Of a stretch of 64,000 nucleotides of DNA, positions 1 to 64,000 are shown piece after piece. The notes under the pieces are model-generated. The model made no database searches, was not told the DNA's origin, and saw nothing but the letters and a program-made list of their open reading frames with translations. Within the stretch, counting starts at the first letter, position 1. Every line of letters starts with the position of its first letter. The stretch covers positions 1 through 64,000 of the forward strand of contig JAHYJN010000012.1 in NCBI GenBank assembly GCA_019428905.1, read 5' to 3'. Made by a program: the position numbers and the translations under genes. Source of the DNA: Candidatus Brevefilum sp. (GTDB lineage: Bacteria; Chloroflexota; Anaerolineae; Anaerolineales; Anaerolineaceae).

Positions 1-588
<588 letters not shown>

Positions 589-845
589 TGATGCGGAGAA
601 ATCGATGCTTTTTCAATTGTGCATCATTTTTCTTGCATACACTTGCTATTAATTATTAATTTGAAATCTTATTCAGATTTCGGCCTACAATTTGATGTCA
701 TTGACTATTCAATTGGTAAAGTACGGGTTGGCTTTCGCCAACTTGCCGGTTGACCGGCGATGGTTGTTGTCAACTGACGTTCTTTTATTAGCAACAACCA
801 TCTCATTTCAACCTGTATGCTGCCTGGGTTATGAAGCCCAGCATA

Positions 846-918
846 TGGAGATGATGGGACTCGAACCCACGACCTCCGCCTTGCAAAGGCGGCGCTCTCC
901 CAACTAAGCTACATCCCC
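846..918 (-). tRNA. tRNA-Ala (TGC)
   Basis: Cloverleaf on minus strand GGGGATGTAGCTTAGTTGGGAGAGCGCCGCCTTTGCAAGGCGGAGGTCGTGGGTTCGAGTCCCATCATCTCCA; anticodon TGC. Confidence 0.96.
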
Positions 919-948
919 AGCCGGATGTACCCTGCCTTTCGGGCACAG

Positions 949-1022
949 TGGGCCATTCTGGACTCGAACCAGAGACCTCGCCCTTATCAGAGGCGCGCTC
1001 TAACCAGCTGAGCTAATAGCCC
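949..1022 (-). tRNA. tRNA-Ile (GAT)
   Basis: Minus strand GGGCTATTAGCTCAGCTGGTTAGAGCGCGCCTCTGATAAGGGCGAGGTCTCTGGTTCGAGTCCAGAATGGCCCA; anticodon GAT. Confidence 0.96.
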
Positions 1023-1162
1023 GAGATAGACCAGCCTCAACAGCTGAAGAGTGACAGGAAGGGTTAAACCTACGTTCAATGCATGCCTCTGCACCGCTGT
1101 AGAGGCACCTTTGTTCTGGAGTGACGTCCACACCCGTAGGCATGTCCGTTTGTTCTCCATTA

Positions 1163-2681
<1,519 letters not shown>

Positions 2682-2819
2682 TTTTATCACCTAAAAAGGT
2701 GTTTGGTTCTTTGTTAGCGGAAATGTTAGATCTGATTCGATCTTACTTTAATTGACGAGGTTTGTCATCTTCCTATCACTCTTCAGTTGTTAAGGTTCTA
2801 TCTCTCACACGAGAGCATG

Positions 2820-2848
2820 ATTCTACTCAGCTCGCTCTTCTTTGTCAA
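2820..2848 (-). promoter_or_regulatory. rRNA operon promoter (proximal), TTGACA-N17-TAGAAT
   Basis: Minus strand TTGACA AAGAAGAGCGAGCTGAG TAGAAT upstream of 16S. Confidence 0.75.
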
Positions 2849-3024
2849 GGCTTTTTTTGTTTTTCCAGACAAAAGCGCCGATGCTATCTCGCCAACACCG
2901 GCCGCCTCATTTAGCTGCGAAACTATAACGTGCTGAGTTTTGTGCTCACGTTCTGCGTCTTCAGTTGTGAAGGATCTGCCCTTTCGGGCAAGATCGTGCA
3001 AGCCACTTTTTGAAGTGGAGTATT

Positions 3025-3053
3025 ATCTTACTACACGACCAATCCTTTGTCAA
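3025..3053 (-). promoter_or_regulatory. rRNA operon promoter (middle), TTGACA-N17-TAAGAT
   Basis: Minus strand TTGACA AAGGATTGGTCGTGTAG TAAGAT. Confidence 0.65.
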
Positions 3054-3176
3054 GGGAATTTCCCATCAGATTTTTATCAATCTTTTGACAAAACTTTCCT
3101 CAGACGCATGTGGATTTTCACTTTTTAAGGATCTGCTCAACCAGGATTTTGTTCCTGATCGAACGCACGAGGGATG

Positions 3177-3204
3177 ATTATACCGACTCTTATTGGTATG
3201 TCAA
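3177..3204 (-). promoter_or_regulatory. rRNA operon promoter (distal), TTGACA-N16-TATAAT
   Basis: Minus strand TTGACA TACCAATAAGAGTCGG TATAAT, perfect consensus hexamers. Confidence 0.75.
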
Positions 3205-3300
3205 GGGATTATCTCAAACTCAACCTTAAAATATGTCATACCTGCTCAGGCAAGATTGCTACTGAAGGGCGCATTCACACAATCAGTCCTTACAACCTAT

Positions 3301-4092
3301 CTACGAATCCGCCAGCCCTTCACCAAACCGATGCTCTTCCATCCAGGCTTGCAAGGAGCGGCTGGTCAGATCCAGCTGGATCGGCGTAATGGAGACATAG
3401 CCCGCAGAAAGCGCCCCATAATCTGTGCCGGGTTCTTCTACCCCAGTAGGCGCTTCCCCACCAATCCAGTAGTACGGCTTGCCGCGTGGATCCAAACGCC
3501 GTACCAGTTCATCCCGGTAGATGCGCAGGCCCTGGCGGGTGATGCGGAAACCCTTCATTTCAGCCAGCGGCCCATAGGGCACATTGATGTTCAAAATCGC
3601 ATCTCCAGGTAGGTCAGCTTGTTGACTGAGCCATTGGATAACGCTTTGTGCTGCCTCAGCTGCCCCCTCATAATCAACTGCTCCGATTAAACCTTCTGGC
3701 TTATCGATCGAGACTGCTATCCCGGGAATACCCCAAATTGCAGCTTCCATGGCAGCAGTAACGGTACCGGAATACGTAACATCATGCCCGATATTGGCGT
3801 TGGGGTTGATCCCCGATACCACCATATCGATCTTGTCTGGGATAAACCCCAATTGAGCCAAGGCCACACAATCGGAAGGCGCCCCATCCGTCGCCCAGGC
3901 AGACGACCCATCCGCCAGCTCAGTTTCGGTCACCCGTAACGGTCGGTGGAGCGTTTTGACATGCCCCGACGCGGACCAGTTCCGGTTGGGCGCTAAAATT
4001 GTGACCTTTTCAGCGATTTGACGGACGGCTTTGGTCAATGCCAGTAAACCCGGCGCATGGACGCCATCATCATTGGTTACTAAAATATGCAT
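3301..4092 (-). CDS. surE: 5'/3'-nucleotidase SurE
   Basis: ORF 263 aa; N-terminus MHILVTNDDGVHAPGLLAL and GTVTAAMEAAIWGIPGIAVS are SurE hallmarks. Confidence 0.95.
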   Translation of the reverse strand: MHILVTNDDGVHAPGLLALTKAVRQIAEKVTILAPNRNWSASGHVKTLHRPLRVTETELADGSSAWATDGAPSDCVALAQLGFIPDKIDMVVSGINPNANIGHDVTYSGTVTAAMEAAIWGIPGIAVSIDKPEGLIGAVDYEGAAEAAQSVIQWLSQQADLPGDAILNINVPYGPLAEMKGFRITRQGLRIYRDELVRRLDPRGKPYYWIGGEAPTGVEEPGTDYGALSAGYVSITPIQLDLTSRSLQAWMEEHRFGEGLADS

Positions 4093-4196
4093 CTATCCTC
4101 TTTTTCTATAATCGTTTAAACTGCCCAGGCAGTTCTACAGCTGAAGGGTGGAGGACCCCATTCCCTCGCAACCTGAGAAGAAACCATTGTTATAAA

Positions 4197-7100
4197 CTAA
4201 TGTCTTTTTCGGCTCTTCTTTTTGTGGCGCTTGCTCGACGACGCTGAAGACGCCTGTGATTCTTGTGCTTCCTGCTCCTGCGGCGATTCCTGGGCTTTTT
4301 TCAGGTCCTCGCTGCTCACCAGGCGGGCACGGAACATCTGTGAGATCACCCCGGCGCGAATATCCGAAAGCAGACCCGAGAACATGGTTGTCGCCTGGCT
4401 CTTGTATTCCACCAGGGGATCACGCTGGCCGTAAGCCTCCATTCGGACCGAAACGCGTAGCGCTTCAACCTTGGTCAGGTACTCCACCCACAGCTCTGAG
4501 ATCTTCGACAGCAGCAGCTGCCGGTATAAGCGGTTTTGGGCGAAGCCGCCTAAGATTTCAACCACCTGGTCATGTTCAGCGGGCGGTAACTGGTCCAATG
4601 CTGTGGTCTTAATCCGGTCATAGCCCGCTTCACCCATCTGGGCGGTAATGCGTGCCTGCCATTCCTGCGTCAGGTTGCCCAGGGTTTGCCCGGCATTGTG
4701 CAGTCGATTCAGTTCAGCCTGCCCCCAAACGATCCGCAGTTTATCCTGCGCGGCCTCCAAATGGCGCAACACCTCAGCTTGGACCACATCCGCCGGTTGA
4801 CCTGCCAGCAGCTGGGCAGCCAGGAAGATATAAGTCAGCCTGACCACCCCCTTCATCTTGCGCTGGTGGGTGCGCTCATCGAATGTGATCACCCGGCCCT
4901 GGGTCACCAGCATCAGCACCCGCATCAGCGCTTCAGGCGCCTCCAGTGCGGCCGCCAGCAGTTCCTGGTTCGCCTCCAAATCCCGGCTGATCTCACCTGC
5001 TTCGCCCAACACATGCTCTTCACGCCTGTGCAGGGTGTCCTCCACGCGATCGATCAACAGCGACTGGACGTGACCCCAGGATTCTTCAGCCAGGTCTGCA
5101 GCTTTCAAATTCCAATTATCCGTAAAACGCCGTTCAAAGGTCAGGATCAAGCGCCGGATGAAGACCTGCATCAGGGTCCCCCGCACCTGGCTCGCAACCG
5201 CGTGAATGGCAGCCTTCGATCCCGCTTCTAAACCTTCAAGGACATCATCCGTCAGGCGCAATGGTACCCGCACCATACCAGTCAACTCTTCTCTCAGATT
5301 GCGCGACCCGCCTGATTCTTCGTACCCCAAGCCCTCCACGAAAGTATCCAGGGCTTCCAACCGCTCAGCCAGCTGGTTCTCGAAGCTCATTTGTGCATTG
5401 GCGATCAGGGTCGCCGCCCAGTTCTGCAGATGGTCATGCCAGGCAGCCAGGGCGTCTGCGGCAACCGCCAACAGCTTCGCTTTCAGCGTGTCTTCGGATT
5501 GGGGCTGCCCAATATGCGCCATCATCAACTTCAAGGTGTAGGAGGGATGTGCCACCCCTGATTGATCAATGGGTGGTTGAATGTCCTCGAGATACGCCAA
5601 CAGCTTCCACGGTCCTTCATCATCCTGCAGACCCTCCTGGATGCGGCGTCCGACTTCCGTGCGCAGCATGTCAGTCACATCTTCGCGCAGGTCCTCCTTA
5701 TCAAAGATGCGCTCACGCTGTTCATAAATCCGCACACGCTGTGAGTTGAGCACATCATCATAATCCAGCAGGTGCTCACGCACGTCAAAGTTCGCGCCTT
5801 CAACCCGGGTTTGTGAAGATTCAACCAGCCGGCCAATGATGCCGCTTTCAATCGGCATACCCTCATCAATATTGAGCCGACTGAGCATTGTTTCCACCGA
5901 ACTCCCGCCAAACAAGCGCATCAAGTCATCATCTAAAGACAGGTAAAAACGCGACGAGCCCGGGTCACCCTGGCGGGCAGCGCGCCCGCGCAGCTGGTTG
6001 TCAATCCGCCGGGCTTCATGCCGCTCAGAACCAATCACATGCAGCCCACCCAGCTCGCGCACCCGCTTCATCTCAGACATGTATTTTAAGTAAGCCTGGA
6101 CGTCTTCGGCATAATCGCCATACGCATCCTCCGGTACAGCCTCGAGGGCGCGCAGGCGGTCCTGCATACGCATATTGTAGGGATCCGCCTGGCCGGTTTC
6201 AGCCAGCAGGCGATTGACATTCGTCAGGCATTCTTCGGGCAGCTCACCGCCCAGCTTGATGTCGACACCGCGGCCGGCCATGTTGGTGGCAATCGTCACC
6301 GCGCCAAAGGCGCCCGCATCTGCAATGATCTTGGATTCTTCCGTATGCTTGCGGGCGTTCAACACCTGGTGCTGCACTCCGCCCTTGATGACCGCATCCA
6401 AGCGCGGCCAATCTGAGGGGGTGAGGTTGAACACATCCAGCAGGCGCGCCTGGTTGTCTTCATCCAACGGGCTGAGGGAATTCAGTCCATACTCACGGCC
6501 TAAGCGCCGCAGCTCAGGGCTGCGCAGCTGGTCCAGCGGTGCATACAGCTGATCCAGCTCGGGCGTGGACATCACATCCCGGTTGCGCAGGTTGTTCGCA
6601 TCGATATAAGCGTGCCGGACTAAAAATACCTCCAGCAGGCGGCGTACATTCGCAGCATTCAAGCGTTCTGACAGGCGATCTGAGTTCTCAACAGAAGTCG
6701 TACCGACCAGCTGTGGGCGTCCGATCACATGAAAATTAATGATCTCTTTAACGATCGCCCGCAGTTTGGCTTCTTCCGTCTGGTAAACCACATCCGGGTA
6801 GTCCTTGCGCTTCCAAAACAGGGGGGATTGGTTGTTATCGTCGGGACGATAGTAATAGGTGTACTTATAGCCATAATCATCACGGTCTTCCGCCTCAACT
6901 AGGTCCGGCACCTCCCCCATGGCCCGGTATTCCAGGTTGGTGGGGATCGGCAGCACTTCCAGCGAGTAGATCTTATCGAATTCTTCCGCTTCCGTCAGGG
7001 CGGTACCGGTCATGCCGGCCAACTTCTCGTACATGCGGAAATAATTCTGGATCGTAATGGTGGCATAGGTCACATTTTCAGCTTCGACCTTAACACCCTC

Positions 7101-8231
7101 TTTGGCTTCCACCGCCTGGTGTAGGCCATCTGACCAGCGGCGTCCAGGCATCAAGCGCCCGGTGAACTCATCGACAATGATCACTTCCTTGTTTTGGACG
7201 ATATATTCCTTATTCAGGTGGAACAGGAACTCCGCCCGCAGCGCTTGCTCTAAGAAACCAAGCAAACGCGCTTGCTCCGGGGTGATATCCTCCGGGCGCT
7301 CAGGGTCGCTCAGGGGCATCCCCAGCAGCTCTTCAACATGCGCCAGGCCAATCTCAGACAATGTGACGGTGCGGTCCTTCTCGCTGATCTCGTAATCTTC
7401 GGGCAGCAGCTGCCGCACGATCTGCGCCATGCGGATGTACCATTCCGAATCTTCATGGGAAGGCCCCGAGATGATCAGCGGCGTGCGTGCTTCATCGATC
7501 AGGATGTTATCGACTTCATCGATGATCGCATAATAGTGGCTCCGCTGTACCCGGGCTTCCTTGCTGTTCGCCAGATTATCGCGCAGGTAATCAAAGCCGA
7601 ATTCGTTGTTCGTGCCGTAGGTGATATCCGCCCGGTAAGCCTGGTTCCGCGGGACCATTTTTAGCTGGTCTTGCTCCTCAATCGGCGAACGCTGGTCAGG
7701 GTCATACAAGAAGGCCATCCGACCGTTTTCAGTGCGGGCAGCCATCTGGAGGATGCCCACGGAAAGACCGAGGAAGCGGTAGATGGTCCCCATCCAGCGA
7801 CCGTCCCGGCGCGCCAAATAGTCATTGACCGTCACTAGGTGCGCGCCGCGTCCGGCCAGCGCGTTCAGGTACAGGGGCAGGGTGGCAGCCAGGGTTTTTC
7901 CCTCACCGGTGCGCATCTCCGCTATTTCGCCGCGATGCAAGGTAATGCCGGTAATTAACTGCACATCATAATGGCGCTGACCCAAGGTGCGTTTGCTGGT
8001 TTCGCGCACCGTGGCGAAAGCCTCTACCAACAGGTCATCCAGGGTCTCGCCAGCGGCCAACCGCGTCTTGAATTCCTGGGTTTTAGCAGCCAGGGCTTCG
8101 TCAGGATATGCCTGGTATTCGGGCTCCAGGGCATTGATCTGGTCGACAATTTCTTTCAAAGAGTCAATTTTGCGTTGATGGGGGTCCCCACCAAACACTT
8201 GGGCAAGCTTTTTAAACATAACTGATTTCAC
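4197..8231 (-). CDS. secA: Protein translocase subunit SecA, unusually long (start may be the internal Met at 8219)
   Basis: ORF 1344 aa with MRTGEGKTLAATLP (Walker A), IDEVDNILIDEARTPLIISG, VDEFTGRLMPGRRWSDGLHQAVEAKEGV, ATNMAGRGVDIKLGG, IGSERHEARRIDNQLRGRAARQGDPGSS. Confidence 0.97.
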   Translation of the reverse strand: MKSVMFKKLAQVFGGDPHQRKIDSLKEIVDQINALEPEYQAYPDEALAAKTQEFKTRLAAGETLDDLLVEAFATVRETSKRTLGQRHYDVQLITGITLHRGEIAEMRTGEGKTLAATLPLYLNALAGRGAHLVTVNDYLARRDGRWMGTIYRFLGLSVGILQMAARTENGRMAFLYDPDQRSPIEEQDQLKMVPRNQAYRADITYGTNNEFGFDYLRDNLANSKEARVQRSHYYAIIDEVDNILIDEARTPLIISGPSHEDSEWYIRMAQIVRQLLPEDYEISEKDRTVTLSEIGLAHVEELLGMPLSDPERPEDITPEQARLLGFLEQALRAEFLFHLNKEYIVQNKEVIIVDEFTGRLMPGRRWSDGLHQAVEAKEGVKVEAENVTYATITIQNYFRMYEKLAGMTGTALTEAEEFDKIYSLEVLPIPTNLEYRAMGEVPDLVEAEDRDDYGYKYTYYYRPDDNNQSPLFWKRKDYPDVVYQTEEAKLRAIVKEIINFHVIGRPQLVGTTSVENSDRLSERLNAANVRRLLEVFLVRHAYIDANNLRNRDVMSTPELDQLYAPLDQLRSPELRRLGREYGLNSLSPLDEDNQARLLDVFNLTPSDWPRLDAVIKGGVQHQVLNARKHTEESKIIADAGAFGAVTIATNMAGRGVDIKLGGELPEECLTNVNRLLAETGQADPYNMRMQDRLRALEAVPEDAYGDYAEDVQAYLKYMSEMKRVRELGGLHVIGSERHEARRIDNQLRGRAARQGDPGSSRFYLSLDDDLMRLFGGSSVETMLSRLNIDEGMPIESGIIGRLVESSQTRVEGANFDVREHLLDYDDVLNSQRVRIYEQRERIFDKEDLREDVTDMLRTEVGRRIQEGLQDDEGPWKLLAYLEDIQPPIDQSGVAHPSYTLKLMMAHIGQPQSEDTLKAKLLAVAADALAAWHDHLQNWAATLIANAQMSFENQLAERLEALDTFVEGLGYEESGGSRNLREELTGMVRVPLRLTDDVLEGLEAGSKAAIHAVASQVRGTLMQVFIRRLILTFERRFTDNWNLKAADLAEESWGHVQSLLIDRVEDTLHRREEHVLGEAGEISRDLEANQELLAAALEAPEALMRVLMLVTQGRVITFDERTHQRKMKGVVRLTYIFLAAQLLAGQPADVVQAEVLRHLEAAQDKLRIVWGQAELNRLHNAGQTLGNLTQEWQARITAQMGEAGYDRIKTTALDQLPPAEHDQVVEILGGFAQNRLYRQLLLSKISELWVEYLTKVEALRVSVRMEAYGQRDPLVEYKSQATTMFSGLLSDIRAGVISQMFRARLVSSEDLKKAQESPQEQEAQESQASSASSSKRHKKKSRKRH

Positions 8232-8342
8232 CTAAATAAAAGATTTTCATACGTCTATTCGCAAATTTTCATTATAGCACACGGCACAAATAGCCCAAAA
8301 CTTTGGATCGTTCTTATCCATCGTTAACCATCCTCGGGTAAA

Positions 8343-9821
8343 ATGCAACTCATGGTCACACACGCCTTGATCTTGATCCTGACAGCCTTGTCCTTGGTCC
8401 TGTCACCAGGTTCAGCGACTTTTAGCCAAACGCCACAAACCACCCGGCCGGCGGATTTTCACGTCGATTTTTTCCCTGTGGCGCCTTACCACATCGGTGA
8501 TGTCCTCAGCGCCCGGGTGACTTATACCGGCCTGGCTGAGATCGGCGGGGTCGAGATCGACCTCGCCCTGGTGGACCGACCCGACCAGGTTTTGGGGACC
8601 ACAACCTTCTCAAGTTACAACCGCCAGGCTGTCTTTTACTGGTTTTTCGACACACACGAAACCAAACCGGGCTTTTTGGATTTTCGTTTTAGCCTGCCTG
8701 CCAGAGGTATCAGCTGGACTCAGGGGGTTCACCTCCTCCCGGATTCCGGGAGCCGAGATACCGCCTGGGCTGTATCCCACAGCCAGTGCTGCACCCTGCA
8801 CTACCTGACCGGGACGGATGCCGAAGCGGACCTGGAACAAATCACCGAAACGGTGGAGGAAAGAAGCGCCATCGCCCTATCACAATTCGCCGCTGCCGGT
8901 GTTTTTGATGAAAGCCCACTGACCGACCCGCTTTCCATCGTACTGATCCCGGTCGTGGTTGGCCATGGCGGGTTTGCTACCCATGAAGCCGTGCTGACCT
9001 ATGCCGAGGATAATTGGACCGGGATCGAGTTTGGCATCCTGGCACATCACGAAATGGTGCACGTGATTGACCGGCTGGTCAACACCGAAGGCCCCCGACC
9101 CGCAATCTTCGTGGAAGGCCTGGCGGTGTACCTCTCCGGCGGTCACTACCGGGAAGGCGACCCCCTGCAGCGTGCCGCTGCCTTGCTAGCCCTGGATATG
9201 TACCTGCCCCTGAGCCAGATCGTGAATAATTTCTATGCTGCCCAGCACGAGATTGGCTACATGCAAGCCGCAGCCCTGGTTGCCTACCTGGATCAGCTGT
9301 GGGGTTGGGAAACCTTCATCAATTTCTACTTTAACCTGCCAGAAGGTCCCAGCGACGCCGAAATCATATCCACCGCTCTCGCAGCTCGCTTTGGACTGGA
9401 CCTGGCCGTCTTGGAGCAAGATTTCATCACCTATCTGGAGGCGCTTGAACCCGACCCGGCGGTAGAAGCCGATGTGCGTCTGACGGTCGAAGCCTACGAT
9501 ATGCTTCGGCACTACCAAACCCTCCTGATCCCCAGCGCCCATTTCCGCACTGCCTGGTGGCCGCCCCTCAGCGCGATGCGTGAGGGGAGCATCGTCGGCG
9601 ATTATGGCTATCGCGAAAAAGCCCCGTTAAATGTGATCATTGAGCACATTTTTATCGAGGTCCACGCGGCCTTTGCAGCAAAGGACTATCAGGGACTGGA
9701 ATCCGCCCTGGGCAGGATCAACACCATCCTGGGAGAGATCGAAAACAAAGACGCCAACCGCTCACATTACGCCATCGGTTGGCCAATCAAAAGAAACCCG
9801 GTTCCACACAACCGGCCTTGA
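8343..9821 (+). CDS. Putative secreted gluzincin-type metallopeptidase (peptidase MA-like)
   Basis: Signal peptide-like N-terminus; HHEMVHVID contains HExxH (HEMVH) followed by EGLAVYLSGG. Confidence 0.65.
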   Translation: MQLMVTHALILILTALSLVLSPGSATFSQTPQTTRPADFHVDFFPVAPYHIGDVLSARVTYTGLAEIGGVEIDLALVDRPDQVLGTTTFSSYNRQAVFYWFFDTHETKPGFLDFRFSLPARGISWTQGVHLLPDSGSRDTAWAVSHSQCCTLHYLTGTDAEADLEQITETVEERSAIALSQFAAAGVFDESPLTDPLSIVLIPVVVGHGGFATHEAVLTYAEDNWTGIEFGILAHHEMVHVIDRLVNTEGPRPAIFVEGLAVYLSGGHYREGDPLQRAAALLALDMYLPLSQIVNNFYAAQHEIGYMQAAALVAYLDQLWGWETFINFYFNLPEGPSDAEIISTALAARFGLDLAVLEQDFITYLEALEPDPAVEADVRLTVEAYDMLRHYQTLLIPSAHFRTAWWPPLSAMREGSIVGDYGYREKAPLNVIIEHIFIEVHAAFAAKDYQGLESALGRINTILGEIENKDANRSHYAIGWPIKRNPVPHNRP

Positions 9822-9972
9822 AAAGGTCATTTATTTGTAGCACAGGCTATACGAAAGCTGCGGGCGCATTTGAAACAATGATTTCCCGCTGATGAGCCCA
9901 TTTACAACCTCGTTAAACCAACAATCCCGGAACGCAGTCCGTCCGGGATTGATGCACACGAAATAATTGGGG

Positions 9973-10632
9973 TCAGGGCAGCGGGCAGCCTGCCAGCATG
10001 TCAAAGGTGATCGCACACCACCAGGCGGCGGGCATGAAATACAAAGTAACCGCAATCACACACACGATCACCACAATGGCTACGATTAGGACGATCATCC
10101 AGGTTGGCAGACCTTCCCGCTTCGCCTTGCGTCGTTTTTCGGGTCGGATAGCCTCTACCACGTCCTCATCATAGTCCGCCCCGATGGGTTCGGGCTGGTA
10201 ATACGGTGCAGGCTGTGCAGGCGGCTGGTAGGTCTCAGGTTCGTATGGGGGCTGATACGTTGGCGGTGGGTAAACCGGTTCCGGCGCATACTCGACTGGT
10301 GGCGTGACCAGGGTGGCATCTGTGCCCTGGGTGATCTTCTCAAAAAGCATCACCACGCTCTCACCAAAGGTGATCACATCCCCTTTGCGCAGTTGTTGGG
10401 GGGTAGCAATTCGTTCGCCGTTCAGGAAGGTACCGTTGGTCGATCCCAGGTCCTCAATATAGACATTTTCCTCCTGCATGTAAAAGCGTGCATGCCGGCG
10501 CGATACTTCAGGATCACTGATGACGATATCGTTTACCAGGTCACGCCCCAGGCTGGTTTCTTCCTTTAAAGGAAAGGATTTCCCGGGCACGGGTCCTGAA
10601 CGCATCGTGATTTGAAAACTATTGGCGGTCAT
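9973..10632 (-). CDS. FHA domain-containing protein with C-terminal TM segment
   Basis: LGRDLVNDIVISDPEVSRRHARFYMQEENVYIEDLGSTNGTFLNGERI is a canonical FHA signature; Pro-rich linker, then a hydrophobic helix. Confidence 0.92.
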   Translation of the reverse strand: MTANSFQITMRSGPVPGKSFPLKEETSLGRDLVNDIVISDPEVSRRHARFYMQEENVYIEDLGSTNGTFLNGERIATPQQLRKGDVITFGESVVMLFEKITQGTDATLVTPPVEYAPEPVYPPPTYQPPYEPETYQPPAQPAPYYQPEPIGADYDEDVVEAIRPEKRRKAKREGLPTWMIVLIVAIVVIVCVIAVTLYFMPAAWWCAITFDMLAGCPLP

Positions 10633-11014
10633 CGAACCTCCTCGATCATCATGGATAAGCTCAGAATTTATAACAGTTAATCTACAGTCTTAGTTTAATG
10701 TTTAATTGGGTGGGTGTCAAATGCTTTTGGGGAATTGTCCAATTAAATCATAAAAACCGCTTGCTTTCCTGACCAGTGAGGAAAACAAATGTGTTTAAAC
10801 ACGAAATCGATGCAAACTAGCAAATCCTTACTAACCAGCCGCCAACCCAGCCCTTCTGAGCACTCAGTCCTGATTTTGTTAGCAATATTCTGACAACCCT
10901 TTAACATTTCTCAAACACCATTCTACTATCATTAAAGGGAGAGAAAAATGAGCATATCCCCCCAATCAATTAATCAATCATCCTGGGGGAATGAAATAAG
11001 TTTGGAGAGACATA

Positions 11015-13609
11015 ATGGATTTAAATCAATACACACAAAAAGCACAACAGGCCATCATCCAGGCCCAAAGCCTGGCTGTGGACCTGAACCACCAGACCAT
11101 TGAACCAGCGCACCTACTGCTGGCCTTGCTCACACAGGATCAGGGTGTGGTTCCGGCCATTGTGACCAAGGTGGCTGGCAGTCCCCTGGCGCTGCGGGAG
11201 GAACTGCAGGCTGACCTAGAACACCGCCCCAAGGTCTACGGCGGAAATTCGGGTCAACCTGGCTTTGCGCGGGGCACAGCCGAGGTGACCAGTGCGGCAG
11301 AGCGTTACGCCAAGGGCATGTCGGATGAATATATCTCCACGGAGCACCTCTTGCTAGGCCTCACGGAAAGCGCCGAAGGTAAGCGCTTGTCTAGTTTCGG
11401 CCTGACCAAAGATGCGATTCTCAAAGCCCTCAAAGAGGTGCGCGGCTCGCAGCGCGTCACCTCCCAGACGCCTGAAACAACTTATGAAGCCTTGGAAAAA
11501 TACGGCCGTGACCTGACCGCCCTGGCGCGCACCGGAAAACTAGACCCCGTCATCGGCCGCGACGAGGAGATCCGCCGCATCGTGCAGATCCTTTCTCGCC
11601 GCACCAAGAACAACCCGGCCCTGATTGGCGAACCCGGTGTGGGCAAGACCGCCATCGTTGAAGGCCTGGCCCAGCGCATCGTCAACGGCGATGTGCCGGA
11701 CGGGCTTAAGAATAAGAAGATCATTGCACTGGATATCGGTTCGTTGATCGCCGGCGCCAAGTATCGCGGTGAGTTCGAGGAACGCCTGAAAGCCGTCCTC
11801 AAAGAGATCACTGATGCTGCCGGGGAGATCCTGTTGTTCGTAGACGAGATGCACACCGTGGTCGGTGCAGGTGCGGCCGAAGGCGCCGTAGATGCCGGCA
11901 ACATGCTCAAACCGATGCTCGCCCGCGGTGAGCTGCACATGATCGGCGCCACCACCCTGGACGAGTACCGCAAACACGTAGAGAAGGACGCCGCCCTCGA
12001 GCGCCGCTTCCAACCGGTATTTGTGACCGAGCCCTCAGTGGAAGACACCATCAGCATCCTGCGCGGTCTCAAACAGCGCTACGAGGTGCACCACGGCGTG
12101 CGCATCACCGACCCGGCCGTGATCGCCGCTGCTACCCTCTCCCACCGCTACATCGCCGACCGCTTCCTGCCGGATAAAGCCATCGACCTGATCGATGAGG
12201 CAGCTGCCCGTTTGCGCACCGAAATCGACTCCAAACCCCAAGCCCTGGATGAAGTTGATCGCGCCATTCTGCAGCTAGAAATTGAGCGCCAGGCGCTGCA
12301 GAAAGAGAAGGATAAAGCCTCCAAAGAGCGGCTGGCCAATATCGAAAAAGACCTGGCCGACCTGCGTGAGCAAGCCAACCAACTCCATACCCGCTGGGGA
12401 ACGGAAAAAGACGCTATCCAGGAAATCCGCGACATCAAGGAGCGGATGGACCAGACCGAGATCGAGATTGAACGCGCGGAACGCAACGCAGACCTGGAGC
12501 AGGCCGCCCGCCTGCGCTTTGGCACGCTGAACGATCTCCACACCCGGCTGGCGGAGGCTGAAGGCCGTTTGAATGACCTCCAAAAGGAATCCACCCTGCT
12601 CAAAGAGGAAGTCGACGCTGAGGAGATCGCCCAAATCGTCGCCAGGTGGACCGGCATCCCCGTCTCTCGTTTGCTGGAAGGCGAGATGCAGAAGCTGATG
12701 CGCATGGAAGAACGTCTGCACCAGCGCATCATCGGGCAGGATGAAGCCGTCGAGGTGATTTCCAACGCGGTCCGCCGCGCCCGGGCAGGCTTGCAGGACC
12801 CCAACCGTCCGATCGGGTCGTTCATCTTCCTCGGGCCGACCGGGGTCGGTAAAACCGAGCTGGCGCGCGCCCTGGCGGAATTCCTGTTCAACGATGAGGA
12901 CGCCATGGTGCGCATCGACATGAGCGAGTACCAGGAGAAGCACACCGTCAGCCGTTTATTCGGCGCGCCCCCCGGCTATGTCGGCTTCGAAGAGGGCGGC
13001 CAGCTGACCGAAGCGGTCCGCCGCCGACCCTACAGCGTGGTGTTGTTCGATGAGATTGAAAAGGCGCACAGCGAGGTCTTCAACGCCCTGCTGCAGCTGC
13101 TGGAGGACGGCCGCCTGACCGACGGCCAGGGGCGCACGGTTGACTTCCGCAACACCGTGGTGATCATGACCAGCAACCTGGGCAGCCAGCTGTGGATGAG
13201 CAGCCTGGCAGAGGATGGCGGCGTGAGAGAGGTGACGCGTGAGCAGGTTAACCGCCTGCTGCAGGCGCACTTCCGCCCTGAGTTCCTCAACCGTGTGGAT
13301 GAGATCGTTGTGTTCCACCCGCTCACCAGAGAGGATTTGGTGCAGATTGTCGACATCCAGCTCGAGCGTGTGGCAGGTCTAATGGCCCAGCGCGGCCTGA
13401 CGCTGCAGGTCGAACCGGAGGCACGCGCTTACCTGGCCGAGGTTGGCTACGACCCCGATTTCGGCGCCCGTCCCCTCAAACGCACAATCCAGCGGGAGGT
13501 GCAGGACCCGTTAGCGCTGAAGGTCGTCGGCGGCGAGGTGGGCGATGGCGATACGGTGCGGGTAACTCGCGGGGCAGATGGGCTGGTGTTTGAGACCCTG
13601 CCCTCATAA
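11015..13609 (+). CDS. clpB: ATP-dependent chaperone ClpB
   Basis: 864 aa; two AAA+ modules ([39 protein letters not shown]), Clp N domain, middle coiled coil. Confidence 0.97.
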
Positions 13610-13642
13610 CAGGGTCAACCAGGATAAACAGCTCATAACAAT

Positions 13643-13976
13643 AACCCCGGGGGTCTAAAGATAATAAGGATAAGCTGCATTTTCAATTCGCCCCCGACCG
13701 GCACGCGAACAAAGACCCCCGGGGTTTCTGTCGAATCTTTACCTGGCGCACAAAACCAACCATTTCAAACCCCGGGGGTCTAAAGATAATAAGGATAAGC
13801 TGCATTTTCAATTAGAACCCAACCGGCACGCAAACAAAGACCCCCGGGGGTTTTGTCGAATCTTCACCTGCTACACAAAACCAACCATTTCAAACCCCGG
13901 GGGTCTAAAGATAATAAGGATAAGCTGCATTTTCAATTAGAACCCAACCGACACGAAAATAAAGACCCCGGGGTCT
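13643..13976. repeat. Block A of ~125-bp inverted-arm tandem repeat array (units 1-3)
   Basis: Left arms AACCCCGGGGGTCT at 13643, 13768, 13893; right arms at 13713, 13838, 13963; period 125 bp read directly. Confidence 0.97.
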
Positions 13977-14044
13977 CTGGGTTCAACAAAAATACGTAGA
14001 TACTTTTTTTAATCTGAGTAATCGCAGATATCCTGTGATATCTT

Positions 14045-14386
14045 TTACGACAGTAACCAATCGATGATATGCTGCTTGATTTGCTCTAATCGATCAGAAG
14101 AAATTTCGCCAAGACGGGCATCAATGATCGTGCCTTCGACCGTGACCAATCGTGATAGTCGAACAACAGATGGTACTTTTAACCCAGAAGCGCGATAGTC
14201 GGGATCATTCGGATTAATTATCTCATCGAAATTTGGAATAGCTTGGTTGATACGTGAAGAAACAAGTGCTAAAAGAACATCATCATGACGACCGGGTGCT
14301 ATGGCAATCACCAACGCTGGACGAAGTTTCCCGCGTTGCAGATCAGCATGTGGAAAACGTATCAGGACAACATCACCAGGTTTCAT
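14045..14386 (-). CDS. Type II toxin, MazF/PemK family
   Basis: MKPGDVVLIRFPHADLQRGKLRPALVIAIAPGRHDDVLLALVSSR matches PemK/MazF fold pattern; overlaps upstream small antitoxin-like ORF. Confidence 0.85.
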   Translation of the reverse strand: MKPGDVVLIRFPHADLQRGKLRPALVIAIAPGRHDDVLLALVSSRINQAIPNFDEIINPNDPDYRASGLKVPSVVRLSRLVTVEGTIIDARLGEISSDRLEQIKQHIIDWLLS

Positions 14387-14652
14387 GGTCGATATATTTC
14401 CCGAGCATCCTTTAGCGAATATTCAACCTCATCCTCCTCACGCAAAAATTGCTCTAAGGAAAATTTTCGCCAATGGGATTTATCCCAGTCTGTATATCCC
14501 TGAGATATTTGTCGTCTCGCCATGATGAACGATGTAAAATCAGCAATTTGTTCGATTAATTCATCTGGCAAACGATCTATCTGTTTATGTAACTGCTCTC
14601 GAAGGTTGGTTATCGTCATGACAAATTCCTGGTTGTTGCAATAGTAAATCAA
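14383..14652 (-). CDS. Putative cognate antitoxin (DUF2281-like)
   Basis: Small ORF overlapping the toxin start by 4 nt; LPDELIEQIADFTSFIMARR pattern. Real start is likely the internal Met (MTITNLREQLHKQIDRLPDELI). Confidence 0.7.
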   Translation of the reverse strand: MIYYCNNQEFVMTITNLREQLHKQIDRLPDELIEQIADFTSFIMARRQISQGYTDWDKSHWRKFSLEQFLREEDEVEYSLKDAREIYRP

Positions 14653-14901
14653 ACATTACTTTCACATTATAGCATATGTAACTTTGTTCTCCCAAGAAAC
14701 AATAAATGCAGGATCTCACGCCAACTTGATCACTGAGATAATAAATTTCTTAACCAGTTCACAATCAAGAGTAATCACCTGAACCCCTGAAAGTTCAAAG
14801 AAGAAAAATCAGCTTTGAAAATCAAGTCAACGCTCATCCACCTTTAGAATGATCCCCAGGGTTTCAAAAATCATTTCTTCCGCACAAAACCAACCATTTC
14901 A

Positions 14902-16409
14902 AACCCCGGGGGTCTAAAGATAATAAGGATAAGCTGCATAATCAATCCGACCCCGACCGGCACGCAAACAAAGACCCCCGGGGTTTTTGTCGAATCTTCA
15001 CCCGCCGCACAAAACCAACTAGTTCAAACCCCGGGGGTCTAAAGATAATAAGGATAAGCTGCATGATCAATCCGACCTCAACCGGCACGCAAACAAAGAC
15101 CCCCGGGGTTTTTGTTGAAATTCACCTTCCGAACAATACTAACCATCTCAAACCCCGGGGGTCTGAAGATTTTAAGCTTGCTCTGCATTTGCAATTCGAT
15201 GCCAACCGGCACGTAAACAAAGACCCCCGGGGTTTCTGTTGAAATTCACCTTCCGAACAATACTAACCATCCCAAACCCCGGGGGTCTGAAGATTTTAAG
15301 GTTGCTCTGCATTTTCAATTCGCCCCCAACCGACACGCAAATAAAGACCCCGGGGTTTTTGTCGAATCTTCATCTGCTACACAAAACCACCCATCCAAAC
15401 CCCGGGGGCCTATAGATAATAAGGATAAGCTGCATTTTCAATTAGAACCCAACCGGCACGCAAACAAAGACCCCCGGGGTTTCTGTTGAATCTTCATCTG
15501 CTACACAAAACCAACCATTTTAAACCCCGGGGGTCTAAAGATTCTAAGTTTGATCTGCATTTTCAATTCGAACCCAACCGGCACGCAAACAAAGACCCCC
15601 GGGGTTTCTGTCGAATCTTTACCCGCCGCACAAAACCAACCATTTCAAACCCCGGGGGTCTAAAGATAATAAGGATAAGCTGCATTTTCAATTCGCCCCC
15701 AAGCGGCACGTAAACAAAGACCCCCGGGGTTTTTGTTGAATCTTCATCTGCTACACAAAACCAACTAGTTCAAACCCCGGGGGTCTGAAGATAATAAGGA
15801 TAAGCTGCATTTTCAATTCGCCCCCAAGCGGCACGTAAACCAAGACCCCCGGGGTTTTTGTCGAATCTTCATCTGCTACACAAAACCAACCATTTCAAAC
15901 CCCGGGGTTCTTAAGATTTTAAGGTTGATCTGCATGATCAATCCGAACCCAACCGGCACGCAAACAAAGACCCCCGGGGTTTTTGTCGAATCTTCACCCG
16001 CCGCACAAAACCAACCATTTCAAACCCCGGGGGTCTGAAGATAATAAGGATAAGCTGCATTTTCAATTCGCCCCCAAGCGGCACGCAAACAAAGACCCCC
16101 GGGGTTTCTGTTGATCTTCACCTGCCGCACAAAACCAACTAGTTCAAACCCCGGGGTTCTTAAGATTTTAAGGTTGATCTGCATGATCAATCCGAACCCA
16201 ACCGGCACGCAAACAGAGACCCCCGGAGTCTCTGTTGATCTTCACCCGCCGCACAAAACCAACCATTTCAAACCCCGGGGGTCTGAAGATAATAAGGATA
16301 AGCTGCATGATCAATCCGACCCCAACCGGCACGCAAACCAAGACCCCCGGGGTTTCTGTCGAATCTTCATCTTCCGAACAATACTAACCATCCCAAACCC
16401 CGGGGGTCT
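14902..16409. repeat. Block B of ~125-bp inverted-arm tandem repeat array (units 4-15 plus a terminal half-unit)
   Basis: Left arms at 14902, 15027, 15151, 15275, 15398, 15523, 15648, 15773, 15898, 16023, 16147, 16271 and a lone left arm at 16396; spacing 123-125 bp. Confidence 0.97.
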
Positions 16410-16513
16410 GAAGAAGAATAATGCGTTACACGGATGCAAATGAACATTCAAGTATGCGTCAACCAAGAATCCAGGATTTTTTATTGACATTCCTCTATAA
16501 TTAATCTACGACG

Positions 16514-16981
16514 ATGAACCAACCTAAATTTAGTCTCAACTTTCAAGACGAATCTCTGCAGGCGCTAGTGATAGGGACTGACCATCGCACACTCGCTGCC
16601 TGGGCTATCGCCTGCGTGGAACGCGTCCTACCCTACTTTGAAGGCAATTACCCCCACGATGACAGGCCACAAGCAGCATTGGATACCTTGCAAGCCTGGA
16701 TCGACACCGGCCGTTTCAGCATGGCAACCATCCGCGGGGCCGCCCTGTCCGCCCATGCGGCCGCCCTCGAGGTGGGCGCGGACACACCCGCCCGATCCGC
16801 TGCCCGGGCTGCCGGACAAGCCGTCGCCACAGCCCACGTCCCCGCACATGCGATTGCTGCGGTCAATTACGCCCTGCAGGCGGTCCACCGTGCGCACATC
16901 CACGCCGACCCCGATGCCGCAGTCGCAAAAGAGCGCGCCTGGCAGTACCAATACCTGCTAGATCTGCGGGAAAAATCATAA
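16514..16981 (+). CDS. Putative immunity protein (Imm-5-like)
   Basis: DHRTLAAWAIACVERVLPYFE ... DDRPQAALDTLQAWIDTGRFSMATIRGAALSAHAAALE ... AARAAGQAVATAHVPAHAIAAVNYALQAV resembles 'putative immunity protein' families. Confidence 0.6.
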   Translation: MNQPKFSLNFQDESLQALVIGTDHRTLAAWAIACVERVLPYFEGNYPHDDRPQAALDTLQAWIDTGRFSMATIRGAALSAHAAALEVGADTPARSAARAAGQAVATAHVPAHAIAAVNYALQAVHRAHIHADPDAAVAKERAWQYQYLLDLREKS

Positions 16982-17149
16982 AGACCACAATGTGATCTGG
17001 AATAATTATCAGACAATGGCACTTGGACTAAGCGCGTTGAGTATATTTTAAATGAAGGAATCGATCAAACCCAGATAAAATAAACCCCAAAATTTGATTG
17101 TGATCCGTTGTTCTTCTTCGCTATCAAACAACCTTTCGTTAAAAAGTAG

Positions 17150-17169
17150 GGGCGAGGCACGCCTCGCCC
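17150..17169. repeat. Short palindromic REP-like hairpin GGGCGAGGC-AC-GCCTCGCCC
   Basis: Perfect 9-bp inverted repeat in intergenic region. Confidence 0.7.
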
Positions 17170-17239
17170 TGATCGTTTTCATCAGAATATTATCGAATTG
17201 ACATAAGAATAATCAGGGAGCGATCCCACTCTCGATCAT

Positions 17240-18076
17240 TTATTTAGCATCATTTGCACTTGACTGCTGCACCAGCACCGTTTGGATCGGGTAGGGCAGG
17301 TTGATGTGATGCTCATGCGACACCCGGTTGACCGCCTTCAACACCTCCGAATGCACCCGCAGCGGGCTGTTTTCCTTCTGGTCAACCCAGTAAAACGCGG
17401 TCAGCGAAAGGCTAGAGTCGTCCATGCTCATCGCCTGGATCATCGGCGCGGGTTCGTTTTCGACGCCCGCCACCGCCTGGATCGCCCCCAGGAAGATATC
17501 CATGGCACGGTCGACATCCTCCTCGTAACCCAGCCCAATCCGCACCGTGCGCCGGCGCAGTTGCGCGGTTGACATGTTAATGATTGGGTTTTCAAAAACC
17601 TTGTTGTTGGGGATGATCACCAGGTCACCATCCAGGGTTTGGATTTCGGTATCGCGGATGTTGATCATCTTCACCGTCCCGGTGTGACCCGAGACCTCGA
17701 TAAAATCGCCAATTTTAAACGGTTGGCGATACAGCAAGATCAACCCAGAGATGAAGTTGCGGGCGATATCCTGCAGGGCAAAACCGATCGTGAACCCAGC
17801 GATGCCCAACCCAGCCACAAAACCGGTCACATTGAAGTCGACCTGGTCCAAGGCCACCACCGTGCCGATGATCACCACCGTCCACTGGCTGATCTGCTTG
17901 ATCAGCTTTAGCACCTCCGGGCTTTTGATGCGCCTGGAAGCCAGCCTACGCATGGCTTTAGCAGGGATGCTTGCTGCCAGCAAGGTCAGGATAAAAATCA
18001 CGATCGCCGCAATCAATTTTGGGAAAAATAAAAGAAATGATGCCAACCATTCATTCATGATCGCAGAAATATCCAT
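17240..18076 (-). CDS. Small-conductance mechanosensitive channel (MscS family)
   Basis: GLGIAGFTIGFALQDIARNFISGLILLYRQPFKIGDFIEVSGHTGTVKMINIRDTEIQTLDGDLVIIPNNKVF. Confidence 0.95.
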   Translation of the reverse strand: MDISAIMNEWLASFLLFFPKLIAAIVIFILTLLAASIPAKAMRRLASRRIKSPEVLKLIKQISQWTVVIIGTVVALDQVDFNVTGFVAGLGIAGFTIGFALQDIARNFISGLILLYRQPFKIGDFIEVSGHTGTVKMINIRDTEIQTLDGDLVIIPNNKVFENPIINMSTAQLRRRTVRIGLGYEEDVDRAMDIFLGAIQAVAGVENEPAPMIQAMSMDDSSLSLTAFYWVDQKENSPLRVHSEVLKAVNRVSHEHHINLPYPIQTVLVQQSSANDAK

Positions 18077-18359
18077 CGTTCATCCTTTCCAGGTGGTGTG
18101 GTTTCAAGTGAGCTAACACCACAATCATAATGGATGTTCTGGGCCAATGCAATGACGAAGCGAAGAAAAACCTCGGGCTTAACTGTTATTCACCCCATCG
18201 GACACGGATTTACTGGTGGGTTGGCGGTAGATAATAGTGAAATACTGTCTTGAAAGGTTTGTTGAGCTCTGTCTCTCCCGTCAACCCACCCTACACGCCT
18301 CATGCCCTAATTCCTAATACCTGATTCCCTAATACCTGATTCCCTGCTACCTAACCACC

Positions 18360-19244
18360 TCACTCAAACAAATTCCGCTTGACTTTATGCCCGGGTGATG
18401 GCTCGGGATAGGCCTGCATGTAAATATCATGATGCCCGCCGAACAAGCGTGTGATCACTCCCCTGAAGCCCTTATCCATATCGGCGCCGCCCTGGCTGGC
18501 ATGGCAGGCAGCGGCTTCCTGACGAATTTCCTTCACTGAGCGGTAGTCAATCTTAACGTGGGTAGGGAAATCCACCTCTGTCAGCGACACGATGTCAATA
18601 TCCTTGTTGCGCCCAAAATGACGCGGGTCCTGCCCGATCAGGCGCATCACCCAAACAACGATCTTCAGGAAGGTGTGGTTGATGGTGTGGAAATACAGGC
18701 TGGTAGGTTGAAACGGTGGTAAGCCATCAGGGTCCGCAAAGGCCACATCGCCCGCCAGTTCCCATGCCCTGACAGTTGCCTGGTGGATGGCGATATGGTC
18801 CGGGTGCCGGTAGCCCCCAATCGGGTCAAAGGTGACCACCACATCCGGTTTAACCTGGCGGATGATGGCAGCCACCTGCTCAGCGACTTTCTCAACCGGC
18901 TGGGCCGCCAGCGCTTTGGGATGCTGGTTGGCTTCAGACCCCAGCATACCTGAATCGCGATAGTTCAGGAAATGGAGTTGATCAATACCCAAAATCCCAG
19001 CCGCGCAGCGCAGCTCCTGGGTGCGCAGGCAGGCTGCGCTCTTGATGGTTTCCGTGTACTCCGGGTCGATATCCCCCAGTTCGCCGCGTGTGGCGCACAC
19101 CAGGTGTACTTCCACATCCTGTCGGGCGTACAGGGCCAGCGTCCCGCCCATCCCAAAGGTCTCATCATCCGGATGCGCCAGTACACTGAGTAGTTTCTTT
19201 TTTTGTGTGTCGTTCATAGTCATTTCCTCGATTAAGCCTATCAT
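18360..19244 (-). CDS. PIG-L family deacetylase (LmbE-like); start may be an internal Met
   Basis: LLSVLAHPDDETFGMGGTLALYARQDVEVHLVCATRGE ... YRHPDHIAIHQA. Confidence 0.92.
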   Translation of the reverse strand: MIGLIEEMTMNDTQKKKLLSVLAHPDDETFGMGGTLALYARQDVEVHLVCATRGELGDIDPEYTETIKSAACLRTQELRCAAGILGIDQLHFLNYRDSGMLGSEANQHPKALAAQPVEKVAEQVAAIIRQVKPDVVVTFDPIGGYRHPDHIAIHQATVRAWELAGDVAFADPDGLPPFQPTSLYFHTINHTFLKIVVWVMRLIGQDPRHFGRNKDIDIVSLTEVDFPTHVKIDYRSVKEIRQEAAACHASQGGADMDKGFRGVITRLFGGHHDIYMQAYPEPSPGHKVKRNLFE

Positions 19245-19363
19245 TCACATCTTTCAACATCGGTCATTGGCATAATCTTACCGCGATAATAATTGGAAAT
19301 CATGCACTGTCCAAGGCTGATAATAATTTACTCTCGTCTGGCCATTCTGTGATAAAAAAAGCT

Positions 19364-19391
19364 GCCTGGCATGGGGGGGATCATGCCAGGC
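19364..19391 (-). terminator. Intrinsic terminator-like hairpin
   Basis: Minus strand GCCTGGCATG ATCCCCCC CATGCCAGGC followed by AGCTTTTTTT. Confidence 0.75.
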
Positions 19392-19557
19392 AATCTCAGG
19401 GAGGAAACCACCATGTCGTCTCACAGAACGGAAAGTCCTGCAGGTTTCTTGGTGGAAGACACACCAAATACCAATAAATGTTTGTGTCTTTAGAAAAACT
19501 ATACTAGATTTAAGGTGCCTATGCATTAAGGCTGGATTAGAGTTTACAAAGTTTACC

Positions 19558-20058
19558 TTATTTGTTATATTTATCTTTCCCACCTCGTGCGGGATGGCCT
19601 CGCCGGAAGAGCTGCTCCCAATCCGCCACTTCTTCCTCGTCCAGCTGCCGGTCCCGCGGGTCTAATTCAGGCTCATCTTCCGCCAACTGCGCCCACGCCG
19701 CGGCAAACTCATCTGAGCGAATCGTGGCAGCATGGGCGCCGCGGGCAGCTGCCAGCACCTGCCGGTCAGAGCTGACCACGGTGGTATTTTTTGCGCGCTT
19801 GCCTAATTTTTTCAGGTAAGCCATAATCGCCGTGTCCGCCGTAGTGCCCTCATGCACAAAATGCGCCTTCACCAACCCATACTGCCTGACACCTGCCATC
19901 CCAACTGGCGCTTTATCAAAGAACACCTCGGCAGTTTTTCGGCGCAGCCGACAGTACTCCTGGAGTAATTGGACCAATTTCCCTTCATCATCAGGGTCTG
20001 AAAGGTCAACACCCGGCATGTGTGGGATCAAGTTGTGACCGTCGATAATTAAAACCAT
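19558..20058 (-). CDS. NYN domain (YacP-like) predicted RNA-binding / nuclease protein
   Basis: MVLIIDGHNLIPHMPGVDLSDPDDEGKLVQLLQEYCRLRRKTAEVFFDKAP ... VVSSDRQVLAAARGAHA. Confidence 0.85.
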   Translation of the reverse strand: MVLIIDGHNLIPHMPGVDLSDPDDEGKLVQLLQEYCRLRRKTAEVFFDKAPVGMAGVRQYGLVKAHFVHEGTTADTAIMAYLKKLGKRAKNTTVVSSDRQVLAAARGAHAATIRSDEFAAAWAQLAEDEPELDPRDRQLDEEEVADWEQLFRRGHPARGGKDKYNK

Positions 20059-20195
20059 GATCTAATTCTATCGCATTCACACATACCCGCAATATCGACC
20101 TCAACCATTTCCACCCATACTCCCGATTAAACGGGTTGGTGCCCTGCCCTATATTGCGTTAAAATTAGGTTCGCAGCACTAACCAAGGAGTTCGT

Positions 20196-21506
20196 GTGAT
20201 GATCGAAAATCAAAACCCCGCCCCAATCTGGTCGCCCCCCGAAGGGTACATCCAGGTCGACTCCCAATTACCGGGTGTGACCGTGTATGCCCCCCAACCT
20301 GAGGGACCAACCACAGACCAGGCTGTCAGTTACAACTGCCCGCACTGCGGCGCCAACGTGGCCTACAACGTCTCAGCTGGCGGGATTGCCTGTGAATACT
20401 GCGGATTTACCGCGCCCGTCGCCCCGACCAGGGTGGGAAAATCAGCAGACAGTTTTGAGTTCACCCTTGAAACCCTATCACAAGCCAGGCGCGGTTGGGG
20501 AGCCCAGCGCCAGGTGCTGCACTGCGATTCCTGCGGCGGCGAGCTATCGATACCGATGGGCGCCCTGACCACCACTTGCGCTTTTTGCGCCTCAAACCAG
20601 GTCAATGTGATCACCACCCCGGAAGAAGCCCTGCGGCCGCGCTTCCTGATCCCCTTCAAGGTCACCCCGCAGGGCACCCCGCCCCTGGCCAAAACCTGGC
20701 TGGGTAAGGGCTGGTACCACCCCAACGCCCTGGCTGAGAATGTGGCCGTGCGGAATTTCGTTGGCATTTACCTCCCCTTTTGGACCTTCAAAGCCCGGGT
20801 GGATGCCCGCTGGCGGGCGCAGGTCGGCTATCAAAAGACCGAGCGTATCTTCAACCACCGCACCAACCAATGGGAGAGCCGTACCCGCACCGTATGGGTG
20901 TGGGAGGATGGACGTGTGAACCTGAATGTGGATGATCTGCTGATCCCGGGCACCGCCCCCAAGCACCTCAGCCACGCCATCCTCAAACAGCTGTACCCCT
21001 TCCAGATGGGCGACCTGGTGGCCTATTCTCCCGACTACCTGGCGGGATGGCGGGCGCAAGCCTATGAGACCACCCTGACCGATGCCTGGGAAATGGGGAA
21101 AGGGACCATCCGCGAGGATGCCAAGCAAGCCTGCTATCAAAAAATCCGATCCAGCCAGGTCAGGAACTTCAGCATGAGCGCTGATTTTTCCGACGAATCC
21201 TGGCGCTATATCCTTCTGCCGGCCTACCTGGCGGCCTATCGCTATGAGGGGAAGGTCTACCAGGTGATGATCAACGGGCAAACAGGGGTGGTAGCCGGGT
21301 CAAAACCAGTCGCCTGGTGGAAAGTGTGGCTGGCCATCGCTGCCCTGCTGGCCCCGGGCGGATTCCTGACCTTGATCGGGCTGCCGCTGACCCTGCTGGG
21401 CGGGATCGGGGTCTTCGCCATCGCCCTGGGGATCATCCTGTTCATCATCGGAGCCGTGATTGGCTTTTCACTTTACAATTCAGCCCGTAAATCGGAGGTG
21501 GGATAA
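20196..21506 (+). CDS. Zinc-ribbon membrane protein
   Basis: CPHCGANVAYNVSAGGIACEYCG and CDSCGGELSIPMGALTTTCAFC ribbons; C-terminal TM segments. Confidence 0.7.
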   Translation: MMIENQNPAPIWSPPEGYIQVDSQLPGVTVYAPQPEGPTTDQAVSYNCPHCGANVAYNVSAGGIACEYCGFTAPVAPTRVGKSADSFEFTLETLSQARRGWGAQRQVLHCDSCGGELSIPMGALTTTCAFCASNQVNVITTPEEALRPRFLIPFKVTPQGTPPLAKTWLGKGWYHPNALAENVAVRNFVGIYLPFWTFKARVDARWRAQVGYQKTERIFNHRTNQWESRTRTVWVWEDGRVNLNVDDLLIPGTAPKHLSHAILKQLYPFQMGDLVAYSPDYLAGWRAQAYETTLTDAWEMGKGTIREDAKQACYQKIRSSQVRNFSMSADFSDESWRYILLPAYLAAYRYEGKVYQVMINGQTGVVAGSKPVAWWKVWLAIAALLAPGGFLTLIGLPLTLLGGIGVFAIALGIILFIIGAVIGFSLYNSARKSEVG

Positions 21507-22618
21507 TGGACCAGCATACACCCACGGTCGAGCTGATCGACGAAGGCCAAACCCTGTGGCACACCGACCGGGGACCGGCTGGCTGCGTCCACTGCCACCG
21601 CGTCTACCTGGTACTGCCTGATCAGCGCGGCGCCACCTGCCCAATCTGCCGGAAAGGCGGTCTCGAAGCCCAACCCGTGATCATGCGCCCGGCCAAGCCG
21701 GAACGGATCCTGCCCTTCCAGGTTCCCAAACAAGGCCTGCTGCCAATCTATCAGCAATTTGTCGCCGGGGTGTGGATCAAACCGGTGGACTTTAACCCCG
21801 AAACGCTTCTCAAGAACACCCGCCCAATTTTTTGGCCGCTATGGCTGGTCGACAGCGACATCAACGGGGGCTGGCAGATTGAAGCCGGGTTTGATTACCA
21901 GGTCGAAAGCGCCAAAGAAGTCTACGCTGGCGGGGGATGGCAATCCCGCAAACACATAGAAACCCGGGTGCGTTGGGAAATGCGCCTGGGGGAAATGACC
22001 ACCCACCTCGACAATGTGATCACCCCCGCCCTGGAGGAACACCAGAACCGGCAGAAAATGACTGGGGCCTACCGCTTGGACCGAGGAACCGACTTTGACC
22101 CCCACCTGCTGGGTGGCGCACTCCTTGAGCTTCCGGATATCCCCCCCGAAGAAGCCTGGCCGCTAGCCCGCCCCCACTTTGATCAAGCCCTGGCTCAGAT
22201 CTGCCGTGAAGCGGCCGGCGCTCAGCATTTCCGCAACTTTTCTATGAAAGCTGAGTTTGGCAACCAGAACTGGACGGAGTTCTTGCTGCCGATGTACACC
22301 ACCCACTACACGGATGATGAGGGCAATCCCCAGGTGTTGGTAGTCAACGGTCAAACCGGCGCAATCAAAGGCCCACGTCTGGCATCCCGCCAACGTGGGT
22401 CATACATGGCGGGAATCCTCGCTGCTGTGGCCGGGGGTCTGTTCCTGCTGGCATTGATCGGGTTGCTGCTGACCATGGTCAGCCCATGGGCTTCGATTTT
22501 CGCCGTGTTTCTGGGTGTTTTGGGGTTTGGTGCGGTTATCCTGGCCATCCTGACCGCCGTCTGGCCCGGGCAGTGGAACCGAAACCAGGTCGGTCCCCGC
22601 ATCGCTGACAAGAGGTGA
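21506..22618 (+). CDS. Zinc-ribbon membrane protein, paralogue of upstream gene
   Basis: CVHCHRVYLVLPDQRGATCPICRKG; shared RNFSMxAxF..W ... LLPxY ... VNGQTG pattern with the upstream ORF; TAATG stop/start coupling. Confidence 0.7.
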   Translation: MDQHTPTVELIDEGQTLWHTDRGPAGCVHCHRVYLVLPDQRGATCPICRKGGLEAQPVIMRPAKPERILPFQVPKQGLLPIYQQFVAGVWIKPVDFNPETLLKNTRPIFWPLWLVDSDINGGWQIEAGFDYQVESAKEVYAGGGWQSRKHIETRVRWEMRLGEMTTHLDNVITPALEEHQNRQKMTGAYRLDRGTDFDPHLLGGALLELPDIPPEEAWPLARPHFDQALAQICREAAGAQHFRNFSMKAEFGNQNWTEFLLPMYTTHYTDDEGNPQVLVVNGQTGAIKGPRLASRQRGSYMAGILAAVAGGLFLLALIGLLLTMVSPWASIFAVFLGVLGFGAVILAILTAVWPGQWNRNQVGPRIADKR

Positions 22619-22624
22619 GGTTCA

Positions 22625-23401
22625 ATGACCGAAACAAGCAAACAGCATTTCCAGGCTGTGGTTGATGCGGGCCAGTCAGCCGTCTTTTCTGGGTGGGACT
22701 TCTCCTGGCTGGAAGGTCGAATGGTCCAGGAAATTCCCTCCTGGGATTACACGGAATTAGTAAAAGCAATGTTGGTAAATGCCCACAGCCTGCTGGATAT
22801 GGGCACGGGCGGCGGTGAATTCTTAGCCTCCCTGGCACCCTTGCCGCCGGACACCCATGCCACCGAAAGCTATCCCCCCAACCAGCCGATCGCCCAAAGG
22901 CGTTTAGCGCCCATGGGCGTGACCGTCCATCCCGTAGATGAAGATGGACCGCTACCCTTTGACAATTCCCGATTTGATGTCGTGATCAACAGACACGAGT
23001 CCTACAACCCAAAAGAGGTCTACCGCATTCTCAAGCCAGGCGGTAGGTTTCTCACGCAACAGGTCGGTGAGCTAGACAACCTGGAGCTCAACCTGCTGCT
23101 CGATCCTCAAAAATTACAACCTCTCACAGATTGGGGATTAGAAACCGAGACAGCTAAGCTATGCGAAACTGGATTCATCATCAGCCAGGCCGAGAAGGCT
23201 GCCCTGCGAACCTCATTCATGGATATTGGTGCGGTGGTCTACTATTTAAAGGCCATTTCGTGGCAGATTGAAGGATTTACCCTCGAAGGATACCACCGTC
23301 AACTGCTGATGCTTCACCACTGGATCCAATCCCACGGACCATTGATCACAACCGCTCACCGCTTTTTGATCCTCGCCCACAAGGAGGCAAGCCTGTCATG
23401 A
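22625..23401 (+). CDS. Class I SAM-dependent methyltransferase
   Basis: LLDMGTGGGEFLASLAPLPPDTHATESYPPN ... FDVVINRHESYNPKEVYRILKPGGRFLTQQVG. Confidence 0.88.
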   Translation: MTETSKQHFQAVVDAGQSAVFSGWDFSWLEGRMVQEIPSWDYTELVKAMLVNAHSLLDMGTGGGEFLASLAPLPPDTHATESYPPNQPIAQRRLAPMGVTVHPVDEDGPLPFDNSRFDVVINRHESYNPKEVYRILKPGGRFLTQQVGELDNLELNLLLDPQKLQPLTDWGLETETAKLCETGFIISQAEKAALRTSFMDIGAVVYYLKAISWQIEGFTLEGYHRQLLMLHHWIQSHGPLITTAHRFLILAHKEASLS

Positions 23402-23784
23402 AAAAGACCTCATTGGCTCTAGCCGAATGGTTCTACAGCCTGTCTTTTTTACTGTATTTATTCGGCAGTTCACTGGCGCACATCGAACATGGCTCAGAGC
23501 TCTCCCTGTGGTTGATGTCGTTTGCCGTCATCCTGACCGTTAGCACCACGCTCCTGCCATTGGCTGGGGTCCGCTGGCTGCGGCTGGACCAGCAAGGCAG
23601 CCGCTGGGGGCTGGGGATCGCCATGCTGCTGCAGGTGCTCTCGTGGATGAGCTTTTTTTGGGCGATGTCCCTACGCTTAGGCCGCAACCTGCCCCCGTTC
23701 CACACCTGGATCACCGTCACCACCCTGCTGTGGGCCGCCTGGCTGCTGATTTTCATCTACAGCCGGCACACCCATTCATCCTGA
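23398..23784 (+). CDS. Hypothetical membrane protein
   Basis: ATGA overlap with upstream CDS; four hydrophobic segments. Confidence 0.6.
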   Translation: MKKTSLALAEWFYSLSFLLYLFGSSLAHIEHGSELSLWLMSFAVILTVSTTLLPLAGVRWLRLDQQGSRWGLGIAMLLQVLSWMSFFWAMSLRLGRNLPPFHTWITVTTLLWAAWLLIFIYSRHTHSS

Positions 23785-23884
23785 TCACCCACCAGCACCA
23801 GACAACATCCTCAATCTCAACTTCATTCACGCCAGTAGTGTATACTTGTGCCAACGCATTGATCTAATTCTTTAATGAGGTGCC

Positions 23885-24508
23885 ATGCAAAACGTGTTCC
23901 CATCTACCCATCCCCTGGTGAAACATAAACTCACCCGCCTGCGCGATCAGCGCACTGAGCCCAAGAAATTCCGTGAGCTGGTGCGTGAGCTGGCCGCCCT
24001 ACTAACCTACGAAGCGACCGCTGACCTGGTCACCTACCCTGTGCGCATCCAAACGCCGATGTCAGAAACCGACGGCCAGGATTTGCAAGAAAAGATTGGC
24101 CTGATCCCGATCCTGCGCGCCGGCTTGGGCATGGTCGAAGGGGTGTGGGAGCTGATGCCCTCGGCTGAAGTGTGGCATATCGGCATGTACCGCGACGAGC
24201 GCACCCTCAAACCAGTAGCCTATTACAACAAGTTGCCGGTGGCGCCCACCGTGGCCGTGTGCCTGATCCTCGACCCGATGCTGGCCACCGGGGGCTCTGC
24301 TGTGGCCACCGTGGACATCCTCAAGCAGTGGGGCGTCTCCAAGATCAAATTTGTCGGCCTGATTGCCGCACCAGAGGGCATCCAGCACCTGCACAACGCG
24401 CACCCCGATGTACCGATCCATATCGCCGCCATTGATGACCACCTGAACGAAAACGGCTACATTGTCCCCGGCCTGGGCGACGCCGGTGATCGCTTGTTTG
24501 GCACATAA
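23885..24508 (+). CDS. upp: Uracil phosphoribosyltransferase
   Basis: [37 protein letters not shown] ... [14 protein letters not shown] ... [11 protein letters not shown] ... [13 protein letters not shown]. Confidence 0.97.
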
Positions 24509-24685
24509 CCCAAGGTTTCTCATGTGTTCATTTTTTCGCCATTTTTTCGAGTAAAAGGTTGGTTTTCATGACACTGATTAAAGAAATGTATGAATTACCC
24601 CAGCTCTTCCAAAAATGAAGTCATATGAAAATAGAGCTGTCCAAAAATCCCATAATCCGAATAAATGCAAACATTGACGACTAAA

Positions 24686-24870
24686 AGCCTTCCCCTGGGG
24701 GAAGGTGGCACGCCGAAGGCGTGACGGATGAGGGAAGCCAAGCATTCCCAAATTTATGGTAATTCGGCAGCAGAGAAAGGTTTCTCTTTATAAGTGAATT
24801 TTTCTCTTAATACCTGTGGTTATTATCCCTCATCAGTCTGCTTCGCAGACAGCTTCCCCCAGGGAAAGCC
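24686..24870. mobile_element. MITE-like palindromic element (~185 bp)
   Basis: Terminal inverted repeats agccttcccctgggggaaggtgg...cggatgaggg / ccctcatcagtctgcttcgcagacagcttcccccagggaaagcc; no internal ORF. Confidence 0.7.
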
Positions 24871-25070
24871 AAAAAACACCTGAGCTTGGATGGTTTTTGC
24901 AATAAATACAATAATTAACTTTGGAGAAAGATAAGAACTGGCAACCAAAACACGAAAATTCGATACTCGAGTTTCTCATTTGATTAATGTTTTTGCAAAT
25001 TTTTCGGGTATAAACACGATTTTCAGGACAGGCATGTGAGAAACTCAGGTAATATAAATTAATCTATACG

Positions 25071-25105
25071 AAAAGCGGGGCTGCCATGATGACAGCCCCG
25101 CTTTT
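25071..25105. terminator. Bidirectional intrinsic terminator hairpin
   Basis: AAAAGCGGGGCTG ccatgatga CAGCCCCGCTTTT, 13-bp stem just beyond the tpiA stop. Confidence 0.88.
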
Positions 25106-25120
25106 ATTTAATTAGATTGA

Positions 25121-25921
25121 TTAGCTTTGCGATTCTTGCTGGACAATGGCCACCATCGAGGCAGCTTTGACGATCGCAATGAAGGATTCGGGCTTGAGAC
25201 TGGCCCCGCCGATCAGGCCGCCATCGATATCCGACATGGCAAACAGCTCAGCTGCGTTATCCGGGGTGACGGAGCCGCCGTACTGGATGCGCATCAGCTC
25301 AGCACGTGCCTCGCCAAACTGCTCCCTGAGGAAGGGGCGGATCACGTTTTTGTGCACATTGTTGGCATCCTCGGGTGTGGCTGCCCGCCCGGTACCAATC
25401 GCCCACACCGGTTCATAGGCAATCGTGATGGCAGCGGCTTGCGTCTCGCTGATCTCAGCTAAACCTACTTCCAGCTGACGGGTGACCACCGCCTCGGTTT
25501 GCCCGGCTTCGTTCTCTTCCAGCGTTTCACCGATGCACACGATCACATCCAGACCTACAGCTAAGGCGGCTTTCAAGCGTTGGTTAACCGACTCATCCGT
25601 CTCACCAAAGAATTTTCGCCGTTCAGAGTGCCCGACGATCACAAAGTCACACAGCTCAGCCACCATGGGCGGGGCCACCTCACCCGTATAGGCGCCGGCT
25701 GTTTCCCAATGCAGGTTTTGGGCACCGACTTTGATCCCGGTCCCCTTGCACAACCCGGCCACTGCCGGGAGGGCCAAATAGGACGGGGCAACGGCATGAT
25801 CCACATTGTCGATTGTAGCCAGTTCAGGGGACAGTGCCCCGATCAGTGCCTTCGCCTCAGCGATGGTTTTATTCATTTTCCAGTTTCCAGCAACAAAAAA
25901 TCTGCGCATAACAACTCCCAT
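25121..25921 (-). CDS. tpiA: Triosephosphate isomerase (start likely at 25909)
   Basis: MRRFFVAGNWKMNKT; VIVGHSERRKFFGETDE; IAYEPVWAIGTG; IQYGGSVTPDNAAELF. Confidence 0.97.
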   Translation of the reverse strand: MGVVMRRFFVAGNWKMNKTIAEAKALIGALSPELATIDNVDHAVAPSYLALPAVAGLCKGTGIKVGAQNLHWETAGAYTGEVAPPMVAELCDFVIVGHSERRKFFGETDESVNQRLKAALAVGLDVIVCIGETLEENEAGQTEAVVTRQLEVGLAEISETQAAAITIAYEPVWAIGTGRAATPEDANNVHKNVIRPFLREQFGEARAELMRIQYGGSVTPDNAAELFAMSDIDGGLIGGASLKPESFIAIVKAASMVAIVQQESQS

Positions 25922-26075
25922 TTGTCTAGTAATTATTCCAAATTGATTTTACCAGTAAAACCCACCAGGCGTGAAAATTTCGGGATTCGGTTGTGGATGA
26001 CAGTAAATAACGGCGGGGTCAAAACCAGACCCCGCCCTACCGCTTAATTCCTAATCGCCTAATACCTTATCCATC

Positions 26076-27452
26076 TTACAGCAACTGCTCCAACAGCAAG
26101 CTGGCAATCCCAAAATAGATAAACAGCCCGGTGATGTCCTTGATGGTGGTGATCAACGGACCGGAGCCAGCGGCCGGGTCAACACCCATCTTGGTCAGCG
26201 AGAACGGGATTAAAAAGCCTAAAAAGGTGGCAATGATGATTGTACAGAACAAAGACAGCCCCACCACTAGGCCAATTGCGGGTAAGCCCTGCCAGATCGC
26301 GGCAAACACCCCAACAATCACACCGAGCAACGCCCCCATCCCCAGCCCAATCGCCATTTCTCGGAGGATATGCTTGCCAAAGGTGTCTGGGTCAATGTGT
26401 CCCAGCACATATCCCCGGATAAAGATCGAGGTCGACTGCAAACCGGCGTTACCGCCCATATCCATAATGATCGGGATGAATAATGCCAACACAACAACTG
26501 TTTCAAGCAGTCCAGCGAAGATCTCAATCACAACACCGGCTAAAATCCCCCCGGCGACCGTGATCAACAAGAACGGCAGCCTGACCGCCCACACCAGCCA
26601 CACCGAGCCCCGCACCAGCAAATCGCTTTTGGGCGTTTGCCTGACCTTAGCTGATAGAATACCCGCCCGTTTATAGATATCCTCAGTCGTCTCCTGCTCC
26701 AACACGGCCATGGCGTCGTCCGCGGTGATCACACCCAAAATGCGCTCCTGGTCATCGACCACGGGCAGCGCCAGCAAGTCGTAGCGGTTCAGCAGCCTTG
26801 CCGCCAGCTCTTGGTCTTGATCTGCGCCGATAGAAACGATCTGTGCCTTGGTGATCGAGCGCAAGGGTTCCTGCGGGTGCGCACGCAGCAGGTCTGCCAG
26901 GCGGATCACCCCGGTCAGCCGGCCGTGCTCATCGACGGCATAAATATAGGGGACCTCCTCAGCATGTGTAGGCTGTGATTTTAAGCTTCTCAGCATGTCC
27001 CTGGCAGTGGTGTCTTGCGGGAACACGTAAAAGTCCGAAGTCATCATGCCACCGGCGGTGTCGTCCGGGTAGCGCAGCAGCGGCCGAATGCGATCTGCTT
27101 CAGGCAGCTGAGCCAGAACCTGCTGGCGCAACTTGAGGTCAATATCACCCAGGAGGTTGGCCGCTTCATCGGGCGCCATCTCAGACAGCACCTCCACCAG
27201 CACTTCTGGTGTCAAACTCTGTGCCAGTAAAGCGGCATCCTGGTCTTCAATCTGCTCGATGATATCGGCTACATCCCCAGCATCCGCCAGCGGCAAAAAA
27301 GCTTGCTGCTGTTCAAGGTCAAGGGATTCATAGACTTCAGATTTATCAGCTGGCAGCAGCGTGCTGAACAATGCGCCAACTTCCTTCCAGCGCCGTGCCT
27401 TGATCAAATTCATCATCTGGTTGATTTTTAGTTTTCGATTTCGTGATGGCAT
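26076..27452 (-). CDS. mgtE: Magnesium transporter MgtE (copy 1)
   Basis: MgtE N-domain, CBS pair (VDDQERILGVITADDAMAVLEQE) and C-terminal TM domain with GGNAGLQS and DPAAGSGPLITTIKDITG. Confidence 0.95.
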   Translation of the reverse strand: MPSRNRKLKINQMMNLIKARRWKEVGALFSTLLPADKSEVYESLDLEQQQAFLPLADAGDVADIIEQIEDQDAALLAQSLTPEVLVEVLSEMAPDEAANLLGDIDLKLRQQVLAQLPEADRIRPLLRYPDDTAGGMMTSDFYVFPQDTTARDMLRSLKSQPTHAEEVPYIYAVDEHGRLTGVIRLADLLRAHPQEPLRSITKAQIVSIGADQDQELAARLLNRYDLLALPVVDDQERILGVITADDAMAVLEQETTEDIYKRAGILSAKVRQTPKSDLLVRGSVWLVWAVRLPFLLITVAGGILAGVVIEIFAGLLETVVVLALFIPIIMDMGGNAGLQSTSIFIRGYVLGHIDPDTFGKHILREMAIGLGMGALLGVIVGVFAAIWQGLPAIGLVVGLSLFCTIIIATFLGFLIPFSLTKMGVDPAAGSGPLITTIKDITGLFIYFGIASLLLEQLL

Positions 27453-27556
27453 ATAGACACCATTAGCCTAAGTGATTAGGTAAATTGTCACTGCTCAGCC
27501 CACCCAGCTGGAGCAGGGTTCTCCCAGCTGAGTAGTTACGACAAATAGAAGATGTT

Positions 27557-28960
27557 TCACATCAAACTCGACATAAACAATGATGCAAACATGAAATAAA
27601 TCAACATCCCAGTGAAATCATTGATGGTCGTAATGATCGGCTCTGAAGCCACTGCTGGATCAATATTCAGTTTATTCATCAAAAGGGGCACCAAAAAGCC
27701 CAGACCGGTGGCCAGGGTGACCGTGCATGCCAATGAAAGCCCAACCACCAATCCAATCATGGGATTGCCCTGCCATAGTGTGGCGGCACCCCCGGCGATC
27801 AAACCAAGGATGATGCCCAACCCCAACCCCACCCCCACTTCACGCAGGAGGTGTTTGCCAAAATCCTGTGGATCGATCTGCCCCAGTACAAAGCCACGAA
27901 TAAAAATGCCCACAGATTGCGTGCCGCTGTTCCCGCCCATACCCATCACAATCGGGATGAAGAAAGCCAAAACGACCACCGTCTCCAGCGCCTCCTCAAA
28001 AATTCCAATCACCCCACCCGCCAGGATCCCCCCGATCATCGTGACCAACAGGAAGGGGATGCGCACCATCCACGAGCGCCAGATCGGCCCCCGCACCATC
28101 AGGTCGCTTTTAACCGATTGGTTGTCCCGGGTGGAGAGGATACCAGCGCTCTTATAAATATCCTCGGTGGCCTCCTCTTCCAGTGCGGCGATCGCATCAT
28201 CCACGGTAATCACACCCAGCAGACGTCCTTGCGTATCGATAACGGGCAGGGCTAACAGGTCATACCGGTTCAACAGCTGGGCCGCGATTTCCTGGTCTTC
28301 CCCGGCGTCGATCGAGACAAACTGGGTATCGACGATGGCCAGCAAGGGCAGCTCGTGATGCGCACGGATCAGGTCTGCCAGCCGTGCCACCCCTGCCAGA
28401 CGCCCATCCTCATCAACCGCATACACATACGGGATCTCCTCATCCTGGATGGGCTGCGCACGGATGTGATTGAAGATCGCGCCAACCGTGGTATCTTCCA
28501 GAAACACATAATACTCTGAGGTCATCAAACCACCGGCGGTGTCATCGGGGTACCGCAGCAGGGAACGGACCTCCACCTGGTCGCTCATTTGCGCCAGGGA
28601 TTGCCGGCGCAATTCGGGGGTTAAATCTCCCAGCAGGTCGGCGGCTTCATCAGGTTCCATTTCATCCAGAACCCGCGTCAGGGCCTCAATCCCCAGGTTC
28701 TGCGCCAGGTTGGCGGCATCATCCTCATCCAACGCCTCGAGGATGTTGGCCGCCTGGCGTGCCTCCACAACCTTTATCAGCCGCACCTGTTCTTCAAGGG
28801 TCAGGTCTTCGAAGATTTCAGCCTGGTCAGGTGGAAGTAAGGGCGCAATCAAGGCGGCTGCCTCATGCCGGCGCCCTTCCTCCAGCAAACGGTGTACGTC
28901 TTCAAAGGTCTGCGTGAGTTGTTCTTCCACCATAACGCGCTCCTCAATTGTTCGTACCAA
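27557..28960 (-). CDS. mgtE: Magnesium transporter MgtE (copy 2)
   Basis: Same architecture as the adjacent gene: LLRYPDDTAGGLMTSEYYVF; GGNSGTQSVGIFIRGF; DPAVASEPIITTINDFTG. Confidence 0.95.
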   Translation of the reverse strand: MVRTIEERVMVEEQLTQTFEDVHRLLEEGRRHEAAALIAPLLPPDQAEIFEDLTLEEQVRLIKVVEARQAANILEALDEDDAANLAQNLGIEALTRVLDEMEPDEAADLLGDLTPELRRQSLAQMSDQVEVRSLLRYPDDTAGGLMTSEYYVFLEDTTVGAIFNHIRAQPIQDEEIPYVYAVDEDGRLAGVARLADLIRAHHELPLLAIVDTQFVSIDAGEDQEIAAQLLNRYDLLALPVIDTQGRLLGVITVDDAIAALEEEATEDIYKSAGILSTRDNQSVKSDLMVRGPIWRSWMVRIPFLLVTMIGGILAGGVIGIFEEALETVVVLAFFIPIVMGMGGNSGTQSVGIFIRGFVLGQIDPQDFGKHLLREVGVGLGLGIILGLIAGGAATLWQGNPMIGLVVGLSLACTVTLATGLGFLVPLLMNKLNIDPAVASEPIITTINDFTGMLIYFMFASLFMSSLM

Positions 28961-29342
28961 ATAGGTAAGCTTGACCCAATCTTAATGATTCAAGCTGAGA
29001 TGATTGTATCAAAAATCTTAAGAAAAGTCCGCGTTGAGTGAAAAAAGAATGGGATCTGCGTTTGAAATGAGACTCATCGTACGGAATGTGAATGGTGAAT
29101 GGTGAATAGGTCTCCAAGCCACTTCGCTTCAACCCCTTCGCTATACTTCAGGGGTTCTACATAGCTCCAGGGAGGCTGAGCTCTAAACGGTAAATAGATT
29201 CGGCTCTGAGAGCACACACCATGAGACGGCTCGGTTGGGCGTCCCTAGATTAAGGCATAGAGCGGGTTCTGCTGCCTGCCCTGCGCCTGGGCGGCGCGAG
29301 GGTAAACCCGCTGTGATTAAAGTTCACGTTTCTACCGTGACT

Positions 29343-29374
29343 GTCACGTGGTTGCCTTTGGCAACACACGTGAC
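29343..29374. repeat. Long perfect hairpin GTCACGTGGTTGCC-TTT-GGCAACaCACGTGAC
   Basis: 14-bp stem with a single bulged A, in a long intergenic region. Confidence 0.75.
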
Positions 29375-29404
29375 CTACAAATGTGCTGATATGTTCAATG
29401 CGTA

Positions 29405-29427
29405 GAGACGCCCCGGCGGGGCGTCTC
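29405..29427. repeat. Palindrome GAGACGCCCC-GGC-GGGGCGTCTC (REP/terminator-like)
   Basis: 10-bp perfect stem followed by TTGTGTTTT on the plus strand. Confidence 0.7.
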
Positions 29428-29525
29428 TTGTGTTTTGCATCATGGGGCTTGTGCGCACCCTCTCAGCGATTGGTTAATCCCCTAATACCTATTACCTACT
29501 ACCTACTACCTACTACCTATCACGC

Positions 29526-30698
29526 TTACACATCATCCAGTGCTGCCAACCCTGGCAAGATCCTCCCTTCGAGCATCTCCAGTGAGGCGCCGCCCCCGGT
29601 CGAGATGTGGGTGATCTTGTCATCCAAGCCAGATTTCTTGATGGCCGAGATCGAATCGCCGCCGCCGATGATGCTGGTGGCATTGCTCTCTGAGACCGCC
29701 TTGGCAATCGCAAAGGTGCCTTTAGCGAACTTCTCAAACTCAAACACGCCCATCGGGCCGTTCCACACCACGGTGCCGGCATCGGCAATGATGGCACCAA
29801 AGGCTTCTACGGTGCGGGGACCAATATCCAGCACCCGCCAACCGTCAGGGACGTCCCCCACGTCCATCACCTGCTCAGCTGCATCAGCTGCAAAGGCATC
29901 GGCGATGACCACATCCACCGGCAGCACCAGCTTTCCGCCGGCTTTATCCAGCAAAGCTTTGGCAGTATCCACAGCATCACCCTCGACCAGGGAATCGGCC
30001 ATCTCAAAGCCCTGGGCTTTGAAAAAGGTGTTGGCCATACCGCCGCCAATCAGGATCTGATCCGATTTTTCGAGCAGGTTCTCGATCACCCCGATCTTAT
30101 CACTGACCTTAGCGCCGCCCAAAATAGTCACAAAGGGCCGCTCAGGTTCGGCAATCGCGTTGCCCAGGTACTTAATCTCCTTTTCCAGCAAAAAGCCCGC
30201 GGCCGCCGGTAGGTGATCTGTCACACCCGCGGTCGAGGCATGAGCGCGGTGCGCTGAGCCAAAGGCATCGTTCACATACAGGTCCGCCAGGGATGCCATT
30301 TGCCGGGCCATCTCGGGGTCATTCTTCTTCTCGCCGTCATGGAAGCGGGTGTTCTCCAGCACCAGCACCTGGCCGGGCTGCAAAGCCGCTGCGGCAGTTT
30401 CCGCCGGCTCACCAACGCAGTCCGAAGCAAAGGTCACCGGTGCATCGATCAACGTGCCCAGGTATTCCGCCACCGGTCGCATGCTGAAGGCCAGGTCGAC
30501 CCCCTTCGGGCGGCCGAGGTGCGAGCACAGGATCACCGCCGCACCCTGGTCCAGCAAGTATTGGATCGTCGGCAGCGCCGCCACGATGCGCGAATCATCA
30601 CCAACTTTTCCTTCAGCCAGCGGGACGTTGAAATCAACACGCACAAGCACTTTTTTACCCTTAACATCTAGATCTGTTACCATTTTTTTATTAAACAT
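29526..30698 (-). CDS. pgk: Phosphoglycerate kinase
   Basis: [65 protein letters not shown]. Confidence 0.97.
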
Positions 30699-30722
30699 GT
30701 TTTAACAATCTCCTTATAAAAA

Positions 30723-30763
30723 AAATGCGTAATGGGCCAGTTTCAGGCGCACATTACGCATTT
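30723..30763 (-). terminator. Intrinsic terminator downstream of gap
   Basis: Minus strand AAATGCGTAATG ... CATTACGCATTTTTTTT: 12-bp stem plus T tract, between gap and pgk. Confidence 0.88.
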
Positions 30764-30789
30764 ATTGATCTAATTTACGGACATCCCAC

Positions 30790-31821
30790 TTAGAGTGCCT
30801 TTGCCATCAGGGCGGCCAGGTCAGCTGTGCGGCAGGAGTAACCCCATTCATTGTCATACCAGGTGACGACCTTGACAAAGGTGCCATCCATCACGGTGGT
30901 CAACTGCCCATCGATAATGGATGAGAAAGCATTACCCTTGAGGTCCATTGAAACCAATGGCTCCATCGAGAAGTCGAGAATACCCTTCAACGCACCGTCG
31001 GCGGCAGCTTTGAACAGGCTGTTGAGCTCTTCAGCTGTGGTCGGTTTTTCAATCTCGGCCACAAAATCAACCACAGAGACGGTTGGGGTTGGTACCCGCA
31101 GTGAATAACCATCGAATTTACCCTTGAGATCCGGGATGACCAAGGCCAGGGCTTTAGCAGCGCCGGTGGTGGTGGGGATGATGTTCAGGGCAGCTGCCCG
31201 GGCACGGCGGGGGTCCTTGTGCGCCAGGTCAAGGATGCGCTGGTCATTGGTGTAAGAGTGGATGGTGGTCATCAGACCGCGCTTGATGGTGAAGTTATCA
31301 TGCACAACCTTGGCAGCCGGTGCCAGACAGTTGGTGGTGCAAGATGCATTTGAAACGATGTGATGTTTGGCAGAATCGTACCAACTATCGTTGACGCCTA
31401 AAACAATGGTGACATCCTCATTTTTGGCGGGTGCGGTGATGACCACTTTCTTCGCCCCACCGCCATCAATATGGGAATTCGCACCAGGTTTTTCTGGGGT
31501 ACCTTTGCCATCGCGGAACACGCCCGTTCCTTCGATCACAATATCAACGTTGAGATCTGACCAAGGAAGATTGTAGGGATTGCGCTCAGACATGACCTTA
31601 ATTACACCACCGTCGATCACCAAATCGCCATCCTTCACCTCAACGGTGCCGTCATACACACCATAATTTGAGTCATACTTGAACAGGTGGGCGTTTGTCT
31701 CTGCATCAAACAGGTCATTGATCGCCACAACTTCCAAGGTATCTGGGTGGCGCTCTTTGATCGCCTTCAATACCTGACGGCCGATTCGGCCGAAACCATT
31801 AATACCAACACGAGTTGCCAT
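30790..31821 (-). CDS. gap: Glyceraldehyde-3-phosphate dehydrogenase, type I
   Basis: [48 protein letters not shown]. Confidence 0.97.
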
Positions 31822-31978
31822 ACTTTTTGCCTCCTTAACTAAGTTGTTTACCAGGTTTATTTTACCATCACTTGCCGAACTGTAAATACAATTGACGTAA
31901 TTAATTGCTCAGCCAATCCTACTGCTGAAGACTTGCATGCAGTGTAGTTACCAACTGACTTTATAAATAAGTTAAAGA

Positions 31979-33307
31979 CTAACTGTTTAAAGGACCGGTT
32001 CTCTCGTAGAACAAATCCATCACAGCTTTCGCCAGGCGTTTTGAGTCATGCCGCCAGGGGTGTTCTAGATCGATCAAGTCGGCACAATACACCGAAGTAT
32101 GATCGAGCAAGTCCATGTCCATCTTCACCCAGGAAATGTCCTGACCAAGGTCGCCTTCAAAATGATTATTGCAGATCACCAGGTCAAATAAGTCTTTCCC
32201 AACATGTTTTTCAACGGTTTGAACGTGGTCCAGGCAGTCAAAATTATCCGTTTCGCCCCGTTCAGTGGCGACATTGCAGATGAAAAATTTTAAGGCCTGG
32301 CTGGCACGGACCGCTTCAGCCAGGTCCCGCACCAGCAGGTTTGGCAGCAAGCTGGTAAACAAACTTCCCGGCCCGATGATGATCAGATCAGCACTTAACA
32401 CAGCCGAAATGGCAGGCGGGAACGCCGGCGTCGTGGCTGGGTCCAGCCACAAACGCTTGATCGAACCTTCCGTTTGACGGATTTGGCTTTCACCCGACAC
32501 ATTGTGAATATTTCCATCCGCATCCATCAGGTCTGCCAGCAGGCGGACATCGGTCAAGGTTGAGGGAAGCACCTGCCCATAAACGGCCAAAACCCGCCCT
32601 GATTCAGCAACAGCGGTTTCAAAACTGCCGGTGATCTCCGTCAGGGCAGTGATGAATAGGTTGCCCAGGGAATGTCCCTCCAAACCGGCACCGGATGCAA
32701 AGCGATACTGGAACACCTGCGATAGCAAATCCTCATTGTTGCTCAGCGCAGCCAGGCAGTGGCGGATATCCCCCGGTGGGAGGATGCCGACGTTCTTGCG
32801 CAGCTCACCTGACGACCCGCCGTCGTCGGCGACGGTCACAATGGCGGTAATGTTATGCGTGTACCCCTTGAGACCGCGCAACAGCGAGGCCAGCCCATGC
32901 CCTCCCCCCAGGACGACGATGCGCGGACCGCGATCGCGCCGCCTGAAGGACTCTAACGCTTCAATTAGAGGCTTGCCGGGCGGGAGGAAGGGTTCCAGCA
33001 GCGATCGATTTGACCCCCAAATGCCAATCATCACCATGATGACCCCTAATCCGCCAAAGATGATCACGCGGATCGGTCGGTCGAGGAAGCGCAGCGACAG
33101 CCATGCCAGGGCAGGCAGCCACCAGGTCTCTGGCGCATTGCGGTAGACATCCAGGATGATCAACGCCATACCCAAGCCCAACAGCGTGGTCCCCAGGAAC
33201 ACCAGCATCAACCAGCGCTTATACCCCAGCCCTGGCCGGAACCATTGAGATTCCCGCCGCAGGCTTTCCCACAGCCGGGATAAGAAATTTTGTTTTCGTT
33301 CTTGCAT
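31979..33307 (-). CDS. YvcK/CofD-like protein (gluconeogenesis factor family)
   Basis: RIVVLGGGHGLASLLRGLKGYTHNITAIVTVADDGGSSGELRKNVGILPPGDIRHCLAALS. ORF track extends to 33556, but the upstream part translates an intergenic repeat; start Met taken as MQERKQNF at 33307. Confidence 0.93.
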   Translation of the reverse strand: MQERKQNFLSRLWESLRRESQWFRPGLGYKRWLMLVFLGTTLLGLGMALIILDVYRNAPETWWLPALAWLSLRFLDRPIRVIIFGGLGVIMVMIGIWGSNRSLLEPFLPPGKPLIEALESFRRRDRGPRIVVLGGGHGLASLLRGLKGYTHNITAIVTVADDGGSSGELRKNVGILPPGDIRHCLAALSNNEDLLSQVFQYRFASGAGLEGHSLGNLFITALTEITGSFETAVAESGRVLAVYGQVLPSTLTDVRLLADLMDADGNIHNVSGESQIRQTEGSIKRLWLDPATTPAFPPAISAVLSADLIIIGPGSLFTSLLPNLLVRDLAEAVRASQALKFFICNVATERGETDNFDCLDHVQTVEKHVGKDLFDLVICNNHFEGDLGQDISWVKMDMDLLDHTSVYCADLIDLEHPWRHDSKRLAKAVMDLFYERTGPLNS

Positions 33308-33356
33308 GTTCCTGAAATGATAGCAGGGTTTGCGGCAGGCGTCAATGAGGAACAGA

Positions 33357-33482
33357 TGGTGAGTAGTGAGTAGTCCCACTCCGCTCCGCTTCGGGGAGGC
33401 TGTGCACTGAATGGTGAATGGTGAATAGTCCCACGCCACACCGCTTCGGGGAGGCTGTGCACTGAATGGTGAATGGTGAATG
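33357..33482. repeat. Intergenic composite repeat: two copies of ~60-bp unit with heptamer runs
   Basis: Two copies of 'ccac(t/g)cc..(c)cgcttcggggaggctgtgcactgaatggtgaatggtgaat'; flanking gagtagtgagtagt. Confidence 0.85.
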
Positions 33483-33840
33483 TGTGTACTGCGGTTGTTT
33501 TTCCGGACACTTTTTAATGGTTGTAAATTAGGTATCCAAAGCTTATCCAGAAACATGGGCTATCTCAACCTCTGATGGGGTCAATTTAACCAAAGCAGAA
33601 TGGATCTTCTCTGTCATGTCCTCGATCTCCATCCAGAAGACAACTCGTAACCACGATTTAGGACGGCACAGGGCCACCTAATACCTGATTCCTAATACCT
33701 GATCCCTAATACCTATTACCTATTACCTCATACCTAATACCTTCTCCGTGATATAATCCCAACTGCAGATGCGGTAGTCTGGCTGCTGTTGCCATCAAAG
33801 CCGCATAAACCAAAGACCGAAATTTAAGGAGGAACGAAGA

Positions 33841-35175
33841 TTGAAAACCTATCAACTGCCTGGCCCAAAGGCGCAGGCGATCATCAAACGCGATCAAGCG
33901 ATCATTTCACCTTCATACCCACGCGCCTATCCCTTTGTGATGGACCACGGCAAAGGCACCGAGGTGTGGGATGTCGACGGCAACCGCTTCTTAGATTTTG
34001 CGGCGGGAATCGCCGTGGTCGCCACCGGTCACAGCCACCCCCAGGTGGTCAAAGCCATCCAGGACCAGGCTGAAAAATTCATCCATGTCTCATCCGATTA
34101 TTACCACGAGACCTGGGTGCGGTTAGGTGAGAAGTTCGACGAAATCGCCCCGTTTGACGGCCCAACTGCCTCGTTTATGAGCAACTCTGGCACCGAAAGC
34201 GTAGAAGCCGCTATCAAGCTGGCCCGCTTCCATACCAAACGCCATGGGTTCATCAGCTTCCTGGGTGCCTTCCACGGCCGCACCGTCGGCTCGGTGACCC
34301 TGACTGCCAGTAAATCCCATTATAAAAGCGGTTTCGCACCGCTGATGAATGGTGTGGTACACGTCCCCTTTCCCGATCCATACCGTCCTCTACTGGCCAG
34401 GCGGGCAGGTGAAGGCTATGGGGAAGCCATAGTGCGCTACATCGAAGATGAAATCATGCAGCGCCTCCTCCCAGCTGACGAGGTCGCAGGCTTCGTAATC
34501 GAGCCGATCCAGGGTGAGGGCGGTTACATCGTCCCGCCGCCGGATTTCTTCCCCGCATTACGGGCGCTGTGCGACAAATACGACATCTTGCTGATCGCCG
34601 ACGAGGTGCAATCGGGCATGGGACGCACCGGCAAGTGGTGGGCGATCGAAAACTTCGGCGTGGAGCCGGATATCATCACCAGCGCCAAAGGGCTGGCATC
34701 GGGGATGCCCCTCGGGGCGATGATCACCCGCAAAGAGATCATGAGCTGGCCCAAAGGTTCCCATGGCAACACCTATGGCGGCAACCCGATCGCCTGTGCA
34801 GCCTCATTGGCGACCATCGACCTGATCGAAAAAACGTACATGAAAAACGTGCGGGATGTCGGTCCCTATACCCTGGACGCCTTGGCCGAAATCATGGCCA
34901 GGCACCCCAGCATTGGCGAGGTGCGCGGCATCGGGCTGATGATCGGCGTCGATTTTGTCCAGGATCGCGAATCTAAAACCCCGGCTGTCGACCTGCGCGA
35001 TGCGGTCGTCAACCTGGCCTTTGAACGCGGCCTGCTGACCCTCGGCTGCGGCCACAGCACCATCCGCATCTCACCGCCCCTTTCCACCACCCGTTCCGAA
35101 GTCGACGAAGCCCTGCTGATCTTCGAAGAAGCAATTTCACTGGCTGAAGCACAGTTCGGCGATATATATAAGTAA
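33841..35175 (+). CDS. Class III aminotransferase (acetylornithine / 4-aminobutyrate type)
   Basis: Starts TTG after AGGAGG; FMSNSGTESVEAAIKLAR; VIEPIQGEGGYIVPP; LLIADEVQSGMGRTGKWWAIE; ITSAKGLASGMPLGAMI. Confidence 0.93.
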   Translation: MKTYQLPGPKAQAIIKRDQAIISPSYPRAYPFVMDHGKGTEVWDVDGNRFLDFAAGIAVVATGHSHPQVVKAIQDQAEKFIHVSSDYYHETWVRLGEKFDEIAPFDGPTASFMSNSGTESVEAAIKLARFHTKRHGFISFLGAFHGRTVGSVTLTASKSHYKSGFAPLMNGVVHVPFPDPYRPLLARRAGEGYGEAIVRYIEDEIMQRLLPADEVAGFVIEPIQGEGGYIVPPPDFFPALRALCDKYDILLIADEVQSGMGRTGKWWAIENFGVEPDIITSAKGLASGMPLGAMITRKEIMSWPKGSHGNTYGGNPIACAASLATIDLIEKTYMKNVRDVGPYTLDALAEIMARHPSIGEVRGIGLMIGVDFVQDRESKTPAVDLRDAVVNLAFERGLLTLGCGHSTIRISPPLSTTRSEVDEALLIFEEAISLAEAQFGDIYK

Positions 35176-35304
35176 TCGATAACTACTCAGAGTTTAAGGT
35201 AATAGGGGGTTGTGGTGCGGCGGCTTCGCCGCCACATCACACCCCCCACCCTTCACCAGCATGGCTGCCTGAGACAATCCAGTCATCGGTTTGATCAAGG
35301 TTAG

Positions 35305-36336
35305 GTGCCAGACATGGCTAGAGATGATGGTCTTAAACAAGCAACCCTCTCCTGGCTGCTGCAAGAAGAACACCCAGGGGTGCGCTATCTCGCCCTACGG
35401 GACCTGCTCGATCTTGACCCAGCGGACCCGGAACTGCTCACAGCGCGTGCTCAAGCCCATCAGAACGGCCCCATCGCCCATATCCTGGCTGCCATGGTTG
35501 AACCGGGCTGGTGGGCTGAACCCGGCCCAGGCTATAACCCGAAATACCGCAGCACGGTATGGTCCCTCATCATGCTAGGCCAGCTGGGGGCCTCAGCACA
35601 GTTTGACGAACGCATCAAACGCGCCTGCAGCTACCTGTTGGACCACGCCCTGACCGAATTCGGCCAATTCAGCGCTTCGGGAACCCCCGGGGGCACCGCC
35701 GACTGCTTGCAGGGTAATTTGCTTTCAGCCCTGCTGGACCTGGGCTATGCTGACCCGCGCCTTGAAAAAGCCTTCGAGTGGATGGCGCGCAGCGTCACCG
35801 GTGAAGGTGTGGCCCCCATGGGAGAAAAAAACACCCCCATCCGCTACTATGCGGGAAAAATTGGCCCTAATTTCGCTTGCGGCGCCAATAATAAGCTTCC
35901 TTGTGCCTGGGGTGCGGTCAAAGTCATGCTGGCCTTCAGTAAGCTCCCCACAGCCAAACGCACGCCGTTGATCAATCAGGCCATCGAACAGGGGATTGAT
36001 TTCCTGTTGAGCGTTGACCCACTGGACGCTGCTTACCCTACCGGTTACAGTGCTAAACCCAGCGGCAATTGGTGGAAATTCGGCTTCCCGGTGTTCTATG
36101 TGACCGACCTGCTGCAAAACGTGGAAGCCCTGGTCCGCTTGGGCCTGGGAGCTGACCTACGCCTCACCCGCGCCCTGGCTTACATCGTGGAGAAGCAGGA
36201 CCAGGACGGCCGCTGGTCACTGGATTATGATTACACCGGCAAAACCTGGGTTGATTTTGGTCCCAAAAAGCAACCCAATAAATGGGTCACTTACCGCGCA
36301 GCCTGGGTGATAAAAAACGCTTATCACCCAGGCTAA
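35305..36336 (+). CDS. Hypothetical protein, prenyltransferase / squalene-cyclase-like alpha-toroid
   Basis: Repeated helical pattern ending VEKQDQDGRWSLDYDYTGKTWVDFG (QW-like). Confidence 0.5.
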   Translation: MPDMARDDGLKQATLSWLLQEEHPGVRYLALRDLLDLDPADPELLTARAQAHQNGPIAHILAAMVEPGWWAEPGPGYNPKYRSTVWSLIMLGQLGASAQFDERIKRACSYLLDHALTEFGQFSASGTPGGTADCLQGNLLSALLDLGYADPRLEKAFEWMARSVTGEGVAPMGEKNTPIRYYAGKIGPNFACGANNKLPCAWGAVKVMLAFSKLPTAKRTPLINQAIEQGIDFLLSVDPLDAAYPTGYSAKPSGNWWKFGFPVFYVTDLLQNVEALVRLGLGADLRLTRALAYIVEKQDQDGRWSLDYDYTGKTWVDFGPKKQPNKWVTYRAAWVIKNAYHPG

Positions 36337-36386
36337 CCCCTCGTCTATTCAATTTTCGCGAATACCTGTTTTCCCAGCCCTCTGGA

Positions 36387-37751
36387 TTATTTCGTGGGCG
36401 TTGGTGTCGGGGGCGGGTCCCACACCAGCAAGCTGGCAATCGGCCCGGTCAGGCTGGCATAGTTACCCCAGACCCAGCAATGCCCGGCACTGGTGGGGTT
36501 CTTGATCACCCAGTAGGTTCCAGCAGCGTTGCGCCCGATCACTTCAGCGATCTTCCCAATCCTTAAGATGGTGAGAATCTCATAAGCCTGCCCCGGACCC
36601 GTACGGCAGTTGGTATCAACCCTGACTTGCAGGGTGACCGAGGATGGGGTGGGTGTGGCGGGCGGGTCCCACACTGGCAGGTTGGCTGTCGATCCTGTCA
36701 GCTTGGCGTATTCACCCCACACCCAGCAGTGACCCGACCCTTCGGGATTTTCAATCACCCAGTAGTCAGCTGTCCCGTGCCGCCCGATCACATTCACCGT
36801 TTTACCAGGCTGCAGCACACTGACAATCTCGTAGGCTTTCCCTGGCCCCACCCGGCAGTTGGTGGGCACACTCACACTCAGCACGACACCCGTTGGCGTC
36901 GGTGTCACACCGGCGCTGGGCGTTGGTGCTGGTGGGGCTTCCCACACCGGCAGGCTGGCTGGCGAGCCGCTGAACTTAGCATACTCACCCCACACCCAGC
37001 AGTGACCGGATCCATCTGGATTTTCAACGACCCAGAAGTCTGCGCTGGCATGCCGGCCGATGACATTGACCGTCTTTCCAGGCCGCAGCACGCTGACGAT
37101 GTCGTATATCATCCCAGGTCCCACCCGGCAGTTGGTTGGCACGCTTACCTCAAGCACGACCTTCGTGGGTGTAGGCGTCAGACCAGCGATGGGTGTTGGG
37201 GTTGGTGGCGCAGCCCACACCGGCAGATCAGCCGTTTGACCGCTGACCCGGGCATAATTGCCCCATAACCAGCATGTGCCGGCCCCAGCCGGGTTCTGAA
37301 CGACCCAGTACGTGCCGCTAGCATTACGAGCGACCACTTCCACCTGTCGGCCAACTGGCAGGACGCTCACCCAGTCGTAAATCTTACCCGGACCGGTTCG
37401 GCAGTTGGTGGCCACGCTCACCTCTGCCAGGGGAACGGAGGATATAGCTGTGGCGGTGGGCAAAGGCATTTCGGTTGCGGTGGCTGTCGCAGTTGGTGTT
37501 AATGTAGGGGTTGCTTGTGGGGAGGGTTCTTCGATCGGCGCTTGTTCTTCGACGGTCGTCGGCATAGCTACCATCGTCTGCGTTACAATCACCTCAATTT
37601 GCTGTTGGACATCCAGGGTTTGGGCAATAAAGGTTTCCACCAGCTGTTCGAGACCCTCCTCTTGCTGCCCATCGGGGGGTGTGCTGCACGCGCTGATCAC
37701 CAGCAGGGGGATTACAACAAATGCTAACATCAAGAATTTATTGGTTTTCAT
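36387..37751 (-). CDS. Lipoprotein with four tandem SH3b-like domains
   Basis: Lipobox LLVISACS; four ~75-aa repeats of V.TNCR.GPG..Y.....L..G....V.GR......V..NP...G.CWVWG.YA...G..A.LPVW..P. Confidence 0.85.
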   Translation of the reverse strand: MKTNKFLMLAFVVIPLLVISACSTPPDGQQEEGLEQLVETFIAQTLDVQQQIEVIVTQTMVAMPTTVEEQAPIEEPSPQATPTLTPTATATATEMPLPTATAISSVPLAEVSVATNCRTGPGKIYDWVSVLPVGRQVEVVARNASGTYWVVQNPAGAGTCWLWGNYARVSGQTADLPVWAAPPTPTPIAGLTPTPTKVVLEVSVPTNCRVGPGMIYDIVSVLRPGKTVNVIGRHASADFWVVENPDGSGHCWVWGEYAKFSGSPASLPVWEAPPAPTPSAGVTPTPTGVVLSVSVPTNCRVGPGKAYEIVSVLQPGKTVNVIGRHGTADYWVIENPEGSGHCWVWGEYAKLTGSTANLPVWDPPATPTPSSVTLQVRVDTNCRTGPGQAYEILTILRIGKIAEVIGRNAAGTYWVIKNPTSAGHCWVWGNYASLTGPIASLLVWDPPPTPTPTK

Positions 37752-37858
37752 TTTGTCCTCTTTTTTTCTTTCATCGTAACGGCTCAGGAAGCACTTTTGC
37801 TGAAGGGTGCTCGCACTGAGTACTTACCTTTCATCTATTTCGGATCAATACACCCAGG

Positions 37859-38359
37859 TCACGGGACATACGGTGGCAAATCCAGTACCTGGCAAACACC
37901 TTCCTCCTCACAGTTGACACGCACCGTAAACACATCTACGGGTGGCATCTCCTCTTCGGTCGCGCCGCAGCAGGGTCCTAACACAAACCGGCTTCCATCC
38001 GGGTTGGCATACGCTACTTCAAACACCAGGATATCTTGAAGATCAGCATCGATGGCTGCCAGGCTTAATACCGGCAAGCAGATGAAACCGTTGAACTCGC
38101 ATGCTGCAGTCAGCAAACCCGACTTATCATCCGGGTCCATCCCCGGGTTAAAATATTCCAGCTCCTCATACGAACCCCCATACAGCTCAACAGCTTTTTC
38201 GTACTCACCCTGGCTGAGTAACGCGAAAAATTCCACCAAAGCCGCTTTCGCTTGAGACTCGTGCGTGATATTTTGACCACCTTCAGATGCAAACGGACCA
38301 ATATTGCATGCATTTAAGAAAATAATCAGTAAGAAAATTAATAATTGTCGTGGTTTCAT
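37859..38359 (-). CDS. Hypothetical lipoprotein
   Basis: Signal peptide with LIIFLNACN lipobox; coherent ORF. Confidence 0.55.
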   Translation of the reverse strand: MKPRQLLIFLLIIFLNACNIGPFASEGGQNITHESQAKAALVEFFALLSQGEYEKAVELYGGSYEELEYFNPGMDPDDKSGLLTAACEFNGFICLPVLSLAAIDADLQDILVFEVAYANPDGSRFVLGPCCGATEEEMPPVDVFTVRVNCEEEGVCQVLDLPPYVP

Positions 38360-38654
38360 CGGATCCTTATCAAGATCAAATTAATATCAAATTACCGAAC
38401 TTAGTTAATCAAATAGACGTAATTATTATGAAGAACGTTCCAATGAACCTATCATTGAATTGAATTGAACAGGGATCGGTAAAATCAAACCATTCCCAAT
38501 CTTAATCTAATAAACTCATAACATACAAGTCCAAATGACCCTCCTAATCCCTAATCCCTATTACCTATTACCTATTACCTATTACCCAACGAAGTCCCCG
38601 TAGCGTTAGCTGAGTGGGATACCTAATCACCTTCTTTTGCGTTAGAATTAACCT

Positions 38655-40196
38655 ATGCTACCTGACATCCGTGTACGCCAGCGCGATTACCTTTTGGAAA
38701 TTTCCCGTGCGTTGACCGAAGAACTCGACCTGGATAAACTGCTGAGCCGCATCCTCAAATATGCCATCGAAATGTTGGCTGGGCAGGCCGGCTTTATCGC
38801 ACTGAGCAACCAACAGGGACACTGGTCGCTGGCCGTGGCTAACGGCATCCCAGACGCTATCAAACGTTACCTGGACGCCTGGCTGGAAAAAATCCCTGCT
38901 ATCCAGGACCCAAAGGACATTGACCTGCCGGAACTCAACCGCCTGCTGCAGCAGATCAGTATGGGCAACCTGACTGCAGTGGGGCTGCCGCTCGTCGCCC
39001 AGAATGAAGTGATCGGCTTCATTTATATCTTCCGCAACTACCAGGGTGTGTTCTCAGCCAATGACCGCTCGCTGCTCTCCAGCTTTGCCAACCAGGCCGC
39101 CATCGCTGTGCGCAATGCCCGTTTGTATACCGAGATCAACCGCGAAAAACAGCGCATAGATGCCATGCTCAACTCCGCCGCGGATGGGATCCTGATCCTG
39201 CTCCCGGACCACGGCATCGAACGCACCAACGCCGCCTTTGCGCGTATGTATGGCCGGACCCAGGCTGAACTCCAAGCCCTCAAACACGGCGACGTGATCA
39301 AATGGGTCAAACCGCCCAACGGCATCACCCTCGAAAAAGCTGAGGCCGGCGGCTGGCCCCTTTCCCCTGAAGCCCACCTGTATGTGGAAGGCGACCTAGC
39401 CCGCCCAGACGGCCAACCGCCTCTGCCGGTGGGGATCACCTATGCCCCGCTGCTCTCGACCGAAGGTACCCTGATCAGCACCATCGCCACCGTGCGCGAT
39501 ATCACCCACTTCAGGCAGGCTGATGAGCTAAAAAGCGAGTTTGTGAGCATCATCAGCCATGAGCTTAAAACGCCCGTGGCCCTGATCAAGGGCTATGTCA
39601 GCACCCTGCGCCGGGACGACGTGGAATGGGATTGCAATGTGATGGACAACAGCCTCGAAGTGATCGAAGAGGAAGCTGACCGCCTGACCGGGTTGATCGA
39701 AAACATGCTGGATGCCACCCGCCTGCAAATGAACAGCATGCAGCTTAAAAAAGCGGATGTCGACCTGCACAAGCTGGTTAAACGACTGGCTGAACGCTTC
39801 CAGGTGCAAACGGAAACCCATCAGATCCTGAACGAGATCCCTGAGGACTTCCCAATTGTGATGGCTGATGAACCGCGGGTCGAACAGGTCGTCAGTAATT
39901 TGATCTCCAACGCGATTAAATATGCCCCCAGTGGGGATATTCGTCTCACCGGGCAAACGCTGTCCGACCTGGTCGTGATCTGCGTGGCGGATGAAGGGCC
40001 GGGAATAGCGGCCGGGGACCTGCCCCACATCTTTGACCGCTTTTACCGGGCACAGGAGACCAGCCGCAAGACCAAAGGCGCCGGTCTGGGGCTGTACCTG
40101 GCGCGCGCCATCGTTGAAGCGCATAGCGGACGCATGTGGGCGGATGCCAAGCAGGATCAAGGCGCCCGGATCTGTTTTTCGCTCCCCCGGGACTGA
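38655..40196 (+). CDS. Sensor histidine kinase with GAF and PAS domains
   Basis: FVSIISHELKTPVALIKGYVSTL (H box); NLISNAIKYAP (N box); VADEGPGI; GAGLGLYLARAIVEAHSG. Confidence 0.93.
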   Translation: MLPDIRVRQRDYLLEISRALTEELDLDKLLSRILKYAIEMLAGQAGFIALSNQQGHWSLAVANGIPDAIKRYLDAWLEKIPAIQDPKDIDLPELNRLLQQISMGNLTAVGLPLVAQNEVIGFIYIFRNYQGVFSANDRSLLSSFANQAAIAVRNARLYTEINREKQRIDAMLNSAADGILILLPDHGIERTNAAFARMYGRTQAELQALKHGDVIKWVKPPNGITLEKAEAGGWPLSPEAHLYVEGDLARPDGQPPLPVGITYAPLLSTEGTLISTIATVRDITHFRQADELKSEFVSIISHELKTPVALIKGYVSTLRRDDVEWDCNVMDNSLEVIEEEADRLTGLIENMLDATRLQMNSMQLKKADVDLHKLVKRLAERFQVQTETHQILNEIPEDFPIVMADEPRVEQVVSNLISNAIKYAPSGDIRLTGQTLSDLVVICVADEGPGIAAGDLPHIFDRFYRAQETSRKTKGAGLGLYLARAIVEAHSGRMWADAKQDQGARICFSLPRD

Positions 40197-40307
40197 GGAC
40201 CAGGTTGACCTTGCCCCATCAGCATCCTGACCAGGTGTGATCTAATCACCTGGTTCGCCACAAGAAACAATTTAACAGTTAGAACCCATAGAGAGGAAAA
40301 TACCACC

Positions 40308-42221
40308 TTGGCAATGCGACGAAGAAATTGGCGCAGTTATATCGATGCATCGGATGAAAAACCCCATCTCTCATGGGCGCTTGTCAAGCGAGTTCTGGCT
40401 TATGGGAAACCTTATAGTTGGCGCATGATTGGCAGCTTGCTCTCGATCCTGGCCTACACGGGGGTGGCGCTGCTCTCACCGCTGATCCTCAGGCACCTGA
40501 TTGACTATGCCATTCCTGAAAAAGATCTTGATCGCCTGGTATTGGCTGCGGTCGGGCTGCTGGTCTTGCCCATCATCAGCGGTCTGTTCCAGATCATCAC
40601 CCGGCGCCTGGTCTCACAGGTTGGGGAGGGCGTCATCTACGATTTGCGGGTCTCGTTATATCAGCATCTGCAAAAAATGTCGTTACGCTTCTTCACACAC
40701 ACCCAGCTGGGTGAGTTGATCAGCCGTTTGAACAATGACGTGATCGGCGCCCAAACGGCCATCAGCCGCACCCTGGTGACCCTGGTGACCAGTTTTATCG
40801 AGGTGATCATCACCCTGGTGGTGATGCTAACCCTTGAATGGCGCCTGACCCTGATGGGTATCTTAATTTTGCCCCTGTTCATCATTTCTGCCCGCCGCCT
40901 GGGACGGGTTTTCCGCGATATTGCCCGGCGCCAGATGGAGATGAACGCCCGCATGAACGCCACCATGAACGAAACCCTCAACATCGGCGGTGCCCTGCTG
41001 GTCAAGCTCTTCGGACAGGGCAATGCGGAAGTGGAACGTTTCAGCCGGCGTTCCAATGAAGTCAAATTGCTCGGCATCCAGCGTGCCACCATGGGGATCG
41101 TCTTCATGGTCATTGTCCACCTGCTGACCGCGGTGGGAACCGCCCTGGTATACGGCGTGGGCGGTTATTTGGTGATCCTGAGCATGTTCACCCTGGGCAC
41201 GATCGTCGCCTTTGGCGATTACCTCTCGCGTCTGTACAACTCCTTCCAGGGTTTCATCAACGCCCCGGTGGAGTTTGCCACCTCGATGGTCAGCTTTGAG
41301 CGCGTCTTCGAGGTGATCGACCTGCCGCTTGACATTGTCGAAAAGGAAAATGCCATCCCCCTTGGTGACGTTCGGGGAGCCCTCGAATTTGACCAGGTTA
41401 CCTTTAAGTACCAGGACACCAACCATGGCTTGCTCAGCAATGTGGATCGCCCGTACTTGATGGAAAAGGCCGGCGGGGTCCTATCTGACGAGGAAGTTGA
41501 ATGCCGTGACCCAGCCCGCCCTGTCACCAGCCAGGCGCGTGAAATGGCCCTCAAGAATATCTCCTTCACCGCCCAACCCGGCGACCTGGTCGCCCTGGTA
41601 GGCCCCAGCGGCGCTGGCAAGACCACCCTGACCTACCTGATCCCGCGCCTCTACGACCCAACCGGGGGCGCCATCCGCATCGATGGGCACGACCTGCGCG
41701 ATTTAAAGATGGATGACCTGGCAGCAGCCATCGGGATGGTCACCCAGGAGACCTACCTGTTCCACGACACCATCCGATCCAACCTGCTGTATGCCAACCC
41801 ACAGGCGACCACTGAGGAGTTGGTCAACGCTGCCCAGGCGGCCAACATCCACCAATTCATCTCGGACCTGCCCGACGGCTACCAAACCATTGTCGGTGAG
41901 CGCGGCTACCGCCTTAGCGGCGGTGAGAAACAGCGGCTGGCACTGGCCCGCGTACTCCTCAAGGACCCCCGCATCATGATCCTCGACGAAGCCACCAGCC
42001 ACCTCGACAGCGAATCCGAAGCCCTGATCCAGGAAGCCCTCGAGCGCATGTACACCAACCGCACCAGCATCGTCATCGCCCACCGGCTGAGCACGATCCT
42101 CTCGGCGGATTTGATCCTGGTGATGGATAAGGGTCAAGTCATCGAACGCGGGACACATAAGGACCTGCTGGCAATGGGCGGTCTGTATGCCCACCTGTAC
42201 GAGACCCAATTCAAGCAGTAA
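40308..42221 (+). CDS. ABC transporter, fused permease/ATP-binding (exporter)
   Basis: ABC_membrane region; VGPSGAGKTTLTYLIPRLYDP; YRLSGGEKQRLALARVLLKDPRIMILDEATSHLD. Confidence 0.95.
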   Translation: MAMRRRNWRSYIDASDEKPHLSWALVKRVLAYGKPYSWRMIGSLLSILAYTGVALLSPLILRHLIDYAIPEKDLDRLVLAAVGLLVLPIISGLFQIITRRLVSQVGEGVIYDLRVSLYQHLQKMSLRFFTHTQLGELISRLNNDVIGAQTAISRTLVTLVTSFIEVIITLVVMLTLEWRLTLMGILILPLFIISARRLGRVFRDIARRQMEMNARMNATMNETLNIGGALLVKLFGQGNAEVERFSRRSNEVKLLGIQRATMGIVFMVIVHLLTAVGTALVYGVGGYLVILSMFTLGTIVAFGDYLSRLYNSFQGFINAPVEFATSMVSFERVFEVIDLPLDIVEKENAIPLGDVRGALEFDQVTFKYQDTNHGLLSNVDRPYLMEKAGGVLSDEEVECRDPARPVTSQAREMALKNISFTAQPGDLVALVGPSGAGKTTLTYLIPRLYDPTGGAIRIDGHDLRDLKMDDLAAAIGMVTQETYLFHDTIRSNLLYANPQATTEELVNAAQAANIHQFISDLPDGYQTIVGERGYRLSGGEKQRLALARVLLKDPRIMILDEATSHLDSESEALIQEALERMYTNRTSIVIAHRLSTILSADLILVMDKGQVIERGTHKDLLAMGGLYAHLYETQFKQ

Positions 42222-42289
42222 GCGCCCCGTCTCTCAAACCCCGTGGGACTTTGCTTTCTATAACCGCATCAAACTATCAGGGTTTAATT

Positions 42290-42410
42290 TACCTTTTACC
42301 TACTACCTATTACCGATTACCTAATACCTATTACCTACTACCTATATTATCCCCGAAGCGTCAGCTGAGTGGGACTACCTATTACCTACTACCTACTACC
42401 CACTACCTGA
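42290..42410. repeat. Heptanucleotide tandem repeats (TACCTAY / TACCTAA)
   Basis: taccttttacctactacctattaccgattacctaatacctattacctactacctat ... ctacctattacctactacctactacccactacc. Confidence 0.9.
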
Positions 42411-42520
42411 ACTTAAGGACCCCGGGATTATATAAAATTTATTATAAAGATTTTTGGGCTTAAAATCCTTCGGGCCTAATATGATTATTTTTTCGTGGTT
42501 AACGACAATATAAATCGCAT

Positions 42521-42895
42521 TCACGAATGGTGAATAAACTTGACGCCATCCAGCCCCTCAAAATCAGTGTCCTGGGTCCATAAGATGGAATCATATTCAC
42601 GTGCCGTTGCCAGCATGATGCTATCCGCCATGGGGACCTTCAAATCGAAGGAAAGCTTGGCCGCGTGCAAGGCCAAAGGTGTCGAAAGCTCCACAACCTG
42701 CCCGGATTGCATGAAAGCGATTGCCCTGAGCGCGTCTGTCTCCCCTTTTTGCTGGAGAACCCGCTTAAATACCTCAAACAGGCTGATGGTCGGAACGATC
42801 AAGTCAGAGCTGTTCTCAATTGGCGCGCTGAAAAAACCTGCATTTGGCCCGTCGGCAAAGTATTCCAACCACCCAGAAGAGTCGACGACATTCAT
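42521..42895 (-). CDS. vapC: PIN domain ribonuclease toxin (VapC family)
   Basis: MNVVDSSGWLEYFADGP ... VPMADSIMLATAREYDSILWTQDTDFEGL. Confidence 0.9.
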   Translation of the reverse strand: MNVVDSSGWLEYFADGPNAGFFSAPIENSSDLIVPTISLFEVFKRVLQQKGETDALRAIAFMQSGQVVELSTPLALHAAKLSFDLKVPMADSIMLATAREYDSILWTQDTDFEGLDGVKFIHHS

Positions 42896-43098
42896 ACTCG
42901 GTCCTCGTCCCGTTCAACGGTCGTATCCATCCCCGCCAGGAAACCCCGACCGTCCCTGATGTGTTTGACCGGGATCAACTCAATCCGCCCCATGTAAGGA
43001 ATCACCTGGATTTTTTGCCCGGGTTTGATACCCAAACGATCTCGTACGCGCTTGGGGATGACCACCTGGTATTTTGTTGAGACCGTTACACGATCCAT
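42892..43098 (-). CDS. vapB: AbrB/MazE-type swapped-hairpin antitoxin (VapB-like)
   Basis: MDRVTVSTKYQVVIPKRVRDRLGIKPGQKIQVIPY; 4-nt overlap with toxin. ORF track start at 43164 is probably too long. Confidence 0.88.
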   Translation of the reverse strand: MDRVTVSTKYQVVIPKRVRDRLGIKPGQKIQVIPYMGRIELIPVKHIRDGRGFLAGMDTTVERDEDRV

Positions 43099-43374
43099 AC
43101 GTTTCTCCGATCGATCTATATATCGTATTACCAATATTATAACCGAAAATAATGCGTTTTTCAATCAACGCCATCCGGTTTCCTATCACACATAAACTCA
43201 TATTTTCAGAAAGGTGATACCATGGAAATTTTCATTGGATCCAATCACGACACCTCAATTGTTTTTGCCCCCAAGGACACCTGCCGTGTTACCTATTTGC
43301 TTTTATTATCTGCAAACACGATTTAGGATTGGTTTCCTTATACCTACTACCTATTACCTACTACCCTCTACTCA

Positions 43375-44133
43375 CTACTCACTACTCACTACTCTTTTCC
43401 GATAATATTCATACGCATAAATCCGCTCAAACCCCAGCCTGGCATACATTGCCAAAGCGGGATGGTTATCCCCCTCCACCTGCAGGTACGCATAAGTCGC
43501 GCCGCGCTCGATGCCCCAATCCGACAGCGCTCCCATCATCAAACGCCCATACCCCTTGCGCCGCCATGTTGCTGCGGTGTAGATGCTGAAAAACCCCATC
43601 AGGAACCCCTCCGCGACACCCATCCCGCATGCCACCGGCTTGCCCCCAACAAACAACCCCATCAAGACCATCTCGGGCACGATGCTGCGCACAATCGCTT
43701 CATGCGCCAGACGGTCAGGCGCCGGCACCCGCATGAATTGATCTCGCATCCGGAACCAATCCTCAGCCGGCATCTCCAGGACGGTCAGGTCAGCGTGAAG
43801 ATCCTCTCCCATCACCAGATTGCGCCCCAACACATAGGTCGGGTCAAAGGGCGTATATCCCGCTTGTTGCAACGCCTGCGTGAGTTGCGGGGTGGCGATG
43901 AATTCGTTGACCCTGAACAGGCATGGCAGCCCCAGGCTGGCGTAAATCGCTTCACAGGTGTGGATTTTCTCTTGGAGGGGCATTGTCGTCGGGTACAGCG
44001 GGTTGACCGAGTTCACCCGTTTGGAGTGACCCCCAGCAAAGCGCAGCAGCCAGCCATCGTAGATCACCTGGCGTGGCGCCGGCCAGGCGTTTAGCGCGGC
44101 TTCTTCAATTCTGAGGAGTAGATTCTTTTCCAT
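43375..44133 (-). CDS. GNAT family N-acetyltransferase
   Basis: GFFSIYTAATWRRKGYGRLMMGALSDWGIERGATYAYLQVEGDNHPALAMYARLGFERIYAYEYY. Confidence 0.92.
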   Translation of the reverse strand: MEKNLLLRIEEAALNAWPAPRQVIYDGWLLRFAGGHSKRVNSVNPLYPTTMPLQEKIHTCEAIYASLGLPCLFRVNEFIATPQLTQALQQAGYTPFDPTYVLGRNLVMGEDLHADLTVLEMPAEDWFRMRDQFMRVPAPDRLAHEAIVRSIVPEMVLMGLFVGGKPVACGMGVAEGFLMGFFSIYTAATWRRKGYGRLMMGALSDWGIERGATYAYLQVEGDNHPALAMYARLGFERIYAYEYYRKRVVSSE

Positions 44134-44523
44134 TGTGGCACCTTTCTAATGCACAAATTTTATCACTTCCGAACGAGGTTATCATCCAAACGCTACACAA
44201 ACAACATGGAAACACACGGGTTCAAACCATGCGTTAGTGCGGGATAAAATCATAGAACTGCGAGCATATCGAAAAGGCAAAGGAAAGGGCATAAAGTCCC
44301 TTCCTTTTTTGCACAGCTCCGTTGCACTACGGGTGTTCCGCTTCGTTGCAGGAAGGGGTTTTGGGATGGGTAGAGAATACCATCTTCTGATAATCTTGTT
44401 GGTTGTGTGTGTAAATTTCAGGAAATCCAACATTTGTTCCCACACGCTCTTAAAACAAGAAGGATTGGGGATGATTGTAATTGGGGCTAGAAATATTAAA
44501 ACTTTACAATTACCTGACTCCTG

Positions 44524-44553
44524 TTGACATTAAAGAAAAAATTAATATATAAT
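44524..44553 (+). promoter_or_regulatory. Consensus sigma70-type promoter TTGACA-N18-TATAAT
   Basis: ttgaca ttaaagaaaaaattaata tataat, ~75 bp upstream of the CDS at 44628. Confidence 0.75.
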
Positions 44554-44627
44554 TGAACCATTCCAAAAGAGCCCTAACCTGACCAATCAGAGCTCATCGC
44601 CTATACCGCACTCAAACAGGAGGGATC

Positions 44628-45995
44628 ATGTTCCCAAATTCTCGCAGGTGGCTCGTTTTAATGGTTTGCATATGCTTTATCCTAGGCACCCTCCCAGTAA
44701 GCCAGGCCAGGGCAGCAGATCCGCTGGTCTTTAGCGTGAATTCCACAGATGATGGTGTTGATTTCGCCACCAATAGCGTCTGCAGTGTTGGGCACATCAC
44801 GGATGGCCCTTGCACCTTAAGAGCTGCCCTTTCAGAAGCGTATTGGAATCTGCCATATTATGAAAACATCGTTATCAATTTGGAATCAGATACCTACCGG
44901 CTGACCATCCCCCCAGTTATACCGAATGACATCAACAGTGGTGATCTGGATATTCCCAACTTAGACTATGTTACTACGAATAAAATCATCATCAACACTA
45001 ACGATCCGAACAACCGGGCCGTAATCGATGCCAACGGCCTCGACCGCGTCCTGCGCATCGGTGAGGGGGTGAACATCCGCCTTGAGAATGTTGTTATTCG
45101 CGGCGGGCTGTTGTCACTGATCAGTGAAACACCTGAAGGCGCGGGTATTTTGAATTGGGGAAAACTGGAATTACACAATGTGATCATTGAAGACAATGAG
45201 GCTCGTTGTGGTTTGGCAAACTGTGATAGTATTTATATTGCCGGTGGTGGGATCCTCAACTACGGCGAAGTCATCATGACCAGCTCAACCATCAGGGACA
45301 ATACCAGCCAGGGTGGGTCCGCAATCTTCAACACACTTCATGTCACACCTTACTCAGGCAGGTTTGTGATCCTCAACTCAACCGTTGCCAACAATCACGC
45401 CAGCGGCGGCGGGACGATGATCAATTGGGGTTATATGCATCTCCGCAACGCCACCGTCAGCAATAATACCGCCGGTGGATCCGTGGGGATCATCAACTAT
45501 AATGACTTAGTGGTTGAATCCTCAACCTTTGCCAATGCGGGTCCCCATGCAAGTATATCAAACAGAAAGTCTGGGGATATATATTTTGGTGCAGTCATTA
45601 TTAAAGACTCGCTTTTAACAGCGCTGCCGGGGCTGAATTCTTACAATTGCTCCTCATCTACAGGGACCACTTGGGAATCATCTGGTTACAGCATCTTCAG
45701 CGATGCCAGCTGCCCTTCGACCGGCACGGGTGATTTAATTAACACTGATCCCAAGCTGGGACCGTTGGGCAATTGGGGCGGCATGACCATGATCCGACCG
45801 CTCCTGGCGGGCTCACCAGCGATCAACCACCGGCCGACAGCTTGCACTACCATACCCTACTTACCCACTATCCCACCAGATGATTTACTATTTGACCAGC
45901 GCTACTTTCCCCGAGACGATGGCATGTGTGACACCGGCGCCTTTGAAGGCATAGCTGATGTCCTAGAAGTATTCCTTCCCCTGGTCTTAAAATAG
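44628..45995 (+). CDS. Secreted CSLREA / choice-of-anchor Q beta-helix protein
   Basis: Signal peptide; FSVNSTDDGVDFATNSVCSVGHITDGPCTLRAALSEA; parallel beta-helix repeats; INTDPKLGPLGNWGGMTMIRPLLAGSPAI. Confidence 0.85.
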   Translation: MFPNSRRWLVLMVCICFILGTLPVSQARAADPLVFSVNSTDDGVDFATNSVCSVGHITDGPCTLRAALSEAYWNLPYYENIVINLESDTYRLTIPPVIPNDINSGDLDIPNLDYVTTNKIIINTNDPNNRAVIDANGLDRVLRIGEGVNIRLENVVIRGGLLSLISETPEGAGILNWGKLELHNVIIEDNEARCGLANCDSIYIAGGGILNYGEVIMTSSTIRDNTSQGGSAIFNTLHVTPYSGRFVILNSTVANNHASGGGTMINWGYMHLRNATVSNNTAGGSVGIINYNDLVVESSTFANAGPHASISNRKSGDIYFGAVIIKDSLLTALPGLNSYNCSSSTGTTWESSGYSIFSDASCPSTGTGDLINTDPKLGPLGNWGGMTMIRPLLAGSPAINHRPTACTTIPYLPTIPPDDLLFDQRYFPRDDGMCDTGAFEGIADVLEVFLPLVLK

Positions 45996-46319
45996 GGCAA
46001 TAAAGTACCTGCAATTCGCACAAACAGAGAAAATCTGGTTACTCATGAGCATTAGCCCAACCTCTTTTCACAAGGAGCTTTCTACGCGACGAAGCCCCCG
46101 AAGGGGATAGGGTAAGGGCTGGGGATTGAGTTATCATTGGCCTCTCTAAATCCCGAGGATCGTAATTCAGCAAATATTACGCTGCGTTGACACCTAACGT
46201 GAAAAATTGCTACAATAGGTTCAGGAATAATCACCCACCGAAACCCCTGGAATTTAACCATCCATCTTTCACACCCGTATCCCATCCCCCAGCCGGTGAG
46301 CCAAGAATAGGACAGGATC

Positions 46320-47225
46320 ATGGCTATGCCCAGCATATTTTGGTCAGGAAAACTAACCCTTCCGATGAAGGTATTGGTGGAGGCAAACAATATCCTCGCC
46401 TTCTTGACAGGAAGCGCCAGTGACGTGCGGGGGATGAAAACCCGTGTTAAGCAGGGTTATGAGGGCAAATTTACCGATCATGTCAGCCAGTATGATGAGC
46501 TTGGTTACCATCTGCAAGAAAAATCGGCACGTTACCAGCTGGATGGTTTACAGCTAGCAGATATGAATGTTCTGGATGTTGGCTGCGGTACCGGGGCTTT
46601 AACGCACGTTGCTTTTGAAAATGGGGCACGCAGCGCTGTCTGCGGGGACATTTCTGCTTTCATGCTGCGGTTAGCTCAGCAAAAGGCATTCTTTGCCAAG
46701 CATCATCAAGATTATTGCCAGCTTGATGCGGAAAATCTCCCGATCAAAGATAATGCCTTCGATAGCACAATTTCTGGGATGACCTTTGGAACATTGCCCG
46801 ATCAAAAACGAGCCCTGGCAGAGATGATCAGGGTGACCAAACCCGGTGGGCTGATTTGCATTGGGGCCCACGGCCCTGAACATTACTGGGAGGCAATTGA
46901 TGCCTCGTTTCGGTGCATCAACAAACGCTTTATCCTCGGCTATCGTCTGGAGTGGTGGCCGAGGGATGAGCGTTATCTGCGTGTTTTGATGGAAAGCCAG
47001 GATTTGGCAGATACCCAGGTCAAACGGGTCATCTGGCACAATGATTTCGGCAGCGGTGCGGCAGCCTACGATTTCTTTGCCGCGATTTCAGCATCATGGT
47101 GGTATGCCAAGTTCCCACCACATGAACGGGTAAAAGATTCGAAGAAAACCCGGGATTACTTTGAGGCAAAAAATATCCGTGTGATAACCGATGACATTGT
47201 GGTGGCCTATGGCTACAAGAAATAA
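46320..47225 (+). CDS. Class I SAM-dependent methyltransferase (start uncertain)
   Basis: MNVLDVGCGTGALTHVAFENGARSAVCGDIS ... MIRVTKPGGLICIGAHGPEHYWEAID. Confidence 0.88.
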   Translation: MAMPSIFWSGKLTLPMKVLVEANNILAFLTGSASDVRGMKTRVKQGYEGKFTDHVSQYDELGYHLQEKSARYQLDGLQLADMNVLDVGCGTGALTHVAFENGARSAVCGDISAFMLRLAQQKAFFAKHHQDYCQLDAENLPIKDNAFDSTISGMTFGTLPDQKRALAEMIRVTKPGGLICIGAHGPEHYWEAIDASFRCINKRFILGYRLEWWPRDERYLRVLMESQDLADTQVKRVIWHNDFGSGAAAYDFFAAISASWWYAKFPPHERVKDSKKTRDYFEAKNIRVITDDIVVAYGYKK

Positions 47226-47443
47226 ACACCTGAACGCTATTCGTTTGCTTACCTCAACTATTACCAATGTGACAAGCTGAGTGATGTTGTACCCCTGAAG
47301 CGAAGCGGCGTGGGAAGGGATTATCATTCATAATCTCGATAAAGTTCCCCTGTGATCCCCCGATCCCTGGAAAACCAAAGAGACGGATAGAAATTTCTTG
47401 ATTGATAGGAAATGACATTGTGATTCGAACCGCAGCAATCGTA

Positions 47444-48040
47444 TTACGGGGCTAGATACAAAACAAGCCTCCAACCCTCCCCACTCTGGGTTGCGCCTTC
47501 TTCAGCAGGGAAGCTGGTGGTTATTTCCTGCCTACCCGACCAGGGGTAGTCCATCTGAAACCCCTCAGTAATCACCGTCACCATTTGCTCCCCGTCCATG
47601 GTGACGTTCATGTGAAGGATAGCGCCCTGGTCCAGAGGTTCACAACGTCCACTTATTTCGTTATCAGCGCTGAAACTGACCGTGTAAGTACCCCAATCAG
47701 CCTCGAAGACCTGATCATCAAAATTTACCGAACCGCTACCTTCAATAAAGTAGTCTCCTTCATGGGCGACAACAGAGAAAGGGATGTCGCCAACCGCGAC
47801 AGGTTCCATGCCGACCACCTCAGAAGGGCCAACCAAAATCTGGATCTCGAGGCTCCCGGTCAGCCCATCACACCTGTTGATTGCTTCATCCGGTTGGAGC
47901 AAAACACCTGTTATTTCTGTTGGAGTCGGTGTTGCAACGGTATCAGTAAAAGGCTCCGTTGACGATCTACATCCAAAAAATAACAGACTTGTCAGACTTA
48001 AAATGACCAAAATCTTGCCAAACTTTCGCAAATTTCTCAC
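47444..48040 (-). CDS. Hypothetical lipoprotein
   Basis: Lipobox SLLFFGCRSS; intact ORF. Confidence 0.55.
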   Translation of the reverse strand: MRNLRKFGKILVILSLTSLLFFGCRSSTEPFTDTVATPTPTEITGVLLQPDEAINRCDGLTGSLEIQILVGPSEVVGMEPVAVGDIPFSVVAHEGDYFIEGSGSVNFDDQVFEADWGTYTVSFSADNEISGRCEPLDQGAILHMNVTMDGEQMVTVITEGFQMDYPWSGRQEITTSFPAEEGATQSGEGWRLVLYLAP

Positions 48041-48350
48041 AATGACCTCCTTTTAGTCGAAAATGAATATCAAAGACAATTTTATATCATAACATAATAT
48101 TATAAATATTCTAGTAATTCTCTCAATTCATCCGTAATGGGTCACTCGCGCTTTCAATATTAAGGTCATGTCGGGTATCTCCGGTTACATGTGAGCGGCT
48201 CTCATATTGGGATCACGGGCATTTCTCTTCGCTTAATAATCCACACTCATTTTCTACCAAAACACAATTCCGGCTATAATTCAAACAAGTATTCCAGCAC
48301 CCTTAACCGAGCGCACCATTTTCAATCTTTTACCGTCTGAAAGGATTGGG

Positions 48351-49244
48351 ATGAAAAACCACACACAGACCGTCCCCTGGCTCCTGCTGTTGAGCCTGAC
48401 CCTGCTGCTGCACGCCTGCAGCCTACCCTTCGGGTCACAAAATGAGACCTTCGAGGGCATCGACCGCTCCCGGCCGGCCGACTCCCCCTGGAAGTACACC
48501 CACACACCCAACCTGGGCCTGACCGCCACCAGCCAGTACCAGGCCACCGCGTCACAGCAAACCATCGAGGCCGAAGCGACCCAGCAAGCCGGGTTCACCG
48601 CCACAGCAGAAGCCTTCGCCATCCAATCCACCGCCACCGCAATCGCCAGGGAGAGCGCCATTGCCGCCTACGCCTACTACGACCCCTTTGACGAGAACAT
48701 CAACGACTGGCGGGTCGGCGCAGAAGATAACGAATACTGGCAGGGGTCCATCGCCATTAAAGACAGCACCTATACCTGGCAGGTTGCAACAGCCAAGCAA
48801 GGTTTCATGACTTGGGCCAATTTCGAACCGCTGGCAAACCTGGCGGATTTTGATGTCGCCCTACGGGTCCGACGGGTGCTGGGCGAACCCCACCAGGCCT
48901 GTTTCGGGCTACTCTTTCGCCAGGCTTCTGAGAGCATTGATGACGGGACCTACATCCTATCCGTGTGCGACAACGGCTATTACAAAGTGCTCTACTTCGA
49001 CACCCAAAACGGCTGGGATATCCTGCAGGATTGGACGTTAACGGAAGCCCTGGTTAAAGGCGATTGGAACCTGCTCGAGGTCCGCACCCGGGGTGAGGAT
49101 TTTACCGTGTGGATCAACCATCAACCCATGCTGACCTTTACAGACAGCCGCCTGCCCAGCGGGAATGTTGCGATCCTGCTGGATCTTTACGGAGAGCCGC
49201 CAATCCAGATCGAGTGCGATTTCTTCGCCCTCCAGGCGCGCTAA
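48351..49244 (+). CDS. Lipoprotein with laminin-G/concanavalin-like C-terminal domain
   Basis: LLLLHACSLP lipobox; TATA-rich coil; FDENINDWRVGAEDNEYWQGSI...DGTYILSVCDNGYYKVLYF. Confidence 0.65.
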   Translation: MKNHTQTVPWLLLLSLTLLLHACSLPFGSQNETFEGIDRSRPADSPWKYTHTPNLGLTATSQYQATASQQTIEAEATQQAGFTATAEAFAIQSTATAIARESAIAAYAYYDPFDENINDWRVGAEDNEYWQGSIAIKDSTYTWQVATAKQGFMTWANFEPLANLADFDVALRVRRVLGEPHQACFGLLFRQASESIDDGTYILSVCDNGYYKVLYFDTQNGWDILQDWTLTEALVKGDWNLLEVRTRGEDFTVWINHQPMLTFTDSRLPSGNVAILLDLYGEPPIQIECDFFALQAR

Positions 49245-49304
49245 ATATATCTCAACCAGATGTAAACGAAAAAGTTTAATGAGCGCCTAGCCCTCAATCC
49301 TTTT

Positions 49305-49685
49305 CTAAGGAGTGGGTGGGTTGAGCCAGAAATAACCAAATCCCAACGCGAAGAACAGGTAAATCGCGGCTGCCCCCCAGCCCAGCACATTGGTCACGCC
49401 TGTCAGAATGGCGATCACCGTCACGATGCAACCAATCCCGTTATACACCGTCATGCCCTTGACAATGGCGCGCCGACCCTTGGACTCCTTGGCATACCGG
49501 GCATTCCAGGTCAACAGGGCATTCCCCATCAATGAAGCACCGTATTCCCAGGCCGGGAAAACCCCGGCTGCATCCAAGGTCACGCCAAAGATGCCGTAGA
49601 AGAATTTTGGTACCACCAGGATCGGGATACCCAACACGATACACACGGCCGCTTTGATGATCATCAATGTTTTGAATTTCATCAT
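49305..49685 (-). CDS. Hypothetical membrane protein
   Basis: Four predicted hydrophobic segments, intact ORF. Confidence 0.6.
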   Translation of the reverse strand: MMKFKTLMIIKAAVCIVLGIPILVVPKFFYGIFGVTLDAAGVFPAWEYGASLMGNALLTWNARYAKESKGRRAIVKGMTVYNGIGCIVTVIAILTGVTNVLGWGAAAIYLFFALGFGYFWLNPPTP

Positions 49686-50012
49686 TACACTTCCTTTCGT
49701 GATTGTGAGAAATCAATCCACTGCGGTTATTCTTTTTAAGCAAGTCAATGGAGGAAATGGATGCCGTTACAATGTAAATCTTGCGATTTGTTTGTTAAGC
49801 GATGTAGTCTACAAACGGGGATGCACGAAGAAAAATGTTTGTATGAACAATATAGCAGATTTTTATTTTATTTACAACATGTGTGTGCAGCGGGTTTAAA
49901 AATTATAGCCTGACATACAAACAAGGTGGAACCGTCAGGCTTCACACCCAATGCTGCAGCGGAGGATAGGGCCTACATGATGTCCTGGGCTACCCTCAGC
50001 CTGCACCCACGC

Positions 50013-50510
50013 TTACCCCTCAGGCTCAATGAATTCCCCGGTCAACCAGTAGGGTCCAGGGCAGCCTTCTGGCAGGCCGCGTCCGGGTTGTAACAAGCCC
50101 GCCACCCACCCCTGTTGTTTGTATTCGCCCCCCACCAGCCCGATTTGTTGATCGACCCTAGCGACAATCTCACCGGATGCGTCCTGGATGGCGATTGAAC
50201 CACCATTTACGATCACCTCTGCACCTGCCGGCCACAGGACCAAGTAACTTTCGCCGCCCTCGTTAGCCACCACGCGCAGACATCCATCATCGTTGACCAA
50301 CGGACCGTACATCAACGCCAAGGGCATCTCATCCATCGGCGCCAATTGGGGGAAATACACACCAGCCTCCGTTATAACCGGTTCCGCTGGGGATAAACTC
50401 GGCGCGCACGCCGCCAGGAACCATACCCCAAGGATAGTCAGGATAAAGGTTAATTTATTCAACATCTGATACACATCTGCTATCTCCTGTTTTTTAAAAC
50501 CATACCCCAC
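50013..50510 (-). CDS. Hypothetical lipoprotein
   Basis: LGVWFLAACAP lipobox; probable internal start. Confidence 0.5.
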   Translation of the reverse strand: MGYGFKKQEIADVYQMLNKLTFILTILGVWFLAACAPSLSPAEPVITEAGVYFPQLAPMDEMPLALMYGPLVNDDGCLRVVANEGGESYLVLWPAGAEVIVNGGSIAIQDASGEIVARVDQQIGLVGGEYKQQGWVAGLLQPGRGLPEGCPGPYWLTGEFIEPEG

Positions 50511-50922
50511 AAGCGGCGCTCATGACAAACTATTATAAGTTTCCAAGAACAAAAGAACAAAAACGACCTTGGTTGTCAAACCCGTATCGTTTTCGCGTTT
50601 CGGCAGTTCAATTCTTTCCATTTTCACTTACCATGATATTTTCGGGTTAAGAAAAGGATACACTGCTAAGGCGCAAAGAACGCCGAGTAAGAAAGATCTA
50701 GGGTTTCCAAAGGCAATAACTCTTCTCTCCATTTGCTTAAATCGAATGTCCTCCTTTACAACCCCCTTTCGTCCTCGAAGCTCATTATTTTTTACGCTGC
50801 ACTCGGTCTTAAAACCGGCTAAAGGAGACCTGCTGATTTTGCTCTTGGACACAGCCTTATTTGTGAATAGAACGGTTCTAAACAACACATCCCACTGATA
50901 AAAAATATCCTTATTCTTGACC

Positions 50923-52275
50923 TCATACTGGCTCAGGTATTGGCTTAGCTATTGGTTCAGGTGCTGTCTCAGGGATCATATCCGGCAGCTCATCTTCAAT
51001 ATGGCGCAGATGGGTATAGGAAAAGCCAACTACCGTCGTAATAAGGATTAATAAACCCAGCAGAATGTAAATCAACCCAATCCCCCGACTAGGTCCAACC
51101 CCAATCAGTTTTCCAACACTACCTGCCAATTTGCCACCTTCGACGAGGGTCGGGTTAAAGATGTTGTCTGCAAGCGGTCCGGCTGCCAAATATGCCAGAG
51201 GAATCGACGAATAGGCAATCACTCTGCGGAAAGAAAACACCCTACCCTGGATATCAGGCGCTGTCTTGCGCTGCCAAATCACTTGGCTGCACGAATGCGA
51301 GATGGGCATGCTACAAAAAGCAAGGAAAGCACCAACGCCTAGGATAAACAGATTCATGGTGGAGCCGAGGATGAAAAGCGAAATCGCCACAATCAGCTGT
51401 GGGATATAAATACCTAGCATTTTCCGATTTGGCCCGCCCCACACGCTCATTAACAAACTGCCTGCTAAGAATCCTAAACCTGCAGCAGACGTTAGCAATC
51501 CCAGCATAGCAGGTGTTGATAAACTTAGTACAAGGGGTGTAAATAGTACGGTCCCAATACTGGTGAAGAAATTCATCATGGCAAAGAAAACCAACAATGC
51601 AAACAAACCGGCTCGTGAGCGAATATATTTCCAGCCATAGAAGGCTTCTTTGAGGATCGATCCCTTCCCAGCCTGCCCTTCAACCGTCGCTTCTGGTTTT
51701 GGAATTCTAACGATCACTAGGGTGACGAATGCAAACAGGAAGGTTGCTAGGTCGATCATGATCACGCCCTGAAGCAGAATGATCCCAATCAGGACTCCGG
51801 CTGTCACGGGCGCTAGGATCTGTGCCACTCCTTCTGCCACCTGGACCAAACCATTGGCACGTCCAAGTTGCTTTTTGGGTACTAAAAGTGTCATTGCGGC
51901 CGAATATGCTGGCCATTGGAATGTGGCAAAGGAAGAACTGATCGTTAGTAAGATGTAGATATGCCAAAGTTCCAGTTTCCCCAGAGTGAGCAGGATGAAG
52001 ATGATCAGCGTGCAGGCAGCCGACCCAGTATCGCTGAATAGCATGGCTTTACGACGGTCCCAACGGTCTACAAGTGCACCTGAAATCGGTCCCATCATGA
52101 TGTTCGGTAAGGTGGTGAATAACTGGATTAAGGCAAATAAGGTCGTTGAACCAGTTTCCAAAAATACCCACACACCGATCGCAAAACCGGTTAACCCGGA
52201 ACCAGTTAATGAGATGAGTTGTCCAAACCAGATGACTAAGAATGTCCTAAATCCAGGTGTTCGTTCAGTTTTCAT
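50923..52275 (-). CDS. MFS transporter (macrolide-efflux-like)
   Basis: FLVIWFGQLISLTGSGLTGFAIGVWVF ... GALVDRWDRRKAMLFSDTGSA; 12 TM pattern. Confidence 0.92.
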   Translation of the reverse strand: MKTERTPGFRTFLVIWFGQLISLTGSGLTGFAIGVWVFLETGSTTLFALIQLFTTLPNIMMGPISGALVDRWDRRKAMLFSDTGSAACTLIIFILLTLGKLELWHIYILLTISSSFATFQWPAYSAAMTLLVPKKQLGRANGLVQVAEGVAQILAPVTAGVLIGIILLQGVIMIDLATFLFAFVTLVIVRIPKPEATVEGQAGKGSILKEAFYGWKYIRSRAGLFALLVFFAMMNFFTSIGTVLFTPLVLSLSTPAMLGLLTSAAGLGFLAGSLLMSVWGGPNRKMLGIYIPQLIVAISLFILGSTMNLFILGVGAFLAFCSMPISHSCSQVIWQRKTAPDIQGRVFSFRRVIAYSSIPLAYLAAGPLADNIFNPTLVEGGKLAGSVGKLIGVGPSRGIGLIYILLGLLILITTVVGFSYTHLRHIEDELPDMIPETAPEPIAKPIPEPV

Positions 52276-52611
52276 TGCGTGTACTCCTTCTCATTGATAC
52301 AAGGATTGATAACAAGCACCTTACATTAATCGCTCGTAAATAATTGATAATGATAAGAAGTGACCTAAATTTTTGCTAAAAGTAGTCTAATGCTGCTGTA
52401 ATCTTTCCGTAGCTTTGGGGATCTATGACTTGAATAGTCAATGATGAGATCTTTGGTGGGAATACGTGCGATGAGAATATGATGTAAAAATACTATAACA
52501 AATTAAAAAGTGGATTTCAACCTTTTCGTTGATAGATAATATGGGATGAATTCAAAGCAAAGCGCGATAAAATGAGTATGTATCAGAAATCGACACCAGA
52601 GGAGCGCACGC

Positions 52612-53307
52612 ATGAAAACCATTGGGCTGTTAGGCGGGATGAGCTGGGAATCCACCCTCGAATATTATCGCATCATCAACAACAGTGTGAAGGCGCGCCT
52701 GGGCGGGTCACACTCCGCCCAATGCTTGCTGTACTCGGTCGATTTTGCGGAGATCGAAGCCCTGCAGCACGCCGGGGAATGGGACGCCCTCACCCAGGCC
52801 ATGATCGCTGCCGTCAAGCGGCTGGAGCGCGGCGGCGCAGACTGCCTGGTGATCTGCACCAACACCATGCACCGCATGGCCGACCAGGTTCAGGCGTCCA
52901 CAAAATTGCCCTTGCTGCATATCGCTGATGCCACCGCAGCCGCCGTCAAAGACCAGGGGTTGGATACTGTGGGCTTGCTGGGCACGCGCTTCACCATGGA
53001 AGGAGATTTCTACCGCGGCCGGCTCGAGCGCCAGCACGATTTGCAGGTTTTGATTCCTGACCAAGCCGGTATGGATGCCGTGCATCGCGTCATCTACGAC
53101 GAGCTGGTTATGGGCGTCATCCAGGAGGCATCGCGCCAGGTCTATTTGGAGGTGATCGCCGACCTGCAAGCCCGTGGCGCCCAGGGGGTGATCCTCGGCT
53201 GCACCGAGATCCCCCTGCTGATCAAGCAAGCGGATGTCGCCATCCCCGTGTTTGACACAACTGCCATCCACGCCCAGGCCGCAGTCAATTGGGCGTTAAC
53301 ATCTTAA
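52612..53307 (+). CDS. Aspartate/glutamate racemase family protein
   Basis: MKTIGLLGGMSWESTLEYYRIIN ... DCLVICTNTMHRMAD ... GVILGCTEIPLLI. Confidence 0.95.
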   Translation: MKTIGLLGGMSWESTLEYYRIINNSVKARLGGSHSAQCLLYSVDFAEIEALQHAGEWDALTQAMIAAVKRLERGGADCLVICTNTMHRMADQVQASTKLPLLHIADATAAAVKDQGLDTVGLLGTRFTMEGDFYRGRLERQHDLQVLIPDQAGMDAVHRVIYDELVMGVIQEASRQVYLEVIADLQARGAQGVILGCTEIPLLIKQADVAIPVFDTTAIHAQAAVNWALTS

Positions 53308-53515
53308 ACCACAAAGGCCACGAAGGACACAAAGAAAACCATTAACCGCTAAAGCAAAAAGAACGCCAAGAAAGCTATCAATTTACAGGCTTTTTTTCTA
53401 GAAATCTCTTTTTTAATGCTTATATCATGAACCTTACTTTACAAACCCAATGCGCCTTCGTGGTTCAATACTTTAAATCCCTTATATCCTTTGTTGTGAA
53501 ATTTCTTTACCAAAA

Positions 53516-53549
53516 AGAGACTGTCCTTTGCCAGAACAGCCTCTTTTAA
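53516..53549 (-). terminator. Intrinsic terminator downstream of tRNA-Phe
   Basis: Minus strand AAAAGAGGCTGTTCTGGCAAAGGACAGTCTCTTTTT. Confidence 0.8.
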
Positions 53550-53557
53550 ACACAAGG

Positions 53558-53630
53558 TGCCGAGTCACAGAATCGAACTGTGGACACCGCGATTTTCAGT
53601 CGCGTGCTCTACCAACTGAGCTAACTCGGC
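53558..53630 (-). tRNA. tRNA-Phe (GAA)
   Basis: Minus strand GCCGAGTTAGCTCAGTTGGTAGAGCACGCGACTGAAAATCGCGGTGTCCACAGTTCGATTCTGTGACTCGGCA; anticodon GAA. Confidence 0.96.
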
Positions 53631-53699
53631 TTATGACGCTTCCTTGTCTGAGCGTGTGAATGATTTTAACCTGCACCCCCAGGATTGTCAAGCGTGCAT

Positions 53700-54176
53700 C
53701 TACCCCGGCTCCTCGCCCGGTCTGCGCACCAGGAACATCACCAAACTCTCCGTCCACAGCAGCACCAGCCCAGTGTGCAGTGCATAAACCACAGGCGTGA
53801 GGAAGTAGCGCTGCCACGCATCAACATAGGCCGGACCATCAACGTGGATATCCAGCGGCCGCATCACCTCAAAGAAATAGGGGTAAGTGCGGTAGATCCA
53901 GGCCGTCACCAAGGCGGCCACGACGTTCACGATGATCAGCCACACCAGCATCACCGTCACCTGGTCTCTCGTCAGCCGGAAGATGAATAATCCCAGAACC
54001 ACCATCCCAACGACATAGGAGACCAGGGCGACATAATGCTCTGGGCGTAAGGGGTTGGGCAGCCCAATCGCCCGCCAATTCCAGTACCACAAGAAGGCAC
54101 CCAGCAGCACCAGGGAGGTGCCCAGGAACAAGAAATGCCATTTACGGAATTTTACGGTTTTGGGCTTTTCCATCAC
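53700..54176 (-). CDS. Hypothetical membrane protein
   Basis: Four hydrophobic segments; intact ORF. Confidence 0.6.
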   Translation of the reverse strand: MMEKPKTVKFRKWHFLFLGTSLVLLGAFLWYWNWRAIGLPNPLRPEHYVALVSYVVGMVVLGLFIFRLTRDQVTVMLVWLIIVNVVAALVTAWIYRTYPYFFEVMRPLDIHVDGPAYVDAWQRYFLTPVVYALHTGLVLLWTESLVMFLVRRPGEEPG

Positions 54177-54267
54177 AATCCTTTCATGGCTTACGGGTAG
54201 GGAATTGACGGGGAAATCTGCATTTATTTTATCACGGCATCAAGATTTCAACAGCTAGGACTTTTCC

Positions 54268-54807
54268 TTATTTGATCAACCCCGAAATCGTGCGAAACTG
54301 GGGGTTAAGCGAAGTGCGGATCATCTCAAACAGCGCCATCTCCACACTGGAGATGGTCGCACCCGCATCGTGCAGCCGCTTCAGCGCCAACGCGTGATTT
54401 TCAGCCGTGCGGGAGAACATACCGTCGCTTAAAGCGTGCACTGTGTAGCCCGCATCCAGCAAGTCTAACCCGGTCTGCAGCACGCATACATGGGCTTCGA
54501 TCCCGGTCAGGATCGCTTGCGTCCGGCCGGACTGGCGCAGCGCCAGCAGGAAATCCGGCTCACGCAGTGCGCTGAACACCGCCTTGGGGATCGGTACTGT
54601 GTCACCCAGCGCTTCAGCCAGTTCCGGCGGCATCGGCCCCAGCTTCTCGGGCACTTGCAGCGTCGGCAAAATCGGTACCCCGAGCGCCTGGCAGCCCTTC
54701 ACCAGCCGGATGGCGTTCGGCACCACCAGCGCTTTCCGGTCAACAATCTCGGCCAACCGACCTTGTAAATCAACCATCACCAACACAGCTTCTTCAGTAT
54801 TTAACAT
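54268..54807 (-). CDS. Isochorismatase-family cysteine hydrolase
   Basis: AVLVMVDLQGRLAEIVD ... TQAILTGIEAHVCVLQTGLDLLDAGYTVHALSDGMFSR. Confidence 0.92.
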   Translation of the reverse strand: MLNTEEAVLVMVDLQGRLAEIVDRKALVVPNAIRLVKGCQALGVPILPTLQVPEKLGPMPPELAEALGDTVPIPKAVFSALREPDFLLALRQSGRTQAILTGIEAHVCVLQTGLDLLDAGYTVHALSDGMFSRTAENHALALKRLHDAGATISSVEMALFEMIRTSLNPQFRTISGLIK

Positions 54808-54880
54808 CGCACCTCCAGTAAATAAGGGTTGATGGAATTATACCGCGCCAACCCATTTACCCTTCAGCTTCAGGCTATAA

Positions 54881-55780
54881 TTGACCATCATGGATGATGA
54901 AAAAAGACCCTCAACCGAGACCAGCGCCTTCGGCACCCCCGGCCGGATCAGCCACGACGCCTCCCGCTTCTATAACAGCCGCCTGTACGCCGACCAGGAT
55001 AAAGCAGAAAATGTTCCCTACCAAGAAAACCCGCCCCCGCCCGACGTCCTTAACCGGGTGCTGTGCGCCTCCAGTGAGAGCATGCACGACCTCCCCGACC
55101 ACAGCGTCCACCTGATGGTCACCTCGCCGCCCTACAACGCCCAAAAAGAATATGATCAGGATCTGACCCTGTCAGAATACCTTGACATGCTGGATCGTGT
55201 CTGGCGTGAGGTTTACCGGGTGCTGGTCCCTGGCGGGCGAGCCTGCATCAACGTCGCCAACCTGGGACGCAAGCCCTACATCCCCCTGCACAGCTTCATC
55301 ATCGAACGCATGCTGGCCATCAGCTTTTTAATGCGCGGCGAGATCATCTGGGATAAAGCCGCCAGCGCCAGTCCCTCCACCGCCTGGGGCAGCTGGCAGT
55401 CGGCCAGCAACCCCGTTCTACGCGATGTGCACGAGTATATCCTTGTCTTCAGCAAGGACGGCTTTCGCCGGCCGAAAGATGAGCGTGAGGACACCATCAC
55501 CAGGGAAGACTTTCTGGCCTGGACCAAGTCGGTGTGGACCTTCCCAGCGGTCCAAGCGGCAAAGGTAGGCCACCCGGCGCCTTTCCCCGTCGAACTGCCC
55601 CACCGCTGCATTCAGCTCTACTCCTTCCGCGGCGATCTGGTGCTGGACCCCTTCGCCGGCAGCGGGACCACCTGCTTGGCAGCAAAAGGGGATGGCCGCC
55701 GCTATGTGGGCTATGAGATCAACCCTGACTACTGCCAACTGGCCGAAACACGTCTGGCGAGTGAGAATACCGAAATTTAG
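54881..55780 (+). CDS. Site-specific DNA methyltransferase (N4-cytosine / N6-adenine class)
   Basis: HLMVTSPPYNAQKEY (motif IV) and DLVLDPFAGSGTTCLAAKGDGRRYVGYEINPDY (motif I). Confidence 0.93.
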   Translation: MTIMDDEKRPSTETSAFGTPGRISHDASRFYNSRLYADQDKAENVPYQENPPPPDVLNRVLCASSESMHDLPDHSVHLMVTSPPYNAQKEYDQDLTLSEYLDMLDRVWREVYRVLVPGGRACINVANLGRKPYIPLHSFIIERMLAISFLMRGEIIWDKAASASPSTAWGSWQSASNPVLRDVHEYILVFSKDGFRRPKDEREDTITREDFLAWTKSVWTFPAVQAAKVGHPAPFPVELPHRCIQLYSFRGDLVLDPFAGSGTTCLAAKGDGRRYVGYEINPDYCQLAETRLASENTEI

Positions 55781-55819
55781 ACCCCTTCCTCAGCCCTGCA
55801 TACGAGCGATCTTTCGTAG

Positions 55820-55845
55820 GGTGGGCACCGCTTTTTGTGCCCACC
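55820..55845. repeat. Intergenic hairpin GGTGGGCAC-cgcttttt-GTGCCCACC
   Basis: Perfect 9-bp inverted repeat. Confidence 0.65.
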
Positions 55846-56035
55846 ATCTTTTTAAACGCAGAATATAGCTCTTTTGTGGGTTGCACAGCGATGCTTGCCC
55901 TGATGTAAAACATTCGAAGAGCAAGACGATGGAACAAAGGGGTGTGGTGTAACCGCCAAACTAAACGGAAAACGGCGGGTTGAACCACACAAACCACCCT
56001 ACTGACTCAACACTTTGGATTATTAATCAACAACG

Positions 56036-56887
56036 CTACTTCACATCCACCGCTCTGCTCAGCCGCGCGATGGCATGCTCGATATAATCCTCGCGCTCAA
56101 TCACCACCCGGATGGCGCCTTCGGGGCAGACCTCAACGCAGTTCCCACAGCCCCGGCATGCTTCGTCAACCACCGCCCGCCCATTGGTTACATGGATGGC
56201 ATCGATAAAGCACACCCCCTCGCTGCACTTACCGCATCCCACACATTTATCACCGACCTCCACCCGCACCCCCGGCATCCGTTCGATCTTATTCTGTAAT
56301 TTCGGCGCCAAGTTGGGCAGAAACCGGAACAAACAACAGCACGAGCAGCAGTTACAAATCGTCATCAATTGTGTATACGGTTTAACCCCCATCCACACCG
56401 CATCGATCTTATCCCGCCCGATCAGGTGTACCAGGCCATCCTGCCGGGCGCGCTCAACATGCGCCAGGGCGGTAGCCACATCCACCAACCGCCCTAGTTT
56501 GGGGTTGATCTCCAACACCGCTTCACCAAGAAAGATGCACCCAATGTGATGATCATGATTTTGGCAGCCCGCCGCTTCACGGCAGATACAGCTGTTCATC
56601 AGGAACACATGTTTCGCTTTTCTAATGAAGTGCGCCACCACATCTGAGGGTACCACCATGTTCTGCTGATCATCGATCTTCTCATCAATGATCACCCGGT
56701 CCTTGGGCAGGTAAAACAGGGCATCCCCGCTGCGATGCCCGTTGAACAGGGCGCGTTCCATCACCCGCCCAACCACCGGCCACTTGGTCAACTCTGCACC
56801 GACATGCCGTAAGCCAAAGCTCATTTTCAATAAATTGACCAACCACATCGGCCGTGCCATGCATGCTCCTTGGGGATATTCCCACAA
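56036..56887 (-). CDS. 4Fe-4S binding protein with an additional Cys-rich motif
   Basis: CVGCGKCSEGVCFIDAI and CRGCGNCVEVCPEGAI (2x[4Fe-4S]); upstream CNCCSCCCLF. Confidence 0.85.
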   Translation of the reverse strand: MWEYPQGACMARPMWLVNLLKMSFGLRHVGAELTKWPVVGRVMERALFNGHRSGDALFYLPKDRVIIDEKIDDQQNMVVPSDVVAHFIRKAKHVFLMNSCICREAAGCQNHDHHIGCIFLGEAVLEINPKLGRLVDVATALAHVERARQDGLVHLIGRDKIDAVWMGVKPYTQLMTICNCCSCCCLFRFLPNLAPKLQNKIERMPGVRVEVGDKCVGCGKCSEGVCFIDAIHVTNGRAVVDEACRGCGNCVEVCPEGAIRVVIEREDYIEHAIARLSRAVDVK

Positions 56888-57025
56888 AATATAAACGCAA
56901 GACTAGATTATAGCAGGATTTTTCCCCCATGAACGGCCTGGCCAAAAAATAACCACCCGCAAAACGTTTAATCTGATAATCATATCGGTTCCCCGTAAAT
57001 TCAAAATGACGGTAAAATTGAATTA

Positions 57026-58255
57026 ATGCGACGGCTTTTGACCCTGCTCCCACTCCTGTTGGGGATTGCACTGGTGGGCTGCCGTAACCCTTCCAACGTG
57101 CCAGTTTCCAACACGCCTCTCCCCCAGGTGGAGATTGAATTGAATATGCCCACTATGGTTGAGACCACGCTCCCCCCGACGATCACCCCCACGCCGATCG
57201 TTTTAGCCGATCCGGTACAGCTCACGGCCACCGTTTGGGAATCGCTCCCCAAAGCACCCGTGTTGATGTACCACCGCTTCAACCCACAGCCGGGGGCCAG
57301 TTCCTATCGCTACACCACCAGCTTAACCGATTTTGAGCGCCAATTAAACGCACTTTACGACGCTGGATTTTCCCTCGTCTCTCTCACCGATTGGCTGGGC
57401 GGCAACATCCACCTGCAGAACGGCCGCCGACCGCTGATTATCACCATCGATGACCTGTTCTACGCCGACCAAATCTCCCTCACCGAAGATGGTGTGCCCG
57501 CTCACTATTCAGGCGTTGGTTTATTGTGGAAATTTGCACAGGAGCATCCTGATTTCAACTTCACGGTCGCGCTGTTCTACAACCTGGGCGACAAGGGCTA
57601 TGCTAATCGCTATCAAAACGGCACCTTTACCATACAAGATGGCTGGCGCCAGGCGCGCGCTGAAGCTATTGCCTGGTGCCTGGAAAACGGTGCCATCCCC
57701 CTCAACCATTTTTACGAACACCCCTTCCTCAACCAGCTCTCCCCGCCCGAGATCTTGTGGCAGCTAAAGGAAAACGACAAAGCCCTGCGCGAAGCCCTGG
57801 CTTTGGCCGGCAGGGAGGACCTGGTAAAATCCCTCCCCAATATCCTGGCACTACCCTACGTCATCTGGCCAGAAACGGAAGAAGGTGACCAGGTGCTGTT
57901 CAATTACGTTAACCCGGAGGGGGCGCCGGTGGCAGCGATCGTCGAAGGGGATTATGCCGGCGGTGCCAAATTTTTCCAAGCGCCTTTCTCACACGATTTC
58001 AGCCGCTGGCATGTACCGCGTATCAGCGTCTCTTCGGCCGCCATCGATGCCATCATCAATCAGGTCGATCAAATCCCAACTGCAGCCAGCTGCAAGCTGG
58101 GCGAATTCAGGGGCAACCCCCACATCCTGCCCGAAGTCATCTCTGCAGCCATCCTCAATCAAATCAACGCAGGGGACTGTCCCTATGGGTATTACGTGGT
58201 AGACCAATTAGCCTTCTATGTACAGGAGGATGTCATCATCCAGTACGCGCCCTGA
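57026..58255 (+). CDS. Polysaccharide-deacetylase-like lipoprotein
   Basis: LGIALVGCRN lipobox; PVLMYHRF ... FERQLNALYDAGFSLVSLTDWL ... PLIITIDDLFY. Confidence 0.75.
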   Translation: MRRLLTLLPLLLGIALVGCRNPSNVPVSNTPLPQVEIELNMPTMVETTLPPTITPTPIVLADPVQLTATVWESLPKAPVLMYHRFNPQPGASSYRYTTSLTDFERQLNALYDAGFSLVSLTDWLGGNIHLQNGRRPLIITIDDLFYADQISLTEDGVPAHYSGVGLLWKFAQEHPDFNFTVALFYNLGDKGYANRYQNGTFTIQDGWRQARAEAIAWCLENGAIPLNHFYEHPFLNQLSPPEILWQLKENDKALREALALAGREDLVKSLPNILALPYVIWPETEEGDQVLFNYVNPEGAPVAAIVEGDYAGGAKFFQAPFSHDFSRWHVPRISVSSAAIDAIINQVDQIPTAASCKLGEFRGNPHILPEVISAAILNQINAGDCPYGYYVVDQLAFYVQEDVIIQYAP

Positions 58256-58314
58256 CCCATTTCAGGACGCAAAGAAGGCACGATCATAAACAAAAGGAAA
58301 AAGGAAGGTGACTC

Positions 58315-59109
58315 ATGTTTGTTTATCTAAGCAAGTTACTCCCGCTGCTGATCTACCCCCTGGGGCTGGCCTCCCTGATCATCCTCCTGGTGCTCATCCT
58401 GGGGAAACCCCGCCATTGGCCGAAGGGCTTGTTGGTGGTGGGGCTGATTATCTTATACCTGGCTGGCAACCGCTGGGTCAGCTATGGGTTAGCCCGCACC
58501 CTGGAATGGCGTAACCTCCCCCCGGAAAACACCCCCAGCGCCGAGGTGATTGTTCTACTGGGTGGGGGCACCGAACCCGGTGACCCGCCTCGGCCGATGG
58601 CTGAGGTCAACAATGCCGGAGACCGGGTGTTATACGCTGCAAAACTCTTCCGAGAAGGTGCGGCACCGGTCATCCTGGCCAGCGGGGGCAACGTCGAGTT
58701 TACCTCAGACCGCAATTCCACCCCCGCCGAGGAGATGACCGAGCTGCTTTTGCTCCTGGGTGTGCCGGCGGATGCCATCTGGCAACAGGCTGAGTCGCAA
58801 AACACCCACGAAGATGCCCTATATTCGGCTGAAATGTTGGCAGAAAACGAAATCGACGAGGTGATCCTGGTCACCTCCGCCATGCACATGCCCCGCGCCA
58901 AAGCCCTCTTCGAAAGCCAGGGCATCACGGTCATCCCTGCCCCGGCGGATTTCACCATCACCGAGCACAATTGGCAGGCCACCTTCAGGCCGACCATCGG
59001 CGAGTTTGTGATCCACCTGCTGCCCAACGCCAGCGCTCTCAACCTAACGACCAACGTCATCAAGGAGTATATCGGCTTGCTAATCTACGGGCTGCGCGGT
59101 TGGCTGTAG
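58315..59109 (+). CDS. YdcF/ElyC family (DUF218) protein
   Basis: AEVIVLLGGGTEPGDPPR ... LYAAKLFREGAAPVILASGG ... NTHEDALYSAEML ... VTSAMHMPRAKALFESQGI. Confidence 0.92.
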   Translation: MFVYLSKLLPLLIYPLGLASLIILLVLILGKPRHWPKGLLVVGLIILYLAGNRWVSYGLARTLEWRNLPPENTPSAEVIVLLGGGTEPGDPPRPMAEVNNAGDRVLYAAKLFREGAAPVILASGGNVEFTSDRNSTPAEEMTELLLLLGVPADAIWQQAESQNTHEDALYSAEMLAENEIDEVILVTSAMHMPRAKALFESQGITVIPAPADFTITEHNWQATFRPTIGEFVIHLLPNASALNLTTNVIKEYIGLLIYGLRGWL

Positions 59110-59110
59110 C

Positions 59111-59956
59111 CTAATCCATCTGGTAAGCGATGCTCACCGTTCCAGGTCCGGTATGCGCGCCGATAACCGGGCTGACAAAGGTGGTCAGCGTCTCCACCGG
59201 GTTGAAACGTGCCACCGCTTCTGCCATCAGGGCCTGGTTGTCTTGCTCGGCTGCGGCATGAAAGGTACAAATCCGCACGCTCTCACACCCGGCGATATCA
59301 CCTTCCACCAATTCTAGCATGCGCCCCAGTGCTTTCTTGCGTGTGCGCACCGACTCAACCAGCTCGATCTTACCATCTCTGATTTCCATAATCGGTTTGA
59401 TGTTCAGGGCTGCGCCCATTAACCGCTTAGCGGTGTTGATCCGCCCCCCTTTGTTTAAGAATTTGAGCGTATCGACCGTAAAATACACCCCAATCTTAGG
59501 ATAGATAGCTTCAGCCAGCGCCTTGCATTCCGCCAGGCTGGCGCCATCCTTGGCGGCTCGTGCCACCCCAATCACCATCCAGCCCAAGGCCATCGAGACC
59601 AGGCGCGAATCCATCACCTCTAGGGGTGCATCGGGGAAGGCCGTTTGTGCCTGCAGCGCCGATTCAACCGTGCCCGAGATCCCACTGGAGAGCAGCAAGG
59701 CCAGCACGGCATAATCTTCCTCAAGCAGGCTGGTGAACAGCTTGGTAAATTCGTTCACCGTCACCTGGCTGGTGGTGGGGATCGTGTCTGATCCCGCCAG
59801 GCGGGCATAAAATTCCTCAGCGCGGATGTCTTCCCCATCCCGGTAGCTATCTTCCTCCCAGTGCAGAGTCAACGGGACAACGTGAATCCCCAGTTCTTTG
59901 ATGACATCATCCGGTAAATAGGCACTGCTGTCAGTAATAATGGCAACTTTTTTCAT
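59111..59956 (-). CDS. DegV family protein
   Basis: MKKVAIITDSSAYLPDDVIKELGIHVVPLTLHW ... TIPTTSQVTVNEF ... SSGISGTVESA. Start set at 59956 rather than 60052. Confidence 0.94.
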   Translation of the reverse strand: MKKVAIITDSSAYLPDDVIKELGIHVVPLTLHWEEDSYRDGEDIRAEEFYARLAGSDTIPTTSQVTVNEFTKLFTSLLEEDYAVLALLLSSGISGTVESALQAQTAFPDAPLEVMDSRLVSMALGWMVIGVARAAKDGASLAECKALAEAIYPKIGVYFTVDTLKFLNKGGRINTAKRLMGAALNIKPIMEIRDGKIELVESVRTRKKALGRMLELVEGDIAGCESVRICTFHAAAEQDNQALMAEAVARFNPVETLTTFVSPVIGAHTGPGTVSIAYQMD

Positions 59957-60223
59957 CAAGACTCCTTTAGGTTTGATATTAACAAGAATTGTAACGCCCA
60001 GGTAGACCTGCTCCTGAAGGCAGGGGGTGTGGTATGTCGACGTCGCCGCCACACCACACCCCCTATTCCCTCAGACGCTGAGTCGTTACCAAATAATAAC
60101 GATAAATTCGAGCAAAGGCTAATTATAACCGCATTCAAGCGATAGGTGACCAAACCAGTTCGGAGGGGTCTGGCGAGGGATAAAACGACTCACGGGCACC
60201 ATCACCGCGGTTCGTCACCCGCT

Positions 60224-61546
60224 TCACGGAAAAAGCTTCGATAGGGCATCCGGCGCATACTTTTCCACTACTTCTGAAGAAATCCCGTTCGTGCGGCAGA
60301 TTTCAGCAAAAAGGTCTGCGCTTGGACGGCGTACCCGCGCCTGGGTCTCCCGGTCTAAGCCCCACAAGCCAAAATGCTGCGTCCAACCGCGTTCCCACTC
60401 GAAGTTGTCCACCAAAGTCCAATGGAAATAACCCTCAACTGGGTAATTGTTATTGATCACCCGCCACAGGGCATGCAGGTGCTCCACCAGGTATTGCGGG
60501 CGCAGGTCATCCTCCCCATCGTCGACCCCATTTTCTGTGATGATCATCGGCACCCCAAATTGATGCCCCCATTTGACCGCATCAACCATTCCCCCTGGCA
60601 CATGGGCGATCGTCCCAGATTCACTTAGCAGGGCCCCCTTAGGGAAGAACTGCCGGGAAAAAAACCGACCCGGCGCAAAAGGGCTGAAGCGGATCTTGTC
60701 GCAGGTGTAGTAGTTCAAACCCAAGAAATCTTGCGTATCGGCAGTTTCGGGAAGAGACTGCTTTTTATGGATCACATCAAACACGCCGGTCTGCAGGGCG
60801 TGCGGGAAAGCGTCATTGAATATTTTACTGAAGACCTTGGCTACGATCCGATCACCCGGAAGCCACGTGGCGGGGATGAAGCCCCGGTAATTGACAGCCG
60901 CCCCCACGCGGGCACTTTCCTGCAGTTCGTGGATCACATGGTATGCCCGCGCATGGGTACGGACCAAATGCTGCAGCACCAATTCCGCCTGTTTCAAGTC
61001 TTTTTTTCCCGGGGGGAACACGCCGTCAACAAAGGCGCTGAAGGCGAACACATTCGGCTCATTGATCGTCACCCACAGCTGGCAGTAGGGCATCAGGGCT
61101 TCCACGGCCTTGCGCACATAGGCGGCAAACAGCTCGATGATCGCCTCATTTTCCCACCCACCCATCTCCGCCACCCAAAACGGCTCACTGAAGTGGTGCA
61201 GAGTTACCATGGGGGTCATCTTGCGGTCCCGCAGGCCGACCAGCATCTCCCGGTAGCGGTCTAGTGCATCTTCATCCCAGCGGTCCGGCGCCGGCTGGAT
61301 GCGGCTCCACTCAATCGACAGGCGGTGTGCGTTTTGCGACCCGGCCTGCGCCCGGTCAAAGTCCTCACGCCAACGACCGCTCCACCAATCACACGCCAGC
61401 CCGGACTGGTGACCTTCCAAAATACGGCCGTCCTCCTGCTCCCAGGCGTACCAGGTGTTATTCTCATTGCGCCCTTCCACCTGGTGCGCAGACGTGGCGG
61501 TCCCCCACAAAAAGTCCTTGGTAAAAAAATAGGTCCCTCTCGGCAT
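60224..61546 (-). CDS. Glycoside hydrolase family 1 (beta-glucosidase)
   Basis: FLWGTATSAHQVEG; WVTINEPNVFA (acid/base); MIITENGVDD (nucleophile); YFHWTLVDNFEWERGW. Confidence 0.96.
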   Translation of the reverse strand: MPRGTYFFTKDFLWGTATSAHQVEGRNENNTWYAWEQEDGRILEGHQSGLACDWWSGRWREDFDRAQAGSQNAHRLSIEWSRIQPAPDRWDEDALDRYREMLVGLRDRKMTPMVTLHHFSEPFWVAEMGGWENEAIIELFAAYVRKAVEALMPYCQLWVTINEPNVFAFSAFVDGVFPPGKKDLKQAELVLQHLVRTHARAYHVIHELQESARVGAAVNYRGFIPATWLPGDRIVAKVFSKIFNDAFPHALQTGVFDVIHKKQSLPETADTQDFLGLNYYTCDKIRFSPFAPGRFFSRQFFPKGALLSESGTIAHVPGGMVDAVKWGHQFGVPMIITENGVDDGEDDLRPQYLVEHLHALWRVINNNYPVEGYFHWTLVDNFEWERGWTQHFGLWGLDRETQARVRRPSADLFAEICRTNGISSEVVEKYAPDALSKLFP

Positions 61547-61681
61547 CCCGGTCTTGCTCCCTTCTTAACATCATTGCCCGCATCGATCATGCCGCGGTGG
61601 CAGGTGTAATCATAACGCGATTCTTATATTCAGGGGAATGTGGGATGACATAAATGGCGCTGCTCCGATCTACCTCTCAGA

Positions 61682-63175
61682 TTATGGAGTATAAACAAAT
61701 TGATCGACAAAATAGGTGGGGATGCGGTGACGGTCAAAGGGCATTACTAGGCGGTCAATGCCTGATAACATAGCAAATTGGCCAATGGGGGGAAAATAAG
61801 GTTGCAAGAACTTTTGTTCTTTGGAGAAGAAACGACCATGGCGATCCATATACACGGTCGGAACAGCAGGATCTGGCTGCATGTACCAATCAAGGCGGCG
61901 TTGCAAGGTGACATTGGCCAGAATAAGGCGTTGATTTGACATACCTAACTTCATAAGGGCATGGATTTCATCCAAGCAGGTTTGACTATTATCACGATAG
62001 GGGGAAGTTTTAACGCCGCTGGTAATGGTCCCCACATTGGTAAAAAATTGATTACCTACGGTAGCAATATCGTAAAGCTGGGCACCGGTATCTTTTTCGC
62101 AAACGACACGAAAATAAAGATCAGGACGAGAGCCGGGATTGGTCACAGAAGTGAGCAAATTCCAAGCGCCACCGGAATACTGCCGGCCATACTTACCTAT
62201 TTGAGGAAAATTAGAATTTTCATCAATGCGAAGCTGAAAATAATCGGTCGCACTAGAAGTATTCGGATGGAAAAGAACCCAATATTTAGTACCAGCAGTG
62301 AGGGTATATGCTGTGGAAAAAGTAAATTTGACCCAAGTGTAATTATAGGGAGATAATAAAGGGCCTGAAAAACCAGTTGAAGTTGCTAAAACAGCACTGG
62401 GAGCATCGCTAACATTTGAATAAATACGAGCAAAAATACTATTGGTCGGTGAACCAACTTTACGCATAAGAAAATAAACATACTTAACATCAACATTTTC
62501 ATTCGGTATGAAGGATTGAGCAACATTAGAGATGGTTCCATTGCCAGAAGCAACAGAACCTGGCCCAGGACCTTGATTGGCATAAAAACCTTCGAGGTTT
62601 TGATAATAGACCCAATCGAGGGTGCTAAACCAACCAGAACAATGAATCTGGATATAGGGATCAGATAACTTACCATGGGGGGATAATACAGATTGGGGGA
62701 ATGCAGAAAGTTCTAAGAAAGTATCACGGAGGTTATTAGCAAAAACATCATCGATGTTTTTGCGATAAAGTGTAAGTTCTCGCCAGCCATACTCTGCACC
62801 AGAAAGTGAATTAGAAGCAAAAGTTGTTTGATATTGATCGGATAACTTATTATCAGGGGAAATAAAAGAGTATTTGACACTGACCCAATTGAACAACTTA
62901 TCAAGGGAGATCTCGAATTGAGACTTTTCGAAGCGAACAGTGATTCGATCAATAAAGCCCCACCAGGCTGGGATGGAAAATTCATCTGAAATGGTGATGG
63001 GACAGCGGATCAGCCCGGTGTATTCGAGCAGGCGCTCGATCGGTGCGCCGGCACTGAGAGTGGCTTCAGCTGGTCCGCCGTAGGCGGTCCAGCTGAGCTT
63101 GTCGACCCGGAAATTTACTGGTCGGATGGGATGGGTTGAGAAGTCACGGTTTAGGATGGTAGCATGTAGGGTCAT
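61682..63175 (-). CDS. Phage/tailocin-like tail protein with internal choice-of-anchor R-like domain
   Basis: Large ORF, N-terminal pattern of virion tail-tip/hub-like proteins; QSFIPNENVDVKYVYFLMRKVGSPTNSIFARIYSN...LTAGTKYWVLF matches choice-of-anchor R pattern. Confidence 0.5.
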   Translation of the reverse strand: MTLHATILNRDFSTHPIRPVNFRVDKLSWTAYGGPAEATLSAGAPIERLLEYTGLIRCPITISDEFSIPAWWGFIDRITVRFEKSQFEISLDKLFNWVSVKYSFISPDNKLSDQYQTTFASNSLSGAEYGWRELTLYRKNIDDVFANNLRDTFLELSAFPQSVLSPHGKLSDPYIQIHCSGWFSTLDWVYYQNLEGFYANQGPGPGSVASGNGTISNVAQSFIPNENVDVKYVYFLMRKVGSPTNSIFARIYSNVSDAPSAVLATSTGFSGPLLSPYNYTWVKFTFSTAYTLTAGTKYWVLFHPNTSSATDYFQLRIDENSNFPQIGKYGRQYSGGAWNLLTSVTNPGSRPDLYFRVVCEKDTGAQLYDIATVGNQFFTNVGTITSGVKTSPYRDNSQTCLDEIHALMKLGMSNQRLILANVTLQRRLDWYMQPDPAVPTVYMDRHGRFFSKEQKFLQPYFPPIGQFAMLSGIDRLVMPFDRHRIPTYFVDQFVYTP

Positions 63176-63972
63176 AGCAGCCTTAGTCGGGGATAGTAGA
63201 AAATTTTGAGGTCAGCAATATTGGAAATCGGCATTAGGTTATTAGAATCGGACCAGTAAAAAAAGATGCGTGAATGTGAATTGGGATATAAAAGCAATGG
63301 CCCACCCACCCGGGCATGTGAGACTGTTTCACCCGTTGAGGGTGAAACACGAATATTGTAACGGTCTCTAAAAGAATCATCGATGATCGTATAGTTATAG
63401 ACCGTGTCAATAAAGCCAAAAAAAGAGACTGCGTAGGTAAGGGGGAAAAGCGTCAGGCAGTCAATATCCAGAGTGACTGTGGCACCGGATGTACGATAAC
63501 CATATAAAACGACCTGGAGCCGCTCTGGATTTACTTCACGAAGGAGATAATTCGGAGGGATCTCTACTGGTGGGAGGATAATATAACCATAACCAGGGGC
63601 ACAATAAACGGGCTCAGAGACATAAAGAACTTCACCATAGCGCTCAATATGAACTTTGAGATAAAGATCGGTATAGGCATGGGTATTAAATAAGTGGATG
63701 ATCGGCCTAAATGTTTGACCATTGAAATAGGGAATATAAGCGGAATCAACTAGATAGGTAGTGATATAAGCGAATGTGGATGCGGTCCATGAGAAGCGGT
63801 CATAATAGCCCTGGATGGCTGCGCCGGTGGCATAAGGTGTGCCACCTAAAAGATTATTGTAATAAGCGAAGAAGGGTGTATCTGCATCATAGGTAGGATG
63901 ATGGAAAATGCCTATGAATAAATCTTTGAGGATAGCTGCTGGCGGCGTGGCGAAGAAATATTCAATGCGCAA
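63172..63972 (-). CDS. Hypothetical phage-tail-like protein, translationally coupled to downstream tail protein
   Basis: 266-aa ORF overlapping the next CDS by 4 nt (ATGA); AT-rich; no recognisable cellular family. Confidence 0.5.
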   Translation of the reverse strand: MRIEYFFATPPAAILKDLFIGIFHHPTYDADTPFFAYYNNLLGGTPYATGAAIQGYYDRFSWTASTFAYITTYLVDSAYIPYFNGQTFRPIIHLFNTHAYTDLYLKVHIERYGEVLYVSEPVYCAPGYGYIILPPVEIPPNYLLREVNPERLQVVLYGYRTSGATVTLDIDCLTLFPLTYAVSFFGFIDTVYNYTIIDDSFRDRYNIRVSPSTGETVSHARVGGPLLLYPNSHSRIFFYWSDSNNLMPISNIADLKIFYYPRLRLL

Positions 63973-64000
63973 TGGCGCTGGTAGATCAGTTGAGAAGTTG

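Follow-up and report, generated by a model that had tools for sequence, protein, structure and literature searches.

The sequence downstream of clpB in Candidatus Brevefilum sp. raises the question of what kind of element is built from GC-rich inverted arms repeated in tandem. The window, which is the whole 64,000-nucleotide stretch analysed here, is contig C67 of an assembly (G000) of 149 contigs and 3.04-Mb. The features of the locus are listed below, P and T denoting two arm flavours described further on.

11015..13609, plus strand: clpB (Pfam), conserved by synteny on the left side of the element in four species
13643..13977, plus strand: first block of 3 units, with left arms of P type at 13643/13768/13893 and right arms of T type at 13713/13838/13963
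13643..13656, plus strand: example of a left arm of P type, AACCCCGGGGGTCT, with AAAGATAA after it
13713..13726, plus strand: example of a right arm of T type, AGACCCCCGGGGTT, with GCGAACAA before it (TTGTTCGC on the opposite strand)
13978..14880, no strand: interruption between the blocks, with the MazF-like toxin gene, the small upstream ORF and a decayed right arm at ~14850 (boundary sequence)
14045-14386, minus strand: PemK/MazF-like toxin gene (PF02452, E = 6e-14)
14383-14652, minus strand: small ORF upstream of the mazF-like gene (ORF call)
14877..16409, plus strand: second block, made of a linker end, 12 full units and a lone last left arm, with left arms from 14902 to 16396
17240..18076, minus strand: mscS-like channel gene, conserved to the right of the element; PIG-L and YacP come next, an order shared by four species

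The original prediction had described 15 full units and an extra arm, and the 16 left arms AACCCCGGGGGTCT were indeed found at exactly 13643, 13768, 13893 and 14902 to 16396, giving 3 + 12 units and an unpaired final left arm. The first block begins 34 bp past the clpB stop codon. Near-complementary right arms (n = 15), each AGACCCCCGGGGTT or a near copy, follow the left arms by ~70 bp at 13713, 13838, 13963 and from 14972 to 16341, and the arm-to-arm block measures 84 bp. The unit length of 123-125 bp was reproduced, Tandem Repeats Finder returning two blocks (13643-13973 and 14880-16414) with a period of 125. We counted 30 CCCGGG cores in the interval, where ~31 had been claimed, and 57 in the whole window. 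The description of the interval as non-coding held for the repeat units but failed for 13977-14880, where the MazF-like toxin gene and the small ORF lie on the minus strand; family searches with the small ORF gave no match. Among the 15 array units, column conservation was highest in the arms (0.99/0.97), with the spacer at 0.90 and the linker at 0.89. No higher-order repeat was detected within the array, unit identity being 0.85-0.87 whatever the lag, and arm spacing judged by eye against the helical repeat revealed no clear phasing. Elsewhere in the window (33676-43394), several short 7-bp tandem repeats of the CCTAATA/CCTACTA type lie between genes and possibly represent a second small-repeat family.

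Pattern searches of the whole assembly showed that the arms belong to a dispersed family, of which no larger cluster than this array was found. The 14-bp arm pattern with up to one mismatch gave at least 133 matches (63 + 70), against 2 (2 + 0) for a reversed-pattern control; these copy numbers are minimum values, because contigs break in the repeat, as short-read assemblies do, and several arm-bearing contigs start or stop within it. The arms occur mostly as inverted pairs whose loops differ between sites, and are spread over ~20 contigs either as solitary inverted pairs or as further tandem arrays, whose spacers are unrelated and whose periods range from ~105 to 210 bp. Because the same arms occupy at least 20 unrelated intergenic sites, one of the roles first proposed, that of a dedicated array acting as centromere or boundary, is not supported. 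On contig C111 (L184 2685-5565, L190 3722-6202), clusters of an AATCCC subfamily lie in series 0.25-1.6 kb apart, a 1.78-kb stretch is present in two places with 95% identity, and there are two IS110 copies, apparently identical from the start of their translations. IS110 was rejected as the mobiliser, the C111 copies being situated between clusters and within another repeat, and not bounded by arms.

The taxonomic range of the arm is narrow. The exact 15-mer was found in 5/16 genus members and in 0/45 genomes of other genera in the family or order, and arms are present in four to six genus mates of G000. A scan of GTDB r220 with the paired exact pattern returned only Anaerolineae, or unspecified Chloroflexota corresponding to one genus mate. 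The viral contigs, phages and plasmids searched contained no arms, and a plasmid, phage or virus source was accordingly rejected. In two genus mates (G001, G014) the same stem encloses loops of just 5-10 nt, and five genomes from other families, sparsely spread over the class, have AGACCCCWGGGGTT-type short-loop hairpins; such short palindromes may therefore be old within the class. Two near-identical larger palindromes, AAAGACCCCAGGGGTTT...AAACCCCTGGGGTCT, were seen in ACE_NR_CHLO5 (Anaerolineae; L119 7924-7988 and L125 5856-5920) within an apparent outer CTTCTCA...TGAGAAG repeat, as a MITE-like relative.

Closer inspection of the family revealed that its building block, a 14-15 bp arm, (A)AACCCCGGGGGTCT, of which inverted pairs can form a 14-bp stem, comes in two flavours; neither these flavours nor the dispersal of the arms figured in the original prediction. 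The bases outside the GTCT end are either TTGTTT (T arm, 40% of all arms) or, in the P arm, a purine-rich hexamer (GAGGAA, AAAGAT and TAAGAA are examples). Neighbouring arms in inverted orientation nearly always combine a T with a P: among 203 such pairs none joined two T arms and 183 contained exactly one, in both the '<>' (94/104) and the '><' (89/99) order. When a single pair per locus was retained, exactly one T arm was present in 33/40 '<>' and 26/32 '><' pairs, and label permutation on that set reached the observed count in 0 and 1 of 20,000 trials, respectively. As the P flavour was defined post hoc, after inspection, and these data had also drawn attention to the T hexamer, the permutation shows only T-T avoidance within pairs, a test that the definition of P does not affect. 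In the window array, all printed left arms are P and all printed right arms are T.

Comparison of orthologous loci allowed us to follow the history of the element. The order clpB, element, mscS, PIG-L, YacP is common to G000, G003, G004 and G007, and the element between clpB and mscS numbers one pair in G004, ten arms (5 copies) in G007 and 16 left arms in the window, while in G003 the arms are interleaved with genes. A second orthologous locus has five arms in G000 (C41) and one pair in G004 (C12). These differences in copy number between orthologous sites show an element inherited in place and amplified locally, and the window array is such a local amplification. The earlier suggestion of a palindromic element amplified in tandem is thus supported, both by the existence of dispersed single pairs and by the variable copy number of orthologous loci. 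The clpB-mscS spacers of G000 can barely be aligned with those of the other species (identity 0.62-0.64, a score equalled by 6 to 48 of 500 shuffles) and those of G004 and G007 align somewhat better, whereas the arms are nearly unchanged across species. Constant arms and drifting spacers are consistent with an arm sequence that is recognised as such, or with palindromes that convert one another. The element probably also moves, because homology between unrelated loci (C13/C87, C85/C87) stops within a few bases of the arms.

The layout of the family closely resembles that of known repeat systems. In E. coli BIMEs, Y and Z units are combined in alternating orientation (PMC2817692). Arm maps of the window and ~40 further loci show regularly spaced palindromic units in alternating orientation here too; the absence of T-T pairs gives two alternating unit types, and the family is extragenic with more than 100 copies per genome (133 arms), no cluster of 52 lying inside an ORF according to a simple ORF caller. 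With E. coli BIME-2 (Y and Z2 REPs) it shares short two-flavour palindromes in opposite orientation, two kinds of linker, an extragenic location and tandem clusters. It differs from BIME-2 in arm sequence, in having no GTAG foot and no arm-flanked RAYT, in its larger and more variable loops, and in that a lone arm is loopless and forms its stem with the adjacent arm. Pseudomonas REPINs are likewise inverted pairs with a variable interior, dispersed and vertically inherited; they are, however, RAYT-dependent, whereas the RAYT genes here serve another REP family, and large tandem arrays occur here. The original view that no described family has this form was therefore right for the sequence, which had no Rfam, plasmid, phage or viral match, and wrong for the architecture, which is that of REP/BIME clusters.

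Two systems described by Di Nocera (2013, PMC3733652) merit comparison. CGTC-tagged REPs resemble the present family as palindromes without a dedicated transposase, and some P arms carry CCTC or CGTC at the place of the tag, which can also be CCTC or TGTC in that family (PMC3733652). Their 8-9 bp stems, 4-5 nt loops and usual CCA tail are nevertheless unlike the present arms, and the five phyla in which they are listed do not include Chloroflexi (PMC3733652). The TIR families of TIRYT genes are also self-complementary, form dimers and clusters and contain a GGGG motif (PMC3733652), but their GGGGWSAS is not matched here (GGGGTCTT) and no tyrosine transposase adjoins the arms. REPs have been listed for Anaerolinea thermolimosa, and the present arm family is not recognisable in the passage on them (PMC12306157).

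The genome does contain RAYT genes, and an origin as RAYT-associated GTAG REPs or REPINs was considered and rejected. Three Y1_Tnp matches were obtained in G000, two of which (C53 and C113) are true RAYTs according to NF047646; both have GTAGGGTGGGCAG...CTGCCCACC or related GTAG-type REPs of other sequence on their flanks. No arm matching at 13/14 or better was present in the RAYT neighbourhoods examined, and the GTAG tetranucleotide is absent from the arm foot, where the context is TTGTTT or purine-rich. The two RAYT genes (C53, L193 3000-5200; C113, L195 2700-4700) sit within clusters of GTAG-tagged REPs, GTAGGGTGGGCAGTTCnnGCCTGCCCACC, often spaced by 43 bp, and constitute REPtrons in a Chloroflexota genome. 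Separately, a 220-434 aa protein encoded on C89 (L194 3269-4537), with relatives in G003, G005 and G007, has a C-terminal Y1_Tnp-like domain seemingly without the HUH histidines, and a similar match recurs in other genus members; from its sequence it is possibly a domesticated REP-transposase domain.

Taken together, we consider that the array is probably the largest cluster found of a REP/BIME-like intergenic palindromic repeat family of this Anaerolineae genus. The family is BIME-like, lacks GTAG, is not linked to RAYT and has an arm sequence not previously listed. We propose that an arm-recognising enzyme generated the single pairs, through transposition or copying over a short range, and that inverted arms would form stems on single-stranded DNA during replication. 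Where arms of like orientation are close to each other, recombination of the unequal kind, or slippage of replication at the GC-rich stems, could then expand an arm pair and its flanking DNA into a tandem unit of 105-210 bp; alternatively, an arm-binding protein may multiply pair and flank. Recombination among arms may also bring in or retain DNA such as the mazF segment. The near identity of the arms would be explained by their recognition by a putative protein or structure, or by gene conversion between palindromes, and at the 3' ends of genes the element is probably mild in effect, acting as an RNA hairpin or transcription barrier.

A possible, if doubtful, alternative is that the ~84 bp P>...<T block is a MITE, a non-autonomous element that has terminal inverted repeats of 15 bp, is asymmetric in its subterminal sequence and depends for its movement on an ordinary IS transposase absent from the assemblies. 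Like MITEs, the blocks are non-coding, ~84 bp long and bounded by 15-bp inverted ends; for some copies, homology between unrelated loci starts and stops at the arms of a '><' block (C13/C87a, C85/C87b, C41/G007i), and the flank is conserved on the GTCT side of the arm and not, beyond one A, on the AACC side. Both pair orders occur, however, and single '<...>' pairs with the same outer hexamers, shared between loci of G005, are not predicted by a '><' transposon. Unlike in MITEs, no target duplication was recognised by eye in the flanks examined and no full-length parent element with such ends was found near arms, the only transposase met there being the IS110 that is not arm-bounded. We also entertain, as a rather unlikely reading, a RAYT-independent mobile system in which a putative recombinase or transposase recognises both flavours, disperses the pairs and amplifies them in tandem, sometimes capturing genes. 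No mobilising enzyme for the arms was found, the true RAYTs belonging to the GTAG-type REPs.

It is unlikely that the pairs are intrinsic terminators or stabilisers of mRNA 3' ends, selected as RNA hairpins and amplified downstream of clpB. They do fold strongly: as RNA, the 84-bp arm-to-arm block gave -28 to -39 kcal/mol (z -2.2 to -4.3), and single strands of one unit, or of the linker with its two arms, also gave good folds (z -2.2 to -4.5). A T-rich tail follows one arm flavour, short-loop versions exist elsewhere in the genus and class, and the absence of copies from ORFs is accompanied by few between divergent genes: the 40 scorable clusters separate 15 convergent, 21 co-directional and 4 divergent gene pairs, the window being scored as co-directional only because mazF falls under the length limit of the ORF caller. 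Against this, loops are usually 28-70 nt, and a scan for intrinsic terminators (short-loop GC stem plus U run) found no excess, with 4 sites for 4.8 expected and loops mostly above 25 nt; the T tail runs with or against neighbouring tandem genes about equally, as judged by eye, and a single copy would be enough. An Rfam search of the window matched only rRNA and tRNA, with nothing for the array at the gathering threshold; the array may nevertheless encode a structured RNA, another of the roles first proposed.

Compensatory evolution of the stem was also weak, the partner compensating deviating positions in 7/118 cases in '<>' and 9/103 in '><' pairs (shuffle maxima 9 and 7). A GGGATT/AATCCC subfamily is compensated, though this may be a single inherited change. 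As most arm changes are uncompensated, a selected hairpin is not proved, and recognition of the arm sequence is favoured over pairing alone. Such conserved arms with mostly uncompensated variation would also be expected of a double-strand binding site, and E. coli BIMEs serve as binding sites for gyrase, Pol I and IHF. It is still quite improbable that the array here binds a protein in a chromosomal role, as a domain boundary, in partition or as a supercoiling sink: no candidate protein emerged, and copy number at orthologous sites ranges from 1 pair to 16 units.

Very improbable indeed is an integron-like cassette array with arms as recombination sites and the mazF, radical-SAM-like and FGE lipoprotein genes as cassettes, for although a MazF-like gene lies inside the window array and at the clpB locus of G003 genes are enclosed by two '<42>' pairs together with additional arms, inspection of arm and flank sequence found no match to attC R''/R' boxes as we know them, most spacers hold no gene, many pairs are solitary, and the three tyrosine recombinases of G000 (PF00589) reach no more than ~70 bits, where the cut-off of TIGR02249 is 265 bits, and are not IntI. 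At that G003 locus (C188, L099 900-3600), between clpB and mscS, the bracketed genes are a radical-SAM-like gene, split over two frames and named from its translation with no Pfam match, and a gene for an FGE-domain lipoprotein.

The usual explanation of BIMEs invokes GTAG-REPs and RAYT transposases. The REP/BIME-like family proposed here has a two-flavour, alternating and extragenic design in a phylum remote from the enterobacteria, and its palindromes are not owned by the RAYT/GTAG-REP system resident in the same genome. If this reading is correct, the BIME architecture would be convergent; were a RAYT-independent mobile system also to prove real, it would constitute a second, independently evolved route to that architecture. 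The missing enzyme could then be searched for by its absence from genus mates without arms, and the orthologous clpB and C41 loci offer a ready copy-number series for studies of array growth.
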